From Candidatus Nanohaloarchaea archaeon (GTDB lineage Archaea; Nanohalarchaeota; Nanosalinia; Nanosalinales; Nanosalinaceae), in assembly GCA_014297435.1 (NCBI GenBank), contig JACOQA010000005.1, positions 1 to 62,909 of the forward strand: a stretch of DNA of 62,909 bases. Reading direction: 5' to 3'. Below are positions 1-62,909 of the stretch, piece by piece; positions within the stretch are counted from its first letter, which is position 1; every line of letters begins with the position of its first letter. The notes beneath the pieces are model-generated. The model searched no databases. It had not been told where the DNA came from and saw only the letters and a program-made list of their open reading frames with translations. A program made the translations under genes and the position numbers.

Positions 1-138
1 GGAGGAAATAATGCATTTGGAGGAAAAATAGATGAAGCCCGTGTTTATAATCGTTCTCTGTCTCAAGGGGAGATTCAAAGATTGTATCAGGTCAGAAGCG
101 AGGATTGGGCTGTTAGTGGTTGTAAGTTGACAGGTTAA
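1..138 (+). CDS. LamG-type surface protein, C-terminal fragment
   Basis: The frame is open from the first base and ends at the TAA at 136-138, giving 45 residues; the start lies outside the window. The segment reads GGKIDEARVYNRSLSQGEI, the typical last strands of a concanavalin A-like/LamG domain (K-[IL]-DEV-R-[IV]-Y-x-R-[AS]-L-S-x-x-E-I). Such domains occur in large secreted archaeal surface proteins. The stop codon lies inside the 12-bp repeat that flanks the neighbouring integrated element, so the element appears to have used the 3' end of this gene as its target and kept the reading frame intact. Confidence 0.75.
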   Translation, partial: GGNNAFGGKIDEARVYNRSLSQGEIQRLYQVRSEDWAVSGCKLTG

Positions 139-141
139 ATC
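130..141. repeat. attL-like direct repeat
   Basis: ACAGGTTAAATC, repeated exactly at 3978-3989. It covers the last codons and stop of the LamG gene and the stop codon of the integrase. Counting the bases just upstream, 14 of 15 positions match the right copy. Confidence 0.65.
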
Positions 142-728
142 TCTATTTCGTTCACGGCGTCTTTCAGGTCGTCTATTTTTAGGTGGTAATATTGATCTAC
201 GGTGGTTTGTATGCTTTCGTGACCGAGTAGGCGTTTGACTTTCGACATCTCTTGTCCTTCGTTCAGTCTTATAGTGGCGTAGCTGTGTCGTAGGCTGTGT
301 GGCATTATTCGTTCTTCGTATGGCATTTCTTTGACATCTTCTTCTGTAATGCCTGTGGGGTATAGACCCGCCTCTAATGAGTGTTTTCGGACTTTCTTCT
401 GAAAGGCTCTTGGTGTTAGGTGGCTGTCGGATCGCTTACTTGGAAACAGATATTCCTGTGGTGAGAGTTGCTGTGTGTAGATTCGTAGTTCTTCGAGTAA
501 GTTGTCGGGTATGGGCACTGTTCTGCTTTTGTCGTTTTTGCTGTTTTTGACTTCTACTGTTTGGTTTTCGAGATCCAAGTTTTTCTTCTGTAGCGTGACT
601 GCTTCGCTGTTTCTTAATCCAAGTTTGGCGGTGGTTTTGAAGAGCATATGTATTCTTTCATCTTCGGGATTCATCCATAGCTTTCGTAGTTCTTGGCGAG
701 ATAGTGTTCTGACATTATTTTGACTCAT
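135..728 (-). CDS. Tyrosine recombinase/integrase, minimal catalytic form
   Basis: A 197-residue site-specific recombinase of the tyrosine (XerC/phage integrase) family, which would catalyse integration and excision of the surrounding element. Catalytic residues are visible in order: R39 in GLRNSEA, a beta-hairpin lysine near 64-67, HSLRH at 144-148, GHES at 169-172 and the nucleophile at Y180 or Y181. The protein starts almost directly with the catalytic domain and lacks the usual 80-150-residue N-terminal core-binding domain, so it is short for the family. The ATG start at 728 has no longer in-frame alternative that restores that domain. Its 3' end overlaps the upstream gene by 4 bp inside the att repeat. 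Confidence 0.9.
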   Translation of the reverse strand: MSQNNVRTLSRQELRKLWMNPEDERIHMLFKTTAKLGLRNSEAVTLQKKNLDLENQTVEVKNSKNDKSRTVPIPDNLLEELRIYTQQLSPQEYLFPSKRSDSHLTPRAFQKKVRKHSLEAGLYPTGITEEDVKEMPYEERIMPHSLRHSYATIRLNEGQEMSKVKRLLGHESIQTTVDQYYHLKIDDLKDAVNEIEI

Positions 729-1155
729 TACGGGTCTCTGCGGCGGTTGTGGCTTTTATTACTTCGGGTTTTGTAGGGAATACGAAACTTGTCGTCAGAA
801 GGTTTTTACTGCCCGAAAACAGTCGTTTCAGCAATATCGGTAATAGAGACAGTCGGTTTTGGCGACCTTTGAAATCTGTCTTCTCCAAGAGCTACTTTCG
901 GTGTGAAACCACATACCTGTCTCTGTATAACGGCGTTATAGAGTTGAATACATAGTCGCCGATACGAGTCGAGAAACGACTATGAGAATAAGGTCATTTT
1001 CTGAGTTACTGTGGTGAGAGAAGTATATAATCTGTTATATATGAATTACATATTTCTATGTGGTTGTCACAGTTGTTACAGGTATCTGTGTACTGTTGGA
1101 GTAGAAAGAAGGAAGAGTAAAGGAAAGGTTTTCCTGTTTGCCTGTATCAACCGTA
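729..1155. other. Non-coding 430-bp region, candidate replication or control region of the element
   Basis: No convincing gene is present. An 8-bp perfect inverted repeat, CATAGTCG (951-958) and CGACTATG (977-984), encloses a nested AGTCG/CGACT hairpin. About 40 bp further is a very AT-rich tract with TATATA-atctgt-TATATA at about 1023-1040. Inverted repeats next to an AT-rich stretch between integrase and helicase genes resemble a replication origin, but there are no clear iterons. Confidence 0.35.
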
Positions 1156-2151
1156 TCAATTGTCTTTGAGTCTTAGCCCTTTGAATCCTCTTCTGCGTTT
1201 GCCGTCTTTCATAGGTTTGTATTTTCTGACGCAGTTAATGTTCTTGAGTTCCTCTACGAGAGCCCGTTGTCCGTGTTCTTCAAGGTTGTTCCTGTCGCAG
1301 TATTTCTTGTATTCCTGATAAATGTCGTAGGAAAACTCTCTGAAATCCTTCATCTTGTCGTCTGCGTTGTACCTGAACTCTATCTTCTCCCGTATGAACT
1401 GATTGATCGAGTTACCTCCACTGTAGAGACAGGTTCTTTTCTCCTCAGGATTCCTGTCGTTCGTGAAGCGCCCCTTTTTCTGGAGACGTTTGGCTCCTTC
1501 GACAGCCCATTTTAGTATTCCTTCTAATTCGTCTTCTGTCGTGAGCTTCTGCTTCAGATTCTTGTCCTGTTCTTTCTCAGGGAAGGAATAGGGGAACTTG
1601 GCTACGAGCCATCGGTTCAGGTATTCGTTTCCGACCTTATCCTTTTGAGGAGTCGGGAAGTGATTTGCTGAAAACATTAACTTCGCCATAGGTCGGAACT
1701 TTATTGGTGATTCGTAGATTTCTCTTGCCTTGATTGAGTTACCGCTGACGATCTCCTTGAAGAACTGAACATCCTGTACATCCTTGTCAGAGAGATCGTG
1801 CCTAATGTTCACATACTTGTCTTTGAGTTCTGCCTTGTTGTACTTCTCATCGCAGATTTCCTGTAAGCTAAAATTGGCTATCGCTTCTTCCCCGAACAAC
1901 TCCTCTATAGTTCTGAGAAAGACTGTCTTTCCTGTGTTGGATGGGCCGAGAAGAAGTAACGCCTTTTCGTGTTTCTTCGTCCACTTCATTAGGCCGTAGC
2001 CGACATATTCCTGTAGTTTTTCCCTCTCCTTCGGATCAGGAACGCTTTTCTCAAGGAAGTCCTTGAACTTTGGACAATCAGCGTTCTTGTTGTAGTTGTG
2101 TGGGATTTTGTGAACTATGTAGTCGTCTTTCTGAATTGGTCTAAGTTTCAT
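1156..2151 (-). CDS. SF3 helicase, D5/P4-type primase-helicase C-terminal part
   Basis: A 331-residue superfamily 3 helicase, the replication protein of P4-like plasmids and viruses. Walker A is GPSNTGKT at 69-76, the B-like motif NIRHDL at 115-120, motif C FSANHFP at 160-166 and the arginine-finger region YLNRWL at 177-182. The last 80 residues resemble the winged-helix tail of D5_N/poxvirus D5-like proteins. Members of this family usually carry an N-terminal archaeo-eukaryotic primase domain. Here the frame starts about 65 residues before Walker A, so the primase is absent or supplied elsewhere. The gene is last in a minus-strand operon of small genes that begins near 3143. Confidence 0.85.
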   Translation of the reverse strand: MKLRPIQKDDYIVHKIPHNYNKNADCPKFKDFLEKSVPDPKEREKLQEYVGYGLMKWTKKHEKALLLLGPSNTGKTVFLRTIEELFGEEAIANFSLQEICDEKYNKAELKDKYVNIRHDLSDKDVQDVQFFKEIVSGNSIKAREIYESPIKFRPMAKLMFSANHFPTPQKDKVGNEYLNRWLVAKFPYSFPEKEQDKNLKQKLTTEDELEGILKWAVEGAKRLQKKGRFTNDRNPEEKRTCLYSGGNSINQFIREKIEFRYNADDKMKDFREFSYDIYQEYKKYCDRNNLEEHGQRALVEELKNINCVRKYKPMKDGKRRRGFKGLRLKDN

Positions 2152-2160
2152 AACATCACC

Positions 2161-2307
2161 TTAAAGCAAAATTACGCCGTTCTTGACAGGGATTTCGTTT
2201 TCTGAAGGCCCTGTATCCTCTCTTGGTACTGGATTAATTGCCTTGATCTGATCGATTGTCTCTCTTCTGAGATAGGTCGAGTAGAGGTTTCTGACTGCTT
2301 CTCTCAT
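2161..2307 (-). CDS. Small hypothetical protein of the element
   Basis: 48 residues with the start at 2307, chosen because its ATG overlaps the upstream TGA in an ATGA junction, the same coupling seen at the next junction upstream. An upstream in-frame ATG at 2358 would extend it to 65 residues but overlap the neighbour by 55 bp. The N-terminal half is basic and helical, the C-terminal half proline- and glutamate-rich. No family recognised. Confidence 0.5.
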   Translation of the reverse strand: MREAVRNLYSTYLRRETIDQIKAINPVPREDTGPSENEIPVKNGVILL

Positions 2308-2612
2308 ATCCTGTCTTGAGATTTCACTGCTCTGTATCCTGCGTGTTCCACCATCCATTCTGAGAGGTCGTGAGCTATCTCTCTTTGAGAAGTGTCTTCA
2401 GAGGGCAGGAATACTGATTGAGCTTTCCTGTGAAGTTCTTCCAGTACTTCGTCCTTGCTTTCGTATCGACCTTTCATAGCGTCCACGTGTTGCCTATCCT
2501 TGAGTTCCTGTAGAGACGTGGATTTGAGGTTGGATCCGAACTGCCTGTCGCCGTTGTCGAACGCTTTTTTGGCCTTCTCCTGCTTTAGCTCTCTGAATTT
2601 CGACTTCTTCAT
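2304..2612 (-). CDS. Hypothetical protein of the element
   Basis: 102 residues, highly charged, predicted mainly helical. It starts MKKSKFRELKQEK and carries a basic N-terminus suited to nucleic acid binding. The ATG overlaps the stop of the upstream ribbon-helix-helix gene (ATGA at 2609-2612) and its own TGA overlaps the next start, so it is translationally coupled on both sides. Function unknown; replication accessory or packaging roles would fit the context but are not shown. Confidence 0.6.
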   Translation of the reverse strand: MKKSKFRELKQEKAKKAFDNGDRQFGSNLKSTSLQELKDRQHVDAMKGRYESKDEVLEELHRKAQSVFLPSEDTSQREIAHDLSEWMVEHAGYRAVKSQDRI

Positions 2613-2821
2613 TTTGAATCGGCCTCCTCTACGAAACCTTTTAGGATGGCTCTGACGAGGGAAGACCTGTTCTCAACTAAAGGTGTTCTATCAGCAACTT
2701 CCTCAAGGTTGCTAACCACTGATTTCTCCACCCGGACAGGAAGTACCTGTAGCTCTTTCTCACCGTTTCGGTTTTGATACCTTTTTAACAGAGAATCTGC
2801 ATCATCTAACGTGTACAACAT
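2609..2821 (-). CDS. Ribbon-helix-helix (CopG-like) DNA-binding protein
   Basis: About 70 residues from the ATG at 2821 (GTG at 2827 is a less likely start). The segment LQVLPVRVEKSVVSNLEEVA looks like a beta strand followed by helix A. It continues into a second helix with RSSLVRAILKGF, the usual RHH layout. Such proteins commonly repress copy number or integrase/replication promoters in plasmids. A GGTGG motif lies just upstream of the ATG. Coupled by ATGA overlap to the next gene. Confidence 0.6.
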   Translation of the reverse strand: MLYTLDDADSLLKRYQNRNGEKELQVLPVRVEKSVVSNLEEVADRTPLVENRSSLVRAILKGFVEEADSK

Positions 2822-2839
2822 AACCACCTGTGGAGAGGG

Positions 2840-2953
2840 TTACAGGCCCTCCCTTGCTATTTTCTCTGCGAGTTGGAGTTCGCTTTCGGTCAGTTCCAAT
2901 CTGACCTCTTTCCTGTTGAGGAGTTGACGCAGTTCCTCTTCAGGTTTAACCAT
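2840..2953 (-). CDS. Very small acidic helical protein of the element
   Basis: 37 residues, starting MVKPEEELRQLLNRKEVRLE at the ATG of 2951-2953 and ending with TAA at 2840-2842. It overlaps the end of the upstream RHH gene by 8 bp and follows the same strand and operon. Predicted as a single amphipathic helix pair; no family recognised. Support comes from tight packing in the operon and a GGGTGAAACAGG leader that could serve as ribosome binding site. Confidence 0.45.
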   Translation of the reverse strand: MVKPEEELRQLLNRKEVRLELTESELQLAEKIAREGL

Positions 2954-3143
2954 CCTGTTTCACCCCTAACGCTTTCTTTTCTTCGTCTGAGAGGTATGAG
3001 TGTCGGGCGAGTTCCCGTTTTACAGCCCTTCTGATAAATCCACTGTAGTTCTCTCCTCTTGCCTCACAGAATCCTTTCAGAGTTTCAGCAGTTGTTTTAT
3101 CAACCTTGGCACCGATTCTTTCAGTGTTAGACTCTTGTTCCAT
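2946..3143 (-). CDS. Ribbon-helix-helix domain protein
   Basis: 65 residues with ATG at 3141-3143. A longer frame to 3329 exists but would run into the divergent gene and reads as non-protein-like sequence. The core ERIGAKVDKTTAETLKGFCE followed by GENYSGFIRRAVKREL matches an RHH/Arc-type fold: strand, helix, turn, helix. It is the first gene of the minus-strand operon, 70 bp from the divergent wHTH gene, a position typical of a regulator acting on the shared promoter region. Confidence 0.7.
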   Translation of the reverse strand: MEQESNTERIGAKVDKTTAETLKGFCEARGENYSGFIRRAVKRELARHSYLSDEEKKALGVKQDG

Positions 3144-3213
3144 ATTGATCACAGGAAGACTGTGACGCCCTATACCCAAGATCAAATCCTGTTGAAAGAA
3201 TTTACAAGGTGCT

Positions 3214-3954
3214 TTGAAAATCGCAACAGCAGACCGTGAAAAGATAATAGAAGCCGTTTCCGAACAGATAGAGGGAGGAGGTTTCCCTCTGGATGTCAGT
3301 AAAATCGCAGGAAAAGTAGATATTTCCAAGAGAAATGTCAGAGATCATCTCAAAGAAATCGTCAGGGACGGCGATCTGATAGAGAAAAAGATAGGTCAGA
3401 AAAATTTCTACTTTCCTCCATCCTACGATCAAAGCAAGATAGAAGAGTTCAATCAGCTACAGAATGAGATCGAAAACGCTGTGGATCAACTTCGCATTAG
3501 GTATGCTGAGCTTCGAGATCCAACGCTCGAAGAAGTCGCTGAGGAAATTTCGAGAGATCCTGAAGACAAGACTTTCAGAAAACTATTCCACAAGATAAAG
3601 GAAGAAAAAGATGTTACAGAGCCGAGAGAAGAAGTAGTCAAGAGAGTTAATGGAGAACTATCTCAGATTATCAGGTTAGCCATAGAGATAGATAGAGGAA
3701 ATATGATAGAGGAACTTCCTGAAGAAGAGAAACCTGATCCTGAAATGATTTCAAGGTCAGAGAAGTATGCTGAAGAAAACAGAGAGCTAATGGATAAAAT
3801 TGACTACAAGGAGATTACTGAGGAGTTAGAAACTCCTAAAGAGTTTGAGGCCACGCTTCCAAAAGAGCTTCAGAATATTTTAGGAACGAGAAAAATGAAG
3901 ATAGTGGCGTCTGCTGAAGGAGGTCACAGACCGAAAAAGAACAAGGAACTTTAA
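3214..3954 (+). CDS. wHTH transcriptional regulator of the element
   Basis: 246 residues from a TTG at 3214, preceded by an AAGGTG ribosome site; no ATG fits. Residues about 8-60 form a winged helix-turn-helix (ISKRNVRDHLKEIVRDGDLI), followed by a long acidic helical region rich in E and K. It is transcribed divergently from the helicase/RHH operon and ends 24 bp before the right flanking repeat, so it marks the right end of the element. Likely role: control of element replication or excision; target unknown. Confidence 0.7.
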   Translation: MKIATADREKIIEAVSEQIEGGGFPLDVSKIAGKVDISKRNVRDHLKEIVRDGDLIEKKIGQKNFYFPPSYDQSKIEEFNQLQNEIENAVDQLRIRYAELRDPTLEEVAEEISRDPEDKTFRKLFHKIKEEKDVTEPREEVVKRVNGELSQIIRLAIEIDRGNMIEELPEEEKPDPEMISRSEKYAEENRELMDKIDYKEITEELETPKEFEATLPKELQNILGTRKMKIVASAEGGHRPKKNKEL

Positions 3955-3977
3955 TCTTGTCTCACATATATCTATTA

Positions 3978-3989
3978 ACAGGTTAAATC
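3978..3989. repeat. attR-like direct repeat
   Basis: Second exact copy of ACAGGTTAAATC. With its right flank it reads ACAGG-TTAAAT-CCTGT, a hairpin with 5-bp arms, as expected for the inverted arm-core structure recognised by a tyrosine recombinase. The left copy lacks the right arm. Confidence 0.65.
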
Positions 3990-4131
3990 CTGTTGGGATG
4001 TGTGAAGTTAAACTTTCCTCCTGTGCGGGCGTTATAAGGTCGTCTTTAAAATAATTCTCAACCTTGTCCAAGACTGGAATCTTTTTCTATAGACCATCTC
4101 TACCACACTAAAACAGGGGTGTGAGAAAGGG

Positions 4132-4335
4132 GTGGAGTTCGAATGCAAAAACTGCGGTTCTAAAGTTGAAAGACAGATACTAGGTCTCTCTCACGCAATA
4201 AGAGGGTGCGGCATGATGCTTGAAAGAGAGATGAACTGCTGCAGCTCTCCAACCTACATAGATGAAAAAGGAATACTCAAACACGGTGGTACACACAGCA
4301 CAAGACTTTTCTCCAAACTCAAACGCAGGTTCTGA
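4132..4335 (+). CDS. Small zinc-ribbon protein
   Basis: 67 residues from a GTG at 4132. CKNCGSK at the N-terminus and a CC pair at residues 36-37 (NCCSSP) give likely zinc ligands. It is clearly related to the 57-residue protein at 60527-60700: both share F-x-C-x-x-C-G, a G-rich centre, M-[IL]-E-R and CC-x-x-P-x-Y. Function unknown. A GGTGTGAGAAAGG leader precedes the start. It is the first chromosomal gene to the right of the integrated element. Confidence 0.65.
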   Translation: MEFECKNCGSKVERQILGLSHAIRGCGMMLEREMNCCSSPTYIDEKGILKHGGTHSTRLFSKLKRRF

Positions 4336-4373
4336 CCTACAACTTTTTCAAACACTACATTAAATCTTAGCTT

Positions 4374-5069
4374 ATGGTCTCAGCAGTTGAAATCCTTGCC
4401 AACCTAACGCTTTTACTCGACTTAACACTATTAGCTTCTTTAGGACTATACGGCTACACTAAGATACTTGGAAAAAGACCTGAGATTTTCGGACTCCTTG
4501 AAAAAACCGAAAATGTCCTAAATTGTTTTGGAAACGAACTAGTCTTTCTCTTATCTCTTACAGCGAGTTCTGGAAGCCTTTACATGTCGCAGATACTAGG
4601 TTGGACGCCTTGCATGCTATGCTGGGTGCAGAGAGCGTTTATTTACCCGATTGCAGTAGTGTCCGGACTTTTCCTAATTTCAAACTATATTGAAAGACAG
4701 GAAATCTTTGGTTTCAAGAAGGAAAGCTTCCGTGACTTCGGAATCGCAGCATTCTTCCTTGCAGCATCATACTGGAACAAGTTCTTCCTCTTAGGATTTA
4801 CAGTATTCTTAGCTGTAAAGTTCTTCCTTGAAGACATCAGGATGAAGGACCACGTGCTTCCGCTGGCAACTCTTGGACTTCCGGTCAGTATTTACCACGC
4901 TCTGGATCAGAGACTGGTTCAGTTCAGCGAGGCAGGCTGTTCAATCTTTGAAGTATCGTGTAAAACAAAGTACACTTTCCATTATGATTACATTACGATT
5001 CCGGTGATGGCGGCTACAGCCTTAATGGCGATAATAGTAGTAATGTGGAAGTTCTCGAAAGAAGAATAG
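4374..5069 (+). CDS. dsbB: DsbB-family disulfide oxidoreductase
   Basis: 231-residue membrane protein that would reoxidise extracytoplasmic thiol oxidases and pass electrons to quinone. Visible are the first redox pair CMLCWVQR (C-x-x-C-W-x-Q-R, diagnostic of DsbB/BdbC) at about residue 80, a second pair C-x6-C near 197-204 (AGCSIFEVSC), and at least five hydrophobic segments. The partner DsbA-like protein is not in the window. Function fits a cell that exports many cysteine-containing surface proteins, several of which are encoded further along. The stop abuts the stop of the convergent dehydrogenase. Confidence 0.85.
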   Translation: MVSAVEILANLTLLLDLTLLASLGLYGYTKILGKRPEIFGLLEKTENVLNCFGNELVFLLSLTASSGSLYMSQILGWTPCMLCWVQRAFIYPIAVVSGLFLISNYIERQEIFGFKKESFRDFGIAAFFLAASYWNKFFLLGFTVFLAVKFFLEDIRMKDHVLPLATLGLPVSIYHALDQRLVQFSEAGCSIFEVSCKTKYTFHYDYITIPVMAATALMAIIVVMWKFSKEE

Positions 5070-6047
5070 TTAGTTAACCGTGTTTTCACGGTTTTCGACA
5101 TTTTCTATTGTCGTGTCTGCGATTCTCTGCATCGCCTCAATACTGTTGAAAGCGTTATGAGGTGTGATTATCACGTCATCTCTATTCATTAGAATATGGT
5201 CTTCTAGGATCAGTTTAGGATCGCACTCTTCCTCTAGATCGCCCATGACCTCTATGTCATCCTCGACGTAACATTCTTCCTCAAGCACGTCCAAGCCTGC
5301 GACTTGGATATTATCTTTCTCAAGTGCCTCGATCAAAGCCTCTGTGTCAACAAGCCCCCCTCTAGCCGTGTTTACAAGTAAAGAACCGTCCATCAACTCA
5401 AACTCTTCTCTTGATAGAAGGTGGTGGTTATCATCGGTTAAAGGGCAGTGAAGTGTAACTACGTCAGCTTTTTTCAGTAAATCTTCTGTGCTGACATACA
5501 TGAATCCTAGTTCTTCCTCAAGACCATCCTTTGGATAAGGATCTGAGGCGATAACATCCATATCGAAGCCATTCGCTATGCGGATAACGTTCTGACCTAT
5601 AGTCCCTGTTCCTACAACTCCTAGTGTTTTTCCTTTAAGATCAAAACCTCTAAGCCCGGAATGATCAAATTCGCCTTCCTCAACCTTTTCCACTGCTTCA
5701 GGTATCTTTCTTGAAAGCGAAAGAATCAATCCGAAGGCGTGCTCCGCAACTGTGGTGCCGCCGTAAGCAGGCACGTTACAGACATCTATATCTTCTTCAG
5801 AAGCTTTTTCTAGGTCGACATGGTCGAAACCGGTCGAGCGACAGCACACAAGATCGGCGTCTAAGTCTTCCAAAACAGATGCGTTAATTTCGGATGGAAC
5901 AAAGACTGCAACAGCATCAAAACCAGCTGCTTTTTCCACATTATTTTCGTTAAGCGACTCTTTGAAGAACTCTATCTCTAGATTCGGATTTTTGCCGGAT
6001 AGATATTCTTTTTCCCATTCCTCGGTGTCGAACCAGGCGACCTTCAT
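5070..6047 (-). CDS. D-isomer-specific 2-hydroxyacid dehydrogenase (D-lactate dehydrogenase-like)
   Basis: 325 residues, full length for the family. The NAD-binding Rossmann motif is GVVGTGTIGQNV; the catalytic residues are in ARGGLVD (Arg), the Glu in GLDVLEEE and the His in TPHNAFNS. The segment between Glu and His (DDIEVMG...LMNRDDVIITPHNAF) has the long form seen in D-lactate dehydrogenases rather than the short one of phosphoglycerate dehydrogenases. Expected reaction: pyruvate to D-lactate with NADH in a fermentative metabolism. Exact substrate is inferred. Confidence 0.85.
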   Translation of the reverse strand: MKVAWFDTEEWEKEYLSGKNPNLEIEFFKESLNENNVEKAAGFDAVAVFVPSEINASVLEDLDADLVCCRSTGFDHVDLEKASEEDIDVCNVPAYGGTTVAEHAFGLILSLSRKIPEAVEKVEEGEFDHSGLRGFDLKGKTLGVVGTGTIGQNVIRIANGFDMDVIASDPYPKDGLEEELGFMYVSTEDLLKKADVVTLHCPLTDDNHHLLSREEFELMDGSLLVNTARGGLVDTEALIEALEKDNIQVAGLDVLEEECYVEDDIEVMGDLEEECDPKLILEDHILMNRDDVIITPHNAFNSIEAMQRIADTTIENVENRENTVN

Positions 6048-6098
6048 ATGTTCTGGAAGGGCGGGGCTTGAATAAAAACATCAGCCAATCCTTTCGAT

Positions 6099-6446
6099 GT
6101 GAGAAAAACCGAGGTTAAATCAGATAGGGAAAAGTTTGATGTTGAGGTCGCAGAGTCCTTTATCTCGAAAAGCTGGGGTCTTAGCCTCAGAAGCTCCGGT
6201 AGAATGCTCTTCGTATTTAACCGAAACACGGGAGCTAAAGTAGATATGATGCTTCTTTCGAAACCTCTCCACCTTTACTTCCTTGATTCCGAAAAGAAAG
6301 TTATCGAAAAGCAGAAGGCAGAACCATGGAAGTTTGATCCAAGAACCTGGAAGCTTTACTCTCCGGAAAATAAGTACAGATATCTACTTGAGTCATTTGA
6401 ACGACTTGAAATAGGTGAAGGCGACAAACTCGAGTTCGAAGTTTAA
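6099..6446 (+). CDS. DUF192 family protein
   Basis: 115 residues from a GTG at 6099. The pattern SWGLSLRS, a MLFVF strand, P-L-x-L-x-F-L-D and a final E-x-G-x-G-D-x-L matches the DUF192 beta-barrel. The usual M-K-N-T motif is altered to VDMMLLSKP. The family has no settled function. Unlike many homologues it shows no signal peptide. It is convergent with the transglutaminase-like gene, with a 2-bp gap. Confidence 0.7.
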   Translation: MRKTEVKSDREKFDVEVAESFISKSWGLSLRSSGRMLFVFNRNTGAKVDMMLLSKPLHLYFLDSEKKVIEKQKAEPWKFDPRTWKLYSPENKYRYLLESFERLEIGEGDKLEFEV

Positions 6447-6448
6447 AG

Positions 6449-7036
6449 TTAGATAAATTTTTCTAGCGCATCTTCATGACCTTCGGGTATATATACTTCT
6501 TGATCTATCTCTTGGCAACCGAGACCCTTGTAGCCATCTACGAAATCATCGTAGGGTTCGAAGTGTCCGTTTGTTGGATCAGCAAAATATTCGCCCTCCT
6601 GGGTTTGGACTTTAAGCCATGCATGTTTGCCTTGCTTCGTTACACCTTCATCTTCATCGAAGAAGGGATAGAGCCCCTTTACATATGTCGATTCGAGCTC
6701 TTCGAGCTGCATTAGCATCTGTGCTGCTGCCGCCTTTTCTTTACACCGTCCTACCTCATATTTTATTGAGTGCTCGAGCGGAACTCTGTCTCCAAGCTGT
6801 TCTCCTGTTTGAGGGTTATATCTTTCTGCCGGATTATCGTATTCTAATCTTTGGTTTACGAAATCAGTTATTTCTTGTGCTGTCTCGTGTCCTGTTGATG
6901 CTTCCTTAAAATTCTTGAAATCTCCGTAGAACTGTTGGACAGCTTCCTCTCTAAAACTTGGAATCTCTACTTCGTGAGAATTTCCGCCTAGAATCATTCC
7001 TGACCTGAACTTTACGCCTCTAGCCCTCGAAGTCAC
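6449..7036 (-). CDS. Transglutaminase-like cysteine protease fold protein
   Basis: 195 residues from a GTG at 7036, with ATG at residue 14 as alternative. A Cys-His-Asp triad is visible in order: GRCKEKAAAAQMLM (Cys), GKHAWLKV (His) and FADPTNG (Asp), as in transglutaminase-like peptidases. No signal peptide, so it should act in the cytoplasm. Substrate unknown; peptidase, amidase or transferase activity are all possible for the fold. Confidence 0.65.
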   Translation of the reverse strand: MTSRARGVKFRSGMILGGNSHEVEIPSFREEAVQQFYGDFKNFKEASTGHETAQEITDFVNQRLEYDNPAERYNPQTGEQLGDRVPLEHSIKYEVGRCKEKAAAAQMLMQLEELESTYVKGLYPFFDEDEGVTKQGKHAWLKVQTQEGEYFADPTNGHFEPYDDFVDGYKGLGCQEIDQEVYIPEGHEDALEKFI

Positions 7037-7110
7037 GTTGTTGTTATATGGTAGTAATTATATAAAACTAATGGTTTCGGCATAAAAGGATTTGCTGACC
7101 AATCAAATGT

Positions 7111-7791
7111 ATGGAACTTACAAAATTCTGCCCTCGATGCGGGAAAAAGACAGAGAACCTTTACGGTGAGAAACAGAAACTTTGTCCTGACTGTTATCCG
7201 GACAAGAATGACCTTCTTGAAGTCCCTGATGTCGTTACTCTCCACATTTGCTCTACATGTGGCAGGATGAGGAAAAACGGGGAGTGGATTGAGGAGTACA
7301 CTCTCGAGGATCAGTTGGCGGCTCGTTTCGAAGAATTCTCTCAGGAAGAAATCGATATGGAGCTTCAGTACTGGGAAGAAGACGACAAAATGTTTGTACG
7401 AGTCCACGCCTTCAAAGGTGAGATCCAGGATCATTACGATACCGAACTAAGAACGGAGAAGCATCAGTGTCCGACGTGTTCGCAGTTTGAAGGAGGTTTC
7501 TACAAGGTTAAGATGCAGCTGAGAGGTGATGCTGATCTCAATCGCTTATCCAACCAGATGGCGGATGTTGCGGCAGAGACAACTAACGAGGATAGGAAAC
7601 ACTTCCTTTCAAACATCAACAGAATGGATCACGGCTTCGATTTCTACCTTTCAACAGAAAAGATTGCGAAGGAACTGCTTGATTCACTAAGGGCAAAACA
7701 CGATCCTGAGATTAAGAGAAGCTATGAATTAATTGGGGAAGAAGATGGTCAGGAAGTTTACAGGAATGTGATTTCGGTCAGGATAGACTGA
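7111..7791 (+). CDS. nmd3: NMD3-like ribosomal large-subunit protein
   Basis: 226 residues. It has three zinc-knuckle pairs, CPRCGKK and CPDC near the N-terminus, CSTCGRMR at about 48-55 and CPTCSQF at about 125-130, followed by the mixed alpha/beta region typical of archaeal NMD3. In eukaryotes NMD3 is the export adaptor of the 60S subunit; the archaeal protein is thought to bind the large subunit during maturation. It heads a plus-strand group with aIF1A, RIO1 and a KH protein, all linked to ribosome assembly or translation. Confidence 0.85.
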   Translation: MELTKFCPRCGKKTENLYGEKQKLCPDCYPDKNDLLEVPDVVTLHICSTCGRMRKNGEWIEEYTLEDQLAARFEEFSQEEIDMELQYWEEDDKMFVRVHAFKGEIQDHYDTELRTEKHQCPTCSQFEGGFYKVKMQLRGDADLNRLSNQMADVAAETTNEDRKHFLSNINRMDHGFDFYLSTEKIAKELLDSLRAKHDPEIKRSYELIGEEDGQEVYRNVISVRID

Positions 7792-7839
7792 TTTTTTCTG
7801 AAGACTTGGTTTAAAAAACTGCGTTCCCACTGTTTCTGT

Positions 7840-8151
7840 ATGCCCGAAGACGAGGAAGAAGGAGTTGGACGTGTACGTGAACCGGAAGGAAAAGAAGTAC
7901 TTGGAATCGTCTTGAGAAAGGAAGGCGGCGGAAAATACCGCGTATACTGTACTGACGGCGAAGAAAGAATTTGCAGGATTCCTGGCAGCAGAAAAAGAGC
8001 TGTATGGGTCAAAAGAGATACAGTTGTACTTGTTGAGCCTTGGAAGGTTCAAGGCGATGAGAAAGGAGATATCGTGCAGAGCTACTCTCAGGCAGAGACT
8101 GATTGGCTTGAAGACCACGACCATCTAGATGAAATTTCCGAATTCCTCTAA
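7840..8151 (+). CDS. eif1A: Translation initiation factor aIF1A
   Basis: 103 residues with the S1-like OB-fold of eIF1A: GKEVLGIVLRKEGGGKYRVY, a DGEERICRIPG strand pair, KRAVWVKRDTVVLVEPW and KGDIVQSY. It binds the small subunit A site and supports mRNA scanning or positioning during initiation. The length is normal for archaea. The start ATG at 7840 lies about 27 bp after a TTTAAAAAA box, compatible with a leaderless message. Confidence 0.95.
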   Translation: MPEDEEEGVGRVREPEGKEVLGIVLRKEGGGKYRVYCTDGEERICRIPGSRKRAVWVKRDTVVLVEPWKVQGDEKGDIVQSYSQAETDWLEDHDHLDEISEFL

Positions 8152-8189
8152 ATCTATTCTTTTAACAATCTATACCACATTTTTCGCTT

Positions 8190-8954
8190 ATGGCTGAAGA
8201 TCCACGTGACTTCGAGGAGCGCTGGAGAGAAGAATCAAGGCAGATGTTCGACTCCTCGGAGGCTAAGAAAGCCTTCCAGAACGTATTTGACCATTCCACG
8301 TCTAAGGCTTTGCTTAAACTCGCGGATAGAAATGTTGTTGACAAGGTTTACGGAACTATTGAGGCTGGAAAGGAGTCGGCTGTTTTTCTTGCAGATACGC
8401 CTGAAGGCGACAGAATATTATTGAAGATTTACATGGCGCAGGCTGGCGGCTTCAGAAATATGAAGGATTATCTGAGAGGAGACAAACGTTTCAGAAACGT
8501 CAAGGACGACAGAAGATCTATCATATACGAGTGGACGAAGAAAGAGTTCAGGAACCTGAAAAAGGCTGAAAAGATCACTAATGTTCCGGAGCCGATTTCA
8601 GTAGAGAAAAACATCTTGGCGATGGAGTTTCTTGGGGAAGACTTTTCGCCTTACCCAAAGCTCAAGGATGTTGAGATAGAAAACCCAGAAGAGGGTTACA
8701 AACAGATGCTGGACCGGATCGAAGAACTCTGGAACGAAGCTAGCCTGGTGCACGGCGACCTCTCCGAATACAACATTCTTGTCGACAGAGAGGGTAACAG
8801 TTACTGGATAGATTTCTCACAAGGAGTCCATTTCACACATCCTGAGGCTGAGGAACTGTTGAAACGGGATATCGAGAATGTCGCGAACTTTTTCTCGAAA
8901 CAAGGAGCTGATATCGATCCTCGGAAAGACTGGAAACGGATTATTTCAAACTGA
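8190..8954 (+). CDS. rio1: RIO1-type serine protein kinase
   Basis: 254 residues, full length. Conserved features: ATP-binding flexible loop with GKESAVF, catalytic Lys in ILLKIY, the RIO1 signature STSKALLKLADR at the N-terminus, the catalytic loop LVHGDLSEYNIL (Asp and Asn) and metal-binding IDFSQGV. RIO kinases act as ATPases in late small-subunit maturation. It sits between aIF1A and a KH protein of the Dim2 family, a conserved archaeal association. Confidence 0.95.
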   Translation: MAEDPRDFEERWREESRQMFDSSEAKKAFQNVFDHSTSKALLKLADRNVVDKVYGTIEAGKESAVFLADTPEGDRILLKIYMAQAGGFRNMKDYLRGDKRFRNVKDDRRSIIYEWTKKEFRNLKKAEKITNVPEPISVEKNILAMEFLGEDFSPYPKLKDVEIENPEEGYKQMLDRIEELWNEASLVHGDLSEYNILVDREGNSYWIDFSQGVHFTHPEAEELLKRDIENVANFFSKQGADIDPRKDWKRIISN

Positions 8955-8979
8955 GAAGCCCTGAATCCCGAGTTTAACC

Positions 8980-8987
8980 TATAAAAA
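8980..8987 (+). promoter_or_regulatory. TATA box of the KH-domain gene
   Basis: TATAAAAA starts 34 bp before the ATG at 9014, the archaeal spacing for a leaderless transcript. A GGTTGG-agacg-CCAACC hairpin at 8988-9004 would then lie around the transcription start. Confidence 0.55.
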
Positions 8988-9013
8988 GGTTGGAGACGCC
9001 AACCATTATAAGG

Positions 9014-9517
9014 ATGAGAGAGGTTCGTATACCTGAGGAAAGAGTCGCTATTCTGATAGGAGAGGGCGGAGAAACGAAGGAAGATATAGAAGACATGACT
9101 TCTTGCGATATTGAGGTAAGAGATAATCTTGCAACTATAGATGGCGAAGCTCTTGATGAAATGGATGCGGTTAACGTAGTAAAGGCTATAGGAAGAGGAT
9201 TTAACCCTGACAAAGCCTTGAAACTTGTTGAGAAAGATAAGATTCTACATTTAATGGATATAAAGGATTACGCGGAGACACAGAACTCTCAGGAAAGATT
9301 GAAGGGAAGAGTAATCGGGCGAGACGGAGAGACAAGAAGACACCTAGAAAAAGAAGGAAACGTAGAAATATCGGTTTACGGAAAAACAGTAGGTATTATC
9401 GGTGTCGCCCAGAACATTCAGATCGTTTCTGAGGTAATAAACCAGCTTCTGAACGGAAGAAGCCATAGCTCCGCCTACAACTACTTGGAGAAGAACCAGT
9501 CTAAGATCAAAAGATAA
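9014..9517 (+). CDS. KH-domain RNA-binding protein (Dim2/Pno1-like)
   Basis: About 167 residues from the ATG at 9014; an in-frame TTG at 8990 would lie within the promoter hairpin and is less likely. Two KH domains are visible: RIPEERVAILIGEGGETKED with a G-E-G-G loop, and LKGRVIGRDGETRRHLE with the G-R-D-G loop. Archaeal homologues of Krr1/Dim2 bind 16S rRNA near its 3' end and pair functionally with RIO1, which is encoded directly upstream. Confidence 0.9.
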   Translation: MREVRIPEERVAILIGEGGETKEDIEDMTSCDIEVRDNLATIDGEALDEMDAVNVVKAIGRGFNPDKALKLVEKDKILHLMDIKDYAETQNSQERLKGRVIGRDGETRRHLEKEGNVEISVYGKTVGIIGVAQNIQIVSEVINQLLNGRSHSSAYNYLEKNQSKIKR

Positions 9518-9545
9518 ACAAAACAACTTGGAGAAAAATGATACT

Positions 9546-11141
9546 ATGCCAAACGGCCTAGACGAACAGTCAATGGAGGAAACCGGAGGAGACCACCGCG
9601 AGATTTCCGTGGCGGAATTCTTCGAGAAAAACAAGCACCTCCTAGGATTTGAAAACGCACAGAAATCAATTATCACGGTTGTAAAGGAGGCTGTCGACAA
9701 CTCACTGGACGCATGTGAGGAAGACGAAATCCTGCCTGAGATACAGGTCTTGATCGATGAATACGATGATAAGAAATGCCGTGTGGAAATCAGGGACAAC
9801 GCAATCGGACTTGACCGCGAAACAATACCTAAAGTATTCGGTAAGCTTCTCTACGGATCGAAGTTCCACAAGCTTCAGCAGTCAAGAGGTCAGCAGGGAA
9901 TCGGAATCTCCGCATCAGCTATGTACGCTCAGCTGACAACAGGAGAGCCTGTAACCGTTTACTCGAAGCAAGAAGGAGAGCCTTGCCACAAGTTTGTCGT
10001 AAGAATCGATACGGAGAAGAACGAACCGGAAATAATTGAGGACGAAGTAATTGATTCTGACAGCGATGAGTTCCCGGGAGACCAGGACTACTACTTCGAT
10101 CACGGTACCACGATCGAGATGCAGATCGAAGCCAAGTATACGAAAGGTCATCACTCGATCAGGAACTACCTGAAGCATACAGCGATCATGAACCCTTACG
10201 CAAGAGTTGTTCTGCGTGAACCGGACGGAAACAAGATTGAATACCCTCGTGTTTCCAAAGAATTGCCGGAAAAGCCTAAGGAGATTAAGCCACATCTTCA
10301 CGGAGTCGAACTTGGCGTGGTTCTTAGGATGGTTGATAACTCGGATGCAAGAACGGTTTCTTCCTTCCTGCAGAATGAGTTCACCCGTGTCGGGAGAACA
10401 AGCGCCGAAAACATATGTGAGGAGGCGGAAATTGACGAAGGCAGAAGACCTAACACTTTGAGCAAGGATGAGGTCGAACAGCTTCTGAAAGCCGCGGAAA
10501 ACGTAAAGCTTCAGAGCCCGCCAACAGACTGTCTATCCCCAATTGGAGAAGATCTTGTGTTGAAAGGTTTGAAGAAAGAGCTGAATCCTGAGTTCAGTAC
10601 AGCTATTACTAGAAAACCTACGGTTTACAAAGGAAATCCTTTCCAGGTCGAAGTCGGTATTGCATACGGTGGAGATATCGAGGACGAAGGAAGTTACGAG
10701 GAGCTGAGGTATGCTAACAAAGTTCCTCTACTCTACAAGAAATCTGCTTGTGTTACAACCAAGGCGATCGAGGAGGTTTCCTGGAACCGTTATAATGTTT
10801 CACAGACTGGGAATCGACCTCAAGGACCTGTCTATATCCTTGTACACATCGCTTCTGTATGGGTGCCGTTCACATCTGAGGGTAAGGAAGCTATCGCCAA
10901 CTACGACCCTATCAGGAAGGAGATGAAGCTCGCACTACAGGAAGCAGGAAGAAAGCTCGGACGTTACATCGGAAGAAAAGAAAGGAAAGAGATTCAGGAG
11001 AAGAAGAAGAGGAAGCTTACAAGCTATGCGAAGGAGATGGCTCCAGCGATCGCAGAACTTGCTGAAGAAGGCGATGTTGACGATCTAGAAAACCGGATAC
11101 AGAAAATGGTTGAAGCCGATTACAACCCGGAGCAGCTTTAG
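9546..11141 (+). CDS. top6B: DNA topoisomerase VI subunit B
   Basis: 531 residues from the ATG at 9546; a TTG at 9528 is possible but lacks its own ribosome site. GHKL ATPase motifs: KEAVDNSLDAC (N-box), EIRDNAIGLD (G1), RGQQGIGISASAMYAQ (G2 lid), and the transducer domain with the switch lysine in GNRPQGPVYILVH. It forms the A2B2 type IIB topoisomerase that decatenates and relaxes DNA with ATP. It lies 11 bp before the A subunit, as in most archaea. Confidence 0.96.
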   Translation: MPNGLDEQSMEETGGDHREISVAEFFEKNKHLLGFENAQKSIITVVKEAVDNSLDACEEDEILPEIQVLIDEYDDKKCRVEIRDNAIGLDRETIPKVFGKLLYGSKFHKLQQSRGQQGIGISASAMYAQLTTGEPVTVYSKQEGEPCHKFVVRIDTEKNEPEIIEDEVIDSDSDEFPGDQDYYFDHGTTIEMQIEAKYTKGHHSIRNYLKHTAIMNPYARVVLREPDGNKIEYPRVSKELPEKPKEIKPHLHGVELGVVLRMVDNSDARTVSSFLQNEFTRVGRTSAENICEEAEIDEGRRPNTLSKDEVEQLLKAAENVKLQSPPTDCLSPIGEDLVLKGLKKELNPEFSTAITRKPTVYKGNPFQVEVGIAYGGDIEDEGSYEELRYANKVPLLYKKSACVTTKAIEEVSWNRYNVSQTGNRPQGPVYILVHIASVWVPFTSEGKEAIANYDPIRKEMKLALQEAGRKLGRYIGRKERKEIQEKKKRKLTSYAKEMAPAIAELAEEGDVDDLENRIQKMVEADYNPEQL

Positions 11142-11152
11142 GTGATTAACAA

Positions 11153-12283
11153 ATGCCAAAGAAAGACTTAGAGAACGACGAAGGAACACTTGACAGGTTA
11201 AAACACCTGGGTAAAACCCTGAAAAGACAGCTAGGAGATCCAGACAGCGACAACCTCACAATAGAAACAAAGGTTCGCTCAAGGTCAAACGTTCACTACG
11301 ACGAGGACGAAGAGAGGCTTGAACTAGGAGAATCCTACTCCGAAAGAAAGTTCCTCAACATTTCGCACGCCAGAAAATTCATGCAGACAACACTGGTAGC
11401 GAACAAGACGAAGGAACTGGTTGAAAGCGGAAGAACTGCTTCAATCAGAGAGGTCTACTACCAGCTGAAGCACTCAGTTCCTGGGCTGGACGAAAACACG
11501 TTCGAGGATCAGGACGAGTCCAACAACGTTGTAGTCGACATCGAAACAGCTACAGGTGCAATCAGAGAAGATCTACACCTGTTCGCTGAGCCGAAAGGAA
11601 CACTTTTCGGACCTGTCGTAATCAACGACTCAGGAGACAGCATCGACTGCATGAACATGGGAACATCCGGACTCTCAATCCCATCGATCGTAGACCACTA
11701 CGAGTTCGAGGAATGTGAAGCAGACTTCCTTCTCGTAGTTGAGACTGCAGCGATGGTCAACAGACTGGTCGAAGAAGACTTCCACAAGGAGCAAAACGCT
11801 ATAATCCTTGGAACAGGGGGTCAGCCGGCTAGAGGAGCAAGAAGACTCATCAACATCATGCACAACAGACTGGATCTACCGGTCTACGTCTTTACCGACG
11901 GCGACCCATGGGGATACTACATCTACTCCGTACTCAAATCCGGATCCATGTCTCTGGCGTTCCAGTCAGACCGTTTGGCAACTCCAGACGCCAAGCTTAT
12001 CGGTATGACCATGGAGGACATCGAGGAATATGGTCTTGAACACGTTACAGAAGACCTGAAAGGAAAGCCGGAAGATGGCGGCGGACCGACAAAGGACTAC
12101 AAGCGTATCCACGACGTTATGGACTATGAGTGGATGCAGACGGAGCAGTGGCAGAAACAGTTCCAGAAAATGCTTGACAAAGGAGTCAGGGTCGAGCAGC
12201 AGGCTCTAGCAGCTAACTCTCTAGAGTTCGTTGCGAACGATTACCTGCCTCAGAAGATCGAGAACGAGAACTTCCTCGACTAA
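11153..12283 (+). CDS. top6A: DNA topoisomerase VI subunit A (Spo11-like)
   Basis: 376 residues. The winged-helix CAP domain carries the catalytic tyrosine in SIREVYYQLKH (Y102/Y103). The Toprim domain shows the acidic residue in LVVETAAMV and the D-x-D motif in VFTDGDPWGYYIY. It makes the double-strand break during type IIB topoisomerase action. The N-terminal 40 residues are highly charged and poorly conserved. Operon partner of the B subunit. Confidence 0.96.
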   Translation: MPKKDLENDEGTLDRLKHLGKTLKRQLGDPDSDNLTIETKVRSRSNVHYDEDEERLELGESYSERKFLNISHARKFMQTTLVANKTKELVESGRTASIREVYYQLKHSVPGLDENTFEDQDESNNVVVDIETATGAIREDLHLFAEPKGTLFGPVVINDSGDSIDCMNMGTSGLSIPSIVDHYEFEECEADFLLVVETAAMVNRLVEEDFHKEQNAIILGTGGQPARGARRLINIMHNRLDLPVYVFTDGDPWGYYIYSVLKSGSMSLAFQSDRLATPDAKLIGMTMEDIEEYGLEHVTEDLKGKPEDGGGPTKDYKRIHDVMDYEWMQTEQWQKQFQKMLDKGVRVEQQALAANSLEFVANDYLPQKIENENFLD

Positions 12284-12376
12284 AATCTCTTAGGCGCTGA
12301 AATAAGCACCAACTTTTCCTTCTCAATATCTTTTCTACCGTAGGTATTTCAAAATTGTTTCCAGAAATCTTTCTTT

Positions 12377-14167
12377 ATGAAGAGGACGCACCGCTGCGGA
12401 GAACTCAGAAAAGAAGATGTTGGAGAAAAAGCAGAGATAGCAGGATGGATCCACAGGATCAGGAACCACGGAGGAAAACGATTCGTAGATCTAAGGGATA
12501 GGAATGGATTGATCCAGACCGTTATGGAAGAAGATATAACAGATAACTTTGAGGACGCAGCGGATCTAGGAAGAGAATACGTCATCAAGATCGAAGGAGA
12601 GGTCAGAGAAAGACCTGAAGAAATGAGAAACGAAGAACTGGAAACGGGAGATGTTGAGGTTAGTGTAGAAAGCTTTGAAGTTGTCAGCGACTCCGAAGTA
12701 CCTCCTTTCTCTCTAGACGAGGAGAAGACTGACGAGATAAGCGAAGAGATCAGAATGGAGCACCGCTACCTCGACATGAGAAGACAAAGCGTCTCAGACA
12801 CCCTGCAGAAAAGACATCAGTTCGTACAGTCCGTAAGAAACACCTTAAACACGAATGAATTCCTTGAAATCGAAACACCGGAACTCACCAAGTCTTCGCC
12901 TGAAGGAGCAAGAGACTTCATCGTACCGTCAAGAAACGAGCCAGGAAACTTCTACGCACTACCTCAGTCGCCGCAGCTGTTCAAGCAGCTGTTAATGGTT
13001 GGAGGCGTCGAAAGATACTACCAGCTGGCTAAATGCTTCAGAGACGAGGACACAAGGAAGGATAGACAGCCAGAGTTCACACAGATCGACATAGAAGTCT
13101 CCTTCATGGATCAAGAAGACTTCCTTTCGTTAATGGAAAAAACTGTGTCGAACGCAGCCGAGGAAGCGTTCAACGTAGAACTTGAGACTCCTGTCGACAG
13201 AATCTCCTGGCAGGAAGCTATGGACAAGTACGGGACAGACAGACCTGACAGAAGATACGGGATGGAGCTACATGAGTTCTCCTCCACGGTAAAAGACTCC
13301 GGCTTCAACGTCTTCTCGAACACTGTAGAAGAAGGCGGAGTTGTCAAAGGATTCAAGCTTGAAGGAAAAGCCGACGACATCTCAAACAGAGGTATGGATG
13401 AATTCGAAGAAGTCGTAACTGAGGAAGGTGTTGGAGGCCTTGTCTGGATCAAATTAGAGGAAGACGGCTACAACTCACCTGTCGGAAAGTACATCGAGGA
13501 CGAATACCTCGACCACTTCAAGGAAGAGCTTGACGCTGAAGAAGGCGATGTCATCTTCATCGTTGCAGACGAGAGAAGAACCGCGAACGAAGCACTCGGT
13601 TCTCTTAGAAGACATCTCGGTGAGAAATACGGGGTGGCTGGCGACGAATACGACATGCTATGGGTTGTCGACTTCCCATTATTCGGCTACGAGGACGGAA
13701 ACTTCGACTACGAACACCACCCGTTCACGATGCCGCAGGACCGAGAGAAAGTCGAGAACATGGACTTTGACGAAGTAACGGAGGAAGAACTTCTCGAGCT
13801 TGAAGCCGACGCATACGACCTTGTGCTAAACGGTTTTGAGATCGGAGGCGGATCCAAACGTATCCACGACCTTGATCTACAGAGAAAAGTCTTCGACCTG
13901 ATCGGGTTAGAGGATGAGGAGGTTGAGGAAAGATTCGGATGGTTCCTCGAAGCATTCAAGTACGGTGCACCACCTCACAGAGGACTCGCATTCGGTCTTG
14001 AAAGAATCCTGATGATTCTGCAGGGAGAGCCAAACATTAGAGAGGTTATTCCGTTCCCGAAGAGCAAGACAGGGAAGGATCACTTGACAGGTGCTCCGGC
14101 AGAACCGAGAGACAACCAGTTAGAAGGTCTGGGGCTTGAGGTAAAAGAAGAGTTCCAGGAGGATTAA
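12377..14167 (+). CDS. aspS: Aspartyl-tRNA synthetase, bacterial type
   Basis: 596 residues. Archaeal AspRS is normally about 430-440 residues; this one has the bacterial architecture. An N-terminal OB fold is followed by class II motif 1, motif 2 with the FRDEDTRKDRQPEFTQIDIE signature, an inserted GAD-like domain at about residues 285-405, and motif 3 AFGLERILM. It attaches aspartate to tRNA-Asp. If the genome lacks AsnRS it could also charge tRNA-Asn, whose gene lies 700 bp downstream. An origin by transfer from bacteria is inferred from the domain layout. Confidence 0.93.
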   Translation: MKRTHRCGELRKEDVGEKAEIAGWIHRIRNHGGKRFVDLRDRNGLIQTVMEEDITDNFEDAADLGREYVIKIEGEVRERPEEMRNEELETGDVEVSVESFEVVSDSEVPPFSLDEEKTDEISEEIRMEHRYLDMRRQSVSDTLQKRHQFVQSVRNTLNTNEFLEIETPELTKSSPEGARDFIVPSRNEPGNFYALPQSPQLFKQLLMVGGVERYYQLAKCFRDEDTRKDRQPEFTQIDIEVSFMDQEDFLSLMEKTVSNAAEEAFNVELETPVDRISWQEAMDKYGTDRPDRRYGMELHEFSSTVKDSGFNVFSNTVEEGGVVKGFKLEGKADDISNRGMDEFEEVVTEEGVGGLVWIKLEEDGYNSPVGKYIEDEYLDHFKEELDAEEGDVIFIVADERRTANEALGSLRRHLGEKYGVAGDEYDMLWVVDFPLFGYEDGNFDYEHHPFTMPQDREKVENMDFDEVTEEELLELEADAYDLVLNGFEIGGGSKRIHDLDLQRKVFDLIGLEDEEVEERFGWFLEAFKYGAPPHRGLAFGLERILMILQGEPNIREVIPFPKSKTGKDHLTGAPAEPRDNQLEGLGLEVKEEFQED

Positions 14168-14256
14168 GCCGCTAAGCACTCCCTGTGGCTGCAGAAAGTG
14201 CCGTTACAGACCTCATCCCCCTCAATTTCCTTGCCGCAAAATATACACTCCTTCAC
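14164..14256 (-). CDS. Candidate 30-residue zinc-binding microprotein
   Basis: A GTG at 14254-14256 with GGTGAAG six bases upstream starts a 30-residue frame. It reads MKECIFCGKEIEGDEVCNGT and then a C-x-x-x-x-C ending; five cysteines plus a histidine suggest a treble-clef or ribbon zinc site. It is convergent with aspS and overlaps its stop by 4 bp. A GATATAAA box on the same strand lies about 40 bp upstream. Small size makes the call tentative. Confidence 0.5.
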   Translation of the reverse strand: MKECIFCGKEIEGDEVCNGTFCSHRECLAA

Positions 14257-14344
14257 TTTTTCTTCACCTTTGATCCAGTAATGGTGTTGCCGGGTTTATA
14301 TCAGCGCGACAACTCCGAAGTAAGTCAACACAACTTGACAACAA

Positions 14345-14351
14345 TATAAAG
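14345..14351 (+). promoter_or_regulatory. TATA box of the gene at 14374
   Basis: TATAAAG starts 29 bp before the ATG, consistent with a leaderless transcript. Confidence 0.5.
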
Positions 14352-14373
14352 TTTAGACAGGATCTCAGAACTC

Positions 14374-14841
14374 ATGGACTGGGAAAACCATCTAGAGATA
14401 GTCAGCAACCTCGAAAGAGGAAGCACTATAGCTGAAAAATACTTTGACGGAGTTGACAAAGTAATAGACCGTCGATACGTTCAGGAGTTTGAGAAGGTCG
14501 AAGGCGACAAAGTTTTTGACTACAACGAAGAAGAGATTAGGCAGCTGGATATAGGCTTTCTAGATCGGTGGGTGCTCGACCCTATGCCGGAAATCGTGGA
14601 AGCCGAAGAGTTCATGGATGTATACGACAACATGGACCGGGTAACAGAATACACAAGTCTAAAAGAATCTGTAGATCCTGAGGGCTGGGCAAGAAACGTG
14701 AAATCGCTTGTAGAAACACGAAAACAAAGTCCGCTAGGAAACTATTCCACGAAAGAAGACGGTAGAGATGAGGCTATAAGAACCATAGAAGACGATCTGG
14801 TTCACGCCCTTGAAAATGCATTATTTGGCAATTATAGATAA
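14374..14841 (+). CDS. Hypothetical acidic protein
   Basis: 155 residues, soluble, acidic and mostly helical; no signal peptide or membrane segment and no motif I recognise. A well-placed TATA box and codon use like the surrounding genes support it as real. It ends 42 bp before tRNA-Asn. Confidence 0.6.
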   Translation: MDWENHLEIVSNLERGSTIAEKYFDGVDKVIDRRYVQEFEKVEGDKVFDYNEEEIRQLDIGFLDRWVLDPMPEIVEAEEFMDVYDNMDRVTEYTSLKESVDPEGWARNVKSLVETRKQSPLGNYSTKEDGRDEAIRTIEDDLVHALENALFGNYR

Positions 14842-14883
14842 CATATGGTTTAAAAAACTCAACGTTGACAGTCAAGTATAGTT

Positions 14884-14973
14884 GCCCAGGTAGCTCAGTA
14901 GGTAGAGCGCTGCGCTGTTACCCCTTACGGGACAGACACGCAGTGGTCGCAGGTTCGAGCCCTGCCCTGGGCG
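14884..14973 (+). tRNA. tRNA-Asn (GUU) with a 17-nt intron
   Basis: The acceptor GCCCAGG pairs perfectly with CCTGGGC, discriminator G, no encoded CCA. D-arm GCTC/GAGC, anticodon stem CTGCG/CGCAG, T-arm GCAGG-TTCGAGC-CCTGC. The anticodon loop contains GTT and a 17-nt intron between positions 37 and 38. Exon-intron junctions form a canonical bulge-helix-bulge: outer helix GCG/CGC, 4-bp central helix CTGT/ACAG, 3-nt bulges TAC and ACA, inner helix CCC/GGG. Removal gives a 73-nt tRNA with loop CTGTTAA. A TTTAAAAAA box lies at 14849-14857. Confidence 0.95.
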
Positions 14974-15219
14974 ATTCGCCGCATATGACATAGGCTGGGT
15001 GAAATTTGGTGTGCTGAGCCGGACGCCTCTGGAGACACGATAAAATGCCAAGAGGCGACATTCACAACAGACAAGGTAGACTACAGGCACAGAACTGAGA
15101 TATTTTTTTCTATCTAAAGAGATAAAGGGATTCGAGAGTATAGAGGAAGACTTAAAATGAGAAGTCAAATTTGAATATATAGATCAAGTAGCTACTTGGA
15201 TAAAAGCAGATGAGTTCGA

Positions 15220-15333
15220 GTGAACAAAGAACTAAAACAGAAAGTCGAGGAAGTTCAGTAAGACATAGAACGACTTGAAGAACTATGGGAAATCGCCGAA
15301 GAAGACAAAGAACTACTCAAAAAACTCGAATAA
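15220..15333 (+). pseudogene. Short coiled-coil reading frame with an in-frame stop
   Basis: From a GTG at 15220 the frame reads MNKELKQKVEEVQ, then TAA, then DIERLEELWEIAEEDKELLK and a final stop at 15331-15333. The heptad-like character continues on both sides of the internal stop, which suggests a single ~37-residue helix interrupted by a nonsense mutation. Function unknown; an antitoxin fragment is possible. Confidence 0.35.
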
Positions 15334-15377
15334 ATATCTTATAGGTTTTTTGAAGTTGCTTCTAGAGTGCTTTTCGT

Positions 15378-15417
15378 TCAACTCATAACACGCAAACACC
15401 GATTTGCGTTCAGTTGA
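15378..15417. repeat. Extended hairpin upstream of the ATPase gene
   Basis: Nested perfect inverted repeats: TCAACT (15378-15383) with AGTTGA (15412-15417), and ACGCAAA (15390-15396) with TTTGCGT (15403-15409). The internal loop is 6 nt. Confidence 0.5.
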
Positions 15418-15427
15418 GAGAACGCAA

Positions 15428-15535
15428 TTTACCCTGCTTTTTGACTACTGCAGTAAGTGTTTAACCCTACTAATCTTACACCGTAGTGTGCTTTTTACCC
15501 TGCTATTTTACCATTAGGTGTTTAAGTCTTCTTCA
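15428..15535. repeat. Imperfect tandem duplication of a promoter-like block
   Basis: TTTACCCTGCT occurs at 15428-15438 and 15494-15504. Each copy is followed by GTGTTTAA, the second one 15-20 bp before the ATPase start. The unit is about 66 bp and diverged. It could be a duplicated promoter or operator. Confidence 0.4.
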
Positions 15536-15548
15536 GTAAATACCCGTT

Positions 15549-16820
15549 ATGACTGAGTTTATCAAAAGGGAGATGCTGGAAAAGGTTGAAGACCATCTGG
15601 AAAAAGATGAAATCTCGCTGATCGTAGGTGCGAGACAGGTCGGTAAAACCACCTTGATGCAACAGCTTAAAGAAGAACTGAAGGAAAACGGTGAGAACAC
15701 GCTCTACCTCAGTATGGATATACAGGAAGACCGGACACATTTCGAGTCACAGCAGGATTTAATCGATAGAATGGAACTGGAGTTCGGAGAAGAGAAAGGC
15801 TATGTATTCCTTGACGAGATCCAGAGAAAAGAAAACGCAGGACTATTCCTGAAAGGGATTTACGACAGAGAACTGCCATACAAGTTTGTAGTTTCAGGTT
15901 CAGGAAGCCTGGAACTGAAGGAGAATATCCACGAATCGCTGGCAGGACGGAAAAGAGTCTTCGAACTACCGCCAGTCTCCTTCAAAGAGTTTGTCAACTA
16001 CGAAACAGATTACGAGTATGAGGACAGACTTGAGAAATACTTCGAAGTTAACAAGGACGAGGTAGATCGTTTACTGGAGAAATACTTGAATTACGGTGGT
16101 TATCCTCGTGTAGTAACTGAATCGAAAGAAAGCGAGAAACGCAGAGTTATCGATGAGATATTTTCCAGTTACCTGGAGAGAGATGTTTCGAGCTTCTTGA
16201 ATGTCAGGAAAGTGGATGCTTACTCCAAACTGGTCTCTGTCCTTGCCGATCAGATGGGCGATCCGGTCAGCAATTCAAAACTTGCAAGAGATGTCGGAGT
16301 AAAATCAACGACTGTTAGAAACTACCTTGATTACCTGAACAAGACCTTCATAGTTGAGCAGACAAATCCTTTCTACACCAATAAGAAAAAGGAGATTACT
16401 AAGTCGCCTATAGTCTATTTCTCTGATCCTGGATTGAGGAACTATAGCATACAGAGGTTCGGACACTTGAATACGTCTTCAGAGTTCGGGGAGCTGTTTG
16501 AAGGCTTCATTCATAACTTCTTGAAGCACGATACGCAGTTCACTGGTCTTGATGTAAGGTACTGGAGAACCAAATCGCAGGCGGAGGTAGATTTTGTTCT
16601 CTCCGCGGGAAACAAGGTAGAACTGCCTGTAGAAGTAAAGTACAAAGACCTTGGGGAACCAAAGGTTACGAAGTCGCTGCGGAGCTTCATCAAAAAATAT
16701 AGTCCAGAAAAAGCAGTAGTCGTCAACCTCTCACTCGAAAAAACAGTAGAGATAGAAGAAACACGGGTAGAGTTCATACCATACACCAAGTTCCTGTACA
16801 AGTTGGAAGAAATGATATAG
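15549..16820 (+). CDS. AAA-family ATPase with DUF4143 domain
   Basis: 423 residues. Walker A VGARQVGKTTL at about 24-34, Walker B YVFLDEIQ at about 93-100, sensor VVSGSGSLEL, a winged-helix segment around residues 225-270, and the C-terminal DUF4143 nuclease-like region with EVDFVLS and ELPVEVKY (E-x-K core of the PD-D/ExK fold). The family is widespread and mobile in archaea and bacteria; its role is unsettled. The setting among hairpins and toxin-antitoxin-like pieces supports an accessory gene. Confidence 0.85.
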   Translation: MTEFIKREMLEKVEDHLEKDEISLIVGARQVGKTTLMQQLKEELKENGENTLYLSMDIQEDRTHFESQQDLIDRMELEFGEEKGYVFLDEIQRKENAGLFLKGIYDRELPYKFVVSGSGSLELKENIHESLAGRKRVFELPPVSFKEFVNYETDYEYEDRLEKYFEVNKDEVDRLLEKYLNYGGYPRVVTESKESEKRRVIDEIFSSYLERDVSSFLNVRKVDAYSKLVSVLADQMGDPVSNSKLARDVGVKSTTVRNYLDYLNKTFIVEQTNPFYTNKKKEITKSPIVYFSDPGLRNYSIQRFGHLNTSSEFGELFEGFIHNFLKHDTQFTGLDVRYWRTKSQAEVDFVLSAGNKVELPVEVKYKDLGEPKVTKSLRSFIKKYSPEKAVVVNLSLEKTVEIEETRVEFIPYTKFLYKLEEMI

Positions 16821-16937
16821 AGAGTTTTTCGAGATTATACCTGGCTTCGTTGCTCTCGAAGCCTATCAGAGTTTTCCGTAGAATAGGTCTTGTTCTCAAC
16901 CATAAAGATATTAAGTGTGAACATTCACCACAAACTT

Positions 16938-17069
16938 ATGCCTGAAACAGTTGAGAAAGATGATCCTGCTGAAAAAGTAAACAACCTTTCCGACAGCGAA
17001 CTTAAGGAGAGGTTTGAAAGAGATCTGGAGAACTTCAAAGATAAGCTTAAGAAATACTCTTCCGAATAG
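16938..17069 (+). CDS. Small acidic helical protein
   Basis: 43 residues, MPETVEKDDPAEKVNNLSDS onward, ending in a lysine-rich helix. ATG at 16938; its 3' end overlaps the convergent RelE-like gene by 23 bp. Size and charge resemble antitoxins or small modulators, but no family is recognised. Confidence 0.45.
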   Translation: MPETVEKDDPAEKVNNLSDSELKERFERDLENFKDKLKKYSSE

Positions 17070-17340
17070 ATTCTTCTATTCTATCAGCATTTTCTTCCAA
17101 AAGTTCTAACTGTCTCTTCTGGGCACTGCCTTTCTTCGGAACCAAAGAGTGATACACTACAACTTCTTCATCAGGAATAACTATACACAAAGCTCTGTAT
17201 TCAGCACTCATAGAAGAAAACCGGACTTCTGCTACAGTCAAACCATCTAAGTTGAAAACTTTATGGAAACGAGTGGAAAGCTGGGACATATTCTTGCGCC
17301 ATTTAATCTGTCTTTCCTTGTCTTCTAAAGCAGACTCCAA
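17047..17340 (-). CDS. RelE/HigB-like toxin candidate, start uncertain
   Basis: At least 97 residues from a TTG at 17340. The strands RALCIVIPDEEVVVYHSLVP with the following KKGS and a C-terminal helix with repeated E/R resemble the RelE/HigB ribosome-dependent mRNase fold. The frame stays open and protein-like for another 29 codons up to the stop at 17428-17430 (SLFWNDEDIQNASDDFSY) without any ATG or GTG. The true start is therefore unclear and the 5' end may be damaged. A frameshifted small gene lies directly upstream on the same strand, as an antitoxin would. Confidence 0.5.
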   Translation of the reverse strand: MESALEDKERQIKWRKNMSQLSTRFHKVFNLDGLTVAEVRFSSMSAEYRALCIVIPDEEVVVYHSLVPKKGSAQKRQLELLEENADRIEESIRKSIS

Positions 17341-17473
17341 CTCCCGTGCAATCTGATAGCTGAAATCATCCGAAGCATTCTGAATATCTTCATCATTCCA
17401 GAACAGACTAAAGCCTATACCATGGATTTACAGAAACTGGTTAATAATAGTAAAAAATTCTGATAGATACGAA

Positions 17474-17610
17474 CTACCTTAGATCATTCAGAAACTTTCG
17501 CAGCCGAACTATAAAATCTCGATCAGGAGCTTCTCTATTGTTCTCAGCTATACTTTCTACAGCTTCTTTTTCTTCACTTGAAAGCTCCGTTTTTTTTTTT
17601 TTGGGTTCAC
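17474..17610 (-). pseudogene. Antitoxin-like small gene with a 13-A homopolymer frameshift
   Basis: A GTG at 17608-17610 starts MNPKKKK, then a run of 13 A (T on the plus strand, 17590-17602) puts the downstream frame out by one. With 14 A the frame would read on as TELSSEEKEAVESIAENN to the stop at 17474, giving about 45 residues. It may be a decayed gene, a phase-variable tract, a transcriptional-slippage site or an assembly error. It lies 44 bp upstream of the RelE-like frame. Confidence 0.45.
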
Positions 17611-17653
17611 CTGAAAATAGAATGAAGAAAGGGAGAATATGGTTGAGATTTTT

Positions 17654-18940
17654 TTACTCTCTGAAGTCTTCAACCCTGTCTTGAATGGTTTCTCTCTGAG
17701 TGTAAACAACTGCTCCTAAGATTGCTACGATGAGTAGTGTGACTGCTACAGGAAGCATCGATGTTCCTTTCTGAGAGGATTCGACTGTTGTTGACTGGTT
17801 GCCTGCTGAGAAGGATAGGCTTCCAGACCGTTCTACTGTGTAGTTGTAGCTGAGGGTTCTTTCCTCTCCAGCTCCAAGGCTGACGGTCTCGGATTTGATG
17901 ACTCCGTCTCCAAGCGTTACTTCGACTTCTTGGCTTCCTTCAGCGCCTCCGGTGTTCTCAACTGTTACATCGATTGTTACATCGAACGGGGGAGTTCCCT
18001 CTGAAGGCTGAACATTCAGTAAGGATGTATGAATGTTTGGTTCTCCCTGTGTCTCATTCTCCTGTTCCTGAAGTGCGATTGCGTAGTAGGAGAAACCTGT
18101 CGAACTTCCCTCAAACCTGTAACTGTTGTCAAGTTCTTCATCAATTCTTGTGTCCAGTTCCTGCCAGTTCTGATCGTTGTAGCGTTTCATCACTACATCT
18201 TCGGGGCTTCTATCCCTTTCGTCAAGGTATCTTTTCTGGACCTTGAACCTGACATTTGACTCTGTAATGTCCTCGTCTTCAACTCCCTCAACATCAATCT
18301 GCTGGTAGCTGTAGACATCTGAACCGGCATCTTCGGAAACAGTTTCAGGTTTGTTGGTTCCGAGATCGTCTACTGCTACAGAAACGCTGTCTGATGAAGT
18401 GCTTGAAGTGAAACTGATCTGTTCAACAGGATTTGATCCGTCATCAGGCGTTTCAGGAACTGTTACCTGAACATCCTGATTTTGCTGGACGTTCTCAATC
18501 ACTGCCCTCGAACTCCCATTCACAGGAGAGGCCTCAATCTGTCGAGGGCCTGGCGCCTGAACAGGCGCTCCATCTCCGCTTGAATCACCGGATTTCTCTT
18601 CGGTATCTTCACTATAGCTGCCGGAGAAGCTGTACTCCTCAATAGCACTACTTTCTACAGAAATACCTGACTCATGTACAGAGCCATTAACCACGATATC
18701 AAAGGAGCTGTACTCCTTGGATGGAACCTTCAACTCGTAGTAACCGTCAGAACTGGTTGTATCCGTGACTATCACTTCATCCGCCGAAATCGCATAAACT
18801 TCCACTCCTTCCACCTGCTCACCTGAATCAGTCAAAGTACCATAGACCTCATGAGGAGGCTGCGGAACTGCTACAGCTGACGCCACAGCAAAAAGGAAGA
18901 AGAGGGAGATGAGAGAGGACTTAAGCTTTCTATTCATCAC
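17654..18940 (-). CDS. Secreted surface protein with PGF-pre-PGF-like and CARDB-like domains
   Basis: 428 residues. Signal peptide at 1-25 ending AVASAVAVP. A carboxypeptidase-regulatory-like beta sandwich follows (VYGTLTDSGEQVEGVEVYAI), then a linker rich in S, D and E. Next comes a PGF-pre-PGF-type domain, recognised from VMKRYNDQNWQELDTR and STGFSYYAIA. A CARDB-like domain and a C-terminal membrane helix (MLPVAVTLLIVAILGAVVY) complete it. Such proteins are anchored in the archaeal envelope. It is 10 bp downstream of the 1070-residue surface protein, so the two are likely co-transcribed. Confidence 0.8.
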   Translation of the reverse strand: MMNRKLKSSLISLFFLFAVASAVAVPQPPHEVYGTLTDSGEQVEGVEVYAISADEVIVTDTTSSDGYYELKVPSKEYSSFDIVVNGSVHESGISVESSAIEEYSFSGSYSEDTEEKSGDSSGDGAPVQAPGPRQIEASPVNGSSRAVIENVQQNQDVQVTVPETPDDGSNPVEQISFTSSTSSDSVSVAVDDLGTNKPETVSEDAGSDVYSYQQIDVEGVEDEDITESNVRFKVQKRYLDERDRSPEDVVMKRYNDQNWQELDTRIDEELDNSYRFEGSSTGFSYYAIALQEQENETQGEPNIHTSLLNVQPSEGTPPFDVTIDVTVENTGGAEGSQEVEVTLGDGVIKSETVSLGAGEERTLSYNYTVERSGSLSFSAGNQSTTVESSQKGTSMLPVAVTLLIVAILGAVVYTQRETIQDRVEDFRE

Positions 18941-18950
18941 TCAAACACCT

Positions 18951-21900
18951 CTAAAAGCCAGGGTCGGAGAAGCTTGGTTCATAGAGCTTATCAGCAGATG
19001 CTGAAACCCAGTAACCATCGCCTGGATTTACTTCAGCTACTGATTTGAAGCTGCCTGAACCATCTTTCTCAACGATTTGGTTTACGTTATTGCTTGCTGT
19101 ATTCGGATCAAGACCTACATCGGAGAGGGGTTCTTCAGTTATTTCCTCGTAATGCCCTACGAGATTCCACCGACCTTTCTCAATAGAAACTCCTGAAGGA
19201 CTCATCGCATCCCTGTCTCCCTGATCTACATTCGCGACAATCTTCCCGTCCTCGGATGCTTCAAGGATGTATCCATGTCCTCCTTCGACCATGTTGAAAT
19301 CGTTCTGACCGTTGTTTCTTCCCGGTTTGTAGCTCTCCCATTCTCCATTACTGTACCTCCAGATAGATTCGATGCTGCCGGAGTTGCTGACTAGTTCGTC
19401 AAGGCTGTAAATCCCGACCTTACTTGGGAACGAAACCATGTTAGTGCCACCACTGTACTTGATTACGGGGTCTGCCGCATCTATCGTTTCTATGGGATCC
19501 TTAGTTCTGGAGGGCAGAGAGTTTCCTGCAAGATCCTCAACATCGCCCGCCTCACTATGGTATAAACCGCTGCCATCAGGGATTGTTGTTAAAGGAAACT
19601 GTTTTTCGGAAGATAGACGGATCTGAATCTTGTTATCATCCTCTGTGGCGCCTGTCGCTACTTCTACTCCCTGACCATCTGATCCATGACCATGATACTC
19701 AGTTCCTCCTTTAGCGAAATACAAGGTATAGGGAGTAATCACGCTGTCGTCAACTGCTTCACTGAACGTGATGTTAGCCGCATCTATCCGGCCGTTCCTG
19801 TCCCTGTCAAGCACCTTAACTGCAGTTACTGAAGGATTCACAGTGTCGACAGTGAATTCCTTGCTGGATGTCCTGCTGTTGCCGAGACTGTCGGCCACAG
19901 TGACTGAGATATTGACATCGCCTTCAGTCAGATTTATTTCGCTGGATTCTTCAGTTAAACCCTTTAGATTGATATCCGCTGCATAGACGCGCTCATTAGA
20001 AATCACATCTACATAATTGCTGTTTGGAGTGACTGAATCAAGCTCCGGGCCGTCTTCGGTGTTTGAATCATTAACAGTCACTTCAATCGAGTCTGCGTCA
20101 ATTGAGCCAAGCGTAGTCCTTAATCCGACGAGTGGAGTGGGCGAATCATCAGTAACGTACTTGATGTCCCCATATTCGATTGAGGGTGCTTCGCTGTCTG
20201 CAGTTGCCGAAACCGTGCTTGAGTTAACTGCATTTCCTGCATCGTCGACAACTTCTACCTTGTAAGTGTACTGAGTGTTGTGAGTTGTTTCTGTGTCTGT
20301 GAAGGTTCCTGCCGAACTCTTAGTTCCAACACTTGAGTACTCTCCACTGGAGGTTTTCCTGTAAACGTTGAAACTGTCTACTTCAGCGGAGTCGGTTGAG
20401 CTGCTGAATGCTACATCGATCTCTCCATCTACCTTAGCTGTTGCTGAACTAGCTGAGACAGTTGGAAGATTGTTGTCAACCGAAACTGATCCGTTGACAT
20501 CCGCCGAATCAGGGTTTGTCTGACCGTCTTCAGCTGTTACCTGGAAGCTAATTTCTTCATCTGTAGATCCATCTGCTACGGTAAAGGTTTTGCTGTAACT
20601 GTTTCCATCTCCAGACTTCAGCTCCGTACTGTCTCCTTGGACGTTTAGACCTTTTAAATCGGCTGAAACCGAGCTTACCGAACTTGTCTCGTCTTCTACA
20701 GTGAAAGCTGAAACCTCGAACTCGTCGCCAGGGTTCAAAATCCCGTTATCGTTCTGATCGCTTGTGATTACAACTTCCGGACTTGTAATCTCCGGAGGGG
20801 TCGTGTCAACTGTGAAACTGGATGAATACTCGGTGTTTTCATTACCTGCGTTGTCAGTGGCGTCAACTGTTACCTGTGCCTGTCCATCAGACATCTCAAA
20901 CGAGTCCTCTCCATTTGCTGGATTGATAGTTAATGTTCCTGCACTGCTGTCCCAGCTTAGAGTTGAAAGCCCTGTACCAGATGCGCCGATATGATTTGTT
21001 CCTTCACCGTCTTCCAGCGTCACTGAAATAGAACTTTCATCGACTCCGGAAGTAGGTTCCGTCACATCTACGGTGTAAGTTGCCTGATTATCAGTGACAA
21101 TCGCTCCATCAGAAGGACTTGGATTCTCTATTGTAGGAGCAGTTGTGTCGCGAGTTACTGTTGCTTCTTCAGATTCTGCTCCATCATTTCCAGCAATATC
21201 TTCTGCTGTGTTCAGGGTTGCTGTATAATCCCCATCTGCTGAAGCAGAATAAGTTGCCTCATATGTATATTCGCCGCTTGCTGAACTCCAAGAGGATACT
21301 GTACCAGTTTCAGCACCTGAGATGCTGGCTGAAATCTGTCCAGTGTTCAATTCTTCATCTGCTGCAACCTGAAGTGTAAGAGATCCACCATTGGTTGGAT
21401 CGCTGTTCTTGAATTGGAAAGTTTCAATAGTTGGAGCAACTCCGTCCATATTATTGGCGGTAACTGTATTTTCATCGCCGTCTGAGAGCGTGTTGCCTGC
21501 AACATCTTTAATTCCATCATTTGATTGAAGGCTTACATCGACTGATGAGGCGTCTACAGGCCCTGTCAAAGTTATAGTCACCTCGGCATTAGAACCTGAG
21601 TCCGTTACATCTATACTTGAGATTGAACCTGTACTCAGCTGCAAATCTTCCTTTACGATTGAGCCTTCATCGACATCATTATTGTCGCTGACAACGAGAT
21701 CAATCTTTGTATCCGAATTTCTGGTTGCGCTATCCAGAGTCGGTGCTTGATTGTCAATAGTTGCTGTTGTAGAAGAATCAGGGCTTGAAAGGTCATCTCC
21801 GTCACTCAAAGCTGAGCCTTGCTGAATTACTACCACGTCAGCGGCGCCCACCGAAGCACCACTGGGGACATTCAGACTGGTGAAGGTAACTCCCGTATCT

Positions 21901-22163
21901 GAATTTATATCGCCAGAAGAAACAGTGGTTGTCGTATCTGTGGCACTATCATACTGTCCATCTTGGTCTACATCAAGTGCTATCTGAACATCTGTGTTCT
22001 GATCATCTACATCAAATGTGCCGCTTATTGAATCTCCTGGAGCAACCAGCGAACTATCAAGAGAAAGTGAACTTGCGGTTGCAGCCGAGAATCCTGTTAG
22101 GAAAAGTAGTGTTAGAGTTGCGAAAAGCATTTTACATATGTGTGAGGCGTTAGAGTTTGTCAT
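18951..22163 (-). CDS. Large secreted multi-domain Ig/FN3-like surface protein
   Basis: 1070 residues. Signal peptide with hydrophobic core MLFATLTLLFLTGFSAATA; the true start may be the ATG at residue 12. The body is a chain of acidic beta-sandwich domains. These include bacterial-Ig-like repeats with D-x-x-A-P-T-[IL] joints (DTTAPTIENPSPSDGAIV), a fibronectin-III module at about 570-660, and Ca-binding-like D-x-D-x-N-G motifs (DRDRNGRIDA). The last 180 residues (GGTNMVSFPSKVGIY onward) look like a cell-surface C-terminal domain without a membrane helix. Adhesion or S-layer-associated function is likely. Confidence 0.8.
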   Translation of the reverse strand: MTNSNASHICKMLFATLTLLFLTGFSAATASSLSLDSSLVAPGDSISGTFDVDDQNTDVQIALDVDQDGQYDSATDTTTTVSSGDINSDTGVTFTSLNVPSGASVGAADVVVIQQGSALSDGDDLSSPDSSTTATIDNQAPTLDSATRNSDTKIDLVVSDNNDVDEGSIVKEDLQLSTGSISSIDVTDSGSNAEVTITLTGPVDASSVDVSLQSNDGIKDVAGNTLSDGDENTVTANNMDGVAPTIETFQFKNSDPTNGGSLTLQVAADEELNTGQISASISGAETGTVSSWSSASGEYTYEATYSASADGDYTATLNTAEDIAGNDGAESEEATVTRDTTAPTIENPSPSDGAIVTDNQATYTVDVTEPTSGVDESSISVTLEDGEGTNHIGASGTGLSTLSWDSSAGTLTINPANGEDSFEMSDGQAQVTVDATDNAGNENTEYSSSFTVDTTPPEITSPEVVITSDQNDNGILNPGDEFEVSAFTVEDETSSVSSVSADLKGLNVQGDSTELKSGDGNSYSKTFTVADGSTDEEISFQVTAEDGQTNPDSADVNGSVSVDNNLPTVSASSATAKVDGEIDVAFSSSTDSAEVDSFNVYRKTSSGEYSSVGTKSSAGTFTDTETTHNTQYTYKVEVVDDAGNAVNSSTVSATADSEAPSIEYGDIKYVTDDSPTPLVGLRTTLGSIDADSIEVTVNDSNTEDGPELDSVTPNSNYVDVISNERVYAADINLKGLTEESSEINLTEGDVNISVTVADSLGNSRTSSKEFTVDTVNPSVTAVKVLDRDRNGRIDAANITFSEAVDDSVITPYTLYFAKGGTEYHGHGSDGQGVEVATGATEDDNKIQIRLSSEKQFPLTTIPDGSGLYHSEAGDVEDLAGNSLPSRTKDPIETIDAADPVIKYSGGTNMVSFPSKVGIYSLDELVSNSGSIESIWRYSNGEWESYKPGRNNGQNDFNMVEGGHGYILEASEDGKIVANVDQGDRDAMSPSGVSIEKGRWNLVGHYEEITEEPLSDVGLDPNTASNNVNQIVEKDGSGSFKSVAEVNPGDGYWVSASADKLYEPSFSDPGF

Positions 22164-22529
22164 CGTGGTGTATCAACCTCCGTTGGAGAATAGTTGCCTT
22201 TAGACATAGATATTGAAAAATGAGTTTTGTTACTAGTTTTAATGTTTTGGTGTTCGCTTTTCGGTTTGTTTTGGGTGAAAACACCTGAGAACGGTTTTTG
22301 CATATACTACTTCGTATTTCCGGTGTTTTGAGAGAAAAATTTGACCGGTTTCAGAAGTTTTCAGCCGCGATTTTTCTGTTTTCAAGAGTTTCTGAACTGT
22401 TAATAAGGCTTTCTAAGGATAAAGAGTTACTACATGCCAGGATTTATCCTGTCGAATTGTAGAGCGGACAGGATTTGTTGGTGTTTAGATAGTTCCGAGC
22501 TATGAGAGAGGTATGTTTAGGAGGGGCTT
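22164..22529. other. 365-bp intergenic region between surface genes and hydrolase operon
   Basis: AT-rich, no gene apparent. It contains promoter-like AT tracts for the minus-strand surface gene. At 22439-22473 there is a compact set of inverted repeats: AGGATTTATCCTGT, and TCCTGTC (22447-22453) paired with GACAGGA (22467-22473). Confidence 0.4.
22439..22452. repeat. Sequence resembling the att core
   Basis: AGGATTTATCCTGT matches the reverse complement of the right-hand att site (AGGATTTAACCTGT) at 13 of 14 positions. It may be an unoccupied or abandoned integration site, or chance. Confidence 0.35.
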
Positions 22530-22619
22530 TTGATTCTGAGGGAAGAGAAAAGGTATGATGCAGGGAGGGACTTATTGGACTTAATGGAGGAAGAGTCAGA
22601 GAGGGTGTTGGAAAGATAA
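22530..22619 (+). CDS. Candidate 29-residue helical microprotein
   Basis: A TTG at 22530 preceded by AGGAGGGGC starts MILREEKRYDAGRDLLDLME and ends 9 residues later at TAA. The ribosome site is unusually strong for this window. The sequence looks like a VapB-type antitoxin tail or an orphan fragment. Tentative. Confidence 0.3.
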   Translation: MILREEKRYDAGRDLLDLMEEESERVLER

Positions 22620-22685
22620 AAATAGGCGCCCATAAAAACACTTTAATCGCAAAATTCAAGTTCCAACTTTCACAAATTCTTCGAG

Positions 22686-23372
22686 ATGGCTAATCCCTTC
22701 GCTGACATGATAAGACTTAATACTGCCGCATTAAACGTTGCAACCGCGCAAATGAAGGATTTTAACGGGGATCCGGAGCTTCCTTTTGAAACCGACTTGG
22801 AAGGAATTTACTCACACAAGGAAGACGCAGATAAACTAAGGATTTACGCCCACGGATTACAGGAGAACTGTTTTGCATGGGAAGACCATATTGGGAAAGT
22901 GTCTGATGATGTAAGTCACTGGGCTGTCAGCTTTGATTCTAACCGACCTTGGGAGATGGCGAAAACTTATGGAGAGTTCGTTGAACAGGTCCAGGAGTTT
23001 ACGGGTATCGAGGATTACGATGCAGTAGCGCATTCTCTAGGAGGTCTGGCGGTACACGAATACTTTGAAGATACGGATAACTTGCCTGAAAACGCGGTTC
23101 TTCTAGGTTCGCCGTTTGACGGTTCAAGACTTGGAGTCGGTTTCCTAGATTCTGAGTCTGAGTATCTTGACCGTTTCGACTCTACGGTTGAAGATGTGGA
23201 GGTATACACTGTGAGAGGCAGTGATGATCCGAGCTACAGAAGCAATCCCGAAAGTCCTTTACTGGATGGAGCGAACGTTATCGATCTTGAAGAAAGCCAT
23301 CACGGTATAAGAGATTCGGAAGAAGCAGTCCAGCTTGTCGATGAAATACTTCAAAGACCTTATCAGCAATAG
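22686..23372 (+). CDS. Alpha/beta hydrolase (lipase-like)
   Basis: 228 residues. The nucleophile elbow is AHSLGGLAV (Ser at about 119), preceded by YDAV; the oxyanion strand IYAHGLQEN is near residue 60; a catalytic His is likely in ESHHGI near the C-terminus and an acid residue lies in GSDDPS. No signal peptide, so the enzyme is probably cytoplasmic. Substrate unknown; esterase or thioesterase activity would fit. It lies 16 bp before the epimerase-like gene, probably in one operon. Confidence 0.75.
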   Translation: MANPFADMIRLNTAALNVATAQMKDFNGDPELPFETDLEGIYSHKEDADKLRIYAHGLQENCFAWEDHIGKVSDDVSHWAVSFDSNRPWEMAKTYGEFVEQVQEFTGIEDYDAVAHSLGGLAVHEYFEDTDNLPENAVLLGSPFDGSRLGVGFLDSESEYLDRFDSTVEDVEVYTVRGSDDPSYRSNPESPLLDGANVIDLEESHHGIRDSEEAVQLVDEILQRPYQQ

Positions 23373-23388
23373 AGCATAATAAAGTTCT

Positions 23389-24165
23389 ATGAATATTCTG
23401 GTAGCCGGCAAAGGCTTCATAGGGCAGAAAATAGGAGAAAAACTCGAGCAAGAACACGAAGTAAAGTACTTGGATCGTTCAGACGCAGACGTTGAACACG
23501 ATGTGACGGAAGAGTTTGATATAGAGGAAGAGTTCGATGTGGTCTACCATACTATTGGTTTAGCGCCCGGCTTCTTCGAAGAAGAACAGTACAGAAAGGT
23601 GCACGTCGAAGGAACCAGGAACATCGTGGATGCTGTCGATGCGGAGAAAATAGTTTACATCAGTGCGTTGAACGCCGGTGAGGTCGAACACAGCTTCATG
23701 CAGACCAAGAAACAGGCAGAAGAGATAATTCAAGAATCAGGGATGGACTATACTATAGTAAGGCCCTCGACCGTTTACGGTAAGGGAAACAAGCTTCTGG
23801 ACATGATGAGGAAAACTGCGCGTACAAGGATCTTCCCGGACATCAAAACAGAGACTCAGCCCATACTGCGCGAAAACCTGATAGATCTTTTTGTTGAAGT
23901 GGCTGAAGGACACGAAAACGAAGTGATTAACGCAGCGGGACCGGAGAAAATTTCTGTAGGAAGAATGGCTGGAAAGATTTACGCGGAAGAAGGCTACAGC
24001 TGTGTATTGGTTCCTTATCCGCAGTTTCTTCTGGGGTGGAAACTTGTTGGTCTAAGCTTTCTGCCGCCGCCTTTCCAGAAAGAAAACGTACAGCTTTTGA
24101 GAGCCGGGAACACAACGGACAGGAACGATGCCGCGGAGATTATAGAGTTGCATAGTGTTTTCTAG
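23389..24165 (+). CDS. NAD(P)-binding atypical short-chain dehydrogenase/epimerase
   Basis: 258 residues. N-terminal dinucleotide motif VAGKGFIGQKIGE (G-x-x-G-x-x-G with the first Gly kept) and YHTIGLAP; the Y-x-x-x-K site reads FMQTK, so the catalytic Tyr is replaced by Phe. The motif VRPSTVYGKGN is typical of the NDUFA9/NmrA-like atypical SDR group, where binding without classical catalysis is common. Role unknown. Confidence 0.75.
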   Translation: MNILVAGKGFIGQKIGEKLEQEHEVKYLDRSDADVEHDVTEEFDIEEEFDVVYHTIGLAPGFFEEEQYRKVHVEGTRNIVDAVDAEKIVYISALNAGEVEHSFMQTKKQAEEIIQESGMDYTIVRPSTVYGKGNKLLDMMRKTARTRIFPDIKTETQPILRENLIDLFVEVAEGHENEVINAAGPEKISVGRMAGKIYAEEGYSCVLVPYPQFLLGWKLVGLSFLPPPFQKENVQLLRAGNTTDRNDAAEIIELHSVF

Positions 24166-24228
24166 CGGAACTTCCGGCACTCTCCGTCCCGGTCACGCTA
24201 CTTAACCTTTTCGCATAACCATTGGTTG

Positions 24229-24816
24229 ATGGAAAAACTGCTGGTCGAATTCAGTCCTGAAATAGTCGAAGGAATTAACCTGGTGGCGGGAGAACCTGAC
24301 TTCCAGTCGCTTCTCGGAAAAAAGCTTGAAAGGGAGGCAGTATGGATAGACTCAGGTAGCCAGGCATCCACGTATCGACTGGCAGCGGCTGGAGGAGAGA
24401 AAATACTGGAAAAAGTGTATATTGGAAGAGCCTTTACAGCTTTACAGCACTACTGGCTGTGCCAACGCCTCGAAGAGTTCGTAACGGAAGAAACAGAGAT
24501 ACTGGTTATTCCATCGCTCAACCTTCTATACGAGGAAGCCCAGATATCTTCGGAAGAGTCTGAAGAACTATTCAAACAGACACTAACCGAGATAAAACGA
24601 GTAAGGGAAAAATACAATCTTAAAGTACTTGTTTCTCTGGTAGATGGCTCTCTGAGGTTCATGTTAGAATATAAAAACCGTATAGAGATGGAAAGTACTT
24701 CTGAAGGACGAAAAACAGGTGAACAGCACTTTTACAGGAAAGGAATGCAGTTACAGACCACTATACCTTATTGGCATAGCAGAAAAACCGAAGAAATCAA
24801 GCTCGAGACTGTCTAA
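24229..24816 (+). CDS. Degenerate RadA/RecA-fold protein of a PolB2 cassette
   Basis: 195 residues from the ATG at 24229. I recognise a RadA-like layout. Where Walker A should be it reads NLVAGEPDFQSLLG with no G-K-T/S. Then come the VWIDSGSQ strand (RadA: IDTEGTF), KVYIGRAFTALQHY (RadA: YVARAY), and a Walker B-like strand ILVIPSLNLL followed by a helix and LKVLVSLVDG. ATP hydrolysis is therefore unlikely. It is two bases from the coiled-coil gene and upstream of the PolB2-like polymerase, and may act like ImuA in bacterial mutasomes. Fold assignment is by eye. Confidence 0.6.
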   Translation: MEKLLVEFSPEIVEGINLVAGEPDFQSLLGKKLEREAVWIDSGSQASTYRLAAAGGEKILEKVYIGRAFTALQHYWLCQRLEEFVTEETEILVIPSLNLLYEEAQISSEESEELFKQTLTEIKRVREKYNLKVLVSLVDGSLRFMLEYKNRIEMESTSEGRKTGEQHFYRKGMQLQTTIPYWHSRKTEEIKLETV

Positions 24817-24817
24817 A

Positions 24818-25069
24818 ATGGGGAGAACCAACTCAACCTACCGTAACCACTTAGACGAACTGATCAACCGTTTCAAACCTTTCAGGAAAGCTTTGAGGAA
24901 GGAAAACCGGAAGCATCTCGACACGCTTTGGGAGCATGTCCACAGTTTTGCTTCGGCAGGCGACTACATGAACGCATCAAACCCGGTATTTCCCGCACTG
25001 ATTTCGATAATGATAGGTCAGCAGAAGAAAATCTCCGAACTCGAAAAGAGGATCGAAGAGCTGGAGTAA
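24818..25069 (+). CDS. Small coiled-coil protein of the PolB2 cassette
   Basis: 83 residues. A basic, helical N-terminal half (LINRFKPFRKALRKENRKHL) and a C-terminal heptad helix (QQKKISELEKRIEELE). It sits between the RadA-like gene (1-bp gap) and polymerase (1-bp gap), so the three are certainly one transcription unit. Probably an adaptor or clamp-binding subunit; no family name known to me. Confidence 0.65.
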   Translation: MGRTNSTYRNHLDELINRFKPFRKALRKENRKHLDTLWEHVHSFASAGDYMNASNPVFPALISIMIGQQKKISELEKRIEELE

Positions 25070-25070
25070 A

Positions 25071-27122
25071 ATGGTTTTCAATATCGACTTCTGTTCCGGA
25101 AAACCTGTAGAATGGAGCAAACAAAACGGAAAACCGGTAAAAAGAAAGATTAGAGATTACAGACCGCGTTTCTATGTAAACGGCTCGAAGAAAGACTTGG
25201 TTAAACTCAGGAAGGATGTTGCAGCTAAAGAAGGTGTCAAATCTACTTGTTTCGAATTCTGGAAACCGGATCCATCTTTTTACGAAAAACAGGAAGTTCT
25301 GAGAATCGACTGTTCTTCTGAACCCTCTCTGAAGAAAACAGCCTACTTTATAGCTCGAAGTTACAGGAGAGGACGTTTCCGATTATACAACGTAGGGCTT
25401 TCGCCGCAGTTCCGTTACTGTCTGCAGAAAGAGATCGAACCTGTACCAAACGAACAGCTTGAAGTTATGGAGCTGGAGCTTCCGAGGAAAAACCTGGCGA
25501 ACAAACAGTTGTCCGAGCTCGAAGTTAACGGAACTAAAACTTCTGTAAATGAGCTGGAAACAAAGCTAGATTCTACTGATCCTGATATACTGATTGTTGA
25601 TAGAGGAAAGTTGCTGAAACTTTTGCAGAAAGAAATGGATCTTGGAAGGTCGAATGGTTTTGAAATGTTGGCGGGGGAAAACACTGTAAGCTCGTACGGT
25701 AAAACAGTTCATTCGAGTGCGCGCTACAACGTTCCGGGCAGGGCTTTAATCGACAAGTCGAACTCATTCCTGTACGGAGAAGCAACACTGCAAGGTCTTT
25801 GGGACCTGGTGTCAAGAAGCTACCGTCCGATCCAGGAACTTGCATGGGGAAGCATCGGCAGAATCCTAACAAGCATAGAAATAAGGAAAGCATACATCGA
25901 AAAAGATGTTCTAAAACCGTGGAAAAAGTGGAGCGGCGAGAAACCCAAGAAAGCCTCAAAGCTGCATAAAGCGGATAGAGGTGGCTTCATCTTCAACCCC
26001 GAACCTTCCATACACGAAAATGTCTATGAGGCTGACTTCGCCTCACTCTTCCCCAATATAATGATAGAGAAGAATATCAGTCCGGAAACTGTCTGCTGCG
26101 ACTGCTGCAACAACTTGAAAGTACCTGAACTAGACTTCTCGATATGTGAAAACAGGAGAGGCTTCATACCCGAGGTTCTAAAGCCGCTAGTTGAAGATAG
26201 ACAGAGAATGAAGGAAATAGTGGACGGGCTTGAGGGTAGGAAGAAGAAAGAGGTTCAAGGCTCAATCGATGCCATAAAATGGCTTCTGGTCTCCTGCTTC
26301 GGATACATGGGGCACAAACACGCGTCTTTCGGTGCGATAAGATGTCATCAAGCCATACAGGCTTTTGACAGAGAGATCATGCTCCGGACAAAGAACATGT
26401 TTGAGGAGAACGGTTACTCGGTTGCACATGGAATAATAGACAGCATCTGGGTTCAGAAACGTGAAGAACCAAAGGATTTCCAAAATCTGTGCGGAGAGAT
26501 ATCAGATGAGATCGGTATTCTTCTGGAGTCCGAACACAAGTTTGAATGGTGCGCTTTCGTACCAAGAAGCTCCTCAAAAGGCAACATAGCCACTCTAAAC
26601 CGTTACTTCGGTAAGAAAAAATCCGGAGGATTCAAGACCGCAGGTATCGAGATGGAGCAGAGATCAACTTCCAAGTTCATAAAAAACGCCCAGGAAGAGA
26701 TGATAGAAGCTCTTGACTGCAGAATGGATGCTGCAGACGTACTGAAAGTTGTTGAAAAAAGATCTGAAGAGCTTGAATCTATGAAAGTCGATCCAAAACA
26801 ACTTGTCAAAAAGAGAAGTGTTTCGAAGAAGCTTGAATCCTACAGTGTTGAGAACAGGTCTGTGGCTGCTATAAAGAGAGCTAAAAAACATGGTATTGAG
26901 GTAAAGCCAGGTCAAAACGTTAGTTACGTTGTCAGGGATGATAGAGCAAACTCATTGGATCGTTTAAGACTTGATTTCGAACTTGATACTTATGATTCGG
27001 ATTATTACAGGGAGGAGCTTTTTCGGGCAGCTGAATCAGTTCTGTCGCCGCTTGGTTGGGAGAAAGAAAGTATTGAAAGAGAAGTAAGTGGTTCGAAGCA
27101 GAAAACGCTTCGTAACCTCTAG
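25071..27122 (+). CDS. polB2: Divergent family B DNA polymerase (PolB2-like)
   Basis: 683 residues, shorter than replicative PolB1/PolB3 (about 780-900). Motif A EADFASLFPNIM keeps its Asp (D322). Motif B is KWLLVSCFGYMG (403-414). Motif C reads HGIIDSIW (453-460) instead of Y-G-D-T-D-S, so the first Asp of D-T-D is lost and only D457 remains. The palm-thumb joint (TAGIEMEQRSTSKF) is recognisable. No convincing Exo I D-x-E motif in the N-terminal half. Known: archaeal PolB2 proteins are thought to be inactivated or weak polymerases. Likely a repair or mutagenesis role with the two upstream genes. Confidence 0.85.
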   Translation: MVFNIDFCSGKPVEWSKQNGKPVKRKIRDYRPRFYVNGSKKDLVKLRKDVAAKEGVKSTCFEFWKPDPSFYEKQEVLRIDCSSEPSLKKTAYFIARSYRRGRFRLYNVGLSPQFRYCLQKEIEPVPNEQLEVMELELPRKNLANKQLSELEVNGTKTSVNELETKLDSTDPDILIVDRGKLLKLLQKEMDLGRSNGFEMLAGENTVSSYGKTVHSSARYNVPGRALIDKSNSFLYGEATLQGLWDLVSRSYRPIQELAWGSIGRILTSIEIRKAYIEKDVLKPWKKWSGEKPKKASKLHKADRGGFIFNPEPSIHENVYEADFASLFPNIMIEKNISPETVCCDCCNNLKVPELDFSICENRRGFIPEVLKPLVEDRQRMKEIVDGLEGRKKKEVQGSIDAIKWLLVSCFGYMGHKHASFGAIRCHQAIQAFDREIMLRTKNMFEENGYSVAHGIIDSIWVQKREEPKDFQNLCGEISDEIGILLESEHKFEWCAFVPRSSSKGNIATLNRYFGKKKSGGFKTAGIEMEQRSTSKFIKNAQEEMIEALDCRMDAADVLKVVEKRSEELESMKVDPKQLVKKRSVSKKLESYSVENRSVAAIKRAKKHGIEVKPGQNVSYVVRDDRANSLDRLRLDFELDTYDSDYYREELFRAAESVLSPLGWEKESIEREVSGSKQKTLRNL

Positions 27123-27742
27123 AACTTAAAGCTTCCTTCAGAAACAGTTTCGTCCAAAGGCTTTCTTCCGGAAACCTGCTCTCTTTCTTTCATTTCCTCG
27201 TTCAATTCTTCTCTTGGAGCTCTCTTACCGATCGCGACCATTGCCTCGATCTCGAATTCTTCAGGCACACCAAGCTTTTCACGGGCTTCTTCATAGTCGA
27301 ATCCCTGCATTCCGTGCACCACAAGCTCTCTTCTTGCTCCTTCTAAGGCCAGGTTTTCCCATGCTGCACCTGTGTCGAAGCTGTGGGTTCTTGATTCCTC
27401 TCCGTTGTGGTCGAAAGTTGTCTTCGAAGCCACAACCACTAGAACAGAGCCTTTCTCCGCCCAGGACCTGTTGAAATCACTTAAAAGATCCAGGAATTCT
27501 TCCCATTCTTCAGTGCCTCTTTTGGCATAGATGAAACGCCAGGACTGGTTGTTGTAGCTTGAAGGCGCCCATCGAGCTGCCTCAAACAAGGGCATGAAAT
27601 CTTCTTCGTCAAGTTCAACAGGTTTCATGCTGCGTGGAGACCAACGGGCTGGAAAGATCGGATCTATCTCGTATTCAGTATCTCTTTCTTCAAGAGCTTC
27701 TTCCGTTAAATTCTCGGAATCTTCAGTATTGTGCGGTTTCAT
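27119..27742 (-). CDS. Nitroreductase family protein
   Basis: 207 residues. FMN-binding signature RWSPRSMKP at the N-terminus, AARWAPSSYNNQSWRF, the dimer/FMN region TGAAWENLALEGA, and the C-terminal IGKRAP. The family reduces nitro compounds, quinones or flavins with NAD(P)H. An N-terminal acidic extension of about 25 residues precedes the fold. Convergent with polB2, overlapping by 4 bp. Confidence 0.85.
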   Translation of the reverse strand: MKPHNTEDSENLTEEALEERDTEYEIDPIFPARWSPRSMKPVELDEEDFMPLFEAARWAPSSYNNQSWRFIYAKRGTEEWEEFLDLLSDFNRSWAEKGSVLVVVASKTTFDHNGEESRTHSFDTGAAWENLALEGARRELVVHGMQGFDYEEAREKLGVPEEFEIEAMVAIGKRAPREELNEEMKEREQVSGRKPLDETVSEGSFKF

Positions 27743-27807
27743 AACGTTACCCTGTTGGCTGGAGTGTTAAAAGCGGGCAGGTTTCCTTAACATAACCGTA
27801 CAACTCG

Positions 27808-27814
27808 TTATAAA
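27808..27814 (+). promoter_or_regulatory. TATA box of the Nudix-like gene
   Basis: TTATAAA begins 28 bp before the ATG at 27836, so the transcript is probably leaderless. Confidence 0.5.
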
Positions 27815-27835
27815 CAAGCGCGACAAACATACTGT

Positions 27836-28201
27836 ATGGTAGCTACAGAGGTTTCTGGAAGCTTCGTTCTCAAAGACAAAAACCTTCTGATGGTCAAAGA
27901 TGAGGAGACCGGCAAACTAAATATTCCCTCTGATACAGGTCAACGGGGAGAGCTGTCGGCTGACACCGCAGAAAGAGTAATCGAAGAGCACGTAGGATGC
28001 GAATGCATCGAAATGAAGTACAAGAAACGTCTAAAAACCGTATTTGAACTTGAAGGCGACGAGTATAGACTTCAGCCGTATCACGTCGAAATCGAAGGCG
28101 AACCTGAAGAAGTAGAATGGGTTCACATCGAAGAACTGGACGACAAAGAGCTTGCAACGCCTATTGAATCAATTAAGAAAGAGATAAAGGAAAGGTTCTA
28201 G
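27836..28201 (+). CDS. Nudix-like protein with a degenerate Nudix box
   Basis: 121 residues. SGSFVLKDKNLLMVKDEE and WNIPS-like KLNIPSDTGQRG resemble the Nudix N-terminal strands, but the box reads ELSADTAERVIEEHVG, lacking the exact G-x5-E-x7-R-E-U-x-E-E-x-G-U spacing, with Ala for the key Arg. C-terminal EVEWVHIEEL is typical. It may bind rather than hydrolyse nucleotides. Convergent with the aldo/keto reductase, 4-bp overlap. Confidence 0.65.
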   Translation: MVATEVSGSFVLKDKNLLMVKDEETGKLNIPSDTGQRGELSADTAERVIEEHVGCECIEMKYKKRLKTVFELEGDEYRLQPYHVEIEGEPEEVEWVHIEELDDKELATPIESIKKEIKERF

Positions 28202-29013
28202 TTCCACGGACCGAAGTCCGGATCAACCTTCCTATCCTCTCCCTTCAATTCTCTAATTCTGTTAATTTCTTCTTCACTTAACTCGAATTCGAAAACATCT
28301 AGGTTCTGGTTAATATGTTCCTCTGAAGTGGCTTTCGGTATTGCACAGACGTTTTCCTGCTGGATCAGCCATCTGAGCGAAACTTGTGCCGGACTTTTCC
28401 CATACTTCTCTCCTATCTCTTCAAGAACCTCGTTTTTCATGACCTCTCCTCTTGCAAGAGGAGAATAAGCCGTCAGCATAACATCCATCTCTCTACATTT
28501 CTCCAGAAGCTCTTCCTGATCAAGGAAAGGATGGTATTCGACTTGGTTCGTCAGGATCTTCGTATCCGACAAATCTTGAGCTCTTTCAAGCTGTTCCGGT
28601 GTAAAGTTTGAAACACCTATGTTCTTGACTTTGCCTTCTTCAACAAGCTCATTCATCTCTTCAAGAACTGCTTCAAGGTCCATCTCCTCGAAAGGTCAGT
28701 GAATCAAAAGCAGATCTACGTAATCTGTTCTTAATTTATCAAGACTTTCGTCCACAGAATCTTTCAGATCTTTTTCGTTTAATCTGTCACGCCAGACCTT
28801 TGTAGTAAGCCAGATATCTTCTCTGTCAACATCTGATTCCTCGATCCCTTTTCCGACTTTTTTCTCGTTTTCATAGATCTGGGCGGTATCCACATGTCTA
28901 TAGCCGTTATTTAACGCGGTTTCAACTGCTTTTGTGCAGTCATCTCCTTCGGCTTGCCATGTACCGATACCGAGTTTAGGTACTTGCTCTTCATTAATTG
29001 TTACGTATTCCAT
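28198..29013 (-). pseudogene. Aldo/keto reductase interrupted by one nonsense codon
   Basis: Two pieces in the same frame, 28696-29013 (105 residues) and continuing to 28198, together give a normal 271-residue aldo/keto reductase. Features: KLGIGTWQAEGD, catalytic GYRHVDTAQIY (Asp, Tyr), LTTKVW (Lys), NIGVSNF, NQVEYHPF and IPKAT. The break is a TGA at 28696-28698 exactly where the family has Trp in L-L-I-H-W-P, so a TGG to TGA change. An ATG 12 bp later could start the second half, but it would lack the active site. It is either a fresh pseudogene or a sequence error. Confidence 0.85.
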
Positions 29014-29055
29014 AATTCGACACCTCTCTGTGGAACACTTTTACAGCCATCAACT

Positions 29056-30069
29056 TCAACTTGTTCCTGGTTCAAACTTCTTGAACGCCTCCGCAACTAG
29101 TAGAGGGAATACGAGTGTTGCTTCGGCTTCAACCTGTGTATAGTTTCTTTTCTCGTCCTCGACAATCTTGCCCCAGGAAACAGCCTCTTTCGGCGGAGCG
29201 CCTGAAAGACTTCCATCACCTTCCATACCTGTAGAGATGTAGGTCGCGTAGTCGGCTCCTCCCTTGAAAAGGTTGGACATGATCGCCTGGTGCTTCGGAA
29301 CTCCGTCTCCGACCGCTATAATACCTGTTTTCTCAGCTTCGACAGCTTCGTGGATCAAAGAGTCCCAGTCATCGAGTATCTCGATACCGATCTCCGGATC
29401 CTGCTCCTGTCTGTAATAGAACATGAAATCGCCGACCTCTGCATCAATCAAAGCAGGACAGTAAACAGGAATATCGTTGTCTGAGGAATGATAGATAAAC
29501 GAGTCGGATTCGTCAAGATCTTCGTCCTCGCCGACTTTCTTACCTAACTCGTCCGCAAACTCGCTCGGAGTCCGCATCTTCTTTTCCTCGAAAAACTCTG
29601 GGAAGAACTCTTCATTAAGCCAGCTTTCAAGCCAGACATAGTTATCAGACTCAACATAAATATTTCCTAAACGGTTGATACCGTTCTCCCTTAGCTTGGC
29701 TTCGTCAGCTTCCCAGTCGCCCATTTTGAAGTCGTGAGCTGTCTTGATAACATCTTCAGTATGCGAACCTGCGGAAGTGATAATAACATCGACGTAATCT
29801 TTGCGTGCGAGGTATGCTACAGCCTCTCTAAGCCCGGATGAAACAATATTTGACGTGAATGTAAGAAAAATCTTCGCATCATCCTCTCTCATCTGTTTTA
29901 TTATCTCAATAGCTTCTTTGAGGTGTGTGGCCTGGAAACCTGTTGTCTCGTATTTTTCAAGCATTTCTCCTAGATCAAAGTCTCCACGGAAGTCGTATCC
30001 TTCTGTTCTTTCTCCTTCGTGGTTCTCTTTGGTTCCTGGTAAAACATGATCGCGTGTTTCTTCCGTCAT
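29056..30069 (-). CDS. dys: Deoxyhypusine synthase
   Basis: 337 residues. It transfers the aminobutyl group of spermidine to a lysine of aIF5A using NAD. Visible: FLTFTSNIVSSGLREAVAYL (NAD-binding), ITSAGSHTEDVIK, the spermidine/NAD site GDGVPKHQ, TGMEGDGSLSGA, and the catalytic lysine in EAVSWGKI. All key residues appear present. No polyamine biosynthesis gene is adjacent, although an arginase-family gene occurs at 57.6 kb. Confidence 0.95.
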   Translation of the reverse strand: MTEETRDHVLPGTKENHEGERTEGYDFRGDFDLGEMLEKYETTGFQATHLKEAIEIIKQMREDDAKIFLTFTSNIVSSGLREAVAYLARKDYVDVIITSAGSHTEDVIKTAHDFKMGDWEADEAKLRENGINRLGNIYVESDNYVWLESWLNEEFFPEFFEEKKMRTPSEFADELGKKVGEDEDLDESDSFIYHSSDNDIPVYCPALIDAEVGDFMFYYRQEQDPEIGIEILDDWDSLIHEAVEAEKTGIIAVGDGVPKHQAIMSNLFKGGADYATYISTGMEGDGSLSGAPPKEAVSWGKIVEDEKRNYTQVEAEATLVFPLLVAEAFKKFEPGTS

Positions 30070-30090
30070 ATAAGAGGTAGGGGTACTGAA

Positions 30091-30445
30091 TTATTTTAAA
30101 CTAGTAGAATGGTTTTTCCAAGCTTTGTAGATGTAAGTGGGTATGCTTAAACCGAAGCAGACAAGAGCCAGTATCCGTACCTCTAGAGTGCTCATAAGGT
30201 CGTACAAAGGTTTCTCCATCAAGGGGTAGAAAGGATGCATCGTTGGGTGATGGAAAGCTTCCAGAGTTATGTGGAGTATGACACCTGAGAAAGCCGCGGC
30301 TAAAACTGTTTTCTTCGAGAAGCTCTGTGGGATCTCGAACATGTCAGGAAACGATCGAAGTAAGGTCTCAAGTAGAACATCGTGGCTGCCAGAATCGCGA
30401 CCATGAGGAAGCTACCGAGGTAGGTGTGGACCCAGGAGTGCCTAG
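30091..30445 (-). pseudogene. Broken membrane protein (DUF457/YdjM-like hydrolase candidate)
   Basis: The C-terminal part (30091-30342, 83 residues) has two membrane segments and the pair [13 protein letters not shown]. The upstream part in another frame (about 30345-30430) reads [20 protein letters not shown]; the frames join at about 30340 by a one-base shift. The H-S/H-T motif and a later H-x-x-x-E-x-x-H resemble membrane-bound metal-dependent hydrolases. The 5' end is missing where the TnpB remnant begins. The gene appears destroyed by insertion and frameshift. Confidence 0.5.
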
Positions 30446-30446
30446 G

Positions 30447-30788
<342 letters not shown>

Positions 30789-30812
30789 TCAAGACCATGG
30801 GCTCGGTCTTGA
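30789..30812. repeat. 8-bp perfect hairpin upstream of tRNA-Phe
   Basis: TCAAGACC (30789-30796) and GGTCTTGA (30805-30812) with an 8-nt loop, between the IS remnant and tRNA-Phe. Confidence 0.5.
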
Positions 30813-30849
30813 TGCAGAGAAGCCTGTAAAACTATTTAATCCCTTTGGA

Positions 30850-30923
30850 GGCCGATTAGCTCAGCCTGGGAGAGCGCTGCACTGAAGATGCAGTTGTCCT
30901 CGGTTCAAATCCGAGATCGGCCA
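30850..30923 (+). tRNA. tRNA-Phe (GAA)
   Basis: 74 nt. Acceptor GGCCGAT/ATCGGCC, D-arm GCTC/GAGC, anticodon stem CTGCA/TGCAG with loop CTGAAGA (anticodon GAA), T-arm CTCGG-TTCAAAT-CCGAG, discriminator A. No intron and no encoded CCA. Confidence 0.97.
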
Positions 30924-31262
30924 ATCAGTTTAAGCTATTATCGTTCTTTAATCGAAAACTATGCTTTTCAGGCTTTAAACGCTTCCAGAGGGAGAGAAAC
31001 TGTATTTGAAAGAAATCCGGGAGCCAGATATGAGTTGCCGGAAGGAGAAATTAATCTCTATAAGCACGAACCGGATCTTGAGGATTTGATACATCCTTTC
31101 AAGCCCTCAGAAGAGATAATTATAGAGTTTAGACCTGAGAATATGAAAAACGATTTACAGCTCTATGCGTGCGGGGACGAAGAAGCTTTTCAAGAAATGG
31201 ATAAAGATCTTCTAGAAAGATTAGATACTCTCGAATCGGATTATAGAAAGCAGATACTTTAG
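30924..31262 (+). pseudogene. 5'-truncated gene behind tRNA-Phe
   Basis: The frame is open through the tRNA and continues with protein-like acidic sequence, ALNASRGRETVFERNPGARY and so on, to TAA at 31262. The only ATG upstream lies inside the tRNA anticodon arm (30888), and the next start codons are TTG at 31035 and ATG at 31143. It is likely a fragment whose 5' end was lost at the tRNA, a usual integration target. No family recognised. Confidence 0.45.
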
Positions 31263-31263
31263 T

Positions 31264-31470
31264 TTACCATGGATCGTGCTCGAATCCATGTTCTTCGGCG
31301 CGCTCGATCATGTCATCCTCGTCGAACTCGGAGCATGGAGCTTTCTGCCATTCCTCGAAGTCATCGTTGATCTTCGCTGTAGCTTCTGCCTCCTCTTTAC
31401 TCATAATCGAAACGTTAGCAGTATCGTCATTGTAGAGCTCGATTATCCAAAAGTTCTCTTCCTCTGCCAT
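31264..31470 (-). CDS. Small acidic hypothetical protein
   Basis: 68 residues from the ATG at 31470, very acidic (AEEENFWIIELYNDDTANVS), with a single Cys. Real codon structure is suggested by consistent acidic bias. Convergent with the truncated gene. No family recognised. Confidence 0.55.
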   Translation of the reverse strand: MAEEENFWIIELYNDDTANVSIMSKEEAEATAKINDDFEEWQKAPCSEFDEDDMIERAEEHGFEHDPW

Positions 31471-31502
31471 ACCCAAAAATTACTCCCGGACTTATTTATT
31501 AT

Positions 31503-32396
31503 TCAACGGGTTCCGATCTCCAGCTCAGAACTATTTGTGTAAGGTCTTCTAACATAAAGTCCTAGGCTGCCGGAAAGCCTGTCATCAAATCCTTTCGTAT
31601 CGAAAGGCGAATCATAAGTAACTCTCACGAGAGGCACATTCGGTACACTGAAAGCGAAGTTGGTTTCAACTTGGTCCATAAAGGTTCTCTGGTTGATTTC
31701 AGAACCTTCATCCTCGATCTCCGAATAACTCTCCGTGTTTGATACGAGGAAACTGCCTCTTGTCTGTACAGCCCTAAGAGTGTCAGGGCTACCTTCAACG
31801 TATTCCATTGAACTGAGTTCGCCGTAGCCTATAATTCCAAGCCCCGACTCTGTGGAAATGTAAGGATTAGAAAGTTCTAAGGTGTTATATTTTCCGCCTG
31901 ATGTCTGTTCTCCGTCGACGTAGACTGTTTCTGCATCAGTACTGACCTCTAGGGATATATTGTCTACAGTTTCTTTTTCCTCGCAAACCTGATATTTGAA
32001 ATGCCCTGGTTCGGCTACATGCGAGTCGGTTTTAGAGTGAAGTGAGAATATAGGGGTTTCACATGTTTTGTTAACCGAGGTCTCGAAACCGTCAACACAT
32101 ACATCCCATCGGTACTCGCCGAAAGTGGAGGCGTGAGAATCGTTTCTTTGGAACAATGAGATAACTGAGCTCTCTCCTGTTCTACAGCTATCTCGAATCT
32201 TTGCAGTTGAGACCTCTTCTCCGCAGACCTGATATTTAAAGTGTCCAGGTTCTGCAATGTTTCCGCCCTTTTTGTCCTTCAATGAGAAAAGGTTGACTTC
32301 TTGCGAATCACAGCTCTTTTCAATTGAAAAGGTTGGGGCTGCGGTTGTAAAACCTGCGAGCAGCAGCATAAACAGAGCCAGGGTTTCGAATTTCAC
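31503..32396 (-). CDS. Secreted cysteine-repeat surface protein
   Basis: 297 residues with a signal peptide (LALFMLLLAGFTTAAP). The first 140 residues contain three related modules, each starting at a Cys, with a F/I-S-L strand and ending in E-P-G-H-F-K-Y-Q-V-C or EYRWDVC; two carry the exact AEPGHFKYQVC. The rest is a beta-rich acidic domain without cysteines. Paired cysteines fit disulfide formation outside the cell. It is divergent from the first surface cassette. Confidence 0.7.
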   Translation of the reverse strand: MKFETLALFMLLLAGFTTAAPTFSIEKSCDSQEVNLFSLKDKKGGNIAEPGHFKYQVCGEEVSTAKIRDSCRTGESSVISLFQRNDSHASTFGEYRWDVCVDGFETSVNKTCETPIFSLHSKTDSHVAEPGHFKYQVCEEKETVDNISLEVSTDAETVYVDGEQTSGGKYNTLELSNPYISTESGLGIIGYGELSSMEYVEGSPDTLRAVQTRGSFLVSNTESYSEIEDEGSEINQRTFMDQVETNFAFSVPNVPLVRVTYDSPFDTKGFDDRLSGSLGLYVRRPYTNSSELEIGTR

Positions 32397-32477
32397 ATTT
32401 TATACTTCGGCTTTCCAAGTTTTAACGCTTGCAGTTTTTCATCAAGTGTTTAAATCAGAGTGATAATATATAGATTT

Positions 32478-33011
32478 ATGAAAGCAAAAATTTTGTTGGC
32501 TTTTGTCATGGTTGTTTCGGTCGTAACGATAGCCGCGGCCCCTCAACCTGAGCAAAGCCATAATCTATCGGAGATAAAGCCTATTGACGTCGATTTCAAC
32601 ATGTCAAGAATGGACATCTTCAACGTTACGGAGCTAGATCTTTACTCCGGTCTAACTTTTACAGGCAACTGGATAAACACTCCTGGCGGACAGAACCTTA
32701 TAGGATGGGACCTCGCTAACACACAGCTAGAGTTGAAGAACGGCAACCTCAGCCTTGAAGGGAACCGCTTGGTAAACGTAGGTGGTATATCTGGATGTAC
32801 GGGTTCACAACTGGTTAAGGGGGACGGTGGATGTAAGTCTGCAGATTTATCCGTTTCTGATAACTGGGTTAATGAGACAGGGGATAACATGACAGGAAAC
32901 CTCAACATGAACGGGAACCAAATCAAAAACTCGACTATGGACAAGAGAGACTGTGCTTCAAACCCTCCAAGCAGAGTAGGTCAGATGGTCTACTGTACTA
33001 ATGCAGACTGA
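32478..33011 (+). CDS. Sec-exported NVTEL-module protein, copy 1 (cassette A)
   Basis: 177 residues from the ATG at 32478; a GTG at 32460 lies in the promoter. Signal peptide ends at about AIAAAP. The conserved module follows: H-x-L-S-x-I-x-P-I-D-V-D-F-N-M-S, DIFNVTELDLYSGLTF, then N-L-I-G-W-D. The C-terminal part has SDNWVNETGDNMTGNLNMNG, a motif shape common in phage tail fibres, and a final Cys-containing loop. First gene of cassette A; the next gene follows after 6 bp. Confidence 0.75.
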   Translation: MKAKILLAFVMVVSVVTIAAAPQPEQSHNLSEIKPIDVDFNMSRMDIFNVTELDLYSGLTFTGNWINTPGGQNLIGWDLANTQLELKNGNLSLEGNRLVNVGGISGCTGSQLVKGDGGCKSADLSVSDNWVNETGDNMTGNLNMNGNQIKNSTMDKRDCASNPPSRVGQMVYCTNAD

Positions 33012-33017
33012 TATGCT

Positions 33018-33230
33018 GTGAAAGATGAAAAATATAACCGTAGAAAATTTTTGAAGTTTCTAGGTCAGGGAACAGCTTTGCTCGGTCTAGCTTTATCGCC
33101 TTTAAGTCCGTTAAGTAGCATTCTAGATAATATTGGAGAGGGATCAGATCTAAACAATGTAGAGAAAGTTAGGCAAGATCCGCAAAATCCTTCCAAAGGC
33201 GACTTGTGGTTTAGAGAGGATTTAGCCTAA
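33018..33230 (+). CDS. Tat-signal miniprotein (cassette A)
   Basis: 70 residues from a GTG at 33018. The twin-arginine motif NRRKFLKFLGQG is followed by a hydrophobic stretch, so it should be exported folded by Tat. The mature part is only about 35 residues and ends NPSKGDLWFREDLA, like the G-D-L-W-[FV] ends of viral tail proteins. Its stop touches the ATG of the next gene (TAA-ATG). Counterpart of the 226-residue Tat protein of cassette B. Confidence 0.7.
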   Translation: MKDEKYNRRKFLKFLGQGTALLGLALSPLSPLSSILDNIGEGSDLNNVEKVRQDPQNPSKGDLWFREDLA

Positions 33231-33962
33231 ATGAGCGAGTTAAATAGGCTTCTAATGCCTATGGTGGACGGAAAGCCGAAATACAAGGAAAGAGTCAGAA
33301 TTCTGTCGGTTAACCATAAAGTTGGAGAGGATTCTGTGGTTGTTGAGGTATCAGAGGATGATGAAAATCTGGAATGGCTTCTTCAAGCAAGAGATGTATA
33401 CGAACTTGATTATGACGGTTTTATAACTAATTCAGGTCCTGATGGACCTCCGGGGGACGGAAGAACGCCTTATAAGCCGAATGAGAAGGATAGAGATGCT
33501 ATGACCCAACGACCAGAAGGATACACTATTGATCAGATAGAGAATGTAGATCTTGAGCTAAGAAAGGTAAGGGAGGAGGATATGGCGCAGGATGATCTTT
33601 ACAGGCATTATGAAGCGTTAGAAAAGGACTGGGATCTATCTAATCCGAAAGTAATAATATTTAATACTGTGGTTAAAGGAGATAAAGTGGTTTTAGGTAA
33701 GATACGCTACATTTATTTCCCTAATGAGAACTTAATGACTTGTGACTTTATTTCTATTTCTAAACCTTATACAAAGACAAAAGTATTCCATAAAACTTAT
33801 GATTTTGGGCTTAAAAACCATCCAGGATATGAGGTGGAAGAGGAGCTTGTTTGCAGCTACTGCGATAAATCTAGGATTATTGATAGACTCAAGATGGATT
33901 ACGAAAAAATCCTGACTTTAGAAAATAAACAAAATATCTGTTGGTTCAGAAGACTGAGGTGA
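33231..33962 (+). CDS. Signal-less cassette protein, 243-residue family (cassette A)
   Basis: 243 residues, no signal peptide or membrane helix. Clearly paralogous to 40518-41249: both share R-V-x-x-x-S-[IV]-N, VEVSEDxxNLxWxLQA, DVYExDYxGF, DGPP, RPxGYTID and the near-identical ENLMTCDxISxSKPYT. No known fold recognised. Conserved presence in both cassettes suggests a dedicated chaperone, assembly or modification factor, or a structural subunit carried out with a partner. Confidence 0.7.
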   Translation: MSELNRLLMPMVDGKPKYKERVRILSVNHKVGEDSVVVEVSEDDENLEWLLQARDVYELDYDGFITNSGPDGPPGDGRTPYKPNEKDRDAMTQRPEGYTIDQIENVDLELRKVREEDMAQDDLYRHYEALEKDWDLSNPKVIIFNTVVKGDKVVLGKIRYIYFPNENLMTCDFISISKPYTKTKVFHKTYDFGLKNHPGYEVEEELVCSYCDKSRIIDRLKMDYEKILTLENKQNICWFRRLR

Positions 33963-33971
33963 TACCTTCTT

Positions 33972-36900
33972 ATGCCGGATGAGTCCTACAGTTATGACAC
34001 CAGTACAACAGTTCCTAATGATGCAGGAAAGGTAATAATAGAGGCATATGGCGCTCAAGGAGAATCCTCCAGCAGTGCTAATACTGATGGCGCTACGGCT
34101 CCTAAGACGGCAAGCGGTGGAAATGGAGGCATAATTAAAGTGGAGTATCCTGTAAACGGAGGAGAGACATTATACATTAGGACGGAGGGAGGAGGAAATG
34201 CTGGCAGCACATATGTATCATCAAGTAAATATGTTGATAACCCGGGTTATGTCTATGGTGCAGGCGGAGGTAACGCAGCAGATGTAAGACTTGGTGGAAG
34301 TTCATTATACGACAGGATTGTTGTGGCTGGAGGTGGGGGTGGCGGAGGTTCAGCTTCTACAGGCGCTGATACTTCGGGTTATACATCAGGTGGTGGGGCT
34401 GGAGGAGCCTTACAAGGCGAAGATGCTAATGGCTCATCACCTTCTGGAGGGGGTGGTGGAACTCAGAACTCTGGAGGTTCAGCAGGGAAAGCAGGATATC
34501 ATATTGAGTTAGATGGTAAAAGCGATGGAAGTTCGGGTTCACTAGGCAGTGGAGCTAGTGGATCAAGTCAGGGGACTGATGCCTTTGGTGGTGGGGGTGG
34601 CGGAGGTTACTATGGCGGAGGTTCAGGAGCCGCTCAATACTACTTCAATACAGGTAGTAGTACATACTGGGGGAGAGGAGGAGGTGGTGGATCAAATTAC
34701 TGCGATAGTTCAGGCAATATAATACAGAACCAGCGTGGAGGATCTACAGGATCCGCATCTGTATCTCTAACATGGATTACTCCGCCTAACTCTCCATCCA
34801 GTCTTTCAACTAGTTTCAATAATGGCTCAGTTTCTTTATCGTGGTCTTCGCCTGGAGATTGGGGAGGTGAGACAGGAAGCTATAAGATTTATAGAGGTAA
34901 TTCAAGTGGAAACTACTCTCAGATAGGTACTACTTCGTCCACCTCCTTTACAGATAACAATCCCCTAAATGGTACAAATTACTACGTTGTTAGAGCGACG
35001 AATTCAGTCGGTGACTCTTCATACTCGAATGAGGCTACAGCCACAACGGTGACAGCGCCTTCATCGCCTTCAGGTATTTCTCTTACTGTTAATTCTAATG
35101 ATCAGATAGCTGCTTCGTGGTCTTCCCCTTCAGATTGGGGAGGCGATCAGGGCAATTACCGTGTCCAGATTAACAGGGATGGTAATGGTTGGGTTAACCC
35201 GTCTGGAGGGAATACAACTCCCGGTTCTGGTACTACTTCTGCTAGTTATGGTCCAAATTCGGATAACTCATACAATTCTCAAGTAGGTATCGATTCCAGT
35301 TTCCGTTTCAGAGTCAGAGCTGAAAACTCGGCTGGGAGCTCTGGCTGGACCTACTCTGAGACGGTTTATACAACTCCGACAGCTCCGAAAAAACCTTCTG
35401 TTAACAGGTCTGATGCGAATACTGTTGAAATTTCTTGGACGTCGAACACGGATTTAGGAACGGATGGAAGGACGGATATCGAGTACCGTGAGGATACAGG
35501 TTCAGGGTATAATGGATGGTCAAATGTTGAAACAATCTCTGCGTCAGCTAAAGGAACTCGAAGGACTAGGACCTATAGCGTGTCTTCTGATGGTTTCATG
35601 CAGGAAGACGCCCGTTACCAGTTCAGGCTGGCTCACTACCTTTACCAGGATACGGATGGCGACGGCAATAACACACTATGGGAATCGCCTTACGTCTATG
35701 CTGACTACGGCAATCAGGATAACCTTTATTTTGAGGATGACTTTGAATCAGGAGATCTTTCGAACTGGGATTCTAACAACTTGGCAGGTGATACCGGTGT
35801 AAAGTCAGGTTCCGGACCAGCTGATTTAACGATTAGCGGAGCTGATTCAGGAAGTAACTACTTCTACGGTGAAGGTGTTAATTCGAATGAAGGTACATGG
35901 ATTCAGAAAAACCTTGGCGATCTCTCCTCCGGGTCAGATGTTTTGGTTAGATGTGCTTTCGCCACAGCTTCCCTGGACAGCAACACCGAGGACTTCGGCG
36001 TAAAGTGGTATGATGGCTCTTCATGGAGAAACCTACGACATGTAGGACAGGAATACAATAGACAGGGTTGGTTCGAGTTCCATGCTCTTGTACCTCCATC
36101 ATATCTGTCAAGTGACAGTAGAATCAGGGTAGGAACAACCACACAAGGCGGAATGTATGGAGGCGATTACTATGCCGTTGATCGAGTAATTGTTTCAGAT
36201 GTGCTTCATGAGTATACGAAACCTGCTGCGCCCTCGAGCGTAACGGTTGTAGGTGAGAATGCTTCTGGAACCGTCGATGGCAAACAAACTCCCACAATGA
36301 CTATTGATTGGACAGCAAATCAGTCACATCCTATGACCTTTGACAAGGAGTGGCGGAAGTCAAGCTCATCCTCATGGGATAATACCGAGTGGGGTGGCGG
36401 CAAACCATACAAGATACCAGAGTCGAATAATCCAAAGCTTCTGCATGGGGAAGAGTACGAGATAAGAGTAGGAGGTTTTTACCGACAGTACAGACATGGA
36501 TCTAGAAATAATAAGTGGTGGTCAAACTGGTCCTCTACTATTACTGAGGTAACACCTCTACCAGCTCCATCAGGGGTTTCTGCCTCTGTGGTTGCAAACG
36601 ATCAGATAGACTTGTCCTGGAACGATAACATTAACAACGGAAACTATCACGTCCAGATAAACAGGGATGGTACAGGTTATGTAGATCCGTCAGGAGGAAC
36701 AACTTTGGTCAGTCAAAACACGTCCAGCTCAAGCTATACTCCATCTAGTTCAGGAGGAAGTTCGAAGGATTACGATGCCAACGTTGGTATAGACTCCACA
36801 TTCAGCTTCAGAGTGAGATCGGAGACAGAGCACACTAATTCGTCTTGGAACTCTTCGTCAAAAGTTTACACTCGACCAGTTCCGCCCGGTAATGTAACGG

Positions 36901-38180
36901 TAAATAGACCTGACGCTGTCACAGTTGAGATCTCCTGGGATAATGAGACTAATTACTACGAAGGCGTGGATCTATACTACCGAAAAGACGCCGGATCAGG
37001 ATATGGCAACTGGAAAAAGGATACAAACTATCTAAGCCCGGTTTCATCCATAACTGTCGACACAAGCAAATCCTGGTTCGAGAAGAACGCACGTTACCAG
37101 TTCCGTATCTGGTACTATCAGTCCTATAACGATGGTTCAGGTAATTACTGGCATTCAGACTTTTCATATGCAGATTATGGTAATGAAAATAATGTCTACT
37201 TTGAGGATGATTTCTCCTCTGGAGATGACTCTGCATGGACCTCTTCAACTTACGGTGTAGGGGGGGTGGTTAGCAGCTTAAGCACTGACTTCTCGAACGG
37301 AGAGACAAGTCCTCAGAGCGGCGGTTATGCAGTAGAGTTCGGGGATTCAGGCAATCTACAGAAAGACTTGGGAGATATGTCTGGGGAATCTGACGTCCAT
37401 GTCCGTGTCAGAGTTCAAACCGCCTCAAACGATGTTGATAGTGAAAGAGGAGATGTCTGGTGGTATGATGGATCAACCTGGCAGAACTTGAAGCAGTTTA
37501 TGTGGGAGCTTGACGGTCAGGGCTGGATGGAATACCACATACCTGTTCCGGATTCCTATCTCTCAACCGACAACAAGATTAGAATCGGTCGAGATGAAGG
37601 AGGAGGAGCTGACTGGGTAGCATTTGACAAGATCATAGTATCGGACATTCTCCACGAATATACTATGCCTAGTGCCCCAACTAACCTAGTTTCTAAATCG
37701 ACCGGTATAGACTCCTTAGAACTTTCATGGACGGATAATGCTAACTTCGAGGACAGGTACGAAATATTTTACAGGCAGCAGGGTGCTTCAACTTGGACGA
37801 AAGATCATAATGAACCGACAAACTCCGAAAGCGCTGTTATAAATGGGCTTCCGATAAACACACGTTTTGAGCTTAGGACTCGTGAGGTTGTGGAGCAGTT
37901 TAGAAACGGTTCAGTCAATAGTTGGTGGTACCACGACAACTTACATCCAAACATCTCAACCGCTTTAGCAGAAACCCTGGTCAATACTCCATCCGCTAAT
38001 GTGAAGGTTCCAGTATTCGATTTGCAGGATGTTCAGAGAGATTTCATGAGAACGAAGACTCCTAACGGGATCGGAGCATTGAACTTTGCTCCGCTGAATG
38101 ACGCAGACCTAGATCAGATAAGAGTATACACTGAAAGTTATGGAACTCTCGGTCTGAAAAGTGAGACTGAGAACAACTAG
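33972..38180 (+). CDS. Giant glycine-rich/FN3/jelly-roll surface protein (cassette A)
   Basis: 1402 residues. Residues 1-270 are a glycine-rich domain of the ALK-like type (VAGGGGGGGSASTG, GGGGGGYYGGGSGAA, GRGGGGGSNYC). Then two tandem blocks, each of fibronectin-III modules plus a jelly-roll domain beginning YFEDDF-S-G-D and ending ILHEYT-P-x-A-P. A last FN3 follows and a tail with FMRTKTPNGIGALNFAPLND. No N-terminal signal peptide is visible, odd for such a domain set. Domain content implies glycan or cell binding outside the cell. Confidence 0.8.
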   Translation: MPDESYSYDTSTTVPNDAGKVIIEAYGAQGESSSSANTDGATAPKTASGGNGGIIKVEYPVNGGETLYIRTEGGGNAGSTYVSSSKYVDNPGYVYGAGGGNAADVRLGGSSLYDRIVVAGGGGGGGSASTGADTSGYTSGGGAGGALQGEDANGSSPSGGGGGTQNSGGSAGKAGYHIELDGKSDGSSGSLGSGASGSSQGTDAFGGGGGGGYYGGGSGAAQYYFNTGSSTYWGRGGGGGSNYCDSSGNIIQNQRGGSTGSASVSLTWITPPNSPSSLSTSFNNGSVSLSWSSPGDWGGETGSYKIYRGNSSGNYSQIGTTSSTSFTDNNPLNGTNYYVVRATNSVGDSSYSNEATATTVTAPSSPSGISLTVNSNDQIAASWSSPSDWGGDQGNYRVQINRDGNGWVNPSGGNTTPGSGTTSASYGPNSDNSYNSQVGIDSSFRFRVRAENSAGSSGWTYSETVYTTPTAPKKPSVNRSDANTVEISWTSNTDLGTDGRTDIEYREDTGSGYNGWSNVETISASAKGTRRTRTYSVSSDGFMQEDARYQFRLAHYLYQDTDGDGNNTLWESPYVYADYGNQDNLYFEDDFESGDLSNWDSNNLAGDTGVKSGSGPADLTISGADSGSNYFYGEGVNSNEGTWIQKNLGDLSSGSDVLVRCAFATASLDSNTEDFGVKWYDGSSWRNLRHVGQEYNRQGWFEFHALVPPSYLSSDSRIRVGTTTQGGMYGGDYYAVDRVIVSDVLHEYTKPAAPSSVTVVGENASGTVDGKQTPTMTIDWTANQSHPMTFDKEWRKSSSSSWDNTEWGGGKPYKIPESNNPKLLHGEEYEIRVGGFYRQYRHGSRNNKWWSNWSSTITEVTPLPAPSGVSASVVANDQIDLSWNDNINNGNYHVQINRDGTGYVDPSGGTTLVSQNTSSSSYTPSSSGGSSKDYDANVGIDSTFSFRVRSETEHTNSSWNSSSKVYTRPVPPGNVTVNRPDAVTVEISWDNETNYYEGVDLYYRKDAGSGYGNWKKDTNYLSPVSSITVDTSKSWFEKNARYQFRIWYYQSYNDGSGNYWHSDFSYADYGNENNVYFEDDFSSGDDSAWTSSTYGVGGVVSSLSTDFSNGETSPQSGGYAVEFGDSGNLQKDLGDMSGESDVHVRVRVQTASNDVDSERGDVWWYDGSTWQNLKQFMWELDGQGWMEYHIPVPDSYLSTDNKIRIGRDEGGGADWVAFDKIIVSDILHEYTMPSAPTNLVSKSTGIDSLELSWTDNANFEDRYEIFYRQQGASTWTKDHNEPTNSESAVINGLPINTRFELRTREVVEQFRNGSVNSWWYHDNLHPNISTALAETLVNTPSANVKVPVFDLQDVQRDFMRTKTPNGIGALNFAPLNDADLDQIRVYTESYGTLGLKSETENN

Positions 38181-38221
38181 TTCTCGAATAGTTTTTAATC
38201 AGTGATGAGAACCTAGTTATT

Positions 38222-38569
38222 ATGTCTGAAAAAATCTTTTTGGTTTTAATTTTGCTGTTGTCTGCGGCAGCTGTAACAGCCCCGGCTTCAGAGCCTAGAC
38301 ATCCTCTTTCTCAGGTTTATCCGGTAGACGCCGATCTTAATATGTCGCATCAGGATATCTTCAACGTTACAGAGCTGGATCTTTATTCTGGCTTGGTTTT
38401 CTCCGGAAATAAAATCCAAACTGCTGGTAACGCGAACCTAATTCTATGGAATAACGTGAAAAATAGAATTGATTTGAGTCAAAACGTAAACACCGAGGGA
38501 AACAATATAAATCTGAGCGGAGGCAGCTTGACATCCCAAAAAGAGATATGTGTTGGCAACCAGTGCTAG
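38222..38569 (+). CDS. Sec-exported NVTEL-module protein, copy 2 (cassette B)
   Basis: 115 residues. Signal peptide (LVLILLLSAAAVTAPAS), then the module EPRHPLSQVYPVDADLNMSH, DIFNVTELDLYSGLVFSG, A-N-L-I-L-W. It lacks the tail-fibre-like extension and ends with a Cys-x4-Cys loop. An inverted repeat (CTAGTTCTC with GAGAACCTAG, one bulge) lies at 38178-38215, just upstream, possibly ending cassette A transcription. Confidence 0.75.
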   Translation: MSEKIFLVLILLLSAAAVTAPASEPRHPLSQVYPVDADLNMSHQDIFNVTELDLYSGLVFSGNKIQTAGNANLILWNNVKNRIDLSQNVNTEGNNINLSGGSLTSQKEICVGNQC

Positions 38570-39250
38570 GTGAACGAAATGGAAGATATTGAAGATATCG
38601 TTGATGATGAAGAAACTGCCCGTAAACTCGAAGAAATTATTGAGATGAAAGTAGAGGATAAGCTAAATTCAACTAGAGATGATACTACTCGAGAGGATAT
38701 TTCAGAGAGCGGTTTTTCTCGAAGACAGTTCTTGAAGAAACTGAGTTACGGTGTTTTAGGCATAAGCGCTCTTTCAGTCCCTGTCTCCGGATTTGATGTA
38801 AAATCCTCTGACGGCTTAGAAGTATTTACGAACGCAAAAAAACATTTTGACGTAAATCCGGGAGGTCCTGTCAGTATCAAAAGCGCAAATCTAAACATGA
38901 ACCAGGGAGAGATCAATAGTGCTTCAAACATAAGTTTCGCAAATAATGAGAAAGGCGACTATGATGAGGACGGTTTACTTTACTGGGACAAATCGGCAGG
39001 TCTTTACATAAAGAGCAGTAACTCTTCCGGTTCAGAAACAGGAGGCAGACTCCAGTGGAGCGGAGCAAACGTTACCGCAGGAAACCAGATAAATGTTAGC
39101 TACAGTGGCGAAGATCATCCAACTATTTCAGTTAACGATGGTGCGGGAAGCGGTTTAGATGCAGACAAGATAAAGAACAATCATATTTATGTCCAGTCAA
39201 GTCAACCATCAAGTCCCACTACAAATGACATATGGGTAGATACGAGTTAG
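38570..39250 (+). CDS. Tat-exported surface protein (cassette B)
   Basis: 226 residues from a GTG adjacent to the preceding stop. An acidic coiled-coil N-region of about 48 residues precedes the twin-arginine motif FSRRQFLKKLSYG, an unusually deep position. A hydrophobic segment follows and an acidic beta-rich part with N-x-x-x-G-x-I-x-x-A tail-fibre-like repeats. The end, PSSPTTNDIWVDTS, parallels the end of the cassette A Tat protein. Cytoplasmic N-tail may bind a partner. Confidence 0.7.
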   Translation: MNEMEDIEDIVDDEETARKLEEIIEMKVEDKLNSTRDDTTREDISESGFSRRQFLKKLSYGVLGISALSVPVSGFDVKSSDGLEVFTNAKKHFDVNPGGPVSIKSANLNMNQGEINSASNISFANNEKGDYDEDGLLYWDKSAGLYIKSSNSSGSETGGRLQWSGANVTAGNQINVSYSGEDHPTISVNDGAGSGLDADKIKNNHIYVQSSQPSSPTTNDIWVDTS

Positions 39251-39261
39251 AGGCGGTTTAG

Positions 39262-40224
39262 TTGCCCGAGATAACTTTTCAGACCAATAGCTCCTGGACG
39301 GTTCCATCCGGAATTAACGAAGTGAGAATTGAGTGTTGGGGGGAGGAAGGAGGAGACGGAAGAGGTAACGGCGGTAATGGAGGCTATATAAGGTCTGTGC
39401 ATTCTGTAAACCCGGGAGAGACATTATATATCCGTTTTGAAGGTGGAAGAAGCCCTAGCACCTATTCGGGCGGTAACTCTAAAGACAAAACTGATTTCAC
39501 CGTTAACCCGCCCTCAAGCGGTGATGCTGCAGACGTAAGAAGAGGGGGAACCTCTCTCGACGACAGAATTGCCGTAGCTGGCGGAGGAGGTGCGGGGGGA
39601 GCAGCCTCTAGCGGTCCTGATGAGGTAAATATTTCGGGAGGGGATGGAGGAGCTTTGCAAGGTGAATCTAATGGAAGAGTCAGCGTAGGGGAGGTATATC
39701 CCGAGCAGTGGTGGTTTCAGGCAGGTCAAGGAGGCACTCAGACTTCGGGCGGTGCTGGAGGTATAGGCACAAACGGCAATTATAGAGATGATTCCTGGAC
39801 TGAAGGTTTTAATGAGCCTGATTGGACAGGAAATGATGGTTCTAAAGGTTCTGGAGGTCTTGGGGCAAGAAACAAGCACACTGATACACGTGATGAGTAT
39901 GGTGAAGGTGTTATTGGTGGAGCTGGTGGTGGAGGTTACTATGGCGGAGGTGGCGGTTCAGCAGCCTCAGCCAGAGATCAGGATGATTTTAAATATGTGG
40001 AACTTACCGGTGGTGGCGGAGGCTCTAATTATTCTTCAGGTGATATCCAGCAAAATTCGCGTGGTTCTAACTATGGATCGCCAAAGGTCAAGATAAAATA
40101 TGCTTCGGGAGTAAAGGTTTACACTGGGGGCGGATGGGAGTCTAAACCGATTAAGTACTGGAATGGGAGCTCTTGGAGTAGTGCGCAAGTTAAGTATTGG
40201 AACGGCAGTAGTTGGAAATCTTAG
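39262..40224 (+). CDS. Glycine-rich domain protein (cassette B)
   Basis: 320 residues from a TTG at 39262. It matches the N-terminal 270 residues of the 1402-residue protein: W-x-V-P-x-G-[IN], VAGGGGAGGAASSG, GGALQGE, GGGGYYGGGGGSAAS, GGGGSNYSSG. It ends in two short repeats of K-Y-W-N-G-S-S-W. No signal peptide is visible, as in its homologue. Its 3' end overlaps a minus-strand gene by 4 bp. Confidence 0.75.
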   Translation: MPEITFQTNSSWTVPSGINEVRIECWGEEGGDGRGNGGNGGYIRSVHSVNPGETLYIRFEGGRSPSTYSGGNSKDKTDFTVNPPSSGDAADVRRGGTSLDDRIAVAGGGGAGGAASSGPDEVNISGGDGGALQGESNGRVSVGEVYPEQWWFQAGQGGTQTSGGAGGIGTNGNYRDDSWTEGFNEPDWTGNDGSKGSGGLGARNKHTDTRDEYGEGVIGGAGGGGYYGGGGGSAASARDQDDFKYVELTGGGGGSNYSSGDIQQNSRGSNYGSPKVKIKYASGVKVYTGGGWESKPIKYWNGSSWSSAQVKYWNGSSWKS

Positions 40225-40460
40225 TCTTTTTTCTTCTCTAACATGTTCGCCAACTCCTCACTGTTCTCTACCGGAAAATCGTCTTCATCGCATCTTTCGA
40301 GAAGTCGCATGACCCTCAAATCTTCTCCATCTTCGAGATCTAAAGTTGTTTCAAGTCCATCCGGTAGGTAGGGCACCAAATCCAGTGGTTTTTCGACAGG
40401 ATAATCTGCCATACCGAACATCTCAACAATACTTAATCTGAATTTGTTTCCCTCTTCCAT
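40221..40460 (-). CDS. Small DUF5789-like protein
   Basis: 79 residues from the ATG at 40460 (GGTG ribosome site 6 bp upstream; an in-frame GTG at 40469 overlaps it). The pattern FGMADYPVEKPLDLVPYLPD, acidic centre and a final FPVENSEELANML resembles the haloarchaeal DUF5789 family. It is the only minus-strand gene inside the cassette region and may be a local regulator. Family call is tentative. Confidence 0.5.
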   Translation of the reverse strand: MEEGNKFRLSIVEMFGMADYPVEKPLDLVPYLPDGLETTLDLEDGEDLRVMRLLERCDEDDFPVENSEELANMLEKKKD

Positions 40461-40517
40461 CTTTAACACCTAGGTTAAAATAGTCTTAGTTCTACTATTT
40501 TAATAAGTGTAAGATTA

Positions 40518-41249
40518 ATGGGTAGAGATTTGATAAGGCTTCTTCTGCCTAAGGTCGAGTCGGGTTTAAAGTACGGTGAGAGGGTCAACGTCGTCTCCAT
40601 TAACAGGGAATACTCTGACTCGGCTTTGGTGGAAGTTTCGGAAGATGAACCTAATTTGGACTGGATCCTTCAAGCAAAGGATGTCTATGAGATGGATTAT
40701 AAGGGTTTCGTGAAGAATATCGGGACTGACGGACCACCTAATGATAGAGTCGTCTATGAACCTTCTGAAAGAGAGAAGAGGCACCGGACTAGCATGGAGA
40801 GACCAAAAGGCTACACCATAGATGGTACGGAAGAGATGGATCTAAAGGTCACTAGAGTTGAGAATAATGCTGTAACCGAAGATCAGCTTCCTTCATATTA
40901 TGGGATAATTAGCGATGATTATGATCTTTCTAAAGGAAGACGTTTGAAATTCATATGTCATGTAAAGAATGATAAGGTAGTTTTAGGTAAGACCAGATAT
41001 TTCTACTTTCCAAAAGAAAATTTAATGACTTGTGATTACATTTCAGTTTCTAAACCGTATACAAGAAACCGTGTCTTCCATGAAACTTATCAATTTGGGA
41101 GAAGAGACCACCCAGGATTTGAGGTGGACGAAGAACTCGTATGCAGCTTTTCTGATCCGTCCAAGATAATGAATCGGTTGAAGATGAATTACAGGAAAAT
41201 GAGAGATATTAAGCAAGAAAAAAACAGATGTTGGTACAAAAGAGTGTAG
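40518..41249 (+). CDS. Signal-less cassette protein, 243-residue family (cassette B)
   Basis: 243 residues, the same length as its paralogue at 33231-33962, with the same blocks (LVEVSEDEPNLDWILQAKDV, NLMTCDYISVSKPYTRNRVF, VDEELVCSF). The paralogues differ mostly on the surface and in the middle third. No domain recognised. The separate promoter region and reversed order relative to the glycine-rich gene show the cassette was rearranged after duplication. Confidence 0.7.
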   Translation: MGRDLIRLLLPKVESGLKYGERVNVVSINREYSDSALVEVSEDEPNLDWILQAKDVYEMDYKGFVKNIGTDGPPNDRVVYEPSEREKRHRTSMERPKGYTIDGTEEMDLKVTRVENNAVTEDQLPSYYGIISDDYDLSKGRRLKFICHVKNDKVVLGKTRYFYFPKENLMTCDYISVSKPYTRNRVFHETYQFGRRDHPGFEVDEELVCSFSDPSKIMNRLKMNYRKMRDIKQEKNRCWYKRV

Positions 41250-41358
41250 CTGATCTTCAATCCTCAGAAAACCTTGGGAATTGCTCTTAAGAGTTGTTAT
41301 AGCCGATATTCGATTTCGTTCTTAAATTATTAAATTATCTCGCAATCAATGAATATTT

Positions 41359-43113
41359 ATGATGGATGAATTCGAAAATATACCGGAGATTCTAGAGGAG
41401 TATGAAGATGATGATCTTGAAGCTCAACGTTTCAAAAGCCCGACTGAGCTCGATATAGGGCAGAGGGATGGTGAATACTACTCTGTTGACAGAGAGGACT
41501 TCAGTCGAACTGTAAAGGAGTTTTCCAGAGCATTTGCAGAACTCGGTGTCAGAAAAGGCGATAGAGTCGCCCTCTTTTCAAGTTCTCGGATGGAATGGGC
41601 TATAACTGATTTTGCACTTCTCCGAGCAGGGGCTGTGGTTGTACCAATTTATACAGGATCTTCTATCCAATATATAGAGAAGGTTCTAGGAGAAGCCGAA
41701 ATCTCTGTAGCAGTCTGTGAAGACATCGAAAAAGCAAAGAAAATAGAGCAAGCAGATCAAGAAATTGAGGAAATTATTGTTTTTGAACCTAATGATGATT
41801 TCACGACCTTGAAAGAGTTGAAAACCAAAGGTACAGCTGAGATGCCTGAAATAAAAAGAAAGGATCCTGCTACTGTGGTTTATACTTCGGGCACCACTGG
41901 TCAACCTAAAGGTGTCGTCTTAACACATAATAATATTCTCTCAAATCTTGAGCAGTGGTCTGAGAGGTGGAACGGCGAGGAGATAGATGCGCCTCTAGAA
42001 GCTGGCAAAACCGCCTTTTCTGTTCTTCCAATGGCTCATATATACGAAAGGCTTCTAGGACATTACTATCCTTTCGCTGTAGGAGCCACTGTTTCTTATG
42101 TTACTCAACCTTCGAACTTCATTGAAGACTTGAACGTTTATGAGCCGGATGCGGGCGCCTGCGTACCCAGAATTTTTCAGAGAGTGCTGGAAGGGTTCAA
42201 GAAGAGCTTTTGTGATGACAAAGTAGATGAGAAGCTTTTCGAATGGGCTTACGAAGTAGCGGTTGCTTACAGCAAGGGCGATACTAACCAAAAAACTGAA
42301 AGACAGCATGAAAAAGCTGATGAGCTTGTCTACTCCAACTTCAGAGAGTTTTTAGGCGGTAACATGGATATATTTTGGAGTGGTGGATCGAAACTGGATG
42401 CTGAGCTAGCTCACTTTTTCAATGGTGCCGGCATTCCTCTATCTGAAGGCTATGGTCTTTCTGAAACATCTCCAGTTTTAACATCGAATCCTATGGCTGA
42501 CATTAGGCAGGAAACTTTCGGCAAGCCTCTGAAGGATGTTGAGATAAAAATTGATCAAAACAACTTAGGTGCTCAGTCTGAAAATCCGGTAGGGGAATTG
42601 CTGGTGAAAGGACCCAACGTATTTGAAAAGTATCTGAAAAAGCCGGAGGAGACTGAGAAAGCATTCACTGAGGATGGCTGGTTTAGAACAGGAGACGTGG
42701 TTGAAAGGATGGATGATGATTACCTGAAATTTATTGAGAGAAAGGATAATCTGATAATTCTTGATACCGGCAAGAATGTCGCACCTTCTCACATAGAATC
42801 GAGACTTAAATCGATTTCAGATAATATTGAACAGGTTCTAGTGGTTGGAAACGAGAGAAAGTTTATATCTGCCTTGGTTGTGCCAAAAGAGGCTGGAAAG
42901 ACCCAATCCGAGATTCAAAAACAGATAAGCTCGGATATAGAACATGTAAACCAAGAGTTGCAGAAACATGAGTCTATAAAGGATTTTGCGTTAGTGGATC
43001 ATAAATGGACTCAGGAAAACGGTCTCTTAACTTCATCAGGGAAGAAAAGAAGGGATAAAATACTTGAGAATAATGAGAAGAAATTTAAGGAAATTTACGG
43101 TCATGAAGACTGA
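41359..43113 (+). CDS. Long-chain acyl-CoA synthetase (AMP-binding family)
   Basis: 584 residues. Signature P-loop-like motif VVYTSGTTGQPKGVVLTH, GYGLSETSPVL, the GWFRTGDVVER motif and a C-terminal lysine near GLLTSSGKKRRDKI. Length and an N-terminal extension match FACL/FadD15-type enzymes that act on long-chain acids. Notable in an archaeon with isoprenoid lipids: fatty acids may be scavenged or used for acyl transfer to envelope polymers. Overlaps the next gene by 11 bp. Confidence 0.85.
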   Translation: MMDEFENIPEILEEYEDDDLEAQRFKSPTELDIGQRDGEYYSVDREDFSRTVKEFSRAFAELGVRKGDRVALFSSSRMEWAITDFALLRAGAVVVPIYTGSSIQYIEKVLGEAEISVAVCEDIEKAKKIEQADQEIEEIIVFEPNDDFTTLKELKTKGTAEMPEIKRKDPATVVYTSGTTGQPKGVVLTHNNILSNLEQWSERWNGEEIDAPLEAGKTAFSVLPMAHIYERLLGHYYPFAVGATVSYVTQPSNFIEDLNVYEPDAGACVPRIFQRVLEGFKKSFCDDKVDEKLFEWAYEVAVAYSKGDTNQKTERQHEKADELVYSNFREFLGGNMDIFWSGGSKLDAELAHFFNGAGIPLSEGYGLSETSPVLTSNPMADIRQETFGKPLKDVEIKIDQNNLGAQSENPVGELLVKGPNVFEKYLKKPEETEKAFTEDGWFRTGDVVERMDDDYLKFIERKDNLIILDTGKNVAPSHIESRLKSISDNIEQVLVVGNERKFISALVVPKEAGKTQSEIQKQISSDIEHVNQELQKHESIKDFALVDHKWTQENGLLTSSGKKRRDKILENNEKKFKEIYGHED

Positions 43114-44014
43114 TTATTCGCTCAGGAAAGCTCTCTTAACTGTTTTAGTTCTGTTGGAGGTTGGCGTGATAGTTTTCATTGTTGCCGAAAACGAAGCTCC
43201 TCCGTCTCCGGATCTAAATGGTGAGATCGATCATCCAAGAAACTTTCTTACGGAGGAAAAACAAGGTCTAGTTCTAGGACTCAGAGATGGGTGGAGAGGT
43301 AAGGTAGACCAAGGTGTAGGAACAGAGATACCTACCTACAATGTAAGAATAAACAGTGAAGGGATAAGGGATGAGACAGGATCGCTCAACTCATCTAAAA
43401 GCCGCAGGATCATGTTTTTGGGCGATTCACTGACTTTTGGCTGGGGGGTGAACGAGAGCGACAGATTTACAGATGTTGCGGAAATTGAACTGGAAAAAAG
43501 CTTAGGTAAGAATGTTTCCGCTGCCAACATGGGAGTTCCAGCCTATGGTCTCAAGGAGACGCTCCAACTATTTAGACGGAAAGCTTCAAAATTTGATCCT
43601 CAGACAGTAGTTTTGAACACTCACCTTGAGGATGTGATTTCTTATAGAAAATACGACAGGGTCCAAGAAACAACTTCAAGAACTCCTTATGACATCAAGA
43701 AAAACTTTCTTCAGGACTTTGAATTCTCTGGATCCAAAGCTCAGAATATTCTTAACACTTTCCACAATATCTCCAGAGAGAGAGGTTTCAATCTAGTAAT
43801 GTTTCAGGTAAGACCTGAGGGCAGAGACATATTTCGGGATTGGGCTGTATCTAAGAATGTAACATATATTGAGATTCCAGAAACTCTTAGAGATGTTTCT
43901 CCGGGATTCTGGATCTCCAGAAACGATTCTCACTACAATGAAAAGGCACATGAGTTACTTGGAGAAAAACTCGGCAAAAAGCTATATACTTCAGAAGATA
44001 CTAGATTTAATTAA
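43103..44014 (+). CDS. Membrane-anchored SGNH/GDSL hydrolase
   Basis: 303 residues from the ATG at 43103, inside the end of the acyl-CoA synthetase. An uncleaved signal anchor (LLTVLVLLEVGVIVFIVAE) places the enzyme outside. Motifs: block I FLGDSLTFGWG with the nucleophilic Ser, block III-like LNTHLEDV, and block V SRNDSHYNEKAH with the Asp-x-x-His pair. Likely an O-acyl esterase or acyltransferase partner acting on surface glycans, in line with its neighbours. Confidence 0.75.
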   Translation: MKTDYSLRKALLTVLVLLEVGVIVFIVAENEAPPSPDLNGEIDHPRNFLTEEKQGLVLGLRDGWRGKVDQGVGTEIPTYNVRINSEGIRDETGSLNSSKSRRIMFLGDSLTFGWGVNESDRFTDVAEIELEKSLGKNVSAANMGVPAYGLKETLQLFRRKASKFDPQTVVLNTHLEDVISYRKYDRVQETTSRTPYDIKKNFLQDFEFSGSKAQNILNTFHNISRERGFNLVMFQVRPEGRDIFRDWAVSKNVTYIEIPETLRDVSPGFWISRNDSHYNEKAHELLGEKLGKKLYTSEDTRFN

Positions 44015-44020
44015 GAACCG

Positions 44021-44182
44021 ATGAAGGAGCTTTTCAAAGCACTCAAAGAATTACTCGAATACGTATTCAGTTCAAAGAAGTACTGGTTAATACCAACAAT
44101 ACTGGCGCTAATCATACTTGGACTTCTAATATCGACGGGAGGTTCGACCGCCGTACCTGTGTTCGCCTATCCGGTGTTCTAA
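44021..44182 (+). CDS. DUF5989-family small membrane protein
   Basis: 53 residues: amphipathic N-terminus with KYWLIPTILALIILGLLIS as single membrane helix and a conserved-looking tail GGSTAVPVFAYPVF. This matches the DUF5989 pattern (KKYWL-P, S-A-[VL]-[AV]-P-F-[IV]-Y) seen next to carbamoyltransferases. Seven bp after the SGNH gene; the stop touches the next ATG. Confidence 0.75.
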   Translation: MKELFKALKELLEYVFSSKKYWLIPTILALIILGLLISTGGSTAVPVFAYPVF

Positions 44183-44335
44183 ATGATCAAGCAAAAAATC
44201 CGAAACCTTAATGCAGCAATATTTACGTTCCCTCTTTGGATTATATTGGGTTTTTCCTCTCTCTTCAGAGCAGAAAACTCGGATAAGGGATGGCAAAAAG
44301 ATGAAGAATCAACAAGACCGGGGAAAATGTACTAA
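44183..44335 (+). CDS. Small membrane protein of the carbamoyltransferase group
   Basis: 50 residues with one hydrophobic helix (FTFPLWIILGFSSLF) and a charged cytoplasmic-type tail. It starts at the base after the DUF5989 stop and its TAA overlaps the ATG of the carbamoyltransferase (TAATG), so expression is coupled. No family name recognised. Confidence 0.65.
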   Translation: MIKQKIRNLNAAIFTFPLWIILGFSSLFRAENSDKGWQKDEESTRPGKMY

Positions 44336-45987
44336 TGAACGTTCTTGGTATCTCCTGCTACTACCATGATTCTTCAGCCTGTCTAGTGAAAGACGGGGAG
44401 GTCGTGGCTGCTGTTTCGGAAGAGAGATTTTCCAGGGAGAAACATGATAGAAGCTTTCCTCAGAATGCCGTTGATTATTGTTTAAGAAGTCAAGAAGTTG
44501 AGGCAAGTGACGTCGATAAAGTGGTGTTCTACGAGAAGCCGGTAAGGAAGTTATCACGCGTTTTGGAGACCTCTTCGGAAGTGTTCCCTAGAGGTTTCAA
44601 GAGCTTCAGGAAGGCAATGGTATCATGGACCAAAACTAAATTGAGGATTAAATCTAAGATACGTTCTAATTTTCCTGATGCGGACATAGAGTTTGTGCCT
44701 CATCACAGGTCTCATGCAGCTTCTGCTTTTCACCCTTCGCCTTTTGACGAAGCCGCTGTATTAACGGCTGATTCTACAGGCGAGTATGTCACCAATCAAA
44801 TGTTTGAGGCAGAGGCAGATAGTATAGAACCTATCAAATCTATCACTTTTCCTGATTCTCTCGGACTTTTATACAGCACTATAACATCATTTCTTGGATT
44901 CAGGGTCAATAATGGAGAGTCTAAGGTAATGGGGCTTGCAGCTTACGGTAATCCAAACTATCTGGGTGAAATGAATGAACTGATAGAAGTCGAGGAAGAC
45001 GGTTTTTATAGTCTGAACATGGATTATTTCGGTTTCCGGGTTTCTGAAACAATGTGGTCTGATAAGTTGAAATCTCTGCTAGGTGAGCCTAGATCTGAAA
45101 GACAGTCTATTGAATCAAGACATAGAGATATAGCTGCGTCTTTGCAGAGAAAAATCGAGGAGGTGCTTCTCAAACAGGCAGAACATCTACACGATATAAC
45201 CGGTAAATCAAATCTCTGTATGGCTGGGGGGATTGCGCTTAATTGTAGAGCGAACCAGAGAATTGCAGAGGAGACCTCGTTCGAAAATGTTTGGGTTCAG
45301 CCTGCAGCAGGTGATGCCGGAGGTGCTATGGGTGCAGCACTCGAGAGAACCAGAACCGATTACAGTATGGAAAGTGTTTATTTGGGTCCAAAATATTCGA
45401 GCGAAGAAGTAGAAAATGTTCTAAATTCTATCGGCGCGGAATATCGTAAGGTAGAGAAAAAAAAGCTTGTTGAGGAAGTTTCGGAGAGAATAAGTGATGG
45501 AGAGATTGTCGGTATATTCAGAGGACGAGCGGAATGGGGTCCTAGAGCGCTCGGCAACAGAAGTATAATTGCAGATCCCAGGAAGATCGAAAGCCGTGAG
45601 AGGATAAACCGTAAGATAAAGTACAGGGAAAACTTCAGACCTTTTGCGCCCACAGTTATCAGCGAGAAGGCTTCTGAATATTTCACTGAGCACGGTAACA
45701 CAGGTTACATGCTTTTTACTCAGGACGCTTCTCAGCCGGATAAAGTTCCTGCCGTAGTACACGAAAATGACACCTCGAGGATACAGGTATTAAGAAAAAA
45801 AGTTAATCCATTCTTTTACCAAGTAATCAAATCTTTTGAGGTTCACACGGGTGTTCCAATGGTTCTAAATACCTCTTTTAACAAAAGAGGGGAGCCAATA
45901 GTAAATACGCCATCTGAGGCTTATAGATGTTTTAAGAGCTCTGGTCTAGACTTCTTCGTGACAGAAAAATTTATTATTGAAGGTTGA
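44335..45987 (+). CDS. Carbamoyltransferase (NodU/TobZ family)
   Basis: 550 residues. N-terminal YrdC/Kae1-like ASKHA part begins LGISCYYHDSSACLVKDGEV with HHRSHAASAFHPSP (metal-binding histidines), MAGGIALNCRANQR and PAAGDAGGAMGAAL. The C-terminal carbamoyltransferase part has RGRAEWGPRALGNRSIIADP and FRPFAPTV. It uses carbamoyl phosphate and ATP to carbamoylate a hydroxyl, typically on a sugar. With the SGNH and DUF5989 genes it forms a group often found in surface polysaccharide loci. Confidence 0.9.
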   Translation: MNVLGISCYYHDSSACLVKDGEVVAAVSEERFSREKHDRSFPQNAVDYCLRSQEVEASDVDKVVFYEKPVRKLSRVLETSSEVFPRGFKSFRKAMVSWTKTKLRIKSKIRSNFPDADIEFVPHHRSHAASAFHPSPFDEAAVLTADSTGEYVTNQMFEAEADSIEPIKSITFPDSLGLLYSTITSFLGFRVNNGESKVMGLAAYGNPNYLGEMNELIEVEEDGFYSLNMDYFGFRVSETMWSDKLKSLLGEPRSERQSIESRHRDIAASLQRKIEEVLLKQAEHLHDITGKSNLCMAGGIALNCRANQRIAEETSFENVWVQPAAGDAGGAMGAALERTRTDYSMESVYLGPKYSSEEVENVLNSIGAEYRKVEKKKLVEEVSERISDGEIVGIFRGRAEWGPRALGNRSIIADPRKIESRERINRKIKYRENFRPFAPTVISEKASEYFTEHGNTGYMLFTQDASQPDKVPAVVHENDTSRIQVLRKKVNPFFYQVIKSFEVHTGVPMVLNTSFNKRGEPIVNTPSEAYRCFKSSGLDFFVTEKFIIEG

Positions 45988-46084
45988 GATATGTTCTATC
46001 CCTGTGAACTACGTATTTGGCTCTGTTCTGTCTCTTATCTTAGAGAGTTAAGCAAACGGTCTTATCAGAAAAGCTGAATCTAAC

Positions 46085-46104
46085 CCCTGAATATTTATTC
46101 AGGG
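46085..46104. promoter_or_regulatory. 20-bp palindrome upstream of NVTEL copy 3
   Basis: CCCTGAATATTTATTCAGGG: 9-bp perfect arms around a 2-bp centre, ending 18 bp before the ATG. It covers the place where TATA/transcription start would lie, so it is either an operator or a leader hairpin. Confidence 0.55.
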
Positions 46105-46122
46105 CGTTTTCAGAATGTTAAT

Positions 46123-46638
46123 ATGTTCAAGAAATTTACCTATATTTTAGTATTTGTGTTTTTGGCTGCGGTCGTTTCAGCTCCAGCTTCCGGACCGACT
46201 CATCCTCTATCTCAGATATCTCCTATAGATGTAGACCTAGATATGGAGGAACAAGATCTGTTCAATATCTCTGAACTAAAGATAAGTCATGGACCTGTGT
46301 TTGATCAAAATGCTATTAGGGGGAGCGGCAACGCCCCCACATTCGTCCGTTTCAAGAGCTCGGGAGAAATTGAGTTTCCGGGAGGAAGGCTTGATCTAAG
46401 AGGTAATGGGCTCGAAAACATTAGCAGCATTGGAAGTTGCGGAAACTCTGAGTTAATTATGGGGGATGGTTCATGTAACCCGGTTTCGAACTTTCTTACC
46501 TCAGATAACTGGGTTGATGAAAACGGCGATACAATGACAGGACCTCTCGACATGGGAGGCAACAGCATAGATAAAGCAGGATCGGTGGAGGTCCAGAACA
46601 GTCTTCAGGTACCGGTGGGCGAGGATGCATACCAATAA
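46123..46638 (+). CDS. Sec-exported NVTEL-module protein, copy 3
   Basis: 171 residues. Signal peptide (YILVFVFLAAVVSAPAS), module GPTHPLSQISPIDVDLDMEE with DLFNISELKI, then SDNWVDENGDTMTGPLDMGG (the tail-fibre-like block also in copy 1) and a Cys pair C-x-x-S-E-x8-C. The 3' end overlaps the next start by 14 bp. It lies 135 bp after the carbamoyltransferase and is preceded by a 20-bp palindrome. Confidence 0.75.
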   Translation: MFKKFTYILVFVFLAAVVSAPASGPTHPLSQISPIDVDLDMEEQDLFNISELKISHGPVFDQNAIRGSGNAPTFVRFKSSGEIEFPGGRLDLRGNGLENISSIGSCGNSELIMGDGSCNPVSNFLTSDNWVDENGDTMTGPLDMGGNSIDKAGSVEVQNSLQVPVGEDAYQ

Positions 46639-47782
46639 ACAGAGATCCAGACTTCTGATTCTGGTGATAATGGCTATTTTAATGGCTTCAGCTGTCCAGT
46701 CAAGAACACAGCTCTACTCTTGTTCGAAGATTGCCGGCGACTCAACGTACCCGGACTATCCGGCTACAACATCCTGCACCTATGAGATTCCTTCCGATGG
46801 TTTTTATGAGGTGGATGCATATGTCTCAGGGGTTGGAAACCTCAATACGCCCTTTGGAACAAGTTTAGATGTGGATGGAGATAGGGGTGATGTTGGGAAC
46901 TATAAGCCGAAACAGATCTTTCTGGAATCGGGGGACGTTCTGGATCTATACATAACTGGTTTCACTCCGGGAGGAACATCAAGTGGGAATCTCGGGGTTT
47001 CCTCCGTTAGTGGCTCTAAATCTTCTACTAATGGTTTTTCTGGAGCGACTTTCAGTGATTCGAAGAGTACTGATGGAACTAACACGTTCTGCCCAAGCGT
47101 TGATTACGAGCCGCCCGCAGAAACACCTAGAAATATTGATATTAATTATACGGTTCCGGAGGATGGGGTCTATAGTATCAAGCTAACAGGTAATGTTGAT
47201 GGTAGTGAAGATCCTGCAGCAAATTATGAGGGCTATGTTGGGGGAGATGCCGTTATAAGCGGCAGTACGTCTTCATCTGATGTATACAAGGCAAAGACTA
47301 TCTATGAGAATAACGTGAGTCTTGAGAAGGGTCAATATGTCGCTATTGATGGACATGCCGAATCTTACTACGAGCAAGTCTACTCAAACGGAGACTACAG
47401 CTGTCAAAGCTCGAAGTACAGCTTTGTAGATATATCTGCTAATGTTCAGCAATTGAGTGTCCCACAACCTGTTAAAATGATTCAGAACGCTGAAGCACCT
47501 TCGGGAAGTCTTTGGGTTGAATCCTCGACTTTGAGATGGGCGAACGGAACTCACGAGTTCCATACCGATGGCACAACCAAAGTTGGTTCGGTTTCAGGGA
47601 CGAAAGGCTCGCTTTGGGTCGAGGGAACAGCCCTCCACTGGATAGATCAGAACGGAGATGAAAGAAAGTTCAAGGCCGAGCAAGTCTCAACAGGTTCGAC
47701 GGTTCCGAAGGGAACACTATGGATAGAAAGCGGAACAATACACTTTATAGACCAGAATGGCGATGAAAGAAGGCTAGCGTAA
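46625..47782 (+). CDS. Secreted beta-rich surface protein with GxLWVE repeats
   Basis: 385 residues. Signal peptide (LLILVIMAILMASAVQS). Two beta domains with paired cysteines (SCTYEIPSDGFYEVDAYVSG and NIDINYTVPEDGVYSIKLTG are homologous starts). The C-terminus has three repeats of P/K-G-[ST]-L-W-[VI]-E-x-x-x-[LI]-x-[WF]-x-[DN]-x-N-G-D-E-R. These repeats echo the G-D-L-W-[FV] ends of the Tat proteins. It is translationally linked to copy 3 of the NVTEL module and is presumably its partner. Confidence 0.7.
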   Translation: MHTNKQRSRLLILVIMAILMASAVQSRTQLYSCSKIAGDSTYPDYPATTSCTYEIPSDGFYEVDAYVSGVGNLNTPFGTSLDVDGDRGDVGNYKPKQIFLESGDVLDLYITGFTPGGTSSGNLGVSSVSGSKSSTNGFSGATFSDSKSTDGTNTFCPSVDYEPPAETPRNIDINYTVPEDGVYSIKLTGNVDGSEDPAANYEGYVGGDAVISGSTSSSDVYKAKTIYENNVSLEKGQYVAIDGHAESYYEQVYSNGDYSCQSSKYSFVDISANVQQLSVPQPVKMIQNAEAPSGSLWVESSTLRWANGTHEFHTDGTTKVGSVSGTKGSLWVEGTALHWIDQNGDERKFKAEQVSTGSTVPKGTLWIESGTIHFIDQNGDERRLA

Positions 47783-47786
47783 AACT

Positions 47787-48254
47787 CTACTGGCTGACGT
47801 TTATCGAATCTGTTGAAACTCTTTTTTCGGGGCATTCCGAGCTCGAGGCAATTATGGTTTCGGGTATTTTCTCGGAACGAAGCTCTGTCACTAATTCGTC
47901 CCCTACCTCCAGTTCATTCAGTGTTTTCTGTCCGGTTACCTCCGACATGTTTAATGCGACCAAGGTCAGATCATCGTAGAGATTAATCGTTCCCGTGTTT
48001 ATGATTTCAACCTCGGCTAAGTTGCCTGTAATATCATAGCTAACTGATCTTATGTTAAAACCAGCGTTTCGGCAAGTTATCTGGTTGTTTGCCTGATCAG
48101 CGGCTTCTTTTGTCGCGTCTTGAGCGAGTTCGGGCGCCCAGGAAGAGTAAATTCCTGCAATCGAAACTGCGACAGCCAGTAAGAGAACGGATGATACTAG
48201 TGCCGATATTCCTACTGACTTATGTCGTCCAGTCTGTCGGTTGCTGATGTGCAT
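47787..48254 (-). CDS. Type IV pilin-like protein (second pilin)
   Basis: 155 residues. A longer-than-usual 19-residue leader ends at K-S-V-G before the hydrophobic segment ISALVSSVLLLAVAVSIAGI, the class III signal peptide layout, so cleavage by a prepilin peptidase is expected. SSWAPELAQ directly follows the helix as in the neighbouring pilin. Two later Cys may form a disulfide. The start overlaps the upstream pilin by 43 bp. The prepilin peptidase gene is not in the window. Confidence 0.75.
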   Translation of the reverse strand: MHISNRQTGRHKSVGISALVSSVLLLAVAVSIAGIYSSWAPELAQDATKEAADQANNQITCRNAGFNIRSVSYDITGNLAEVEIINTGTINLYDDLTLVALNMSEVTGQKTLNELEVGDELVTELRSEKIPETIIASSSECPEKRVSTDSINVSQ

Positions 48255-48643
48255 GTTGTCGAAAATGTTTTGACGTATGAAGGTTTACTGCTTAAGCTGT
48301 CAAGCTTTGTGTCGTTTACTTCGCCGTTTGAAAGGCTAAGACCCTCTCCTTGTTGAATTATAACATTGTTCGAGTCGAAAGCCGCTATAACAATATTTTT
48401 AAGCGGCACTCCGCCCGTATTTCTTGCTGTAATTGTTAAATCGGTGCTTGAAGAATTGTAGTATGCTGAAACTGTATCTACAGATGCTTTGTCGCAGTTT
48501 AGGGTATTAAGTGTCTGGTTGCCTGTTTTCTCAGTGACGTTTTCAGCTAGGTCGGGAGCCCAAGATGAGAAGACCACAACAGTTGACATTGTCACTGCTA
48601 GTAAAAGTACCGAAGCGACTATAGGAGAGATACCTTTCCTCAT
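48212..48643 (-). CDS. Type IV pilin-like protein (first pilin)
   Basis: 143 residues. Class III signal peptide MRKGISPIVASVLLLAVTMS with the canonical R-K-G/I-S-P-I-V cleavage region, then SSWAPDLAENV and a beta-rich head with two Cys. It heads a two-gene pilin unit with a 200-bp divergent spacer to NVTEL copy 4. The pilus motor operon lies on the other side of that gene, on the same strand as the pilins. Confidence 0.85.
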   Translation of the reverse strand: MRKGISPIVASVLLLAVTMSTVVVFSSWAPDLAENVTEKTGNQTLNTLNCDKASVDTVSAYYNSSSTDLTITARNTGGVPLKNIVIAAFDSNNVIIQQGEGLSLSNGEVNDTKLDSLSSKPSYVKTFSTTCTSATDRLDDISQ

Positions 48644-48839
48644 AGTTTTAGAATCAGTTTTGCCTCTATTTAAAGCCTTCAGAAACTGGGGATAAGAATT
48701 TATGTTGCCACATAAGAAGTTCTGTTAAACGCCACTCTGAACTTACTAAAAAAGAGCGTTTACTTAGATTGGGAACAAATCTGGAGATAATTATTGTGTA
48801 TGAGAAATCTTTATTTTCCAGAACATAAATAGGTCTTAC

Positions 48840-49904
48840 ATGATTCGACAAATATTCATGATATTTGTTCTTGCTTTATTTGCTTTTCAAGTTTCAGCAC
48901 CGACCAATGAACCAAGACACCCTCTTTCGCAAGTTTCACCTGTTGATGTAGATTTGAATATGTCAGAGCAGGATATCTTTAACGTAACAGAAGTTAAACT
49001 TGCTGGAGGACTAGGATTCTCGGGTTCATGGATAGAGACTCCTGGTGGAGGCAATCTCTTAGGGTGGGATGCAGTTAATATGCAACTGGATCTTAAATCT
49101 GGAGACATAGACCTTAATGGCAATACAATTTTAGACAGTTCTGGTAACATTGGTTTAGGCTCCAGTATTGATCTCAGTGGTAATAGTCTTCTTGACAGCT
49201 CTGATAATAAGCTTAATTTAGAGGACAACGTAAAGCTTGAGAATCAGAATTATATTCAAATCGGTAATGATGATGGAAGCTATTACTTAGGTGGCGGAAG
49301 CACACCAGATGCAGAAACCACGGGTGTGCATTTGGAAGCTGGTAGTAACCCTAGTAGCGGAAACCCGATATTCATCGTTGAAAGCAGTGGAGGAAGTGAG
49401 AGGCTCCGGGTAGAACACTCAGGCACAACGTCAACGTCCAACAGCTTCAGAGCTGATGGGGGCATAAGCTCTGGAGGAACACTAAACATGAACAATAATC
49501 GGATAGATAACGTTGGCACGCCGTCAGACAGCGATGATGCGGCTACTAAAGGGTATGTAGATAGTAAATCAAGTGGGTCTCTTCAAATTACAGGGACCCA
49601 TTACAGTAGTTCTTCGGCGTGTAGTACTAGTTCTGATGGAACATCAGCTTCTACTTCAACAACAGTAAGTTGTCAGGATTCGGAGGCATTTGTGATTGCT
49701 CAGGGCGCTCATAAAAGCGTGGGCACCTCAACCGCTAACTATATAGATTGCCCCCTTTATGAGGCTAATGCGAAAAAGAGCAATATTGATCTAGACTGGG
49801 AGAATCGTCCTTCTAAGACGTCTTATTCTGCTTCTGCTTCGGGATCGGGAGATAACGTAGATATAGAGATAGTGGCTAAAGTTGTTTGTGGAAAATATAG
49901 CTGA
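48840..49904 (+). CDS. Sec-exported NVTEL-module protein, copy 4, tail-fibre-like
   Basis: 354 residues. Signal peptide (IFMIFVLALFAFQVSAP), module EPRHPLSQVSPVDVDLNMSE with DIFNVTEVKLAGGLGFSG. Then come repeated beta-roll units (DLNGNTILDSSGNIGLGS, DLSGNSLLDSSDN) and the block GTLNMNNNRIDNVGTPSDSD followed by DAATKGYVDS, a very typical phage tail-fibre element. A C-terminal Cys-containing domain closes it. It lies between the pilins and the pilus motor, on the opposite strand, so it may be a fibre tip or adhesin. Confidence 0.8.
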   Translation: MIRQIFMIFVLALFAFQVSAPTNEPRHPLSQVSPVDVDLNMSEQDIFNVTEVKLAGGLGFSGSWIETPGGGNLLGWDAVNMQLDLKSGDIDLNGNTILDSSGNIGLGSSIDLSGNSLLDSSDNKLNLEDNVKLENQNYIQIGNDDGSYYLGGGSTPDAETTGVHLEAGSNPSSGNPIFIVESSGGSERLRVEHSGTTSTSNSFRADGGISSGGTLNMNNNRIDNVGTPSDSDDAATKGYVDSKSSGSLQITGTHYSSSSACSTSSDGTSASTSTTVSCQDSEAFVIAQGAHKSVGTSTANYIDCPLYEANAKKSNIDLDWENRPSKTSYSASASGSGDNVDIEIVAKVVCGKYS

Positions 49905-49940
49905 AGAGAAGTTTAGTGAATTAAAATTGTTTTCATATCT

Positions 49941-51158
49941 TTAGAGGAAGAATGTTGTCGCAAGGTATCCTATCGCGAAAAGCACAGCCATGTGTTTGAA
50001 ACCTGCTTTTAGCTCTCCCTCTGCAAGTTTCCCGATAATCAATCCTGAAAAGATCGCTTGGAAGTAGACAAGCCTGGAGAACCATGAGTTGTAAAGATTG
50101 ATGTTTTGCTGCAGGCTTGCTCCGCCTCCTCCGCCTCCAAGAACTGAGAAACCTCCTGAACCTCCTAGAGATTGCTGTGCGTCAGCAAGGTTAGGCAAAA
50201 GATAGTTTGTAAGGGCTACAAGGATGCCTATGAATATGAAGAATACGATATATCCGGTAACCATCTCTCCGTAGAGCTGTGATTCTCTTTCCTCCTTTAA
50301 TTGTTTGATAGTTCTAATGTTATCGCCAACAGATTCTAGTACGTCTTGAATATTTCCGCCGGAGCTGTATGCCTGTATAATTGTGTCCACAGATCTTCTT
50401 ACCACGTCGGAATGTGTTTCTTCCGCAAAGTTCTGGAGAACATCTTGGAAAGGCACGCCCCAGTCAAGCTGTGCGTTCATCTTCTCAATTTTTTCGTCTA
50501 GTGGACCGTAGCTTCCGGTCTCGGTGTTCTGAATTGCTTGAGGCAGGGACATTCCTGCACGTGTTCCTTCAACGACGTCTCTCAGAAATTCGGGGAACTT
50601 CTCCTCCATCTTCTTCCTGGCGATGTACTGTTCGTACTTAACATACATTATTGGTGCAGCCATCAGTAGAAGTGAGAACAGGTTAAAAAGTACGAACATC
50701 AGCTGCTGGAAGTTAGTCTGTGAGGTAACTTCGGCATCCACAAGGGCTTGAGACTGGAAACCGATACTCGGTCTTGTAATTCTAACTGTGTTGTTGACCT
50801 GAATATTTTCAGAACTAGGCTTGATGAGCGCGGTTCTAGAATTTACGCTCTCCACGCTCTCTCCATTAAAATAGACTTCCACTCCGTTTCCTGAAGAAAC
50901 GTTACTGAATGTTAAAGAGATAGTGGTTCCTTTCGCAAGCGAAGGCTCGTTAATTTTGAATTCAAAGCTAGCATCTTGCTCGTTGTCGATAGGCATAGAT
51001 TTATCGAGTTGGAATTTTACCATGTTCTGCTGGTTCTGATGGAGGTTGAACAGCATCAAAGAAGCTCCAACTATGAAGGCTACGGAAATAAGGAGGATCA
51101 GCCTCTCGTTCTGCCTCCAGAAGTTCTTCGCCTTCAGTTTCATTCTCTTTTTGTTCAT
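49941..51158 (-). CDS. Pilus membrane platform protein (TadC/ArlJ-like), second subunit
   Basis: 405 residues. One N-terminal helix (LILLISVAFIVGASLMLF), an extracytoplasmic beta domain of about 110 residues, then a type II secretion F domain (EFLRDVVEGTRAGMSLPQAI and SSGGNIQDVLESVGDN) with three more helices. A loop of GGSGGFSVLGGGGGGA is unusual between helices. It works with the neighbouring platform protein to anchor pilus assembly. Last gene of the motor operon; one base from the upstream gene. Confidence 0.85.
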   Translation of the reverse strand: MNKKRMKLKAKNFWRQNERLILLISVAFIVGASLMLFNLHQNQQNMVKFQLDKSMPIDNEQDASFEFKINEPSLAKGTTISLTFSNVSSGNGVEVYFNGESVESVNSRTALIKPSSENIQVNNTVRITRPSIGFQSQALVDAEVTSQTNFQQLMFVLFNLFSLLLMAAPIMYVKYEQYIARKKMEEKFPEFLRDVVEGTRAGMSLPQAIQNTETGSYGPLDEKIEKMNAQLDWGVPFQDVLQNFAEETHSDVVRRSVDTIIQAYSSGGNIQDVLESVGDNIRTIKQLKEERESQLYGEMVTGYIVFFIFIGILVALTNYLLPNLADAQQSLGGSGGFSVLGGGGGGASLQQNINLYNSWFSRLVYFQAIFSGLIIGKLAEGELKAGFKHMAVLFAIGYLATTFFL

Positions 51159-51159
51159 T

Positions 51160-52083
51160 TTAGTCCACCGTTAGTGCGAGGAAAGCCACGAATAGAGAGT
51201 TTATTGCCGGAATTATTATGTGTACGCCAAGCCACATCAAGTCTCTGATAGCGAAACCAGCAATAGAACCGCCTAGAAGGTTCATAACTGCCAGCACAAC
51301 TACAAGGAAGACGGGTGCCGCGATAAGTATGGCAGTGTAGAACGAGGCATAGGTTGAAAGTTTTTCGATCTCTTTTTCCCGTTCCATGTTGTAATCAAAC
51401 AAGGCTTCATCTGCTTTTTCGTTGATGTAGGACTCAAGATCGCCTCCTGTTTCAACTGTCGAAATTATGCCGTAAAGCACCTCGCTCCAGTCCTCTGAAG
51501 GTGATTTCTCAGCTACTTCCTTTAGAGCGGTTGTAAGATCTTCCCCAAAAACGTTTACCCGACGAGAGATCTCCTCAGCCTCGTCAGAAATACCTCCGTA
51601 TTCATCAAAAGTTGTCAGGAGTTCGAACATCGACTTTGGAGGAATTCCGGATGTCGCAATTGCCCCTAAATGGTTTAACGCAAAAGGAAGGTTGTCATCG
51701 ATATCCTGTTTCCTTGACTTAGCTTTCTGGGATGGATAGATATACATGAAACCGAAGATCGCTAAAGCCAAAGCCAACGGCACTCCTACTATAAATCTAA
51801 TGGCGGTCAATAGACTGAAGCCGCTAGAAATCGAGAAAACTATACCGCCCAGCAATCCTACAAACGCGGCGAAGCAGCTGAAAAGAAATGCTTTAGACAT
51901 GTAAGTCCTGAACAGCACATCCATGTCTGCTTCTTTCAGGTCCTGTTTTACGTCCTGAAAACTATCTGAGTACTTGTCAACAGTCGGTCCGAATAATGCA
52001 TTGGCTGCGGCATTTATATTATCTGTCTTAGAGGCCTGCTTAAGCCTATCCGAGAAATTTGATTTGAACGGATCGTGGCTCAT
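51160..52083 (-). CDS. Pilus membrane platform protein (TadB/ArlJ-like), first subunit
   Basis: 307 residues. Cytoplasmic N-terminus, two central helices, a T2SF domain (LPFALNHLGAIATSGIPPKSMFELL and STVETGGDLESYINEKAD) and C-terminal helices. Archaella use one fused ArlJ; here two half-platform proteins are encoded in tandem, as in Tad/Aap-type pili. Its start overlaps the end of the KaiC-like gene by 4 bp. Confidence 0.85.
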   Translation of the reverse strand: MSHDPFKSNFSDRLKQASKTDNINAAANALFGPTVDKYSDSFQDVKQDLKEADMDVLFRTYMSKAFLFSCFAAFVGLLGGIVFSISSGFSLLTAIRFIVGVPLALALAIFGFMYIYPSQKAKSRKQDIDDNLPFALNHLGAIATSGIPPKSMFELLTTFDEYGGISDEAEEISRRVNVFGEDLTTALKEVAEKSPSEDWSEVLYGIISTVETGGDLESYINEKADEALFDYNMEREKEIEKLSTYASFYTAILIAAPVFLVVVLAVMNLLGGSIAGFAIRDLMWLGVHIIIPAINSLFVAFLALTVD

Positions 52084-52718
52084 TGAACCTTGATTCCATC
52101 GTTTTTGAAGACGTATTTGTGGACGCCGTGACTGTAGTCGGAACCTCGAAGCTTTTTAACAAAAATTTGTCTCTCTATCCGTCCCTTGTTTCTCCGAACC
52201 TCCATTTCAATAATCCCGTCAGCTATCTCTTCTTCAATCTCCGTAGCTTCTCCTTTTTCCGCAACTAACAAGGTTGTGGCATTAAGGTTTCTCAACTCCT
52301 TTTTGATCGACAGCAAGTTTTTCCTGACGTCTTTTCTTGAGTCTATGTAGAGGTCAAGGTCGGTTATCGGATCTATAACTACGCGTGAAGCGTTATTTTC
52401 CTTGACGCTCCCACGTACCATGTCAGGAACTTGTTCGCTCCGGTAGGGGTCCATTTTTCTGATGTTTATGCTGTTGTCTTCTACCTGTTGGTCGAAACGC
52501 CAATCGAACGTATTTGCCCTAAGTATATCGTCTTCAGTTTCCTGGAAAGATACGAACAAACCATTTTGTCCGTTTACGGCACCTCTGTAGAGAAATTCAA
52601 GTCCGAGGTTGGATTTTCCAGCTCCAGGCTCCCCTTTTATCAGTATCATCTGTCCTTCGGGCACGCCTCCGCCTATAAGTTTATCGAAGTTGTGGATTCC
52701 GGTCTGGATCTTTCTCAT
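52080..52718 (-). CDS. KaiC/ArlH-like ATPase of the pilus operon
   Basis: 212 residues, single RecA-fold domain: Walker A KGEPGAGKSNLGLEF, Walker B SRVVIDPITDL, and the end RGSDYSHGVHKYVFKNDGIK typical of KaiC-type ATPases. In archaella ArlH regulates motor assembly with ArlI; a KaiC-like protein in that position suggests the same role. It is placed between the secretion ATPase and platform genes with overlaps of 4 bp or gaps of 3 bp. Confidence 0.8.
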   Translation of the reverse strand: MRKIQTGIHNFDKLIGGGVPEGQMILIKGEPGAGKSNLGLEFLYRGAVNGQNGLFVSFQETEDDILRANTFDWRFDQQVEDNSINIRKMDPYRSEQVPDMVRGSVKENNASRVVIDPITDLDLYIDSRKDVRKNLLSIKKELRNLNATTLLVAEKGEATEIEEEIADGIIEMEVRRNKGRIERQIFVKKLRGSDYSHGVHKYVFKNDGIKVQ

Positions 52719-52721
52719 TTT

Positions 52722-54704
52722 TTAAGCCTCGAAAGGGTTGTCTCCTGTTTTTTCCTCGCCTTGGAAAGGATTTTCATCTTTCTCATCGTCAAAGCGGACT
52801 TCATTAATTTTTTCTCTTTCAGCCTTTAATTTCTGCTCTAGTTCTGCAACAGGATTTTTCTCAGATCTTTTCTTATGATCTACAGGTGTTTTGGAATGTA
52901 TCTTAGTTTTTTCGTTCTTTTCCGCTCCTTTTTCTGTTTTCTCTTTATTCTCGCTGGCTTCTTGCTCTACCTCTGTCTCGAAGTTGTCTTTCAGAGATTG
53001 CTCTTTCTCCATTGCCTCATCAAGACCTTTCCTGTCCCTAGATATATCGACCTTCTCCTCAGCCTCTATAATGTCGTCTAGGGTATATTCGTCTTCCTCG
53101 GAGTTAACCATCTTCAGAATCTCGTCTTTGTTCTTGTAGTATTCGGCGATAATGTCTGAAACAGTATGGAAGTCCTTTACTCCTTTATCCTGAAGCCACT
53201 TGAGAACCTTGGTTCTACGTTCCATTTCGGTTTTAAGCTTCTGTTTGGAGACTCCGAAGTCCTTCGAGATCTGGTCGAAAAGATAAGGCTCTCCTCTCTT
53301 GTTGAAACTGTCGTCAATCGCAGTCCATGAAAACGCTTCATTTGTTCTTGCTGAAGCCGATTCACCTACAACCTTCTGGAGCTCGTGAACGCCTTTGGCT
53401 CTTCTCGCCGACTTTTCAACACCTTTTGCGTGTGTCATTATAACCATGACATCGATAGCTTCAATTAAGGCTGGAGAAAGCGAAATTGGAGGTGTAATCA
53501 ATCTTTTGACAACGGCGTTTGGCGAGGATGCGTGCATAGTACCTATCGACGGGTGTCCAGAGGACATACCCTGGAAAAGAACTGATGCTTCTTCTCCTCT
53601 GACCTCTCCGACCACAACGTAGTCAGGGTTCTGTCTGAATGACTCTTTAAGTAGCTGGTCCATGTCCACGTCTCCCTGGCTTGATGTACCAAACATTTCA
53701 CGGGTAACTGAAGGAATCCAGTTCTCGTGAGGTAGTTGGAGCTCACGCGTATCTTCAATAGATACGATCTTATCTTCTGGAGGAATGAATGAAACGATAG
53801 AGTTGAGGAAAGAAGTCTTCCCGGTCGCTGTTCCTCCACATACAAGTATTGACTGGTTGTACTGCTGGCAGATCCACATGTAAGCCATCAGCTCTGCATT
53901 TGCTGTTCCAAGATCCATTATATCAATCGCTGAGAAAGGAGTGTCCTGGAACTTCCTTATAGAGAAAGTAGGACCGTGTGCTGTAACGTCCTCGGTCAGT
54001 GAGGCGTTAACACGAGAGCCGTCGGGTAAGGCGCCGTCAAGCAAAGGATTTGCGTATGAAACATAGCGACCACATCGCTCTGCTAACTTAATAACAAGGT
54101 TTTCAAGCTTGTCGCCATCGTCAAACGATATATCTGACTTAACCGATCCAAACTCGCTGTGGACAGCGAAAATAGGAGTATTTGTTCCGTCGCATCCAAG
54201 ATCCTCTATGTAAGGGTCATGCATGAAAGGCTCTACTTTTCCTAATCCAACAAAGTCTCTGTAGATGTAGTAGAGTATCTTGTCGTGTTGTTCCTCCGAT
54301 AGACTGATACCTAGTTCGAGAAGAAGCTCGTTTATTTTATCCTGAAGGTAGTCGATAATCTTCTCTCTTCCGTCTAAGGAGCTTAGAGAGACATCAATTT
54401 TTTCCGAAAGATTGTCTTTGATCTTGTTAAGTGCTTCCTTGTCCGCCTCCTCAAGTTCAGGTTCTATAATTCTGTAAAGAAGCTCTTTATTATCCTTATT
54501 CCACTTTATATGTGCATAAGCAAAAGGCTTGATCAGAGGGTACTTTACATCGACATCAGCCATCTTTTCAATGTTTGAAGTAATCTTTACGTCTTTCTGG
54601 TCGCTTAAAGTAAAGTCTATCCGCTCCCCGGTGTTCTCAAAAGCTAAATCTCTAGAGTCTTCCTCATCCGATAAAGCCTCTTTGATTGAGTCGACCAGTG
54701 ACAT
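52722..54704 (-). CDS. Type IV pilus/archaellum secretion ATPase (TadA/ArlI family)
   Basis: 660 residues. Core at about 130-480: DPYIEDLGCDG, Walker A CGGTATGKTSFLNS, Asp box IVSIEDTRELQLP, Walker B PDYVVVGEVRGEEA and His box GTMHASSPNA. A C-terminal, non-family extension of about 140 residues is almost entirely charged (E/K) and ends with two N-P-F tripeptides (ENPFQG and DNPFEA). It powers pilus assembly. First gene of the motor operon. Confidence 0.93.
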   Translation of the reverse strand: MSLVDSIKEALSDEEDSRDLAFENTGERIDFTLSDQKDVKITSNIEKMADVDVKYPLIKPFAYAHIKWNKDNKELLYRIIEPELEEADKEALNKIKDNLSEKIDVSLSSLDGREKIIDYLQDKINELLLELGISLSEEQHDKILYYIYRDFVGLGKVEPFMHDPYIEDLGCDGTNTPIFAVHSEFGSVKSDISFDDGDKLENLVIKLAERCGRYVSYANPLLDGALPDGSRVNASLTEDVTAHGPTFSIRKFQDTPFSAIDIMDLGTANAELMAYMWICQQYNQSILVCGGTATGKTSFLNSIVSFIPPEDKIVSIEDTRELQLPHENWIPSVTREMFGTSSQGDVDMDQLLKESFRQNPDYVVVGEVRGEEASVLFQGMSSGHPSIGTMHASSPNAVVKRLITPPISLSPALIEAIDVMVIMTHAKGVEKSARRAKGVHELQKVVGESASARTNEAFSWTAIDDSFNKRGEPYLFDQISKDFGVSKQKLKTEMERRTKVLKWLQDKGVKDFHTVSDIIAEYYKNKDEILKMVNSEEDEYTLDDIIEAEEKVDISRDRKGLDEAMEKEQSLKDNFETEVEQEASENKEKTEKGAEKNEKTKIHSKTPVDHKKRSEKNPVAELEQKLKAEREKINEVRFDDEKDENPFQGEEKTGDNPFEA

Positions 54705-54748
54705 CTCTAGTTGAAATTAAGGAGGGCTGTTAATAATGGTTGCTAACT

Positions 54749-56383
54749 CTACATCTCGTCTAGGGGCTCGATTCCCATAAGATTCAGTCCTTGATCGGTC
54801 ACATCTACGAAAAGCTCGACAACTCTCAACCGTCTTTTCGTAGTTTTCTCGTCCTCTCCCAACACGGGGCAGTCATGGTAGAAGCTATTGAACTCCTCTG
54901 AAAGAGTTGAGAGGTAGTTCGCGATCTTCGCAGGATCTCTTTGATCTCCCGCTGCTTCTACTTTTGAAGGGAACTCTGCCAACTTCTTCAACAAACGATA
55001 TTCTCCCTGATGTATCTCTCCTAACAACTCGCCTTCCTTCTCCGTTTGTTTCAAAATGCTCTTCGCACGTACGTTAGAATACTGAAGATAAGGTCCGGAA
55101 TCGCCCTCAAATGAAAGAACGGAGTCCCAGTCGAATTCTATGTCCTTCTGTCGAGAAACAGAAAGATTAGCGTATTTTATAGCGCCTAAACCTACTTTTT
55201 CGGCATTATCGATATCTTTGTCCTCTATCCTTTTCTCTGCCTCCTCCTCTGCTTTGTCCATAACCTCTGAAAGCTCGATAATGTTCCCTTTGCTTGAGGA
55301 CATAGAGCCTTCTTCAAGATGAAGCATTCCGTATGAGATGTGTTCGTTCTGCATCTCATTGAATCCAAACATCTCTGCTGTTTCGAAAAGCTGTTGGAAG
55401 TGTAGATCCTGTTCTGAAGCAACTATATACAGGTTCTGATCGAAACCTTCCTTCTCCCTTTTCTCAATATTTGCGATATCACGAGAAATGTAAAGTGTGG
55501 AACCATCACTTCTTTTGACGACTGTAGAAGGAAGATCATCAAACTCGACGTAAACACTGCCGTCATCGTCCTTTTTGAAAATACTTTTTTCGAGTCCTTC
55601 TTCGATTATTTCGTCGGCTCTCTCCGCAACCACGGACTCTCCGGTCCAGCGGTCGAACTTGATACCCATTCTCTCGTATTCTTTCTCGTTGTACTCGATT
55701 GTGGCTTCTCTAAACTTTTCCCAGATCGAGAAAGCCTCATCATGACCTTCCTCTATCTTTTTCGACCATTCTCGGGCTTTCTCCTGTGTCTCCTCGTCGG
55801 CTTCCTGGTTCAGCTTGACGTAGAGGCTGTACATATGCTCCATCGGGTTTTTCTCAAACTCTTCTTCCGATCCCCAGAGCTTGTATGCGTAGATCGTCTG
55901 GCCGTGTTTTGTTCCCCAGTCCCCGATATAGTTCTCTGAAGTTACGTCGTAACCTAGGAAACGCATAATTCTCTGGATTGAATCTCCTAGAACGTTGTTT
56001 CTGAGGTGACCGATGTGCATAGGTTTCGCGAGGTTAGGTGAGGAGAACTCGACTAAGACCTTTCCCTCTCGTTCCTCAACACCCATCTTTTCTGATTCTA
56101 TGATCTGTTCTATTTCTTCTGCGTAGTATTTTTTGTCTAGAAAGAAGTTGAGGTAGCCTGGTCCTGCCACATCAACCTTTCTAACAAAACCGAGTTCTTC
56201 AAGAGCTTCCGCTGCCTCTTCAGCTAGCTGCCGAGGATTTACTTCTTTCTCTGATGCTGCCTTCATCGCCGGATATGCGAAGTCGCCATGCTCCGGTTCA
56301 GGCAGTTCAATATCATCGACATCTACTTCTGCTTCAAGTGTTTCGGAAAGTTCTTCCGCCAACGTCTTTTTGATCTGCTTCAT
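54749..56383 (-). CDS. argS: Arginyl-tRNA synthetase
   Basis: 544 residues, class I. N-terminal Add1 tRNA-binding domain, then FSSPNLAKPMHIGHLRNN with the HIGH motif at 120-123, DWGTKHGQ, the KMSKS counterpart MSSSKGN and the DALR anticodon-binding domain at the end. It joins arginine to tRNA-Arg; a tRNA-Arg(UCU) gene lies 2 kb away. Length is normal. Confidence 0.95.
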   Translation of the reverse strand: MKQIKKTLAEELSETLEAEVDVDDIELPEPEHGDFAYPAMKAASEKEVNPRQLAEEAAEALEELGFVRKVDVAGPGYLNFFLDKKYYAEEIEQIIESEKMGVEEREGKVLVEFSSPNLAKPMHIGHLRNNVLGDSIQRIMRFLGYDVTSENYIGDWGTKHGQTIYAYKLWGSEEEFEKNPMEHMYSLYVKLNQEADEETQEKAREWSKKIEEGHDEAFSIWEKFREATIEYNEKEYERMGIKFDRWTGESVVAERADEIIEEGLEKSIFKKDDDGSVYVEFDDLPSTVVKRSDGSTLYISRDIANIEKREKEGFDQNLYIVASEQDLHFQQLFETAEMFGFNEMQNEHISYGMLHLEEGSMSSSKGNIIELSEVMDKAEEEAEKRIEDKDIDNAEKVGLGAIKYANLSVSRQKDIEFDWDSVLSFEGDSGPYLQYSNVRAKSILKQTEKEGELLGEIHQGEYRLLKKLAEFPSKVEAAGDQRDPAKIANYLSTLSEEFNSFYHDCPVLGEDEKTTKRRLRVVELFVDVTDQGLNLMGIEPLDEM

Positions 56384-56649
56384 GGTATCGGCTTGTAGAG
56401 TTATCTTATTTAAGGTGTGGAGCAGTTTCTAGGTCTTCAAGCCGTAAGAAAAAGAGCTCTCGATTTCCAGTTCTTTGATTTTCTGATTCAGGGCATCAAG
56501 CTCTGTCTCCCATTTTTTACAGAAGTCTTTCACATCCACCAGAATTGTCGGTACTTCTCATATAGTGAAACTATGAGAACGAATTATAAACAGGTGAAGT
56601 CCAGAACTACGACAAAGACTACAAAAGTGTTGTATTTGAAACAAATTCT
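56384..56649. other. 266-bp intergenic region with an inverted repeat
   Basis: Contains one weak small frame (56429-56539, minus). An imperfect inverted repeat, TCTCATATAGT with ACTATGAGA around GAA, lies at 56556-56578, followed by an ATTATAAAC box before the ACT-domain gene. Confidence 0.4.
56429..56539 (-). CDS. Candidate 36-residue coiled-coil protein
   Basis: From a GTG at 56539: MDVKDFCKKWETELDALNQK, then a heptad-like KIKELEIE and stop. The lack of ATG and small size keep confidence low; amphipathic regularity is the only support. Confidence 0.3.
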   Translation of the reverse strand: MDVKDFCKKWETELDALNQKIKELEIESSFSYGLKT

Positions 56650-57180
56650 ATGTCGGTAGCCGCCAAAGTCGAACTATACGTATCGAAACGCCCATACATC
56701 AAGGAAGCACTTGCAGAAGGCTTGGTAAACTACAGCGCTTTAGGCAGAAAAATCAGTAAGGAGAAAGACGTTGAAAGCCTTGAAGCCGTAAAAGCCGCGC
56801 TTTCCCGATATGAGGATCATGTATCCGAAGTAAGGGAGGAAAGAAGGGGAGAGGTCGTCGAAGTTCTTTCGGAAACAGATCTGGAAATAAAAACCGGTGT
56901 AAAAGTTGTCAAAGCTGAAGCAAAAAATGCTATAATTAACGCAGAGACTAAAAACGGTCATACATCAGTTCTTTCAGGTAGTGGAATGGCTTTAATTAGT
57001 CTTGAAAGCCCAGAAAAGCTTGAAGAAACTCCGGGAGTACTTGAATTCATTCTTTCCTCTTTAGCCGCTGAAGGGATTAACGTAGACCATTTGATATCCT
57101 GTCGTGAAGACACTCACCTTGTTGTGGAAGGTTCTCAGGCCTCTGAAGCTCTGGAGGTCTTGAGGCAGAGAATCAGGTAA
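56650..57180 (+). CDS. ACT-domain regulatory protein
   Basis: 176 residues. A helical N-terminal part (KRPYIKEALAEGLVNYSALG) resembles a small HTH found in haloarchaeal homologues. The C-terminal ACT-type fold follows: GMALISLESPEKLEETPGVL, an alternating strand/helix, and REDTHLVVEGSQASEALEVL. ACT domains bind amino acids or other small ligands. Target unknown. Confidence 0.7.
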   Translation: MSVAAKVELYVSKRPYIKEALAEGLVNYSALGRKISKEKDVESLEAVKAALSRYEDHVSEVREERRGEVVEVLSETDLEIKTGVKVVKAEAKNAIINAETKNGHTSVLSGSGMALISLESPEKLEETPGVLEFILSSLAAEGINVDHLISCREDTHLVVEGSQASEALEVLRQRIR

Positions 57181-57218
57181 AAACAGCAAATAAGTATTTT
57201 CACATTTCAGGTTTTTCC

Positions 57219-57614
57219 GTGGATACGGAAGAACTGTATGATAGGGTGGTTGAAGGGGTTTATTCTCAAGCCGATATTGCAATAGGTCCTGCAACAGGCT
57301 TTGCGTATCAAGCCGCCGATTATTCTGAGTTAGAAAGGCAGGGGTGGGACAAGCCAGCCCATGCTGTAGTTTCCTTCAGTATTTCCCGTGCCTCGATGAA
57401 AGCTGCTGAAATGTTTAGAGAAGATCCTTCTTTAGGTGAAAAAGCTGGCTGGGCTTTCGCAACAGTTACTCTGGCGGGTCTCTACAGGGAGTTCGAAATG
57501 AACTCGGCTCCAGATCCTTTAGATATGGCGGCTAACTACGCTGGATGGATAGGCGCTGTTAGATACGAAATGTACGAACCTGAGAACGACTACGGAGAGT
57601 CGAATCTAGACTAG
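57219..57614 (+). CDS. Hypothetical small protein, possibly VanZ-like
   Basis: 131 residues from a GTG at 57219. The segment WDKPAHAVVSFSISRASMKA has the D-K-x-x-H shape of VanZ/YjdF-type membrane proteins, and two moderately hydrophobic helices follow, but true membrane segments are weak. Convergent with the arginase-family gene, 9-bp overlap. Confidence 0.5.
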   Translation: MDTEELYDRVVEGVYSQADIAIGPATGFAYQAADYSELERQGWDKPAHAVVSFSISRASMKAAEMFREDPSLGEKAGWAFATVTLAGLYREFEMNSAPDPLDMAANYAGWIGAVRYEMYEPENDYGESNLD

Positions 57615-58379
57615 CGTCTTTCCAAGCTTTTCGAATACTATTCTGGCGTTTTGCACTGTTCTATTTTCTTTGTCGAAGGGTGGTGCAACTTCAACCAAAT
57701 CGGCGTGATTTGGATCAACGGTTTCGATGACCCTTTCAACTTCTTCTAAACTTAGTTCTCCATCGGGGTAGCCGGTTCCTGGAGCTAGCCCCTGTTTCAA
57801 GACATCTATGTCGACGGAAAGATAAGTAGATTGTTCGCTGGAATCGAACTCTCCTAGAAACTTTTGAAGTTCATCTTGCTCGAACACTCTCAGATCATGA
57901 TCTTCTAGAAACTCTTCCTCATCGCCATCAATCTTTGTAATCCCAACAAACCATATTTCATCCTCCGAAAAACCGTTTTCAAGCAGTTCACGGACAACAA
58001 CATCATGAGAAACATGTCCTTTGACTTTCTCCTTTAAATCAAGGTGTGAGTCAAGCCAAATAAGCTGAAGATCCGGAAACTCTTGTTTCAAGGCTTTGAT
58101 AACAGGGAAGGAAACTGAGTGATCTCCTCCAATCGAAAGAAGAGGTTTCCCATAGTTTAGTAGATCTCTCGTGTTATGCTCTATTCTTTTATGTGTCGCC
58201 TCAAGATCGAACTCGTCAGGAAAAACCTCGTCGATCATGACCTTGTTCTTGAAGCTGAAGTCCTTTAGTAATGTTTTAGGGGCTTTCAAAGTTCCCTTTC
58301 TAGGATTTCTGTGGATTCCCATATCGGAGGGAAGTTTCTGGATTAGAATATCCGCTTCACTTGGAGACTTAACTTTCAT
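57606..58379 (-). CDS. Arginase/agmatinase family ureohydrolase
   Basis: 257 residues. Manganese-binding motifs in order: GGDHSVSFPV, LIWLDSHLDLKEKVKGH (D-x-H-x-D, with Ser in place of the common Ala), and LSVDIDVLKQGLAPGTGYPD. It hydrolyses a guanidino compound, most likely agmatine or arginine, to urea. An agmatinase would supply putrescine and, through spermidine, the deoxyhypusine synthase at 29 kb; that link is inferred. Confidence 0.85.
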   Translation of the reverse strand: MKVKSPSEADILIQKLPSDMGIHRNPRKGTLKAPKTLLKDFSFKNKVMIDEVFPDEFDLEATHKRIEHNTRDLLNYGKPLLSIGGDHSVSFPVIKALKQEFPDLQLIWLDSHLDLKEKVKGHVSHDVVVRELLENGFSEDEIWFVGITKIDGDEEEFLEDHDLRVFEQDELQKFLGEFDSSEQSTYLSVDIDVLKQGLAPGTGYPDGELSLEEVERVIETVDPNHADLVEVAPPFDKENRTVQNARIVFEKLGKTLV

Positions 58380-58425
58380 AAGGGGGACTCATTTAGTTTG
58401 TTAGATTTAGATTTCAAAATAGGTT

Positions 58426-58500
58426 CGGACCCGGAGGGATTTGAACCCTCGACAACGAGATTAGAAGTCTCGCGCTCTGTCCGGGCTGAGCTACGGGCCC
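58426..58500 (-). tRNA. tRNA-Arg (UCU)
   Basis: 75 nt on the minus strand. Acceptor GGGCCCG/CGGGTCC with one G-U pair, D-arm GCTC/GAGC, anticodon stem CGAGA/TCTCG with loop CTTCTAA (anticodon TCT), T-arm GAGGG-TTCAAAT-CCCTC, discriminator G, no intron, no CCA. Confidence 0.96.
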
Positions 58501-58538
58501 ATAGAGTTTTTCTAAAAGTTCCTTCTTTCCGGAACTTT

Positions 58539-58700
58539 TTAAGCCAGTATTCCCATGTGCAGTGCGATCTCAAGCACTACGATGCCTACTGAGAAGGCTA
58601 TAACCGACTTGGGATCGATCTCGATTCCGTTGTCGCCTTCGTAGTACTGTACGAGTCCTCCCTGGCTGGAAGGCATCTGCACCTGATTGTCTTTGGCCAT
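58539..58700 (-). CDS. Preprotein translocase subunit Sec61 beta
   Basis: 53 residues from the ATG at 58700; the longer open frame upstream runs through RNase P RNA and is not coding. MPSSQGGLVQYYEGDNGIEI, then IDPKSV and one C-terminal membrane helix (VIAFSVGIVVLEIALHMGIL): the archaeal Sec61 beta layout (P-x-S-x-A/G-G-L-x-x-[YF]-[YF]). It associates with SecYE. Confidence 0.85.
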   Translation of the reverse strand: MAKDNQVQMPSSQGGLVQYYEGDNGIEIDPKSVIAFSVGIVVLEIALHMGILA

Positions 58701-58758
58701 ACAAAGGTAGGGGGCTGAAACCTTCAAAAAGGTTGTTTCATGTTTTGAGTGAAAAACT

Positions 58759-59116
58759 GGTGGAGAAGGCGGTAAGCCCGATTCTGTTTCTACGACCGAA
58801 TTTAACTCCGGCGGAACCCTTTGAAGGGCTCCACGCTGCACCCGATTTTTCAGGGCTTGCCACACGGTTCGGACCACGTTTCAACGCTCCCCACCGAAAC
58901 CTCATCTAAGGATTCATCGTATAATCGATGGGACGTGTCGTTTCTGCTGCCCACGACCATGACTACACCCACTATTAAGTGAGCTTGTGCTTAGGTCTGT
59001 TCCTCCCGGAACACGGATCTTGGCATCCGCTCCGTACAATATGTGGTCGGGACTTTCCTCACTCAACGCTCTCATTTGAGACCTGCGCCAGCGGGATCGA
59101 CCACACCTTCTCCACA
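58759..59116 (-). ncRNA. rnpB: RNase P RNA
   Basis: About 358 nt on the minus strand. Helix P1 is TGGAGAAGG (59106-59114) with CCTTCTCCA (58761-58769). The universal GAGGAAAGTCC core is followed by CGACC near the 5' end. The 3' conserved segment AAACAGAATCGGGCTTACCGC precedes P1. It forms the catalytic subunit that trims tRNA 5' ends. It lies between Sec61 beta and a membrane wHTH gene. Confidence 0.93.
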
Positions 59117-59150
59117 CACGTTATAGAGCCGGAAAAGTTTTAACTCAAAC

Positions 59151-59528
59151 CTATCTTTGCTCGTCCTCAATATTCTCGATATGTGGTTCGACCAGGTACG
59201 TGTTCGCCTTCTTTTTCTTCTTCACAAGACTTCTAGAATGAAGCTCGTTTACAGCATTAGAAACAGTGGCTTTAGAAACATTCAGCTTAGAAGGAAGATC
59301 GCTTTGAAGCTCAGGCTCATCTAAAACGGTTTCAAGAGTTTCCTCGGCTCTTCTTGAAAGCCCTATATTATCGATCTTGAGATCGGGTCCTTCTTCCAGC
59401 GTTTCCTGACCGATCTTCAACTTCAATTTCCTAATATACCATCCTGAGACGCCTAGCAAGGCCAGAGATGCACCTAGGAACATGTAGATTAGTGGTGCTA
59501 TCTGTGCCTCAGGAAACGGTGCGACCAT
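59151..59528 (-). CDS. Membrane-anchored winged-helix regulator
   Basis: 125 residues. One N-terminal membrane helix (IYMFLGASLALLGVSGWYI) and a C-terminal winged helix with SKLNVSKATVSNAVNELHSR as recognition helix region and KKKKKANTYLVEP as wing. The layout resembles haloarchaeal membrane-bound MarR/IclR-like proteins encoded beside DUF5667 genes, as here. It may sense envelope state. Confidence 0.75.
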   Translation of the reverse strand: MVAPFPEAQIAPLIYMFLGASLALLGVSGWYIRKLKLKIGQETLEEGPDLKIDNIGLSRRAEETLETVLDEPELQSDLPSKLNVSKATVSNAVNELHSRSLVKKKKKANTYLVEPHIENIEDEQR

Positions 59529-59561
59529 ATTACAATTCTTTTAGAAAAAGAGAATTAAGAG

Positions 59562-60479
59562 TTAAGGGAGCCTGAGTTCTGAACCCGTGGAAGAACCCGA
59601 ATCCTCCTGTTTAGAGGTTTTGGAACTTTCTTTCAACTGCTTCAACTCGTTTGTAAGTTTCTCAGCTTTTTTCTTTACTTCTTCAGCTTCTTTACTTAGG
59701 TTCTCAGTTTCTGAGGTCTTGTTTTCCATCCTTTCAACAGCTTTCTTCGTCCTGTTCAACAGTCTCTCGGTTTTATTCGCTTTCTCATGAACAATACTTT
59801 TCGACTTGTTAACCGGTCGTCCTGAGATGTTTTTCGCTGTTTCAACCGCTTTCCCTGTCCTGTTCGCCAGTCTTTCCGATTTGTTTTCTAACTTTCCTGC
59901 GGCTTTCTCCGACTTTTCCCTGATCTTTTCTGTCAGGTTTTCAATCTTCTCTGCCGGCTTACCGGGGTTTTCAGGCCTTCCTATATCGTTCCTAGGTCCT
60001 TTCGCAACCTTATTGGCTCTGTTCAAACTGTTCTCTATGGCGTTTCTCAAGCCTTTTTTCGACTGTTCCGGAGCATTTTGCTCGACTCTCTGCAGTACTT
60101 CTACCTGTTTCCGCGTAACATTATCCAGTTTAGAGGATAGCTCTGTCGAGTTAGCTTTCTCCGCGGCATCCATCGACTTATTCAGACCTTGGCTGTACTG
60201 CTCCATCAAGTCTTCTGCTTTCTGTGTTCTGTTCTGTTCTATCAGTTTTTTGGCTTCTGCTAGTCTCTCCTCAGCGTGGTTCGTCCTAATCTTGGCTTCG
60301 AGCTCGGAACTTCCGACAACAGGAAGTGATGCGACCGTTAACTCAAGTGATTCAGAGAAACGGTCGAAGCTGTAGAAAAGATCTCCTGGTGTGGAACCTG
60401 GATCCATTATTGTGGACTGCGCTGCAGCTCCTCCTACCATTACAAGCAGCGAAAATCCGATTATCAAACTTTTCTTCAT
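59562..60479 (-). CDS. Secreted DUF5667-like coiled-coil protein
   Basis: 305 residues. Signal peptide (LIIGFSLLVMVGGAAAQ), then the DUF5667 signature DPGSTPGDLFYSFDRFSESL with the following helices RTNHAEERLAEAKKLIEQNR, and a long helical tail with imperfect K-[TS]-x-x-[LN]-x-N-[RK]-T repeats. In other archaea and bacteria the family is an extracytoplasmic partner of signalling proteins. Probably one operon with the membrane wHTH gene, 33 bp apart. Confidence 0.75.
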   Translation of the reverse strand: MKKSLIIGFSLLVMVGGAAAQSTIMDPGSTPGDLFYSFDRFSESLELTVASLPVVGSSELEAKIRTNHAEERLAEAKKLIEQNRTQKAEDLMEQYSQGLNKSMDAAEKANSTELSSKLDNVTRKQVEVLQRVEQNAPEQSKKGLRNAIENSLNRANKVAKGPRNDIGRPENPGKPAEKIENLTEKIREKSEKAAGKLENKSERLANRTGKAVETAKNISGRPVNKSKSIVHEKANKTERLLNRTKKAVERMENKTSETENLSKEAEEVKKKAEKLTNELKQLKESSKTSKQEDSGSSTGSELRLP

Positions 60480-60526
60480 TATTTTTCACCTCAAAGATTC
60501 TTTCTCCAAATTTAAATCACTGGTTT

Positions 60527-60700
60527 TTAGACCCGGATTGCCCGGGTCGACTTGCTTTTGTGCGTGTAACTAGGGTTGTCACAGCACTCAGCATTCCTCT
60601 CGATCATGCTGGCTGTACCTTTCAAGCCGTGCCTGGTCTTAAGCACAGCCATTCTCTGCTTCTCACCGCATTTACGGCAGACAAACTCTGTCTTATTCAC
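60527..60700 (-). CDS. Small zinc-ribbon protein, paralogue of the gene at 4132
   Basis: 57 residues from a GTG at 60700, 6 bp after the stop of the secreted coiled-coil gene, with GAGGTGA as ribosome site. FVCRKCGEKQRMAVLKTRHG, then MIERNAECCDNPSY. The end of the gene contains a GACCCGG/CCGGGTC inverted repeat running into the stop codon, which could also end transcription. Function unknown. Confidence 0.65.
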   Translation of the reverse strand: MNKTEFVCRKCGEKQRMAVLKTRHGLKGTASMIERNAECCDNPSYTHKSKSTRAIRV

Positions 60701-60706
60701 TTTATG

Positions 60707-61513
60707 TCACCTCAGTTCTACTTCAGCCGAAACATCCGACTTGGAGCTAACCGAATCTTCTCCCACTTCGGCGTTAAGCGAAGTCTCTGCGTTTACCTCA
60801 GCTTTTGAACCATTACTATCTTCGGAACTTTCTGACTCGGTTTCTGCTTCAAGCCTGAACTTGAGCTCTGTTTCTGAATCATTTTTCTCAACTTCTACTT
60901 CGAACTCTTCAGACTCGGGAACTGTAACTTTGATCTGTCCTTCTGCATCCGTCTTGCCTACTACCTCTCCGTTGACCTTGACCTCTGCATTTTCGACAGC
61001 GGTGCCGTTTCTCTCAACTATTACTGAAACGTTCTGGTTTGCTGAGACATTACCTTCAACTCTTGCCTCAATCTCTGCCTGTACTTCGGTTTCTTCACTG
61101 TCTCCTACAAAGATGTTCTTCACAAAGTCGACGATAGTCTCTCCATCCTTCTTTACTTCATGCTTAACTGTCTTAGTTCCGTTTTCTACGTCTACGGAAT
61201 GATTAACTTGGGCTCCTGCTGAAGCCTTTGCGGACTTACCTTTCTCCGCCTTATCTCTGTTCGAAGGTCCGACCTCTACGTCTGCGTTAGCCTTCGCATC
61301 AACTTTCTTCTCTACGGAGGTAAGTCTCTGCTCTATCTGTGCGAGCCTGTCACTTATCGAGTTCAACTGGCTCATGATCGAACCGAATACTCCTGTGTTG
61401 GCGGAAGCCTTTGCCTCCATCTGTGCGTCTGTACTTGTTTGTTGTGCGGCTGCGGGCGCTGTAAAACCAACCAGCATCAGTGCCGCGACCAGTAGTGTTG
61501 TGTGTCGTTTCAT
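60707..61513 (-). CDS. Secreted acidic coiled-coil protein
   Basis: 268 residues. Signal peptide (LLVAALMLVGFTAPAAAQ), a coiled coil (IMSQLNSISDRLAQIEQRLT), and a beta-sandwich domain of the Ig/carboxypeptidase-regulatory type (GTAVENAEVKVNGEVVGKTD). The tail is rich in A, S, E and K with repeated E-A-x-x-x-x-x-A-x-x-E. No membrane anchor is visible. Likely an envelope-associated structural protein. Followed by the zinc-ribbon gene in the same operon. Confidence 0.7.
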   Translation of the reverse strand: MKRHTTLLVAALMLVGFTAPAAAQQTSTDAQMEAKASANTGVFGSIMSQLNSISDRLAQIEQRLTSVEKKVDAKANADVEVGPSNRDKAEKGKSAKASAGAQVNHSVDVENGTKTVKHEVKKDGETIVDFVKNIFVGDSEETEVQAEIEARVEGNVSANQNVSVIVERNGTAVENAEVKVNGEVVGKTDAEGQIKVTVPESEEFEVEVEKNDSETELKFRLEAETESESSEDSNGSKAEVNAETSLNAEVGEDSVSSKSDVSAEVELR

Positions 61514-61750
61514 TTTCGAGTCACCGAGAGAGAAAAAGGCTGAGAAGCCTTAAATGGCGTTTCCAGAAACGAACGTTTAATTCCGTTAAATATGCGTTCA
61601 ATAGGGTTTAACAAGAGGGAATAGGTGTTCAGTTTTGTTTAAAGGGCACACGAATAAAGATAGAAGTTGTTTTTTGGTTAGGGCTTTCGGCGTGGTGGGG
61701 CGGCAATCTCAACAACTAATAAAAAAGTTTGTTTATAATCTAATCCTAGA

Positions 61751-62440
61751 ATGGGACAACTCTACTATAATGTATCGCCGGGGGATGTTCAAAGACTTTG
61801 TTCTCTAGTTTCTAGAGGCTACGATAAACAGTCGGAGATAACTAGCGATGGGCACTTTAGATCATCTGAACTTTCAAAGGCTGTAGGTATAGCTAGAGTA
61901 TTCGGTTTAATTAACAATGGAAGCACACCCTTAGAGTTAACAACAAGAGGTAAAGAAATACTAAAATCCGACTCTAGAAATGACGCTTATAGGAAGGGTA
62001 TAGAGGATGATGATCTTTACTCTAAGATAATTGATGAAGTAATTGACGTAGCTTCAAAGGGTAATGGTGCTGTTCCCAAGTCGAGAATTGCTACTATACT
62101 GGAAAAATACTCTGATCAAGATCTTAGCTCTAATTCTCTTGGTTATGCTGCAAGAGATGCGATGAAGTTTTTTGAGGCAGCAGGTTATGGAGAGTACAGG
62201 CGTGTGCCAGGTAAGAAGAGTAGCTTTGAGGTTTACAGTGACCTAATGGAGGATAGGGACGATCAAGCAGAAGTTGAGAATGCGCCTATTGAAAATGCAG
62301 TTATACAGCTGAGGGGTGATGCTCGTATAGACGTCGATAGGAAGGAAGATAAAACGACTATAGAAATACCGAGATCAGATTTCGATATATCAGAGCTGTC
62401 AAAGGTAGTTAGTAAAATAGAAAAGACGGCAGAGGATTGA
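61751..62440 (+). CDS. Hypothetical protein with wHTH-like N-terminal region
   Basis: 229 residues. Residues 35-70 (SSELSKAVGIARVFGLINNG followed by LELTTRGKEIL) look like a winged helix, and a second helical domain (SNSLGYAARDAMKFFEAAGY) follows. The C-terminus is acidic and alternates strands with charged residues. A transcription-factor or defence-associated sensor role is possible. The composition is less acidic than the neighbours. Located just downstream of the 23S rRNA end, transcribed toward it. Confidence 0.6.
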   Translation: MGQLYYNVSPGDVQRLCSLVSRGYDKQSEITSDGHFRSSELSKAVGIARVFGLINNGSTPLELTTRGKEILKSDSRNDAYRKGIEDDDLYSKIIDEVIDVASKGNGAVPKSRIATILEKYSDQDLSSNSLGYAARDAMKFFEAAGYGEYRRVPGKKSSFEVYSDLMEDRDDQAEVENAPIENAVIQLRGDARIDVDRKEDKTTIEIPRSDFDISELSKVVSKIEKTAED

Positions 62441-62460
62441 AGAAATCCAAGAAGGGTATT

Positions 62461-62526
62461 GGGGGCGAAAAGGACGGGCGGAGTCTTGAACCTGCGGGAC
62501 CGCCTGCGTCGTCTACGGCCGCCCCC
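62461..62526. other. GC-rich 66-nt structured segment
   Basis: The ends GGGGGCG (62461-62467) and CGCCCCC (62520-62526) pair over 7 bp. Inside are GGCGG/CCGCC complements and a GGTTCAAGACTCC sequence on the minus strand. It stands out in an AT-rich gap. It is not a recognisable tRNA or 5S rRNA; candidate small RNA or rRNA terminator. Confidence 0.35.
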
Positions 62527-62699
62527 GCTCTTCTTTACTACGTATTTAACAAGAATTTTTAAAAGTCTTAGCTTCTCTCTGTCGGTTTTTAGAAAAATTA
62601 AGTTGAGAAGTTCATATTCTTTTTCGGTTCGACACACTGTTCAACCGGTTCCAACACTCAAGCACTAATGTTAGAGCTCAAGCTGGTGGCAACCAATTG

Positions 62700-62909
62700 A
62701 TTGGTTGGAACCCACGATTAGTAGTGGTCGGCTGAAAGTCTCGTTGCCTTGACTCGTACACCGCCACTCTATCAAACCCGTCTTCTACGGGAGTGGAAAC
62801 GGTCTCTTTTAGAGGGAGCTTTCAAGCTTAGATGCTTTCAGCTCTTACGCTCGTGAGGCGTGGCTACTCGGCACCGCCCTTCCGGACGACCGATACACCA
62901 GAGGCCTCA
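62700..62909 (-). rRNA. 23S ribosomal RNA, 3' end (partial)
   Basis: On the minus strand the sequence contains the universal AAGAGCTGAAAGCATCTAAG region, CGGTGCCGAGTAGCCACGCC and the closing ACTACTAATCGTGGGTTCC. It runs out of the window at 62909. The 3' end is placed near 62700 at the AACCAAT-TG-ATTGGTT palindrome (62691-62706), which may belong to the processing stem. No 5S rRNA follows within the window. Confidence 0.9.

What the first reader, a model, noticed from the sequence alone, without database searches (positions are those of the whole stretch)
32478..41249. Two related multigene surface cassettes with a repeated protein-type set
Seen: cassette A (32478-38180) and B (38222-41249) each encode a Sec-exported NVTEL protein, a Tat-signal protein, a signal-less 243-residue protein and a glycine-rich protein, packed with gaps of 0-12 bp. 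The glycine-rich partner is 1402 residues with FN3/jelly-roll modules in A and 320 residues in B. Gene order differs (243-family before the glycine-rich gene in A, after it in B). I know no described system with this composition. Inference: a two-route (Sec and Tat) exported surface assembly, perhaps for cell-cell contact in a host-dependent archaeon.
Basis: partly seen in the sequence, partly recalled or inferred. Interest (0 to 1): 0.85.

Follow-up and report, generated by a model that had tools for sequence, protein, structure and literature searches.

The report
Virus-like adhesins riding Tat carriers
A tiny archaeon that lives on other archaea carries gene sets in which a small exported "carrier" protein is paired with a large signal-less protein related to tail proteins of viruses that infect those same hosts, which suggests that it displays virus-type grappling hooks on its own surface by letting them hitch-hike out of the cell.

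Summary
The eight genes exist at the stated places. Three points need correcting. The 243-residue gene of cassette B is not in its operon: it lies 293 bp away, past an opposite-strand MTH865-family gene. The 243 family is an orphan, found twice in this genome and nowhere else searched. The glycine-rich proteins have no export signal.

The core unit is [Sec fibre-like protein] - [Tat-signal carrier] - [signal-less adhesin]. It recurs in Nanohaloarchaeota. Cassette A has a syntenic counterpart without the 243 gene in G010; B's carrier plus glycine-rich pair recurs in G010 and in Ca. Nanohalococcus occultus. tatA/tatC lie beside carrier genes, and TatC and carriers co-occur (p = 0.0005).

The 1402-aa partner is homologous to tail-region proteins of Halorubrum viruses (E to 1e-100). 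Its C-terminal "TPSG" domain and the carrier's C-terminal P..P..G.lWfR.DL motif form a pair also seen in tailed viruses. In 8 of 8 viral loci with that motif at a gene end, the next start overlaps the stop; most next proteins carry TPSG.

Best reading: viral-type receptor-binding proteins dock on small Tat carriers and are exported with them as hitch-hikers. Docking and export are inferred. The 243 protein's role is unknown.

The parts
31503..32396 (-). divergent secreted 297-aa protein; its paralogues sit divergently beside the third cassette at L057
   Evidence: E 1.5e-36 to the L057 305-aa protein; N-terminal hydropathy 2.1
32478..33011 (+). Cassette A Sec-exported NVTEL protein (177 aa), fibre-like repeats, ends VGQMVYCTNAD
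   Evidence: 44% to B's; C-terminus 66%/38 aa to G010 Sec538; N-terminal hydropathy 2.96
33018..33230 (+). Cassette A Tat carrier (70 aa), ends DPQNPSKGDLWFREDLA
   Evidence: TIGR01409 22.4 bits over cut-off 16.7; G010 orthologue E 4e-13; motif pattern found at carrier ends in three genomes
33231..33962 (+). 243-aa orphan protein, copy A, no signal
   Evidence: 53% to copy B; no relative in other genomes searched
33972..38180 (+). Cassette A signal-less partner (1402 aa): glycine-rich start, FN3 and jelly-roll-like modules, C-terminal TPSG domain (about 37965-38177)
   Evidence: Homologous to CGphi46 HALG_00046 and Humcor1 HrrHm1_100 (E 7e-100, 1e-93); G010 orthologue E 1.5e-156; FN3; TPSG profile
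38222..38569 (+). Cassette B Sec-exported NVTEL protein (115 aa)
38570..39250 (+). Cassette B Tat carrier (226 aa) with charged n-region, ends VQSSQPSSPTTNDIWVDTS
   Evidence: R-R invariant among 16 aligned carriers; relatives in 5 of 28 genomes, the window's own included
39262..40224 (+). Cassette B signal-less glycine-rich partner (320 aa), ends with two YWNGSSW units
   Evidence: Pfam PF12810 6.8e-7; Humcor1 N-terminus 37%/209 aa E 2e-13; counterparts in G010 and G006
40221..40469 (-). MTH865-family gene on the opposite strand; separates B from its 243 copy (not part of the cassette)
   Evidence: PF07747 3.2e-15
40518..41249 (+). 243-aa orphan protein, copy B, outside the operon

Best explanation
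Each cassette builds one surface adhesin. A Sec-exported NVTEL protein with fibre-like repeats is encoded first. Next comes a small Tat carrier; in cassette A it is little more than a twin-arginine signal and a short stalk ending in one half of a tailed-virus fibre motif. Then comes a large signal-less protein related to tail-region (probably receptor-binding or tail-tip) proteins of haloarchaeal viruses. The partner is made by coupled translation, folds in the cytoplasm and docks on the carrier's end: through its TPSG domain in cassette A, and probably through its terminal YWNGSSW units in B. TatA/TatC then export the folded pair, the partner as hitch-hiker. Outside, it stays at the cell surface and binds the haloarchaeal host. 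Shown: gene set, synteny, lack of partner signals, tatA/tatC linkage, homology to viral tail-region proteins, and association of the motif with TPSG in viruses. Inferred: coupling, docking, co-export, surface display, host binding. The 243 protein is an optional, lineage-specific addition of unknown role.
For: Synteny: A's Sec, Tat and partner recur in order in G010 L080; B's carrier and glycine-rich gene recur in G010 (stop and start overlap by 1 nt) and G006 (11 nt). Fused form: in G004 one polypeptide carries the Tat signal, the motif, a beta-propeller and YWDG..W (three copies); a propeller is split from its carrier in G001. Signals: every tabulated partner has N-terminal hydropathy 0.7 or less; cassette Sec proteins 2.2 or more. 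In G010 both signal-less LamG proteins lie downstream of a Tat carrier, while most other LamG proteins with a readable N-terminus have a hydrophobic or pilin-like start. Tat machinery: tatA and/or tatC found beside or near carriers in G000, G002, G004, G006, G010 and tatC beside a fusion's C-terminus in G013; TatC and carriers co-occur, p = 4.8e-4, and 4/4 versus 0/8 in near-complete genomes. Viral homology. Docking pair: HGTV-1 ORF29 ends SDPSASAGEMWYRSDLD and ORF33 starts with TPSG; Bacillus phage Mater tail spike ends ADPADAEVGQMWFRSDL and the overlapping next gene is TPSG; 8 of 8 viral loci have overlapping starts, and 7 of the 9 loci examined have TPSG in the next protein, six of them at E 2.6e-4 or better; among 4012 control ORFs TPSG hits fall only in such partners, in lone TPSG proteins of HGTV-1 and G012, or in pieces of them.
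Against: No physical interaction or export was tested. Both structure predictions failed to reach usable confidence (pLDDT 30 and 44). B's Tat signal scores below the TIGR01409 cut-off. G001 has carriers but no TatC found (77% complete); G005 has TatC but no clear carrier. The 243 gene sits between carrier and partner in A, which weakens direct carrier-partner coupling there. G002's carrier is followed by tatA, not by a partner, and G012's TPSG protein has no carrier next to it. In HGTV-1 the motif-ended gene and the TPSG gene are not neighbours. For class B the docking evidence is only pattern matching in three pairs plus the fused form.
Confidence: 0.55

Rival explanations
1. One reading: a multi-protein surface assembly in which Sec and Tat proteins are exported separately and the glycine-rich proteins leave by some unrecognised route or by cell lysis, with the 243 protein as a structural member.
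For: Sec and Tat signals are real and Sec-Tat adjacency recurs in eight cassettes.
Against: The partner's place after the carrier and the shared motif/TPSG pairing are unexplained; the 243 family is not conserved and B's copy is outside the operon.
Confidence: 0.2
2. The carrier and partner are made as one polypeptide by stop-codon read-through or frameshifting, so the partner inherits the Tat signal covalently.
For: In cassette A the carrier, the 243 gene and the 1402-aa gene share one reading frame, separated only by TAA and TGA; G004 has a true fusion.
Against: Frames differ in B, G010b, G006 and G010a, and the partners have start codons of their own at the junction.
Confidence: 0.08
3. The large partners are acquired viral tail genes that work inside a virus-like particle or are remnants, and are not displayed by the cell.
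For: Strong homology to halovirus tail-region proteins.
Against: Tat and Sec signals precede them; the flanking genes tested are cellular (deoxyhypusine synthase, AMP-binding enzyme, carbamoyltransferase, pilus genes); cassette A is retained in another genus with 50% identity over 581 residues and intact frames.
Confidence: 0.12

Closest known systems
Tat hitch-hiker export (Rodrigue et al. 1999, in the reference list of PMC6708511; principle stated in the abstract of PMC10924467)
   Same: One subunit has a twin-arginine signal and its partner has none; here the genes are adjacent.
   Different: The classic case is a periplasmic enzyme complex; here the cargo is an adhesin-like protein of viral type and the carrier can be reduced to a signal plus a short docking end. 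Co-export is not shown.
Tail-region proteins of haloarchaeal tailed viruses (CGphi46 HALG_00046, Humcor1 HrrHm1_100, HGTV-1 ORF29/ORF33)
   Same: A's partner is homologous over most of its length, including the order glycine-rich start then FN3/jelly-roll-like modules; the motif end and TPSG domain are shared.
   Different: Here they lie among cellular genes, behind a Tat-signal carrier. That the viral proteins bind receptors is inferred from their place after the tape-measure gene.
Tail spike plus TPSG gene pair of Bacillus phage Mater and relatives in IMG/VR
   Same: Upstream gene ends in the same motif; partner gene follows at once and carries TPSG.
   Different: The upstream protein is a long spike or fibre, not an exported carrier.
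Nanohaloarchaeal SPEARE and LamG surface proteins (PMC6642349, PMC10266531)
   Same: Surface adhesion proteins of host-dependent nanohaloarchaea.
   Different: SPEARE proteins are giant membrane-anchored proteins with a cytoplasmic domain; most LamG proteins have their own signal or membrane segment, the partners here have none.

Membership tests
Tat substrate | N-terminal twin-arginine signal | tested here: met
   A: TIGR01409 22.4 bits over 16.7. B: 13.1 bits, below cut-off, but SRRQFLKK aligns with 15 other carriers, R-R invariant
Tat substrate | Tat translocase present in the genome | tested here: met
   TatA PF02416 1.2e-12 and TatC PF00902 1.2e-56 at L057
Tat hitch-hiker complex | Partner lacks a signal of its own | tested here: met
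   Hydropathy of partners 0.7 or less; in-frame stops just upstream of the starts at the junctions shown for A and B
Tat hitch-hiker complex | Carrier and partner form a complex before export | not testable with these tools
   Complex prediction not available; indirect support only from fused forms and motif/TPSG association
Tat hitch-hiker complex | Partner export depends on the carrier signal | not testable with these tools
   needs an experiment
Tailed-virus tail-tip protein | Sequence homology to viral tail-region proteins | tested here: met
   41% over 543 aa, E 7e-100
Tailed-virus tail-tip protein | Lies in a virus tail gene cluster | tested here: not met
   Flanking genes tested are cellular; hence filed as related to, not as, a viral tail protein
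SPEARE proteins | Giant size with C-terminal membrane segment and cytoplasmic domain | tested here: not met
   1402 and 320 aa, no membrane segment (19-residue hydropathy maxima 0.95 and 0.33)

The most novel reading that the evidence does not exclude
A host-dependent archaeon has taken the detachable tip of tailed-virus fibres, including its docking joint, fitted the joint with a Tat signal and uses it as an exchangeable surface adhesin to recognise the same haloarchaea that the viruses infect; the Tat pathway of nanohaloarchaea serves mainly this purpose.
Probability: 0.4. Interest if true: 0.9.

Novelty: new variant of a known kind. Interest (0 to 1): 0.76.

Why it matters
How DPANN archaea find and hold their hosts is an open question. 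This gives a specific, testable candidate: viral-type tail proteins on the symbiont's surface, exported folded with a minimal Tat carrier. It would add adhesins to the cargo of Tat hitch-hiking, give a role to a Tat system that was called likely inactive in a cultivated nanohaloarchaeon, and expose a fibre-end/TPSG docking pair that recurs in phages and has no significant Pfam, PHROG or PDB match.

Tried and rejected
243 family: no match in Pfam, NCBIfam, IMG/VR or 84,980 species genomes, and nothing significant in phages, plasmids or PDB (weak PHROG hits of 0.1 and 0.36); structure prediction unusable (pLDDT 30). Jelly-roll-like module of the 1402-aa protein: model confidence 44, fold search without significant hit; not used. 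Close viral relatives of the 1402-aa and glycine-rich proteins in IMG/VR by peptide patterns: none. Simple A-to-B duplication rejected because the carriers belong to different types. Programmed frameshift or read-through considered, rejected as a general explanation because frames differ. The fourth whole-phylum motif hit (G027) is a chance match, not an ORF end.
Full report
CHECK OF THE OBSERVATION. Cassette A is tight: Sec to Tat 6 bp, Tat to 243 0 bp (TAA followed by ATG), 243 to 1402 9 bp. In cassette B, Sec to Tat is 0 bp and Tat to glycine-rich 11 bp, but the glycine-rich gene and the 243 gene are 293 bp apart. The gap holds an opposite-strand gene of the MTH865 family (PF07747, 3.2e-15). 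The two 243 proteins are 53% identical, the Sec proteins 44% and the glycine-rich parts 49% in the alignment. The Tat proteins align only in the signal and the end.

THE ORGANISM. The window belongs to a 1.0-Mb archaeal genome (G000) whose phylum has 28 held genomes. G006, in the same family, has exactly the length published for Ca. Nanohalococcus occultus SVXNc (948,351 bp). The window is therefore from Nanohaloarchaeota (inference from kinship).

WHAT RECURS AND WHAT DOES NOT. The 243 family was found only in this genome: 0 of 59 relatives, 0 of 27 other phylum genomes, no relative in the pattern scans of IMG/VR and of 84,980 species genomes, and nothing significant in phages or plasmids. 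The pattern scans are limited in sensitivity because the family has only two members. The NVTEL family occurs in 12 of 28 genomes. Relatives of the B carrier occur in 5, own genome included, and a model of 16 carrier N-termini finds strong carriers in 7. A third Sec-Tat cassette lies on another contig of the same genome (L057), beside two divergent paralogues of the window's 297-aa protein (E 1.5e-36 and 8e-22) and a few kb from tatA and tatC.

SYNTENY. In G010 (L080) the order Sec (538 aa), Tat (75 aa), signal-less partner (755 aa) matches cassette A without a 243 gene. Sec C-termini are 66% identical over 38 residues, carriers E 4e-13, partners 50% over 581 residues with E 1.5e-156. B's carrier and glycine-rich gene recur in G010 (L059 13792-15866) and G006 (L062 3991-2862, minus strand); these carriers end VQSSQPSNPSNGDIWVDTS and VQSSKPSDPDVNDIWFNI, and the partners end with paired YWDGS.W units. 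In G004 similar halves flank a beta-propeller in one polypeptide, three times. In G001 a carrier and a propeller are separate genes 2 bp apart. Fused and split versions of one arrangement are the classic sign of interacting parts.

EXPORT SIGNALS. Over the first 80 residues, the best 15-residue hydropathy mean is 2.2-3.1 for the Sec proteins of the cassettes. It is about 1.35-1.75 for the Tat carriers (G001's 249-aa carrier has its hydrophobic segment at residue 77, beyond the stretch tested) and at most 0.7 for the partners; the 243 proteins score 0.65 and 0.52. This is a simple test, not a trained predictor. Both signal-less LamG proteins of G010 lie downstream of a Tat carrier (one directly, one behind a TPSG gene), while LamG proteins elsewhere in the phylum mostly begin with a hydrophobic or pilin-like segment where the N-terminus could be read.

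TAT MACHINERY. TatC is present in 8 of 28 genomes. Strong carriers are in 6 of those 8 and in 1 of the other 20 (Fisher p = 4.8e-4; near-complete genomes 4/4 against 0/8, p = 0.002; relatedness not corrected). A seventh TatC genome, G013, has the C-terminus of a propeller fusion at a contig start beside tatC. tatA and tatC adjoin or lie a few kb from carrier genes in G000, G002, G004, G006 and G010. The SVXNc paper found only TatC and judged the system likely inactive (PMC10266531); the sequence shows a tatA (PF02416, 2.4e-12), tatC and two carriers together.

VIRAL RELATIVES. The 1402-aa partner matches HALG_00046 of Halorubrum virus CGphi46 (41% over 543 aa, E 7e-100) and HrrHm1_100 of Humcor1 (E 1e-93, plus the glycine-rich start at 1e-9). 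The Humcor1 gene lies two genes after the tape-measure gene. The G010 755-aa partner matches the same proteins. B's glycine-rich protein matches the Humcor1 N-terminus (37% over 209 aa, 2e-13; glycine-rich sequence, so composition may add to the score). That these viral proteins bind receptors is inferred from their place in the tail operon. Flanking genes tested in the window are cellular.

THE DOCKING PAIR. The C-terminal domain of the 1402-aa and 755-aa partners (here called TPSG) is the N-terminus of HGTV-1 ORF33 (46-50% identity). HGTV-1 ORF29 ends SDPSASAGEMWYRSDLD, the same end as the carriers of A (DPQNPSKGDLWFREDLA), G010 (DPQNPENHKIWFRKDLS) and G002 (DPANPEVAQMWYRTDLD). A third G010 carrier ends GDPSNPEEGEIWYDSSA and is followed by a gene that begins with TPSG. 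In Bacillus phage Mater a tail spike ends ADPADAEVGQMWFRSDL and the overlapping next gene is TPSG (HMM E 8.5e-10). A scan of IMG/VR for G[QE][IM]W[FY]R[ST]DL followed by TAA or TGA, not selected for what follows, gave 8 loci. In all 8 the next start codon overlaps the stop; about 6 are independent, and chance is about 1 in 16 each for the TRATG form. The TPSG profile detects the domain in the next protein of L119 (2e-12), L122, L125, L121 (9e-8; L121 came from the narrower scan), L124, L118 (2-3e-4) and weakly L126 (0.006); L123 lacks it and L120 appears to be a broken copy of L119. Among 4012 ORFs of all loci held, TPSG matches fall only in such partners, in lone TPSG proteins (HGTV-1, G012) or in pieces of them. 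The DNA pattern for W[FY]R.DL.stop occurs four times in 28 whole genomes, three of them at carrier ends and one by chance. TPSG has no significant Pfam, PHROG or PDB match.

MECHANISM. Shown: arrangement, synteny, signals, machinery, homology, association of motif and TPSG. Inferred: the partner docks on the carrier in the cytoplasm and is exported folded by Tat as a hitch-hiker, then displayed to bind the haloarchaeal host. Tat exports folded proteins and can carry signal-less partners (established; abstracts of PMC6708511 and PMC10924467), so a folded adhesin complex is a fitting cargo. Cassette A's carrier has only about 35 residues beyond its signal, too little for a surface structure of its own, which supports an adaptor role. 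The Sec NVTEL protein may be the stalk. For class B the docking motif is inferred from three pairs and the G004 fusions. The 243 protein remains unexplained; its two copies and its position between carrier and partner in A suggest a late local addition.

LIMITS.

Noticed in passing
window 46123-46638 and 48840-49904: Two more NVTEL-domain Sec proteins (profile E 9e-37 and 2e-38), next to pilin-like genes and type IV pilus assembly genes (T2SSF, T2SSE).
   Followed up: partly
L062 1848-3991 (G006, Ca. Nanohalococcus occultus): tatA, tatC, a glycine-rich gene and a Tat carrier are adjacent, although the published genome paper reports a lone TatC and a likely inactive Tat system.
   Followed up: yes
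L118-L126, L107: Phage fibre or spike genes ending in G[QE][IM]W[FY]R[ST]DL overlap the next gene in every case found; a general fibre-end/TPSG arrangement in phages that deserves its own survey.
   Followed up: partly
window 33018-38180: Carrier, 243 and 1402-aa genes share one reading frame, separated only by TAA and TGA; probably chance (1 in 9) but it allows a read-through test.
   Followed up: partly
L061 15617-15928, L071 2002-2286, L102 415-729: A small protein of about 100 aa follows Tat carriers in G004, G001 and G013; where tested it matches phage family phrog_3834 (G004 3.4e-12, G001 1.5e-8).
   Followed up: no
L059 7069-8714, L060 8702-9266, L061 17039-18393: Small gene pairs that look like toxin-antitoxin modules flank several cassettes (judged by eye).
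   Followed up: no
L113 125-970 (G012): A signal-less TPSG protein stands alone next to cellular-looking genes; the related genome G002 has a motif-ended carrier by tatA/tatC without an adjacent partner, so the pair may act in trans in this genus.
   Followed up: partly
window 31503-32396 and L057 5334-7345: A family of secreted proteins of about 300 aa lies divergently upstream of cassettes and near pilin-like genes in several genomes.
   Followed up: no
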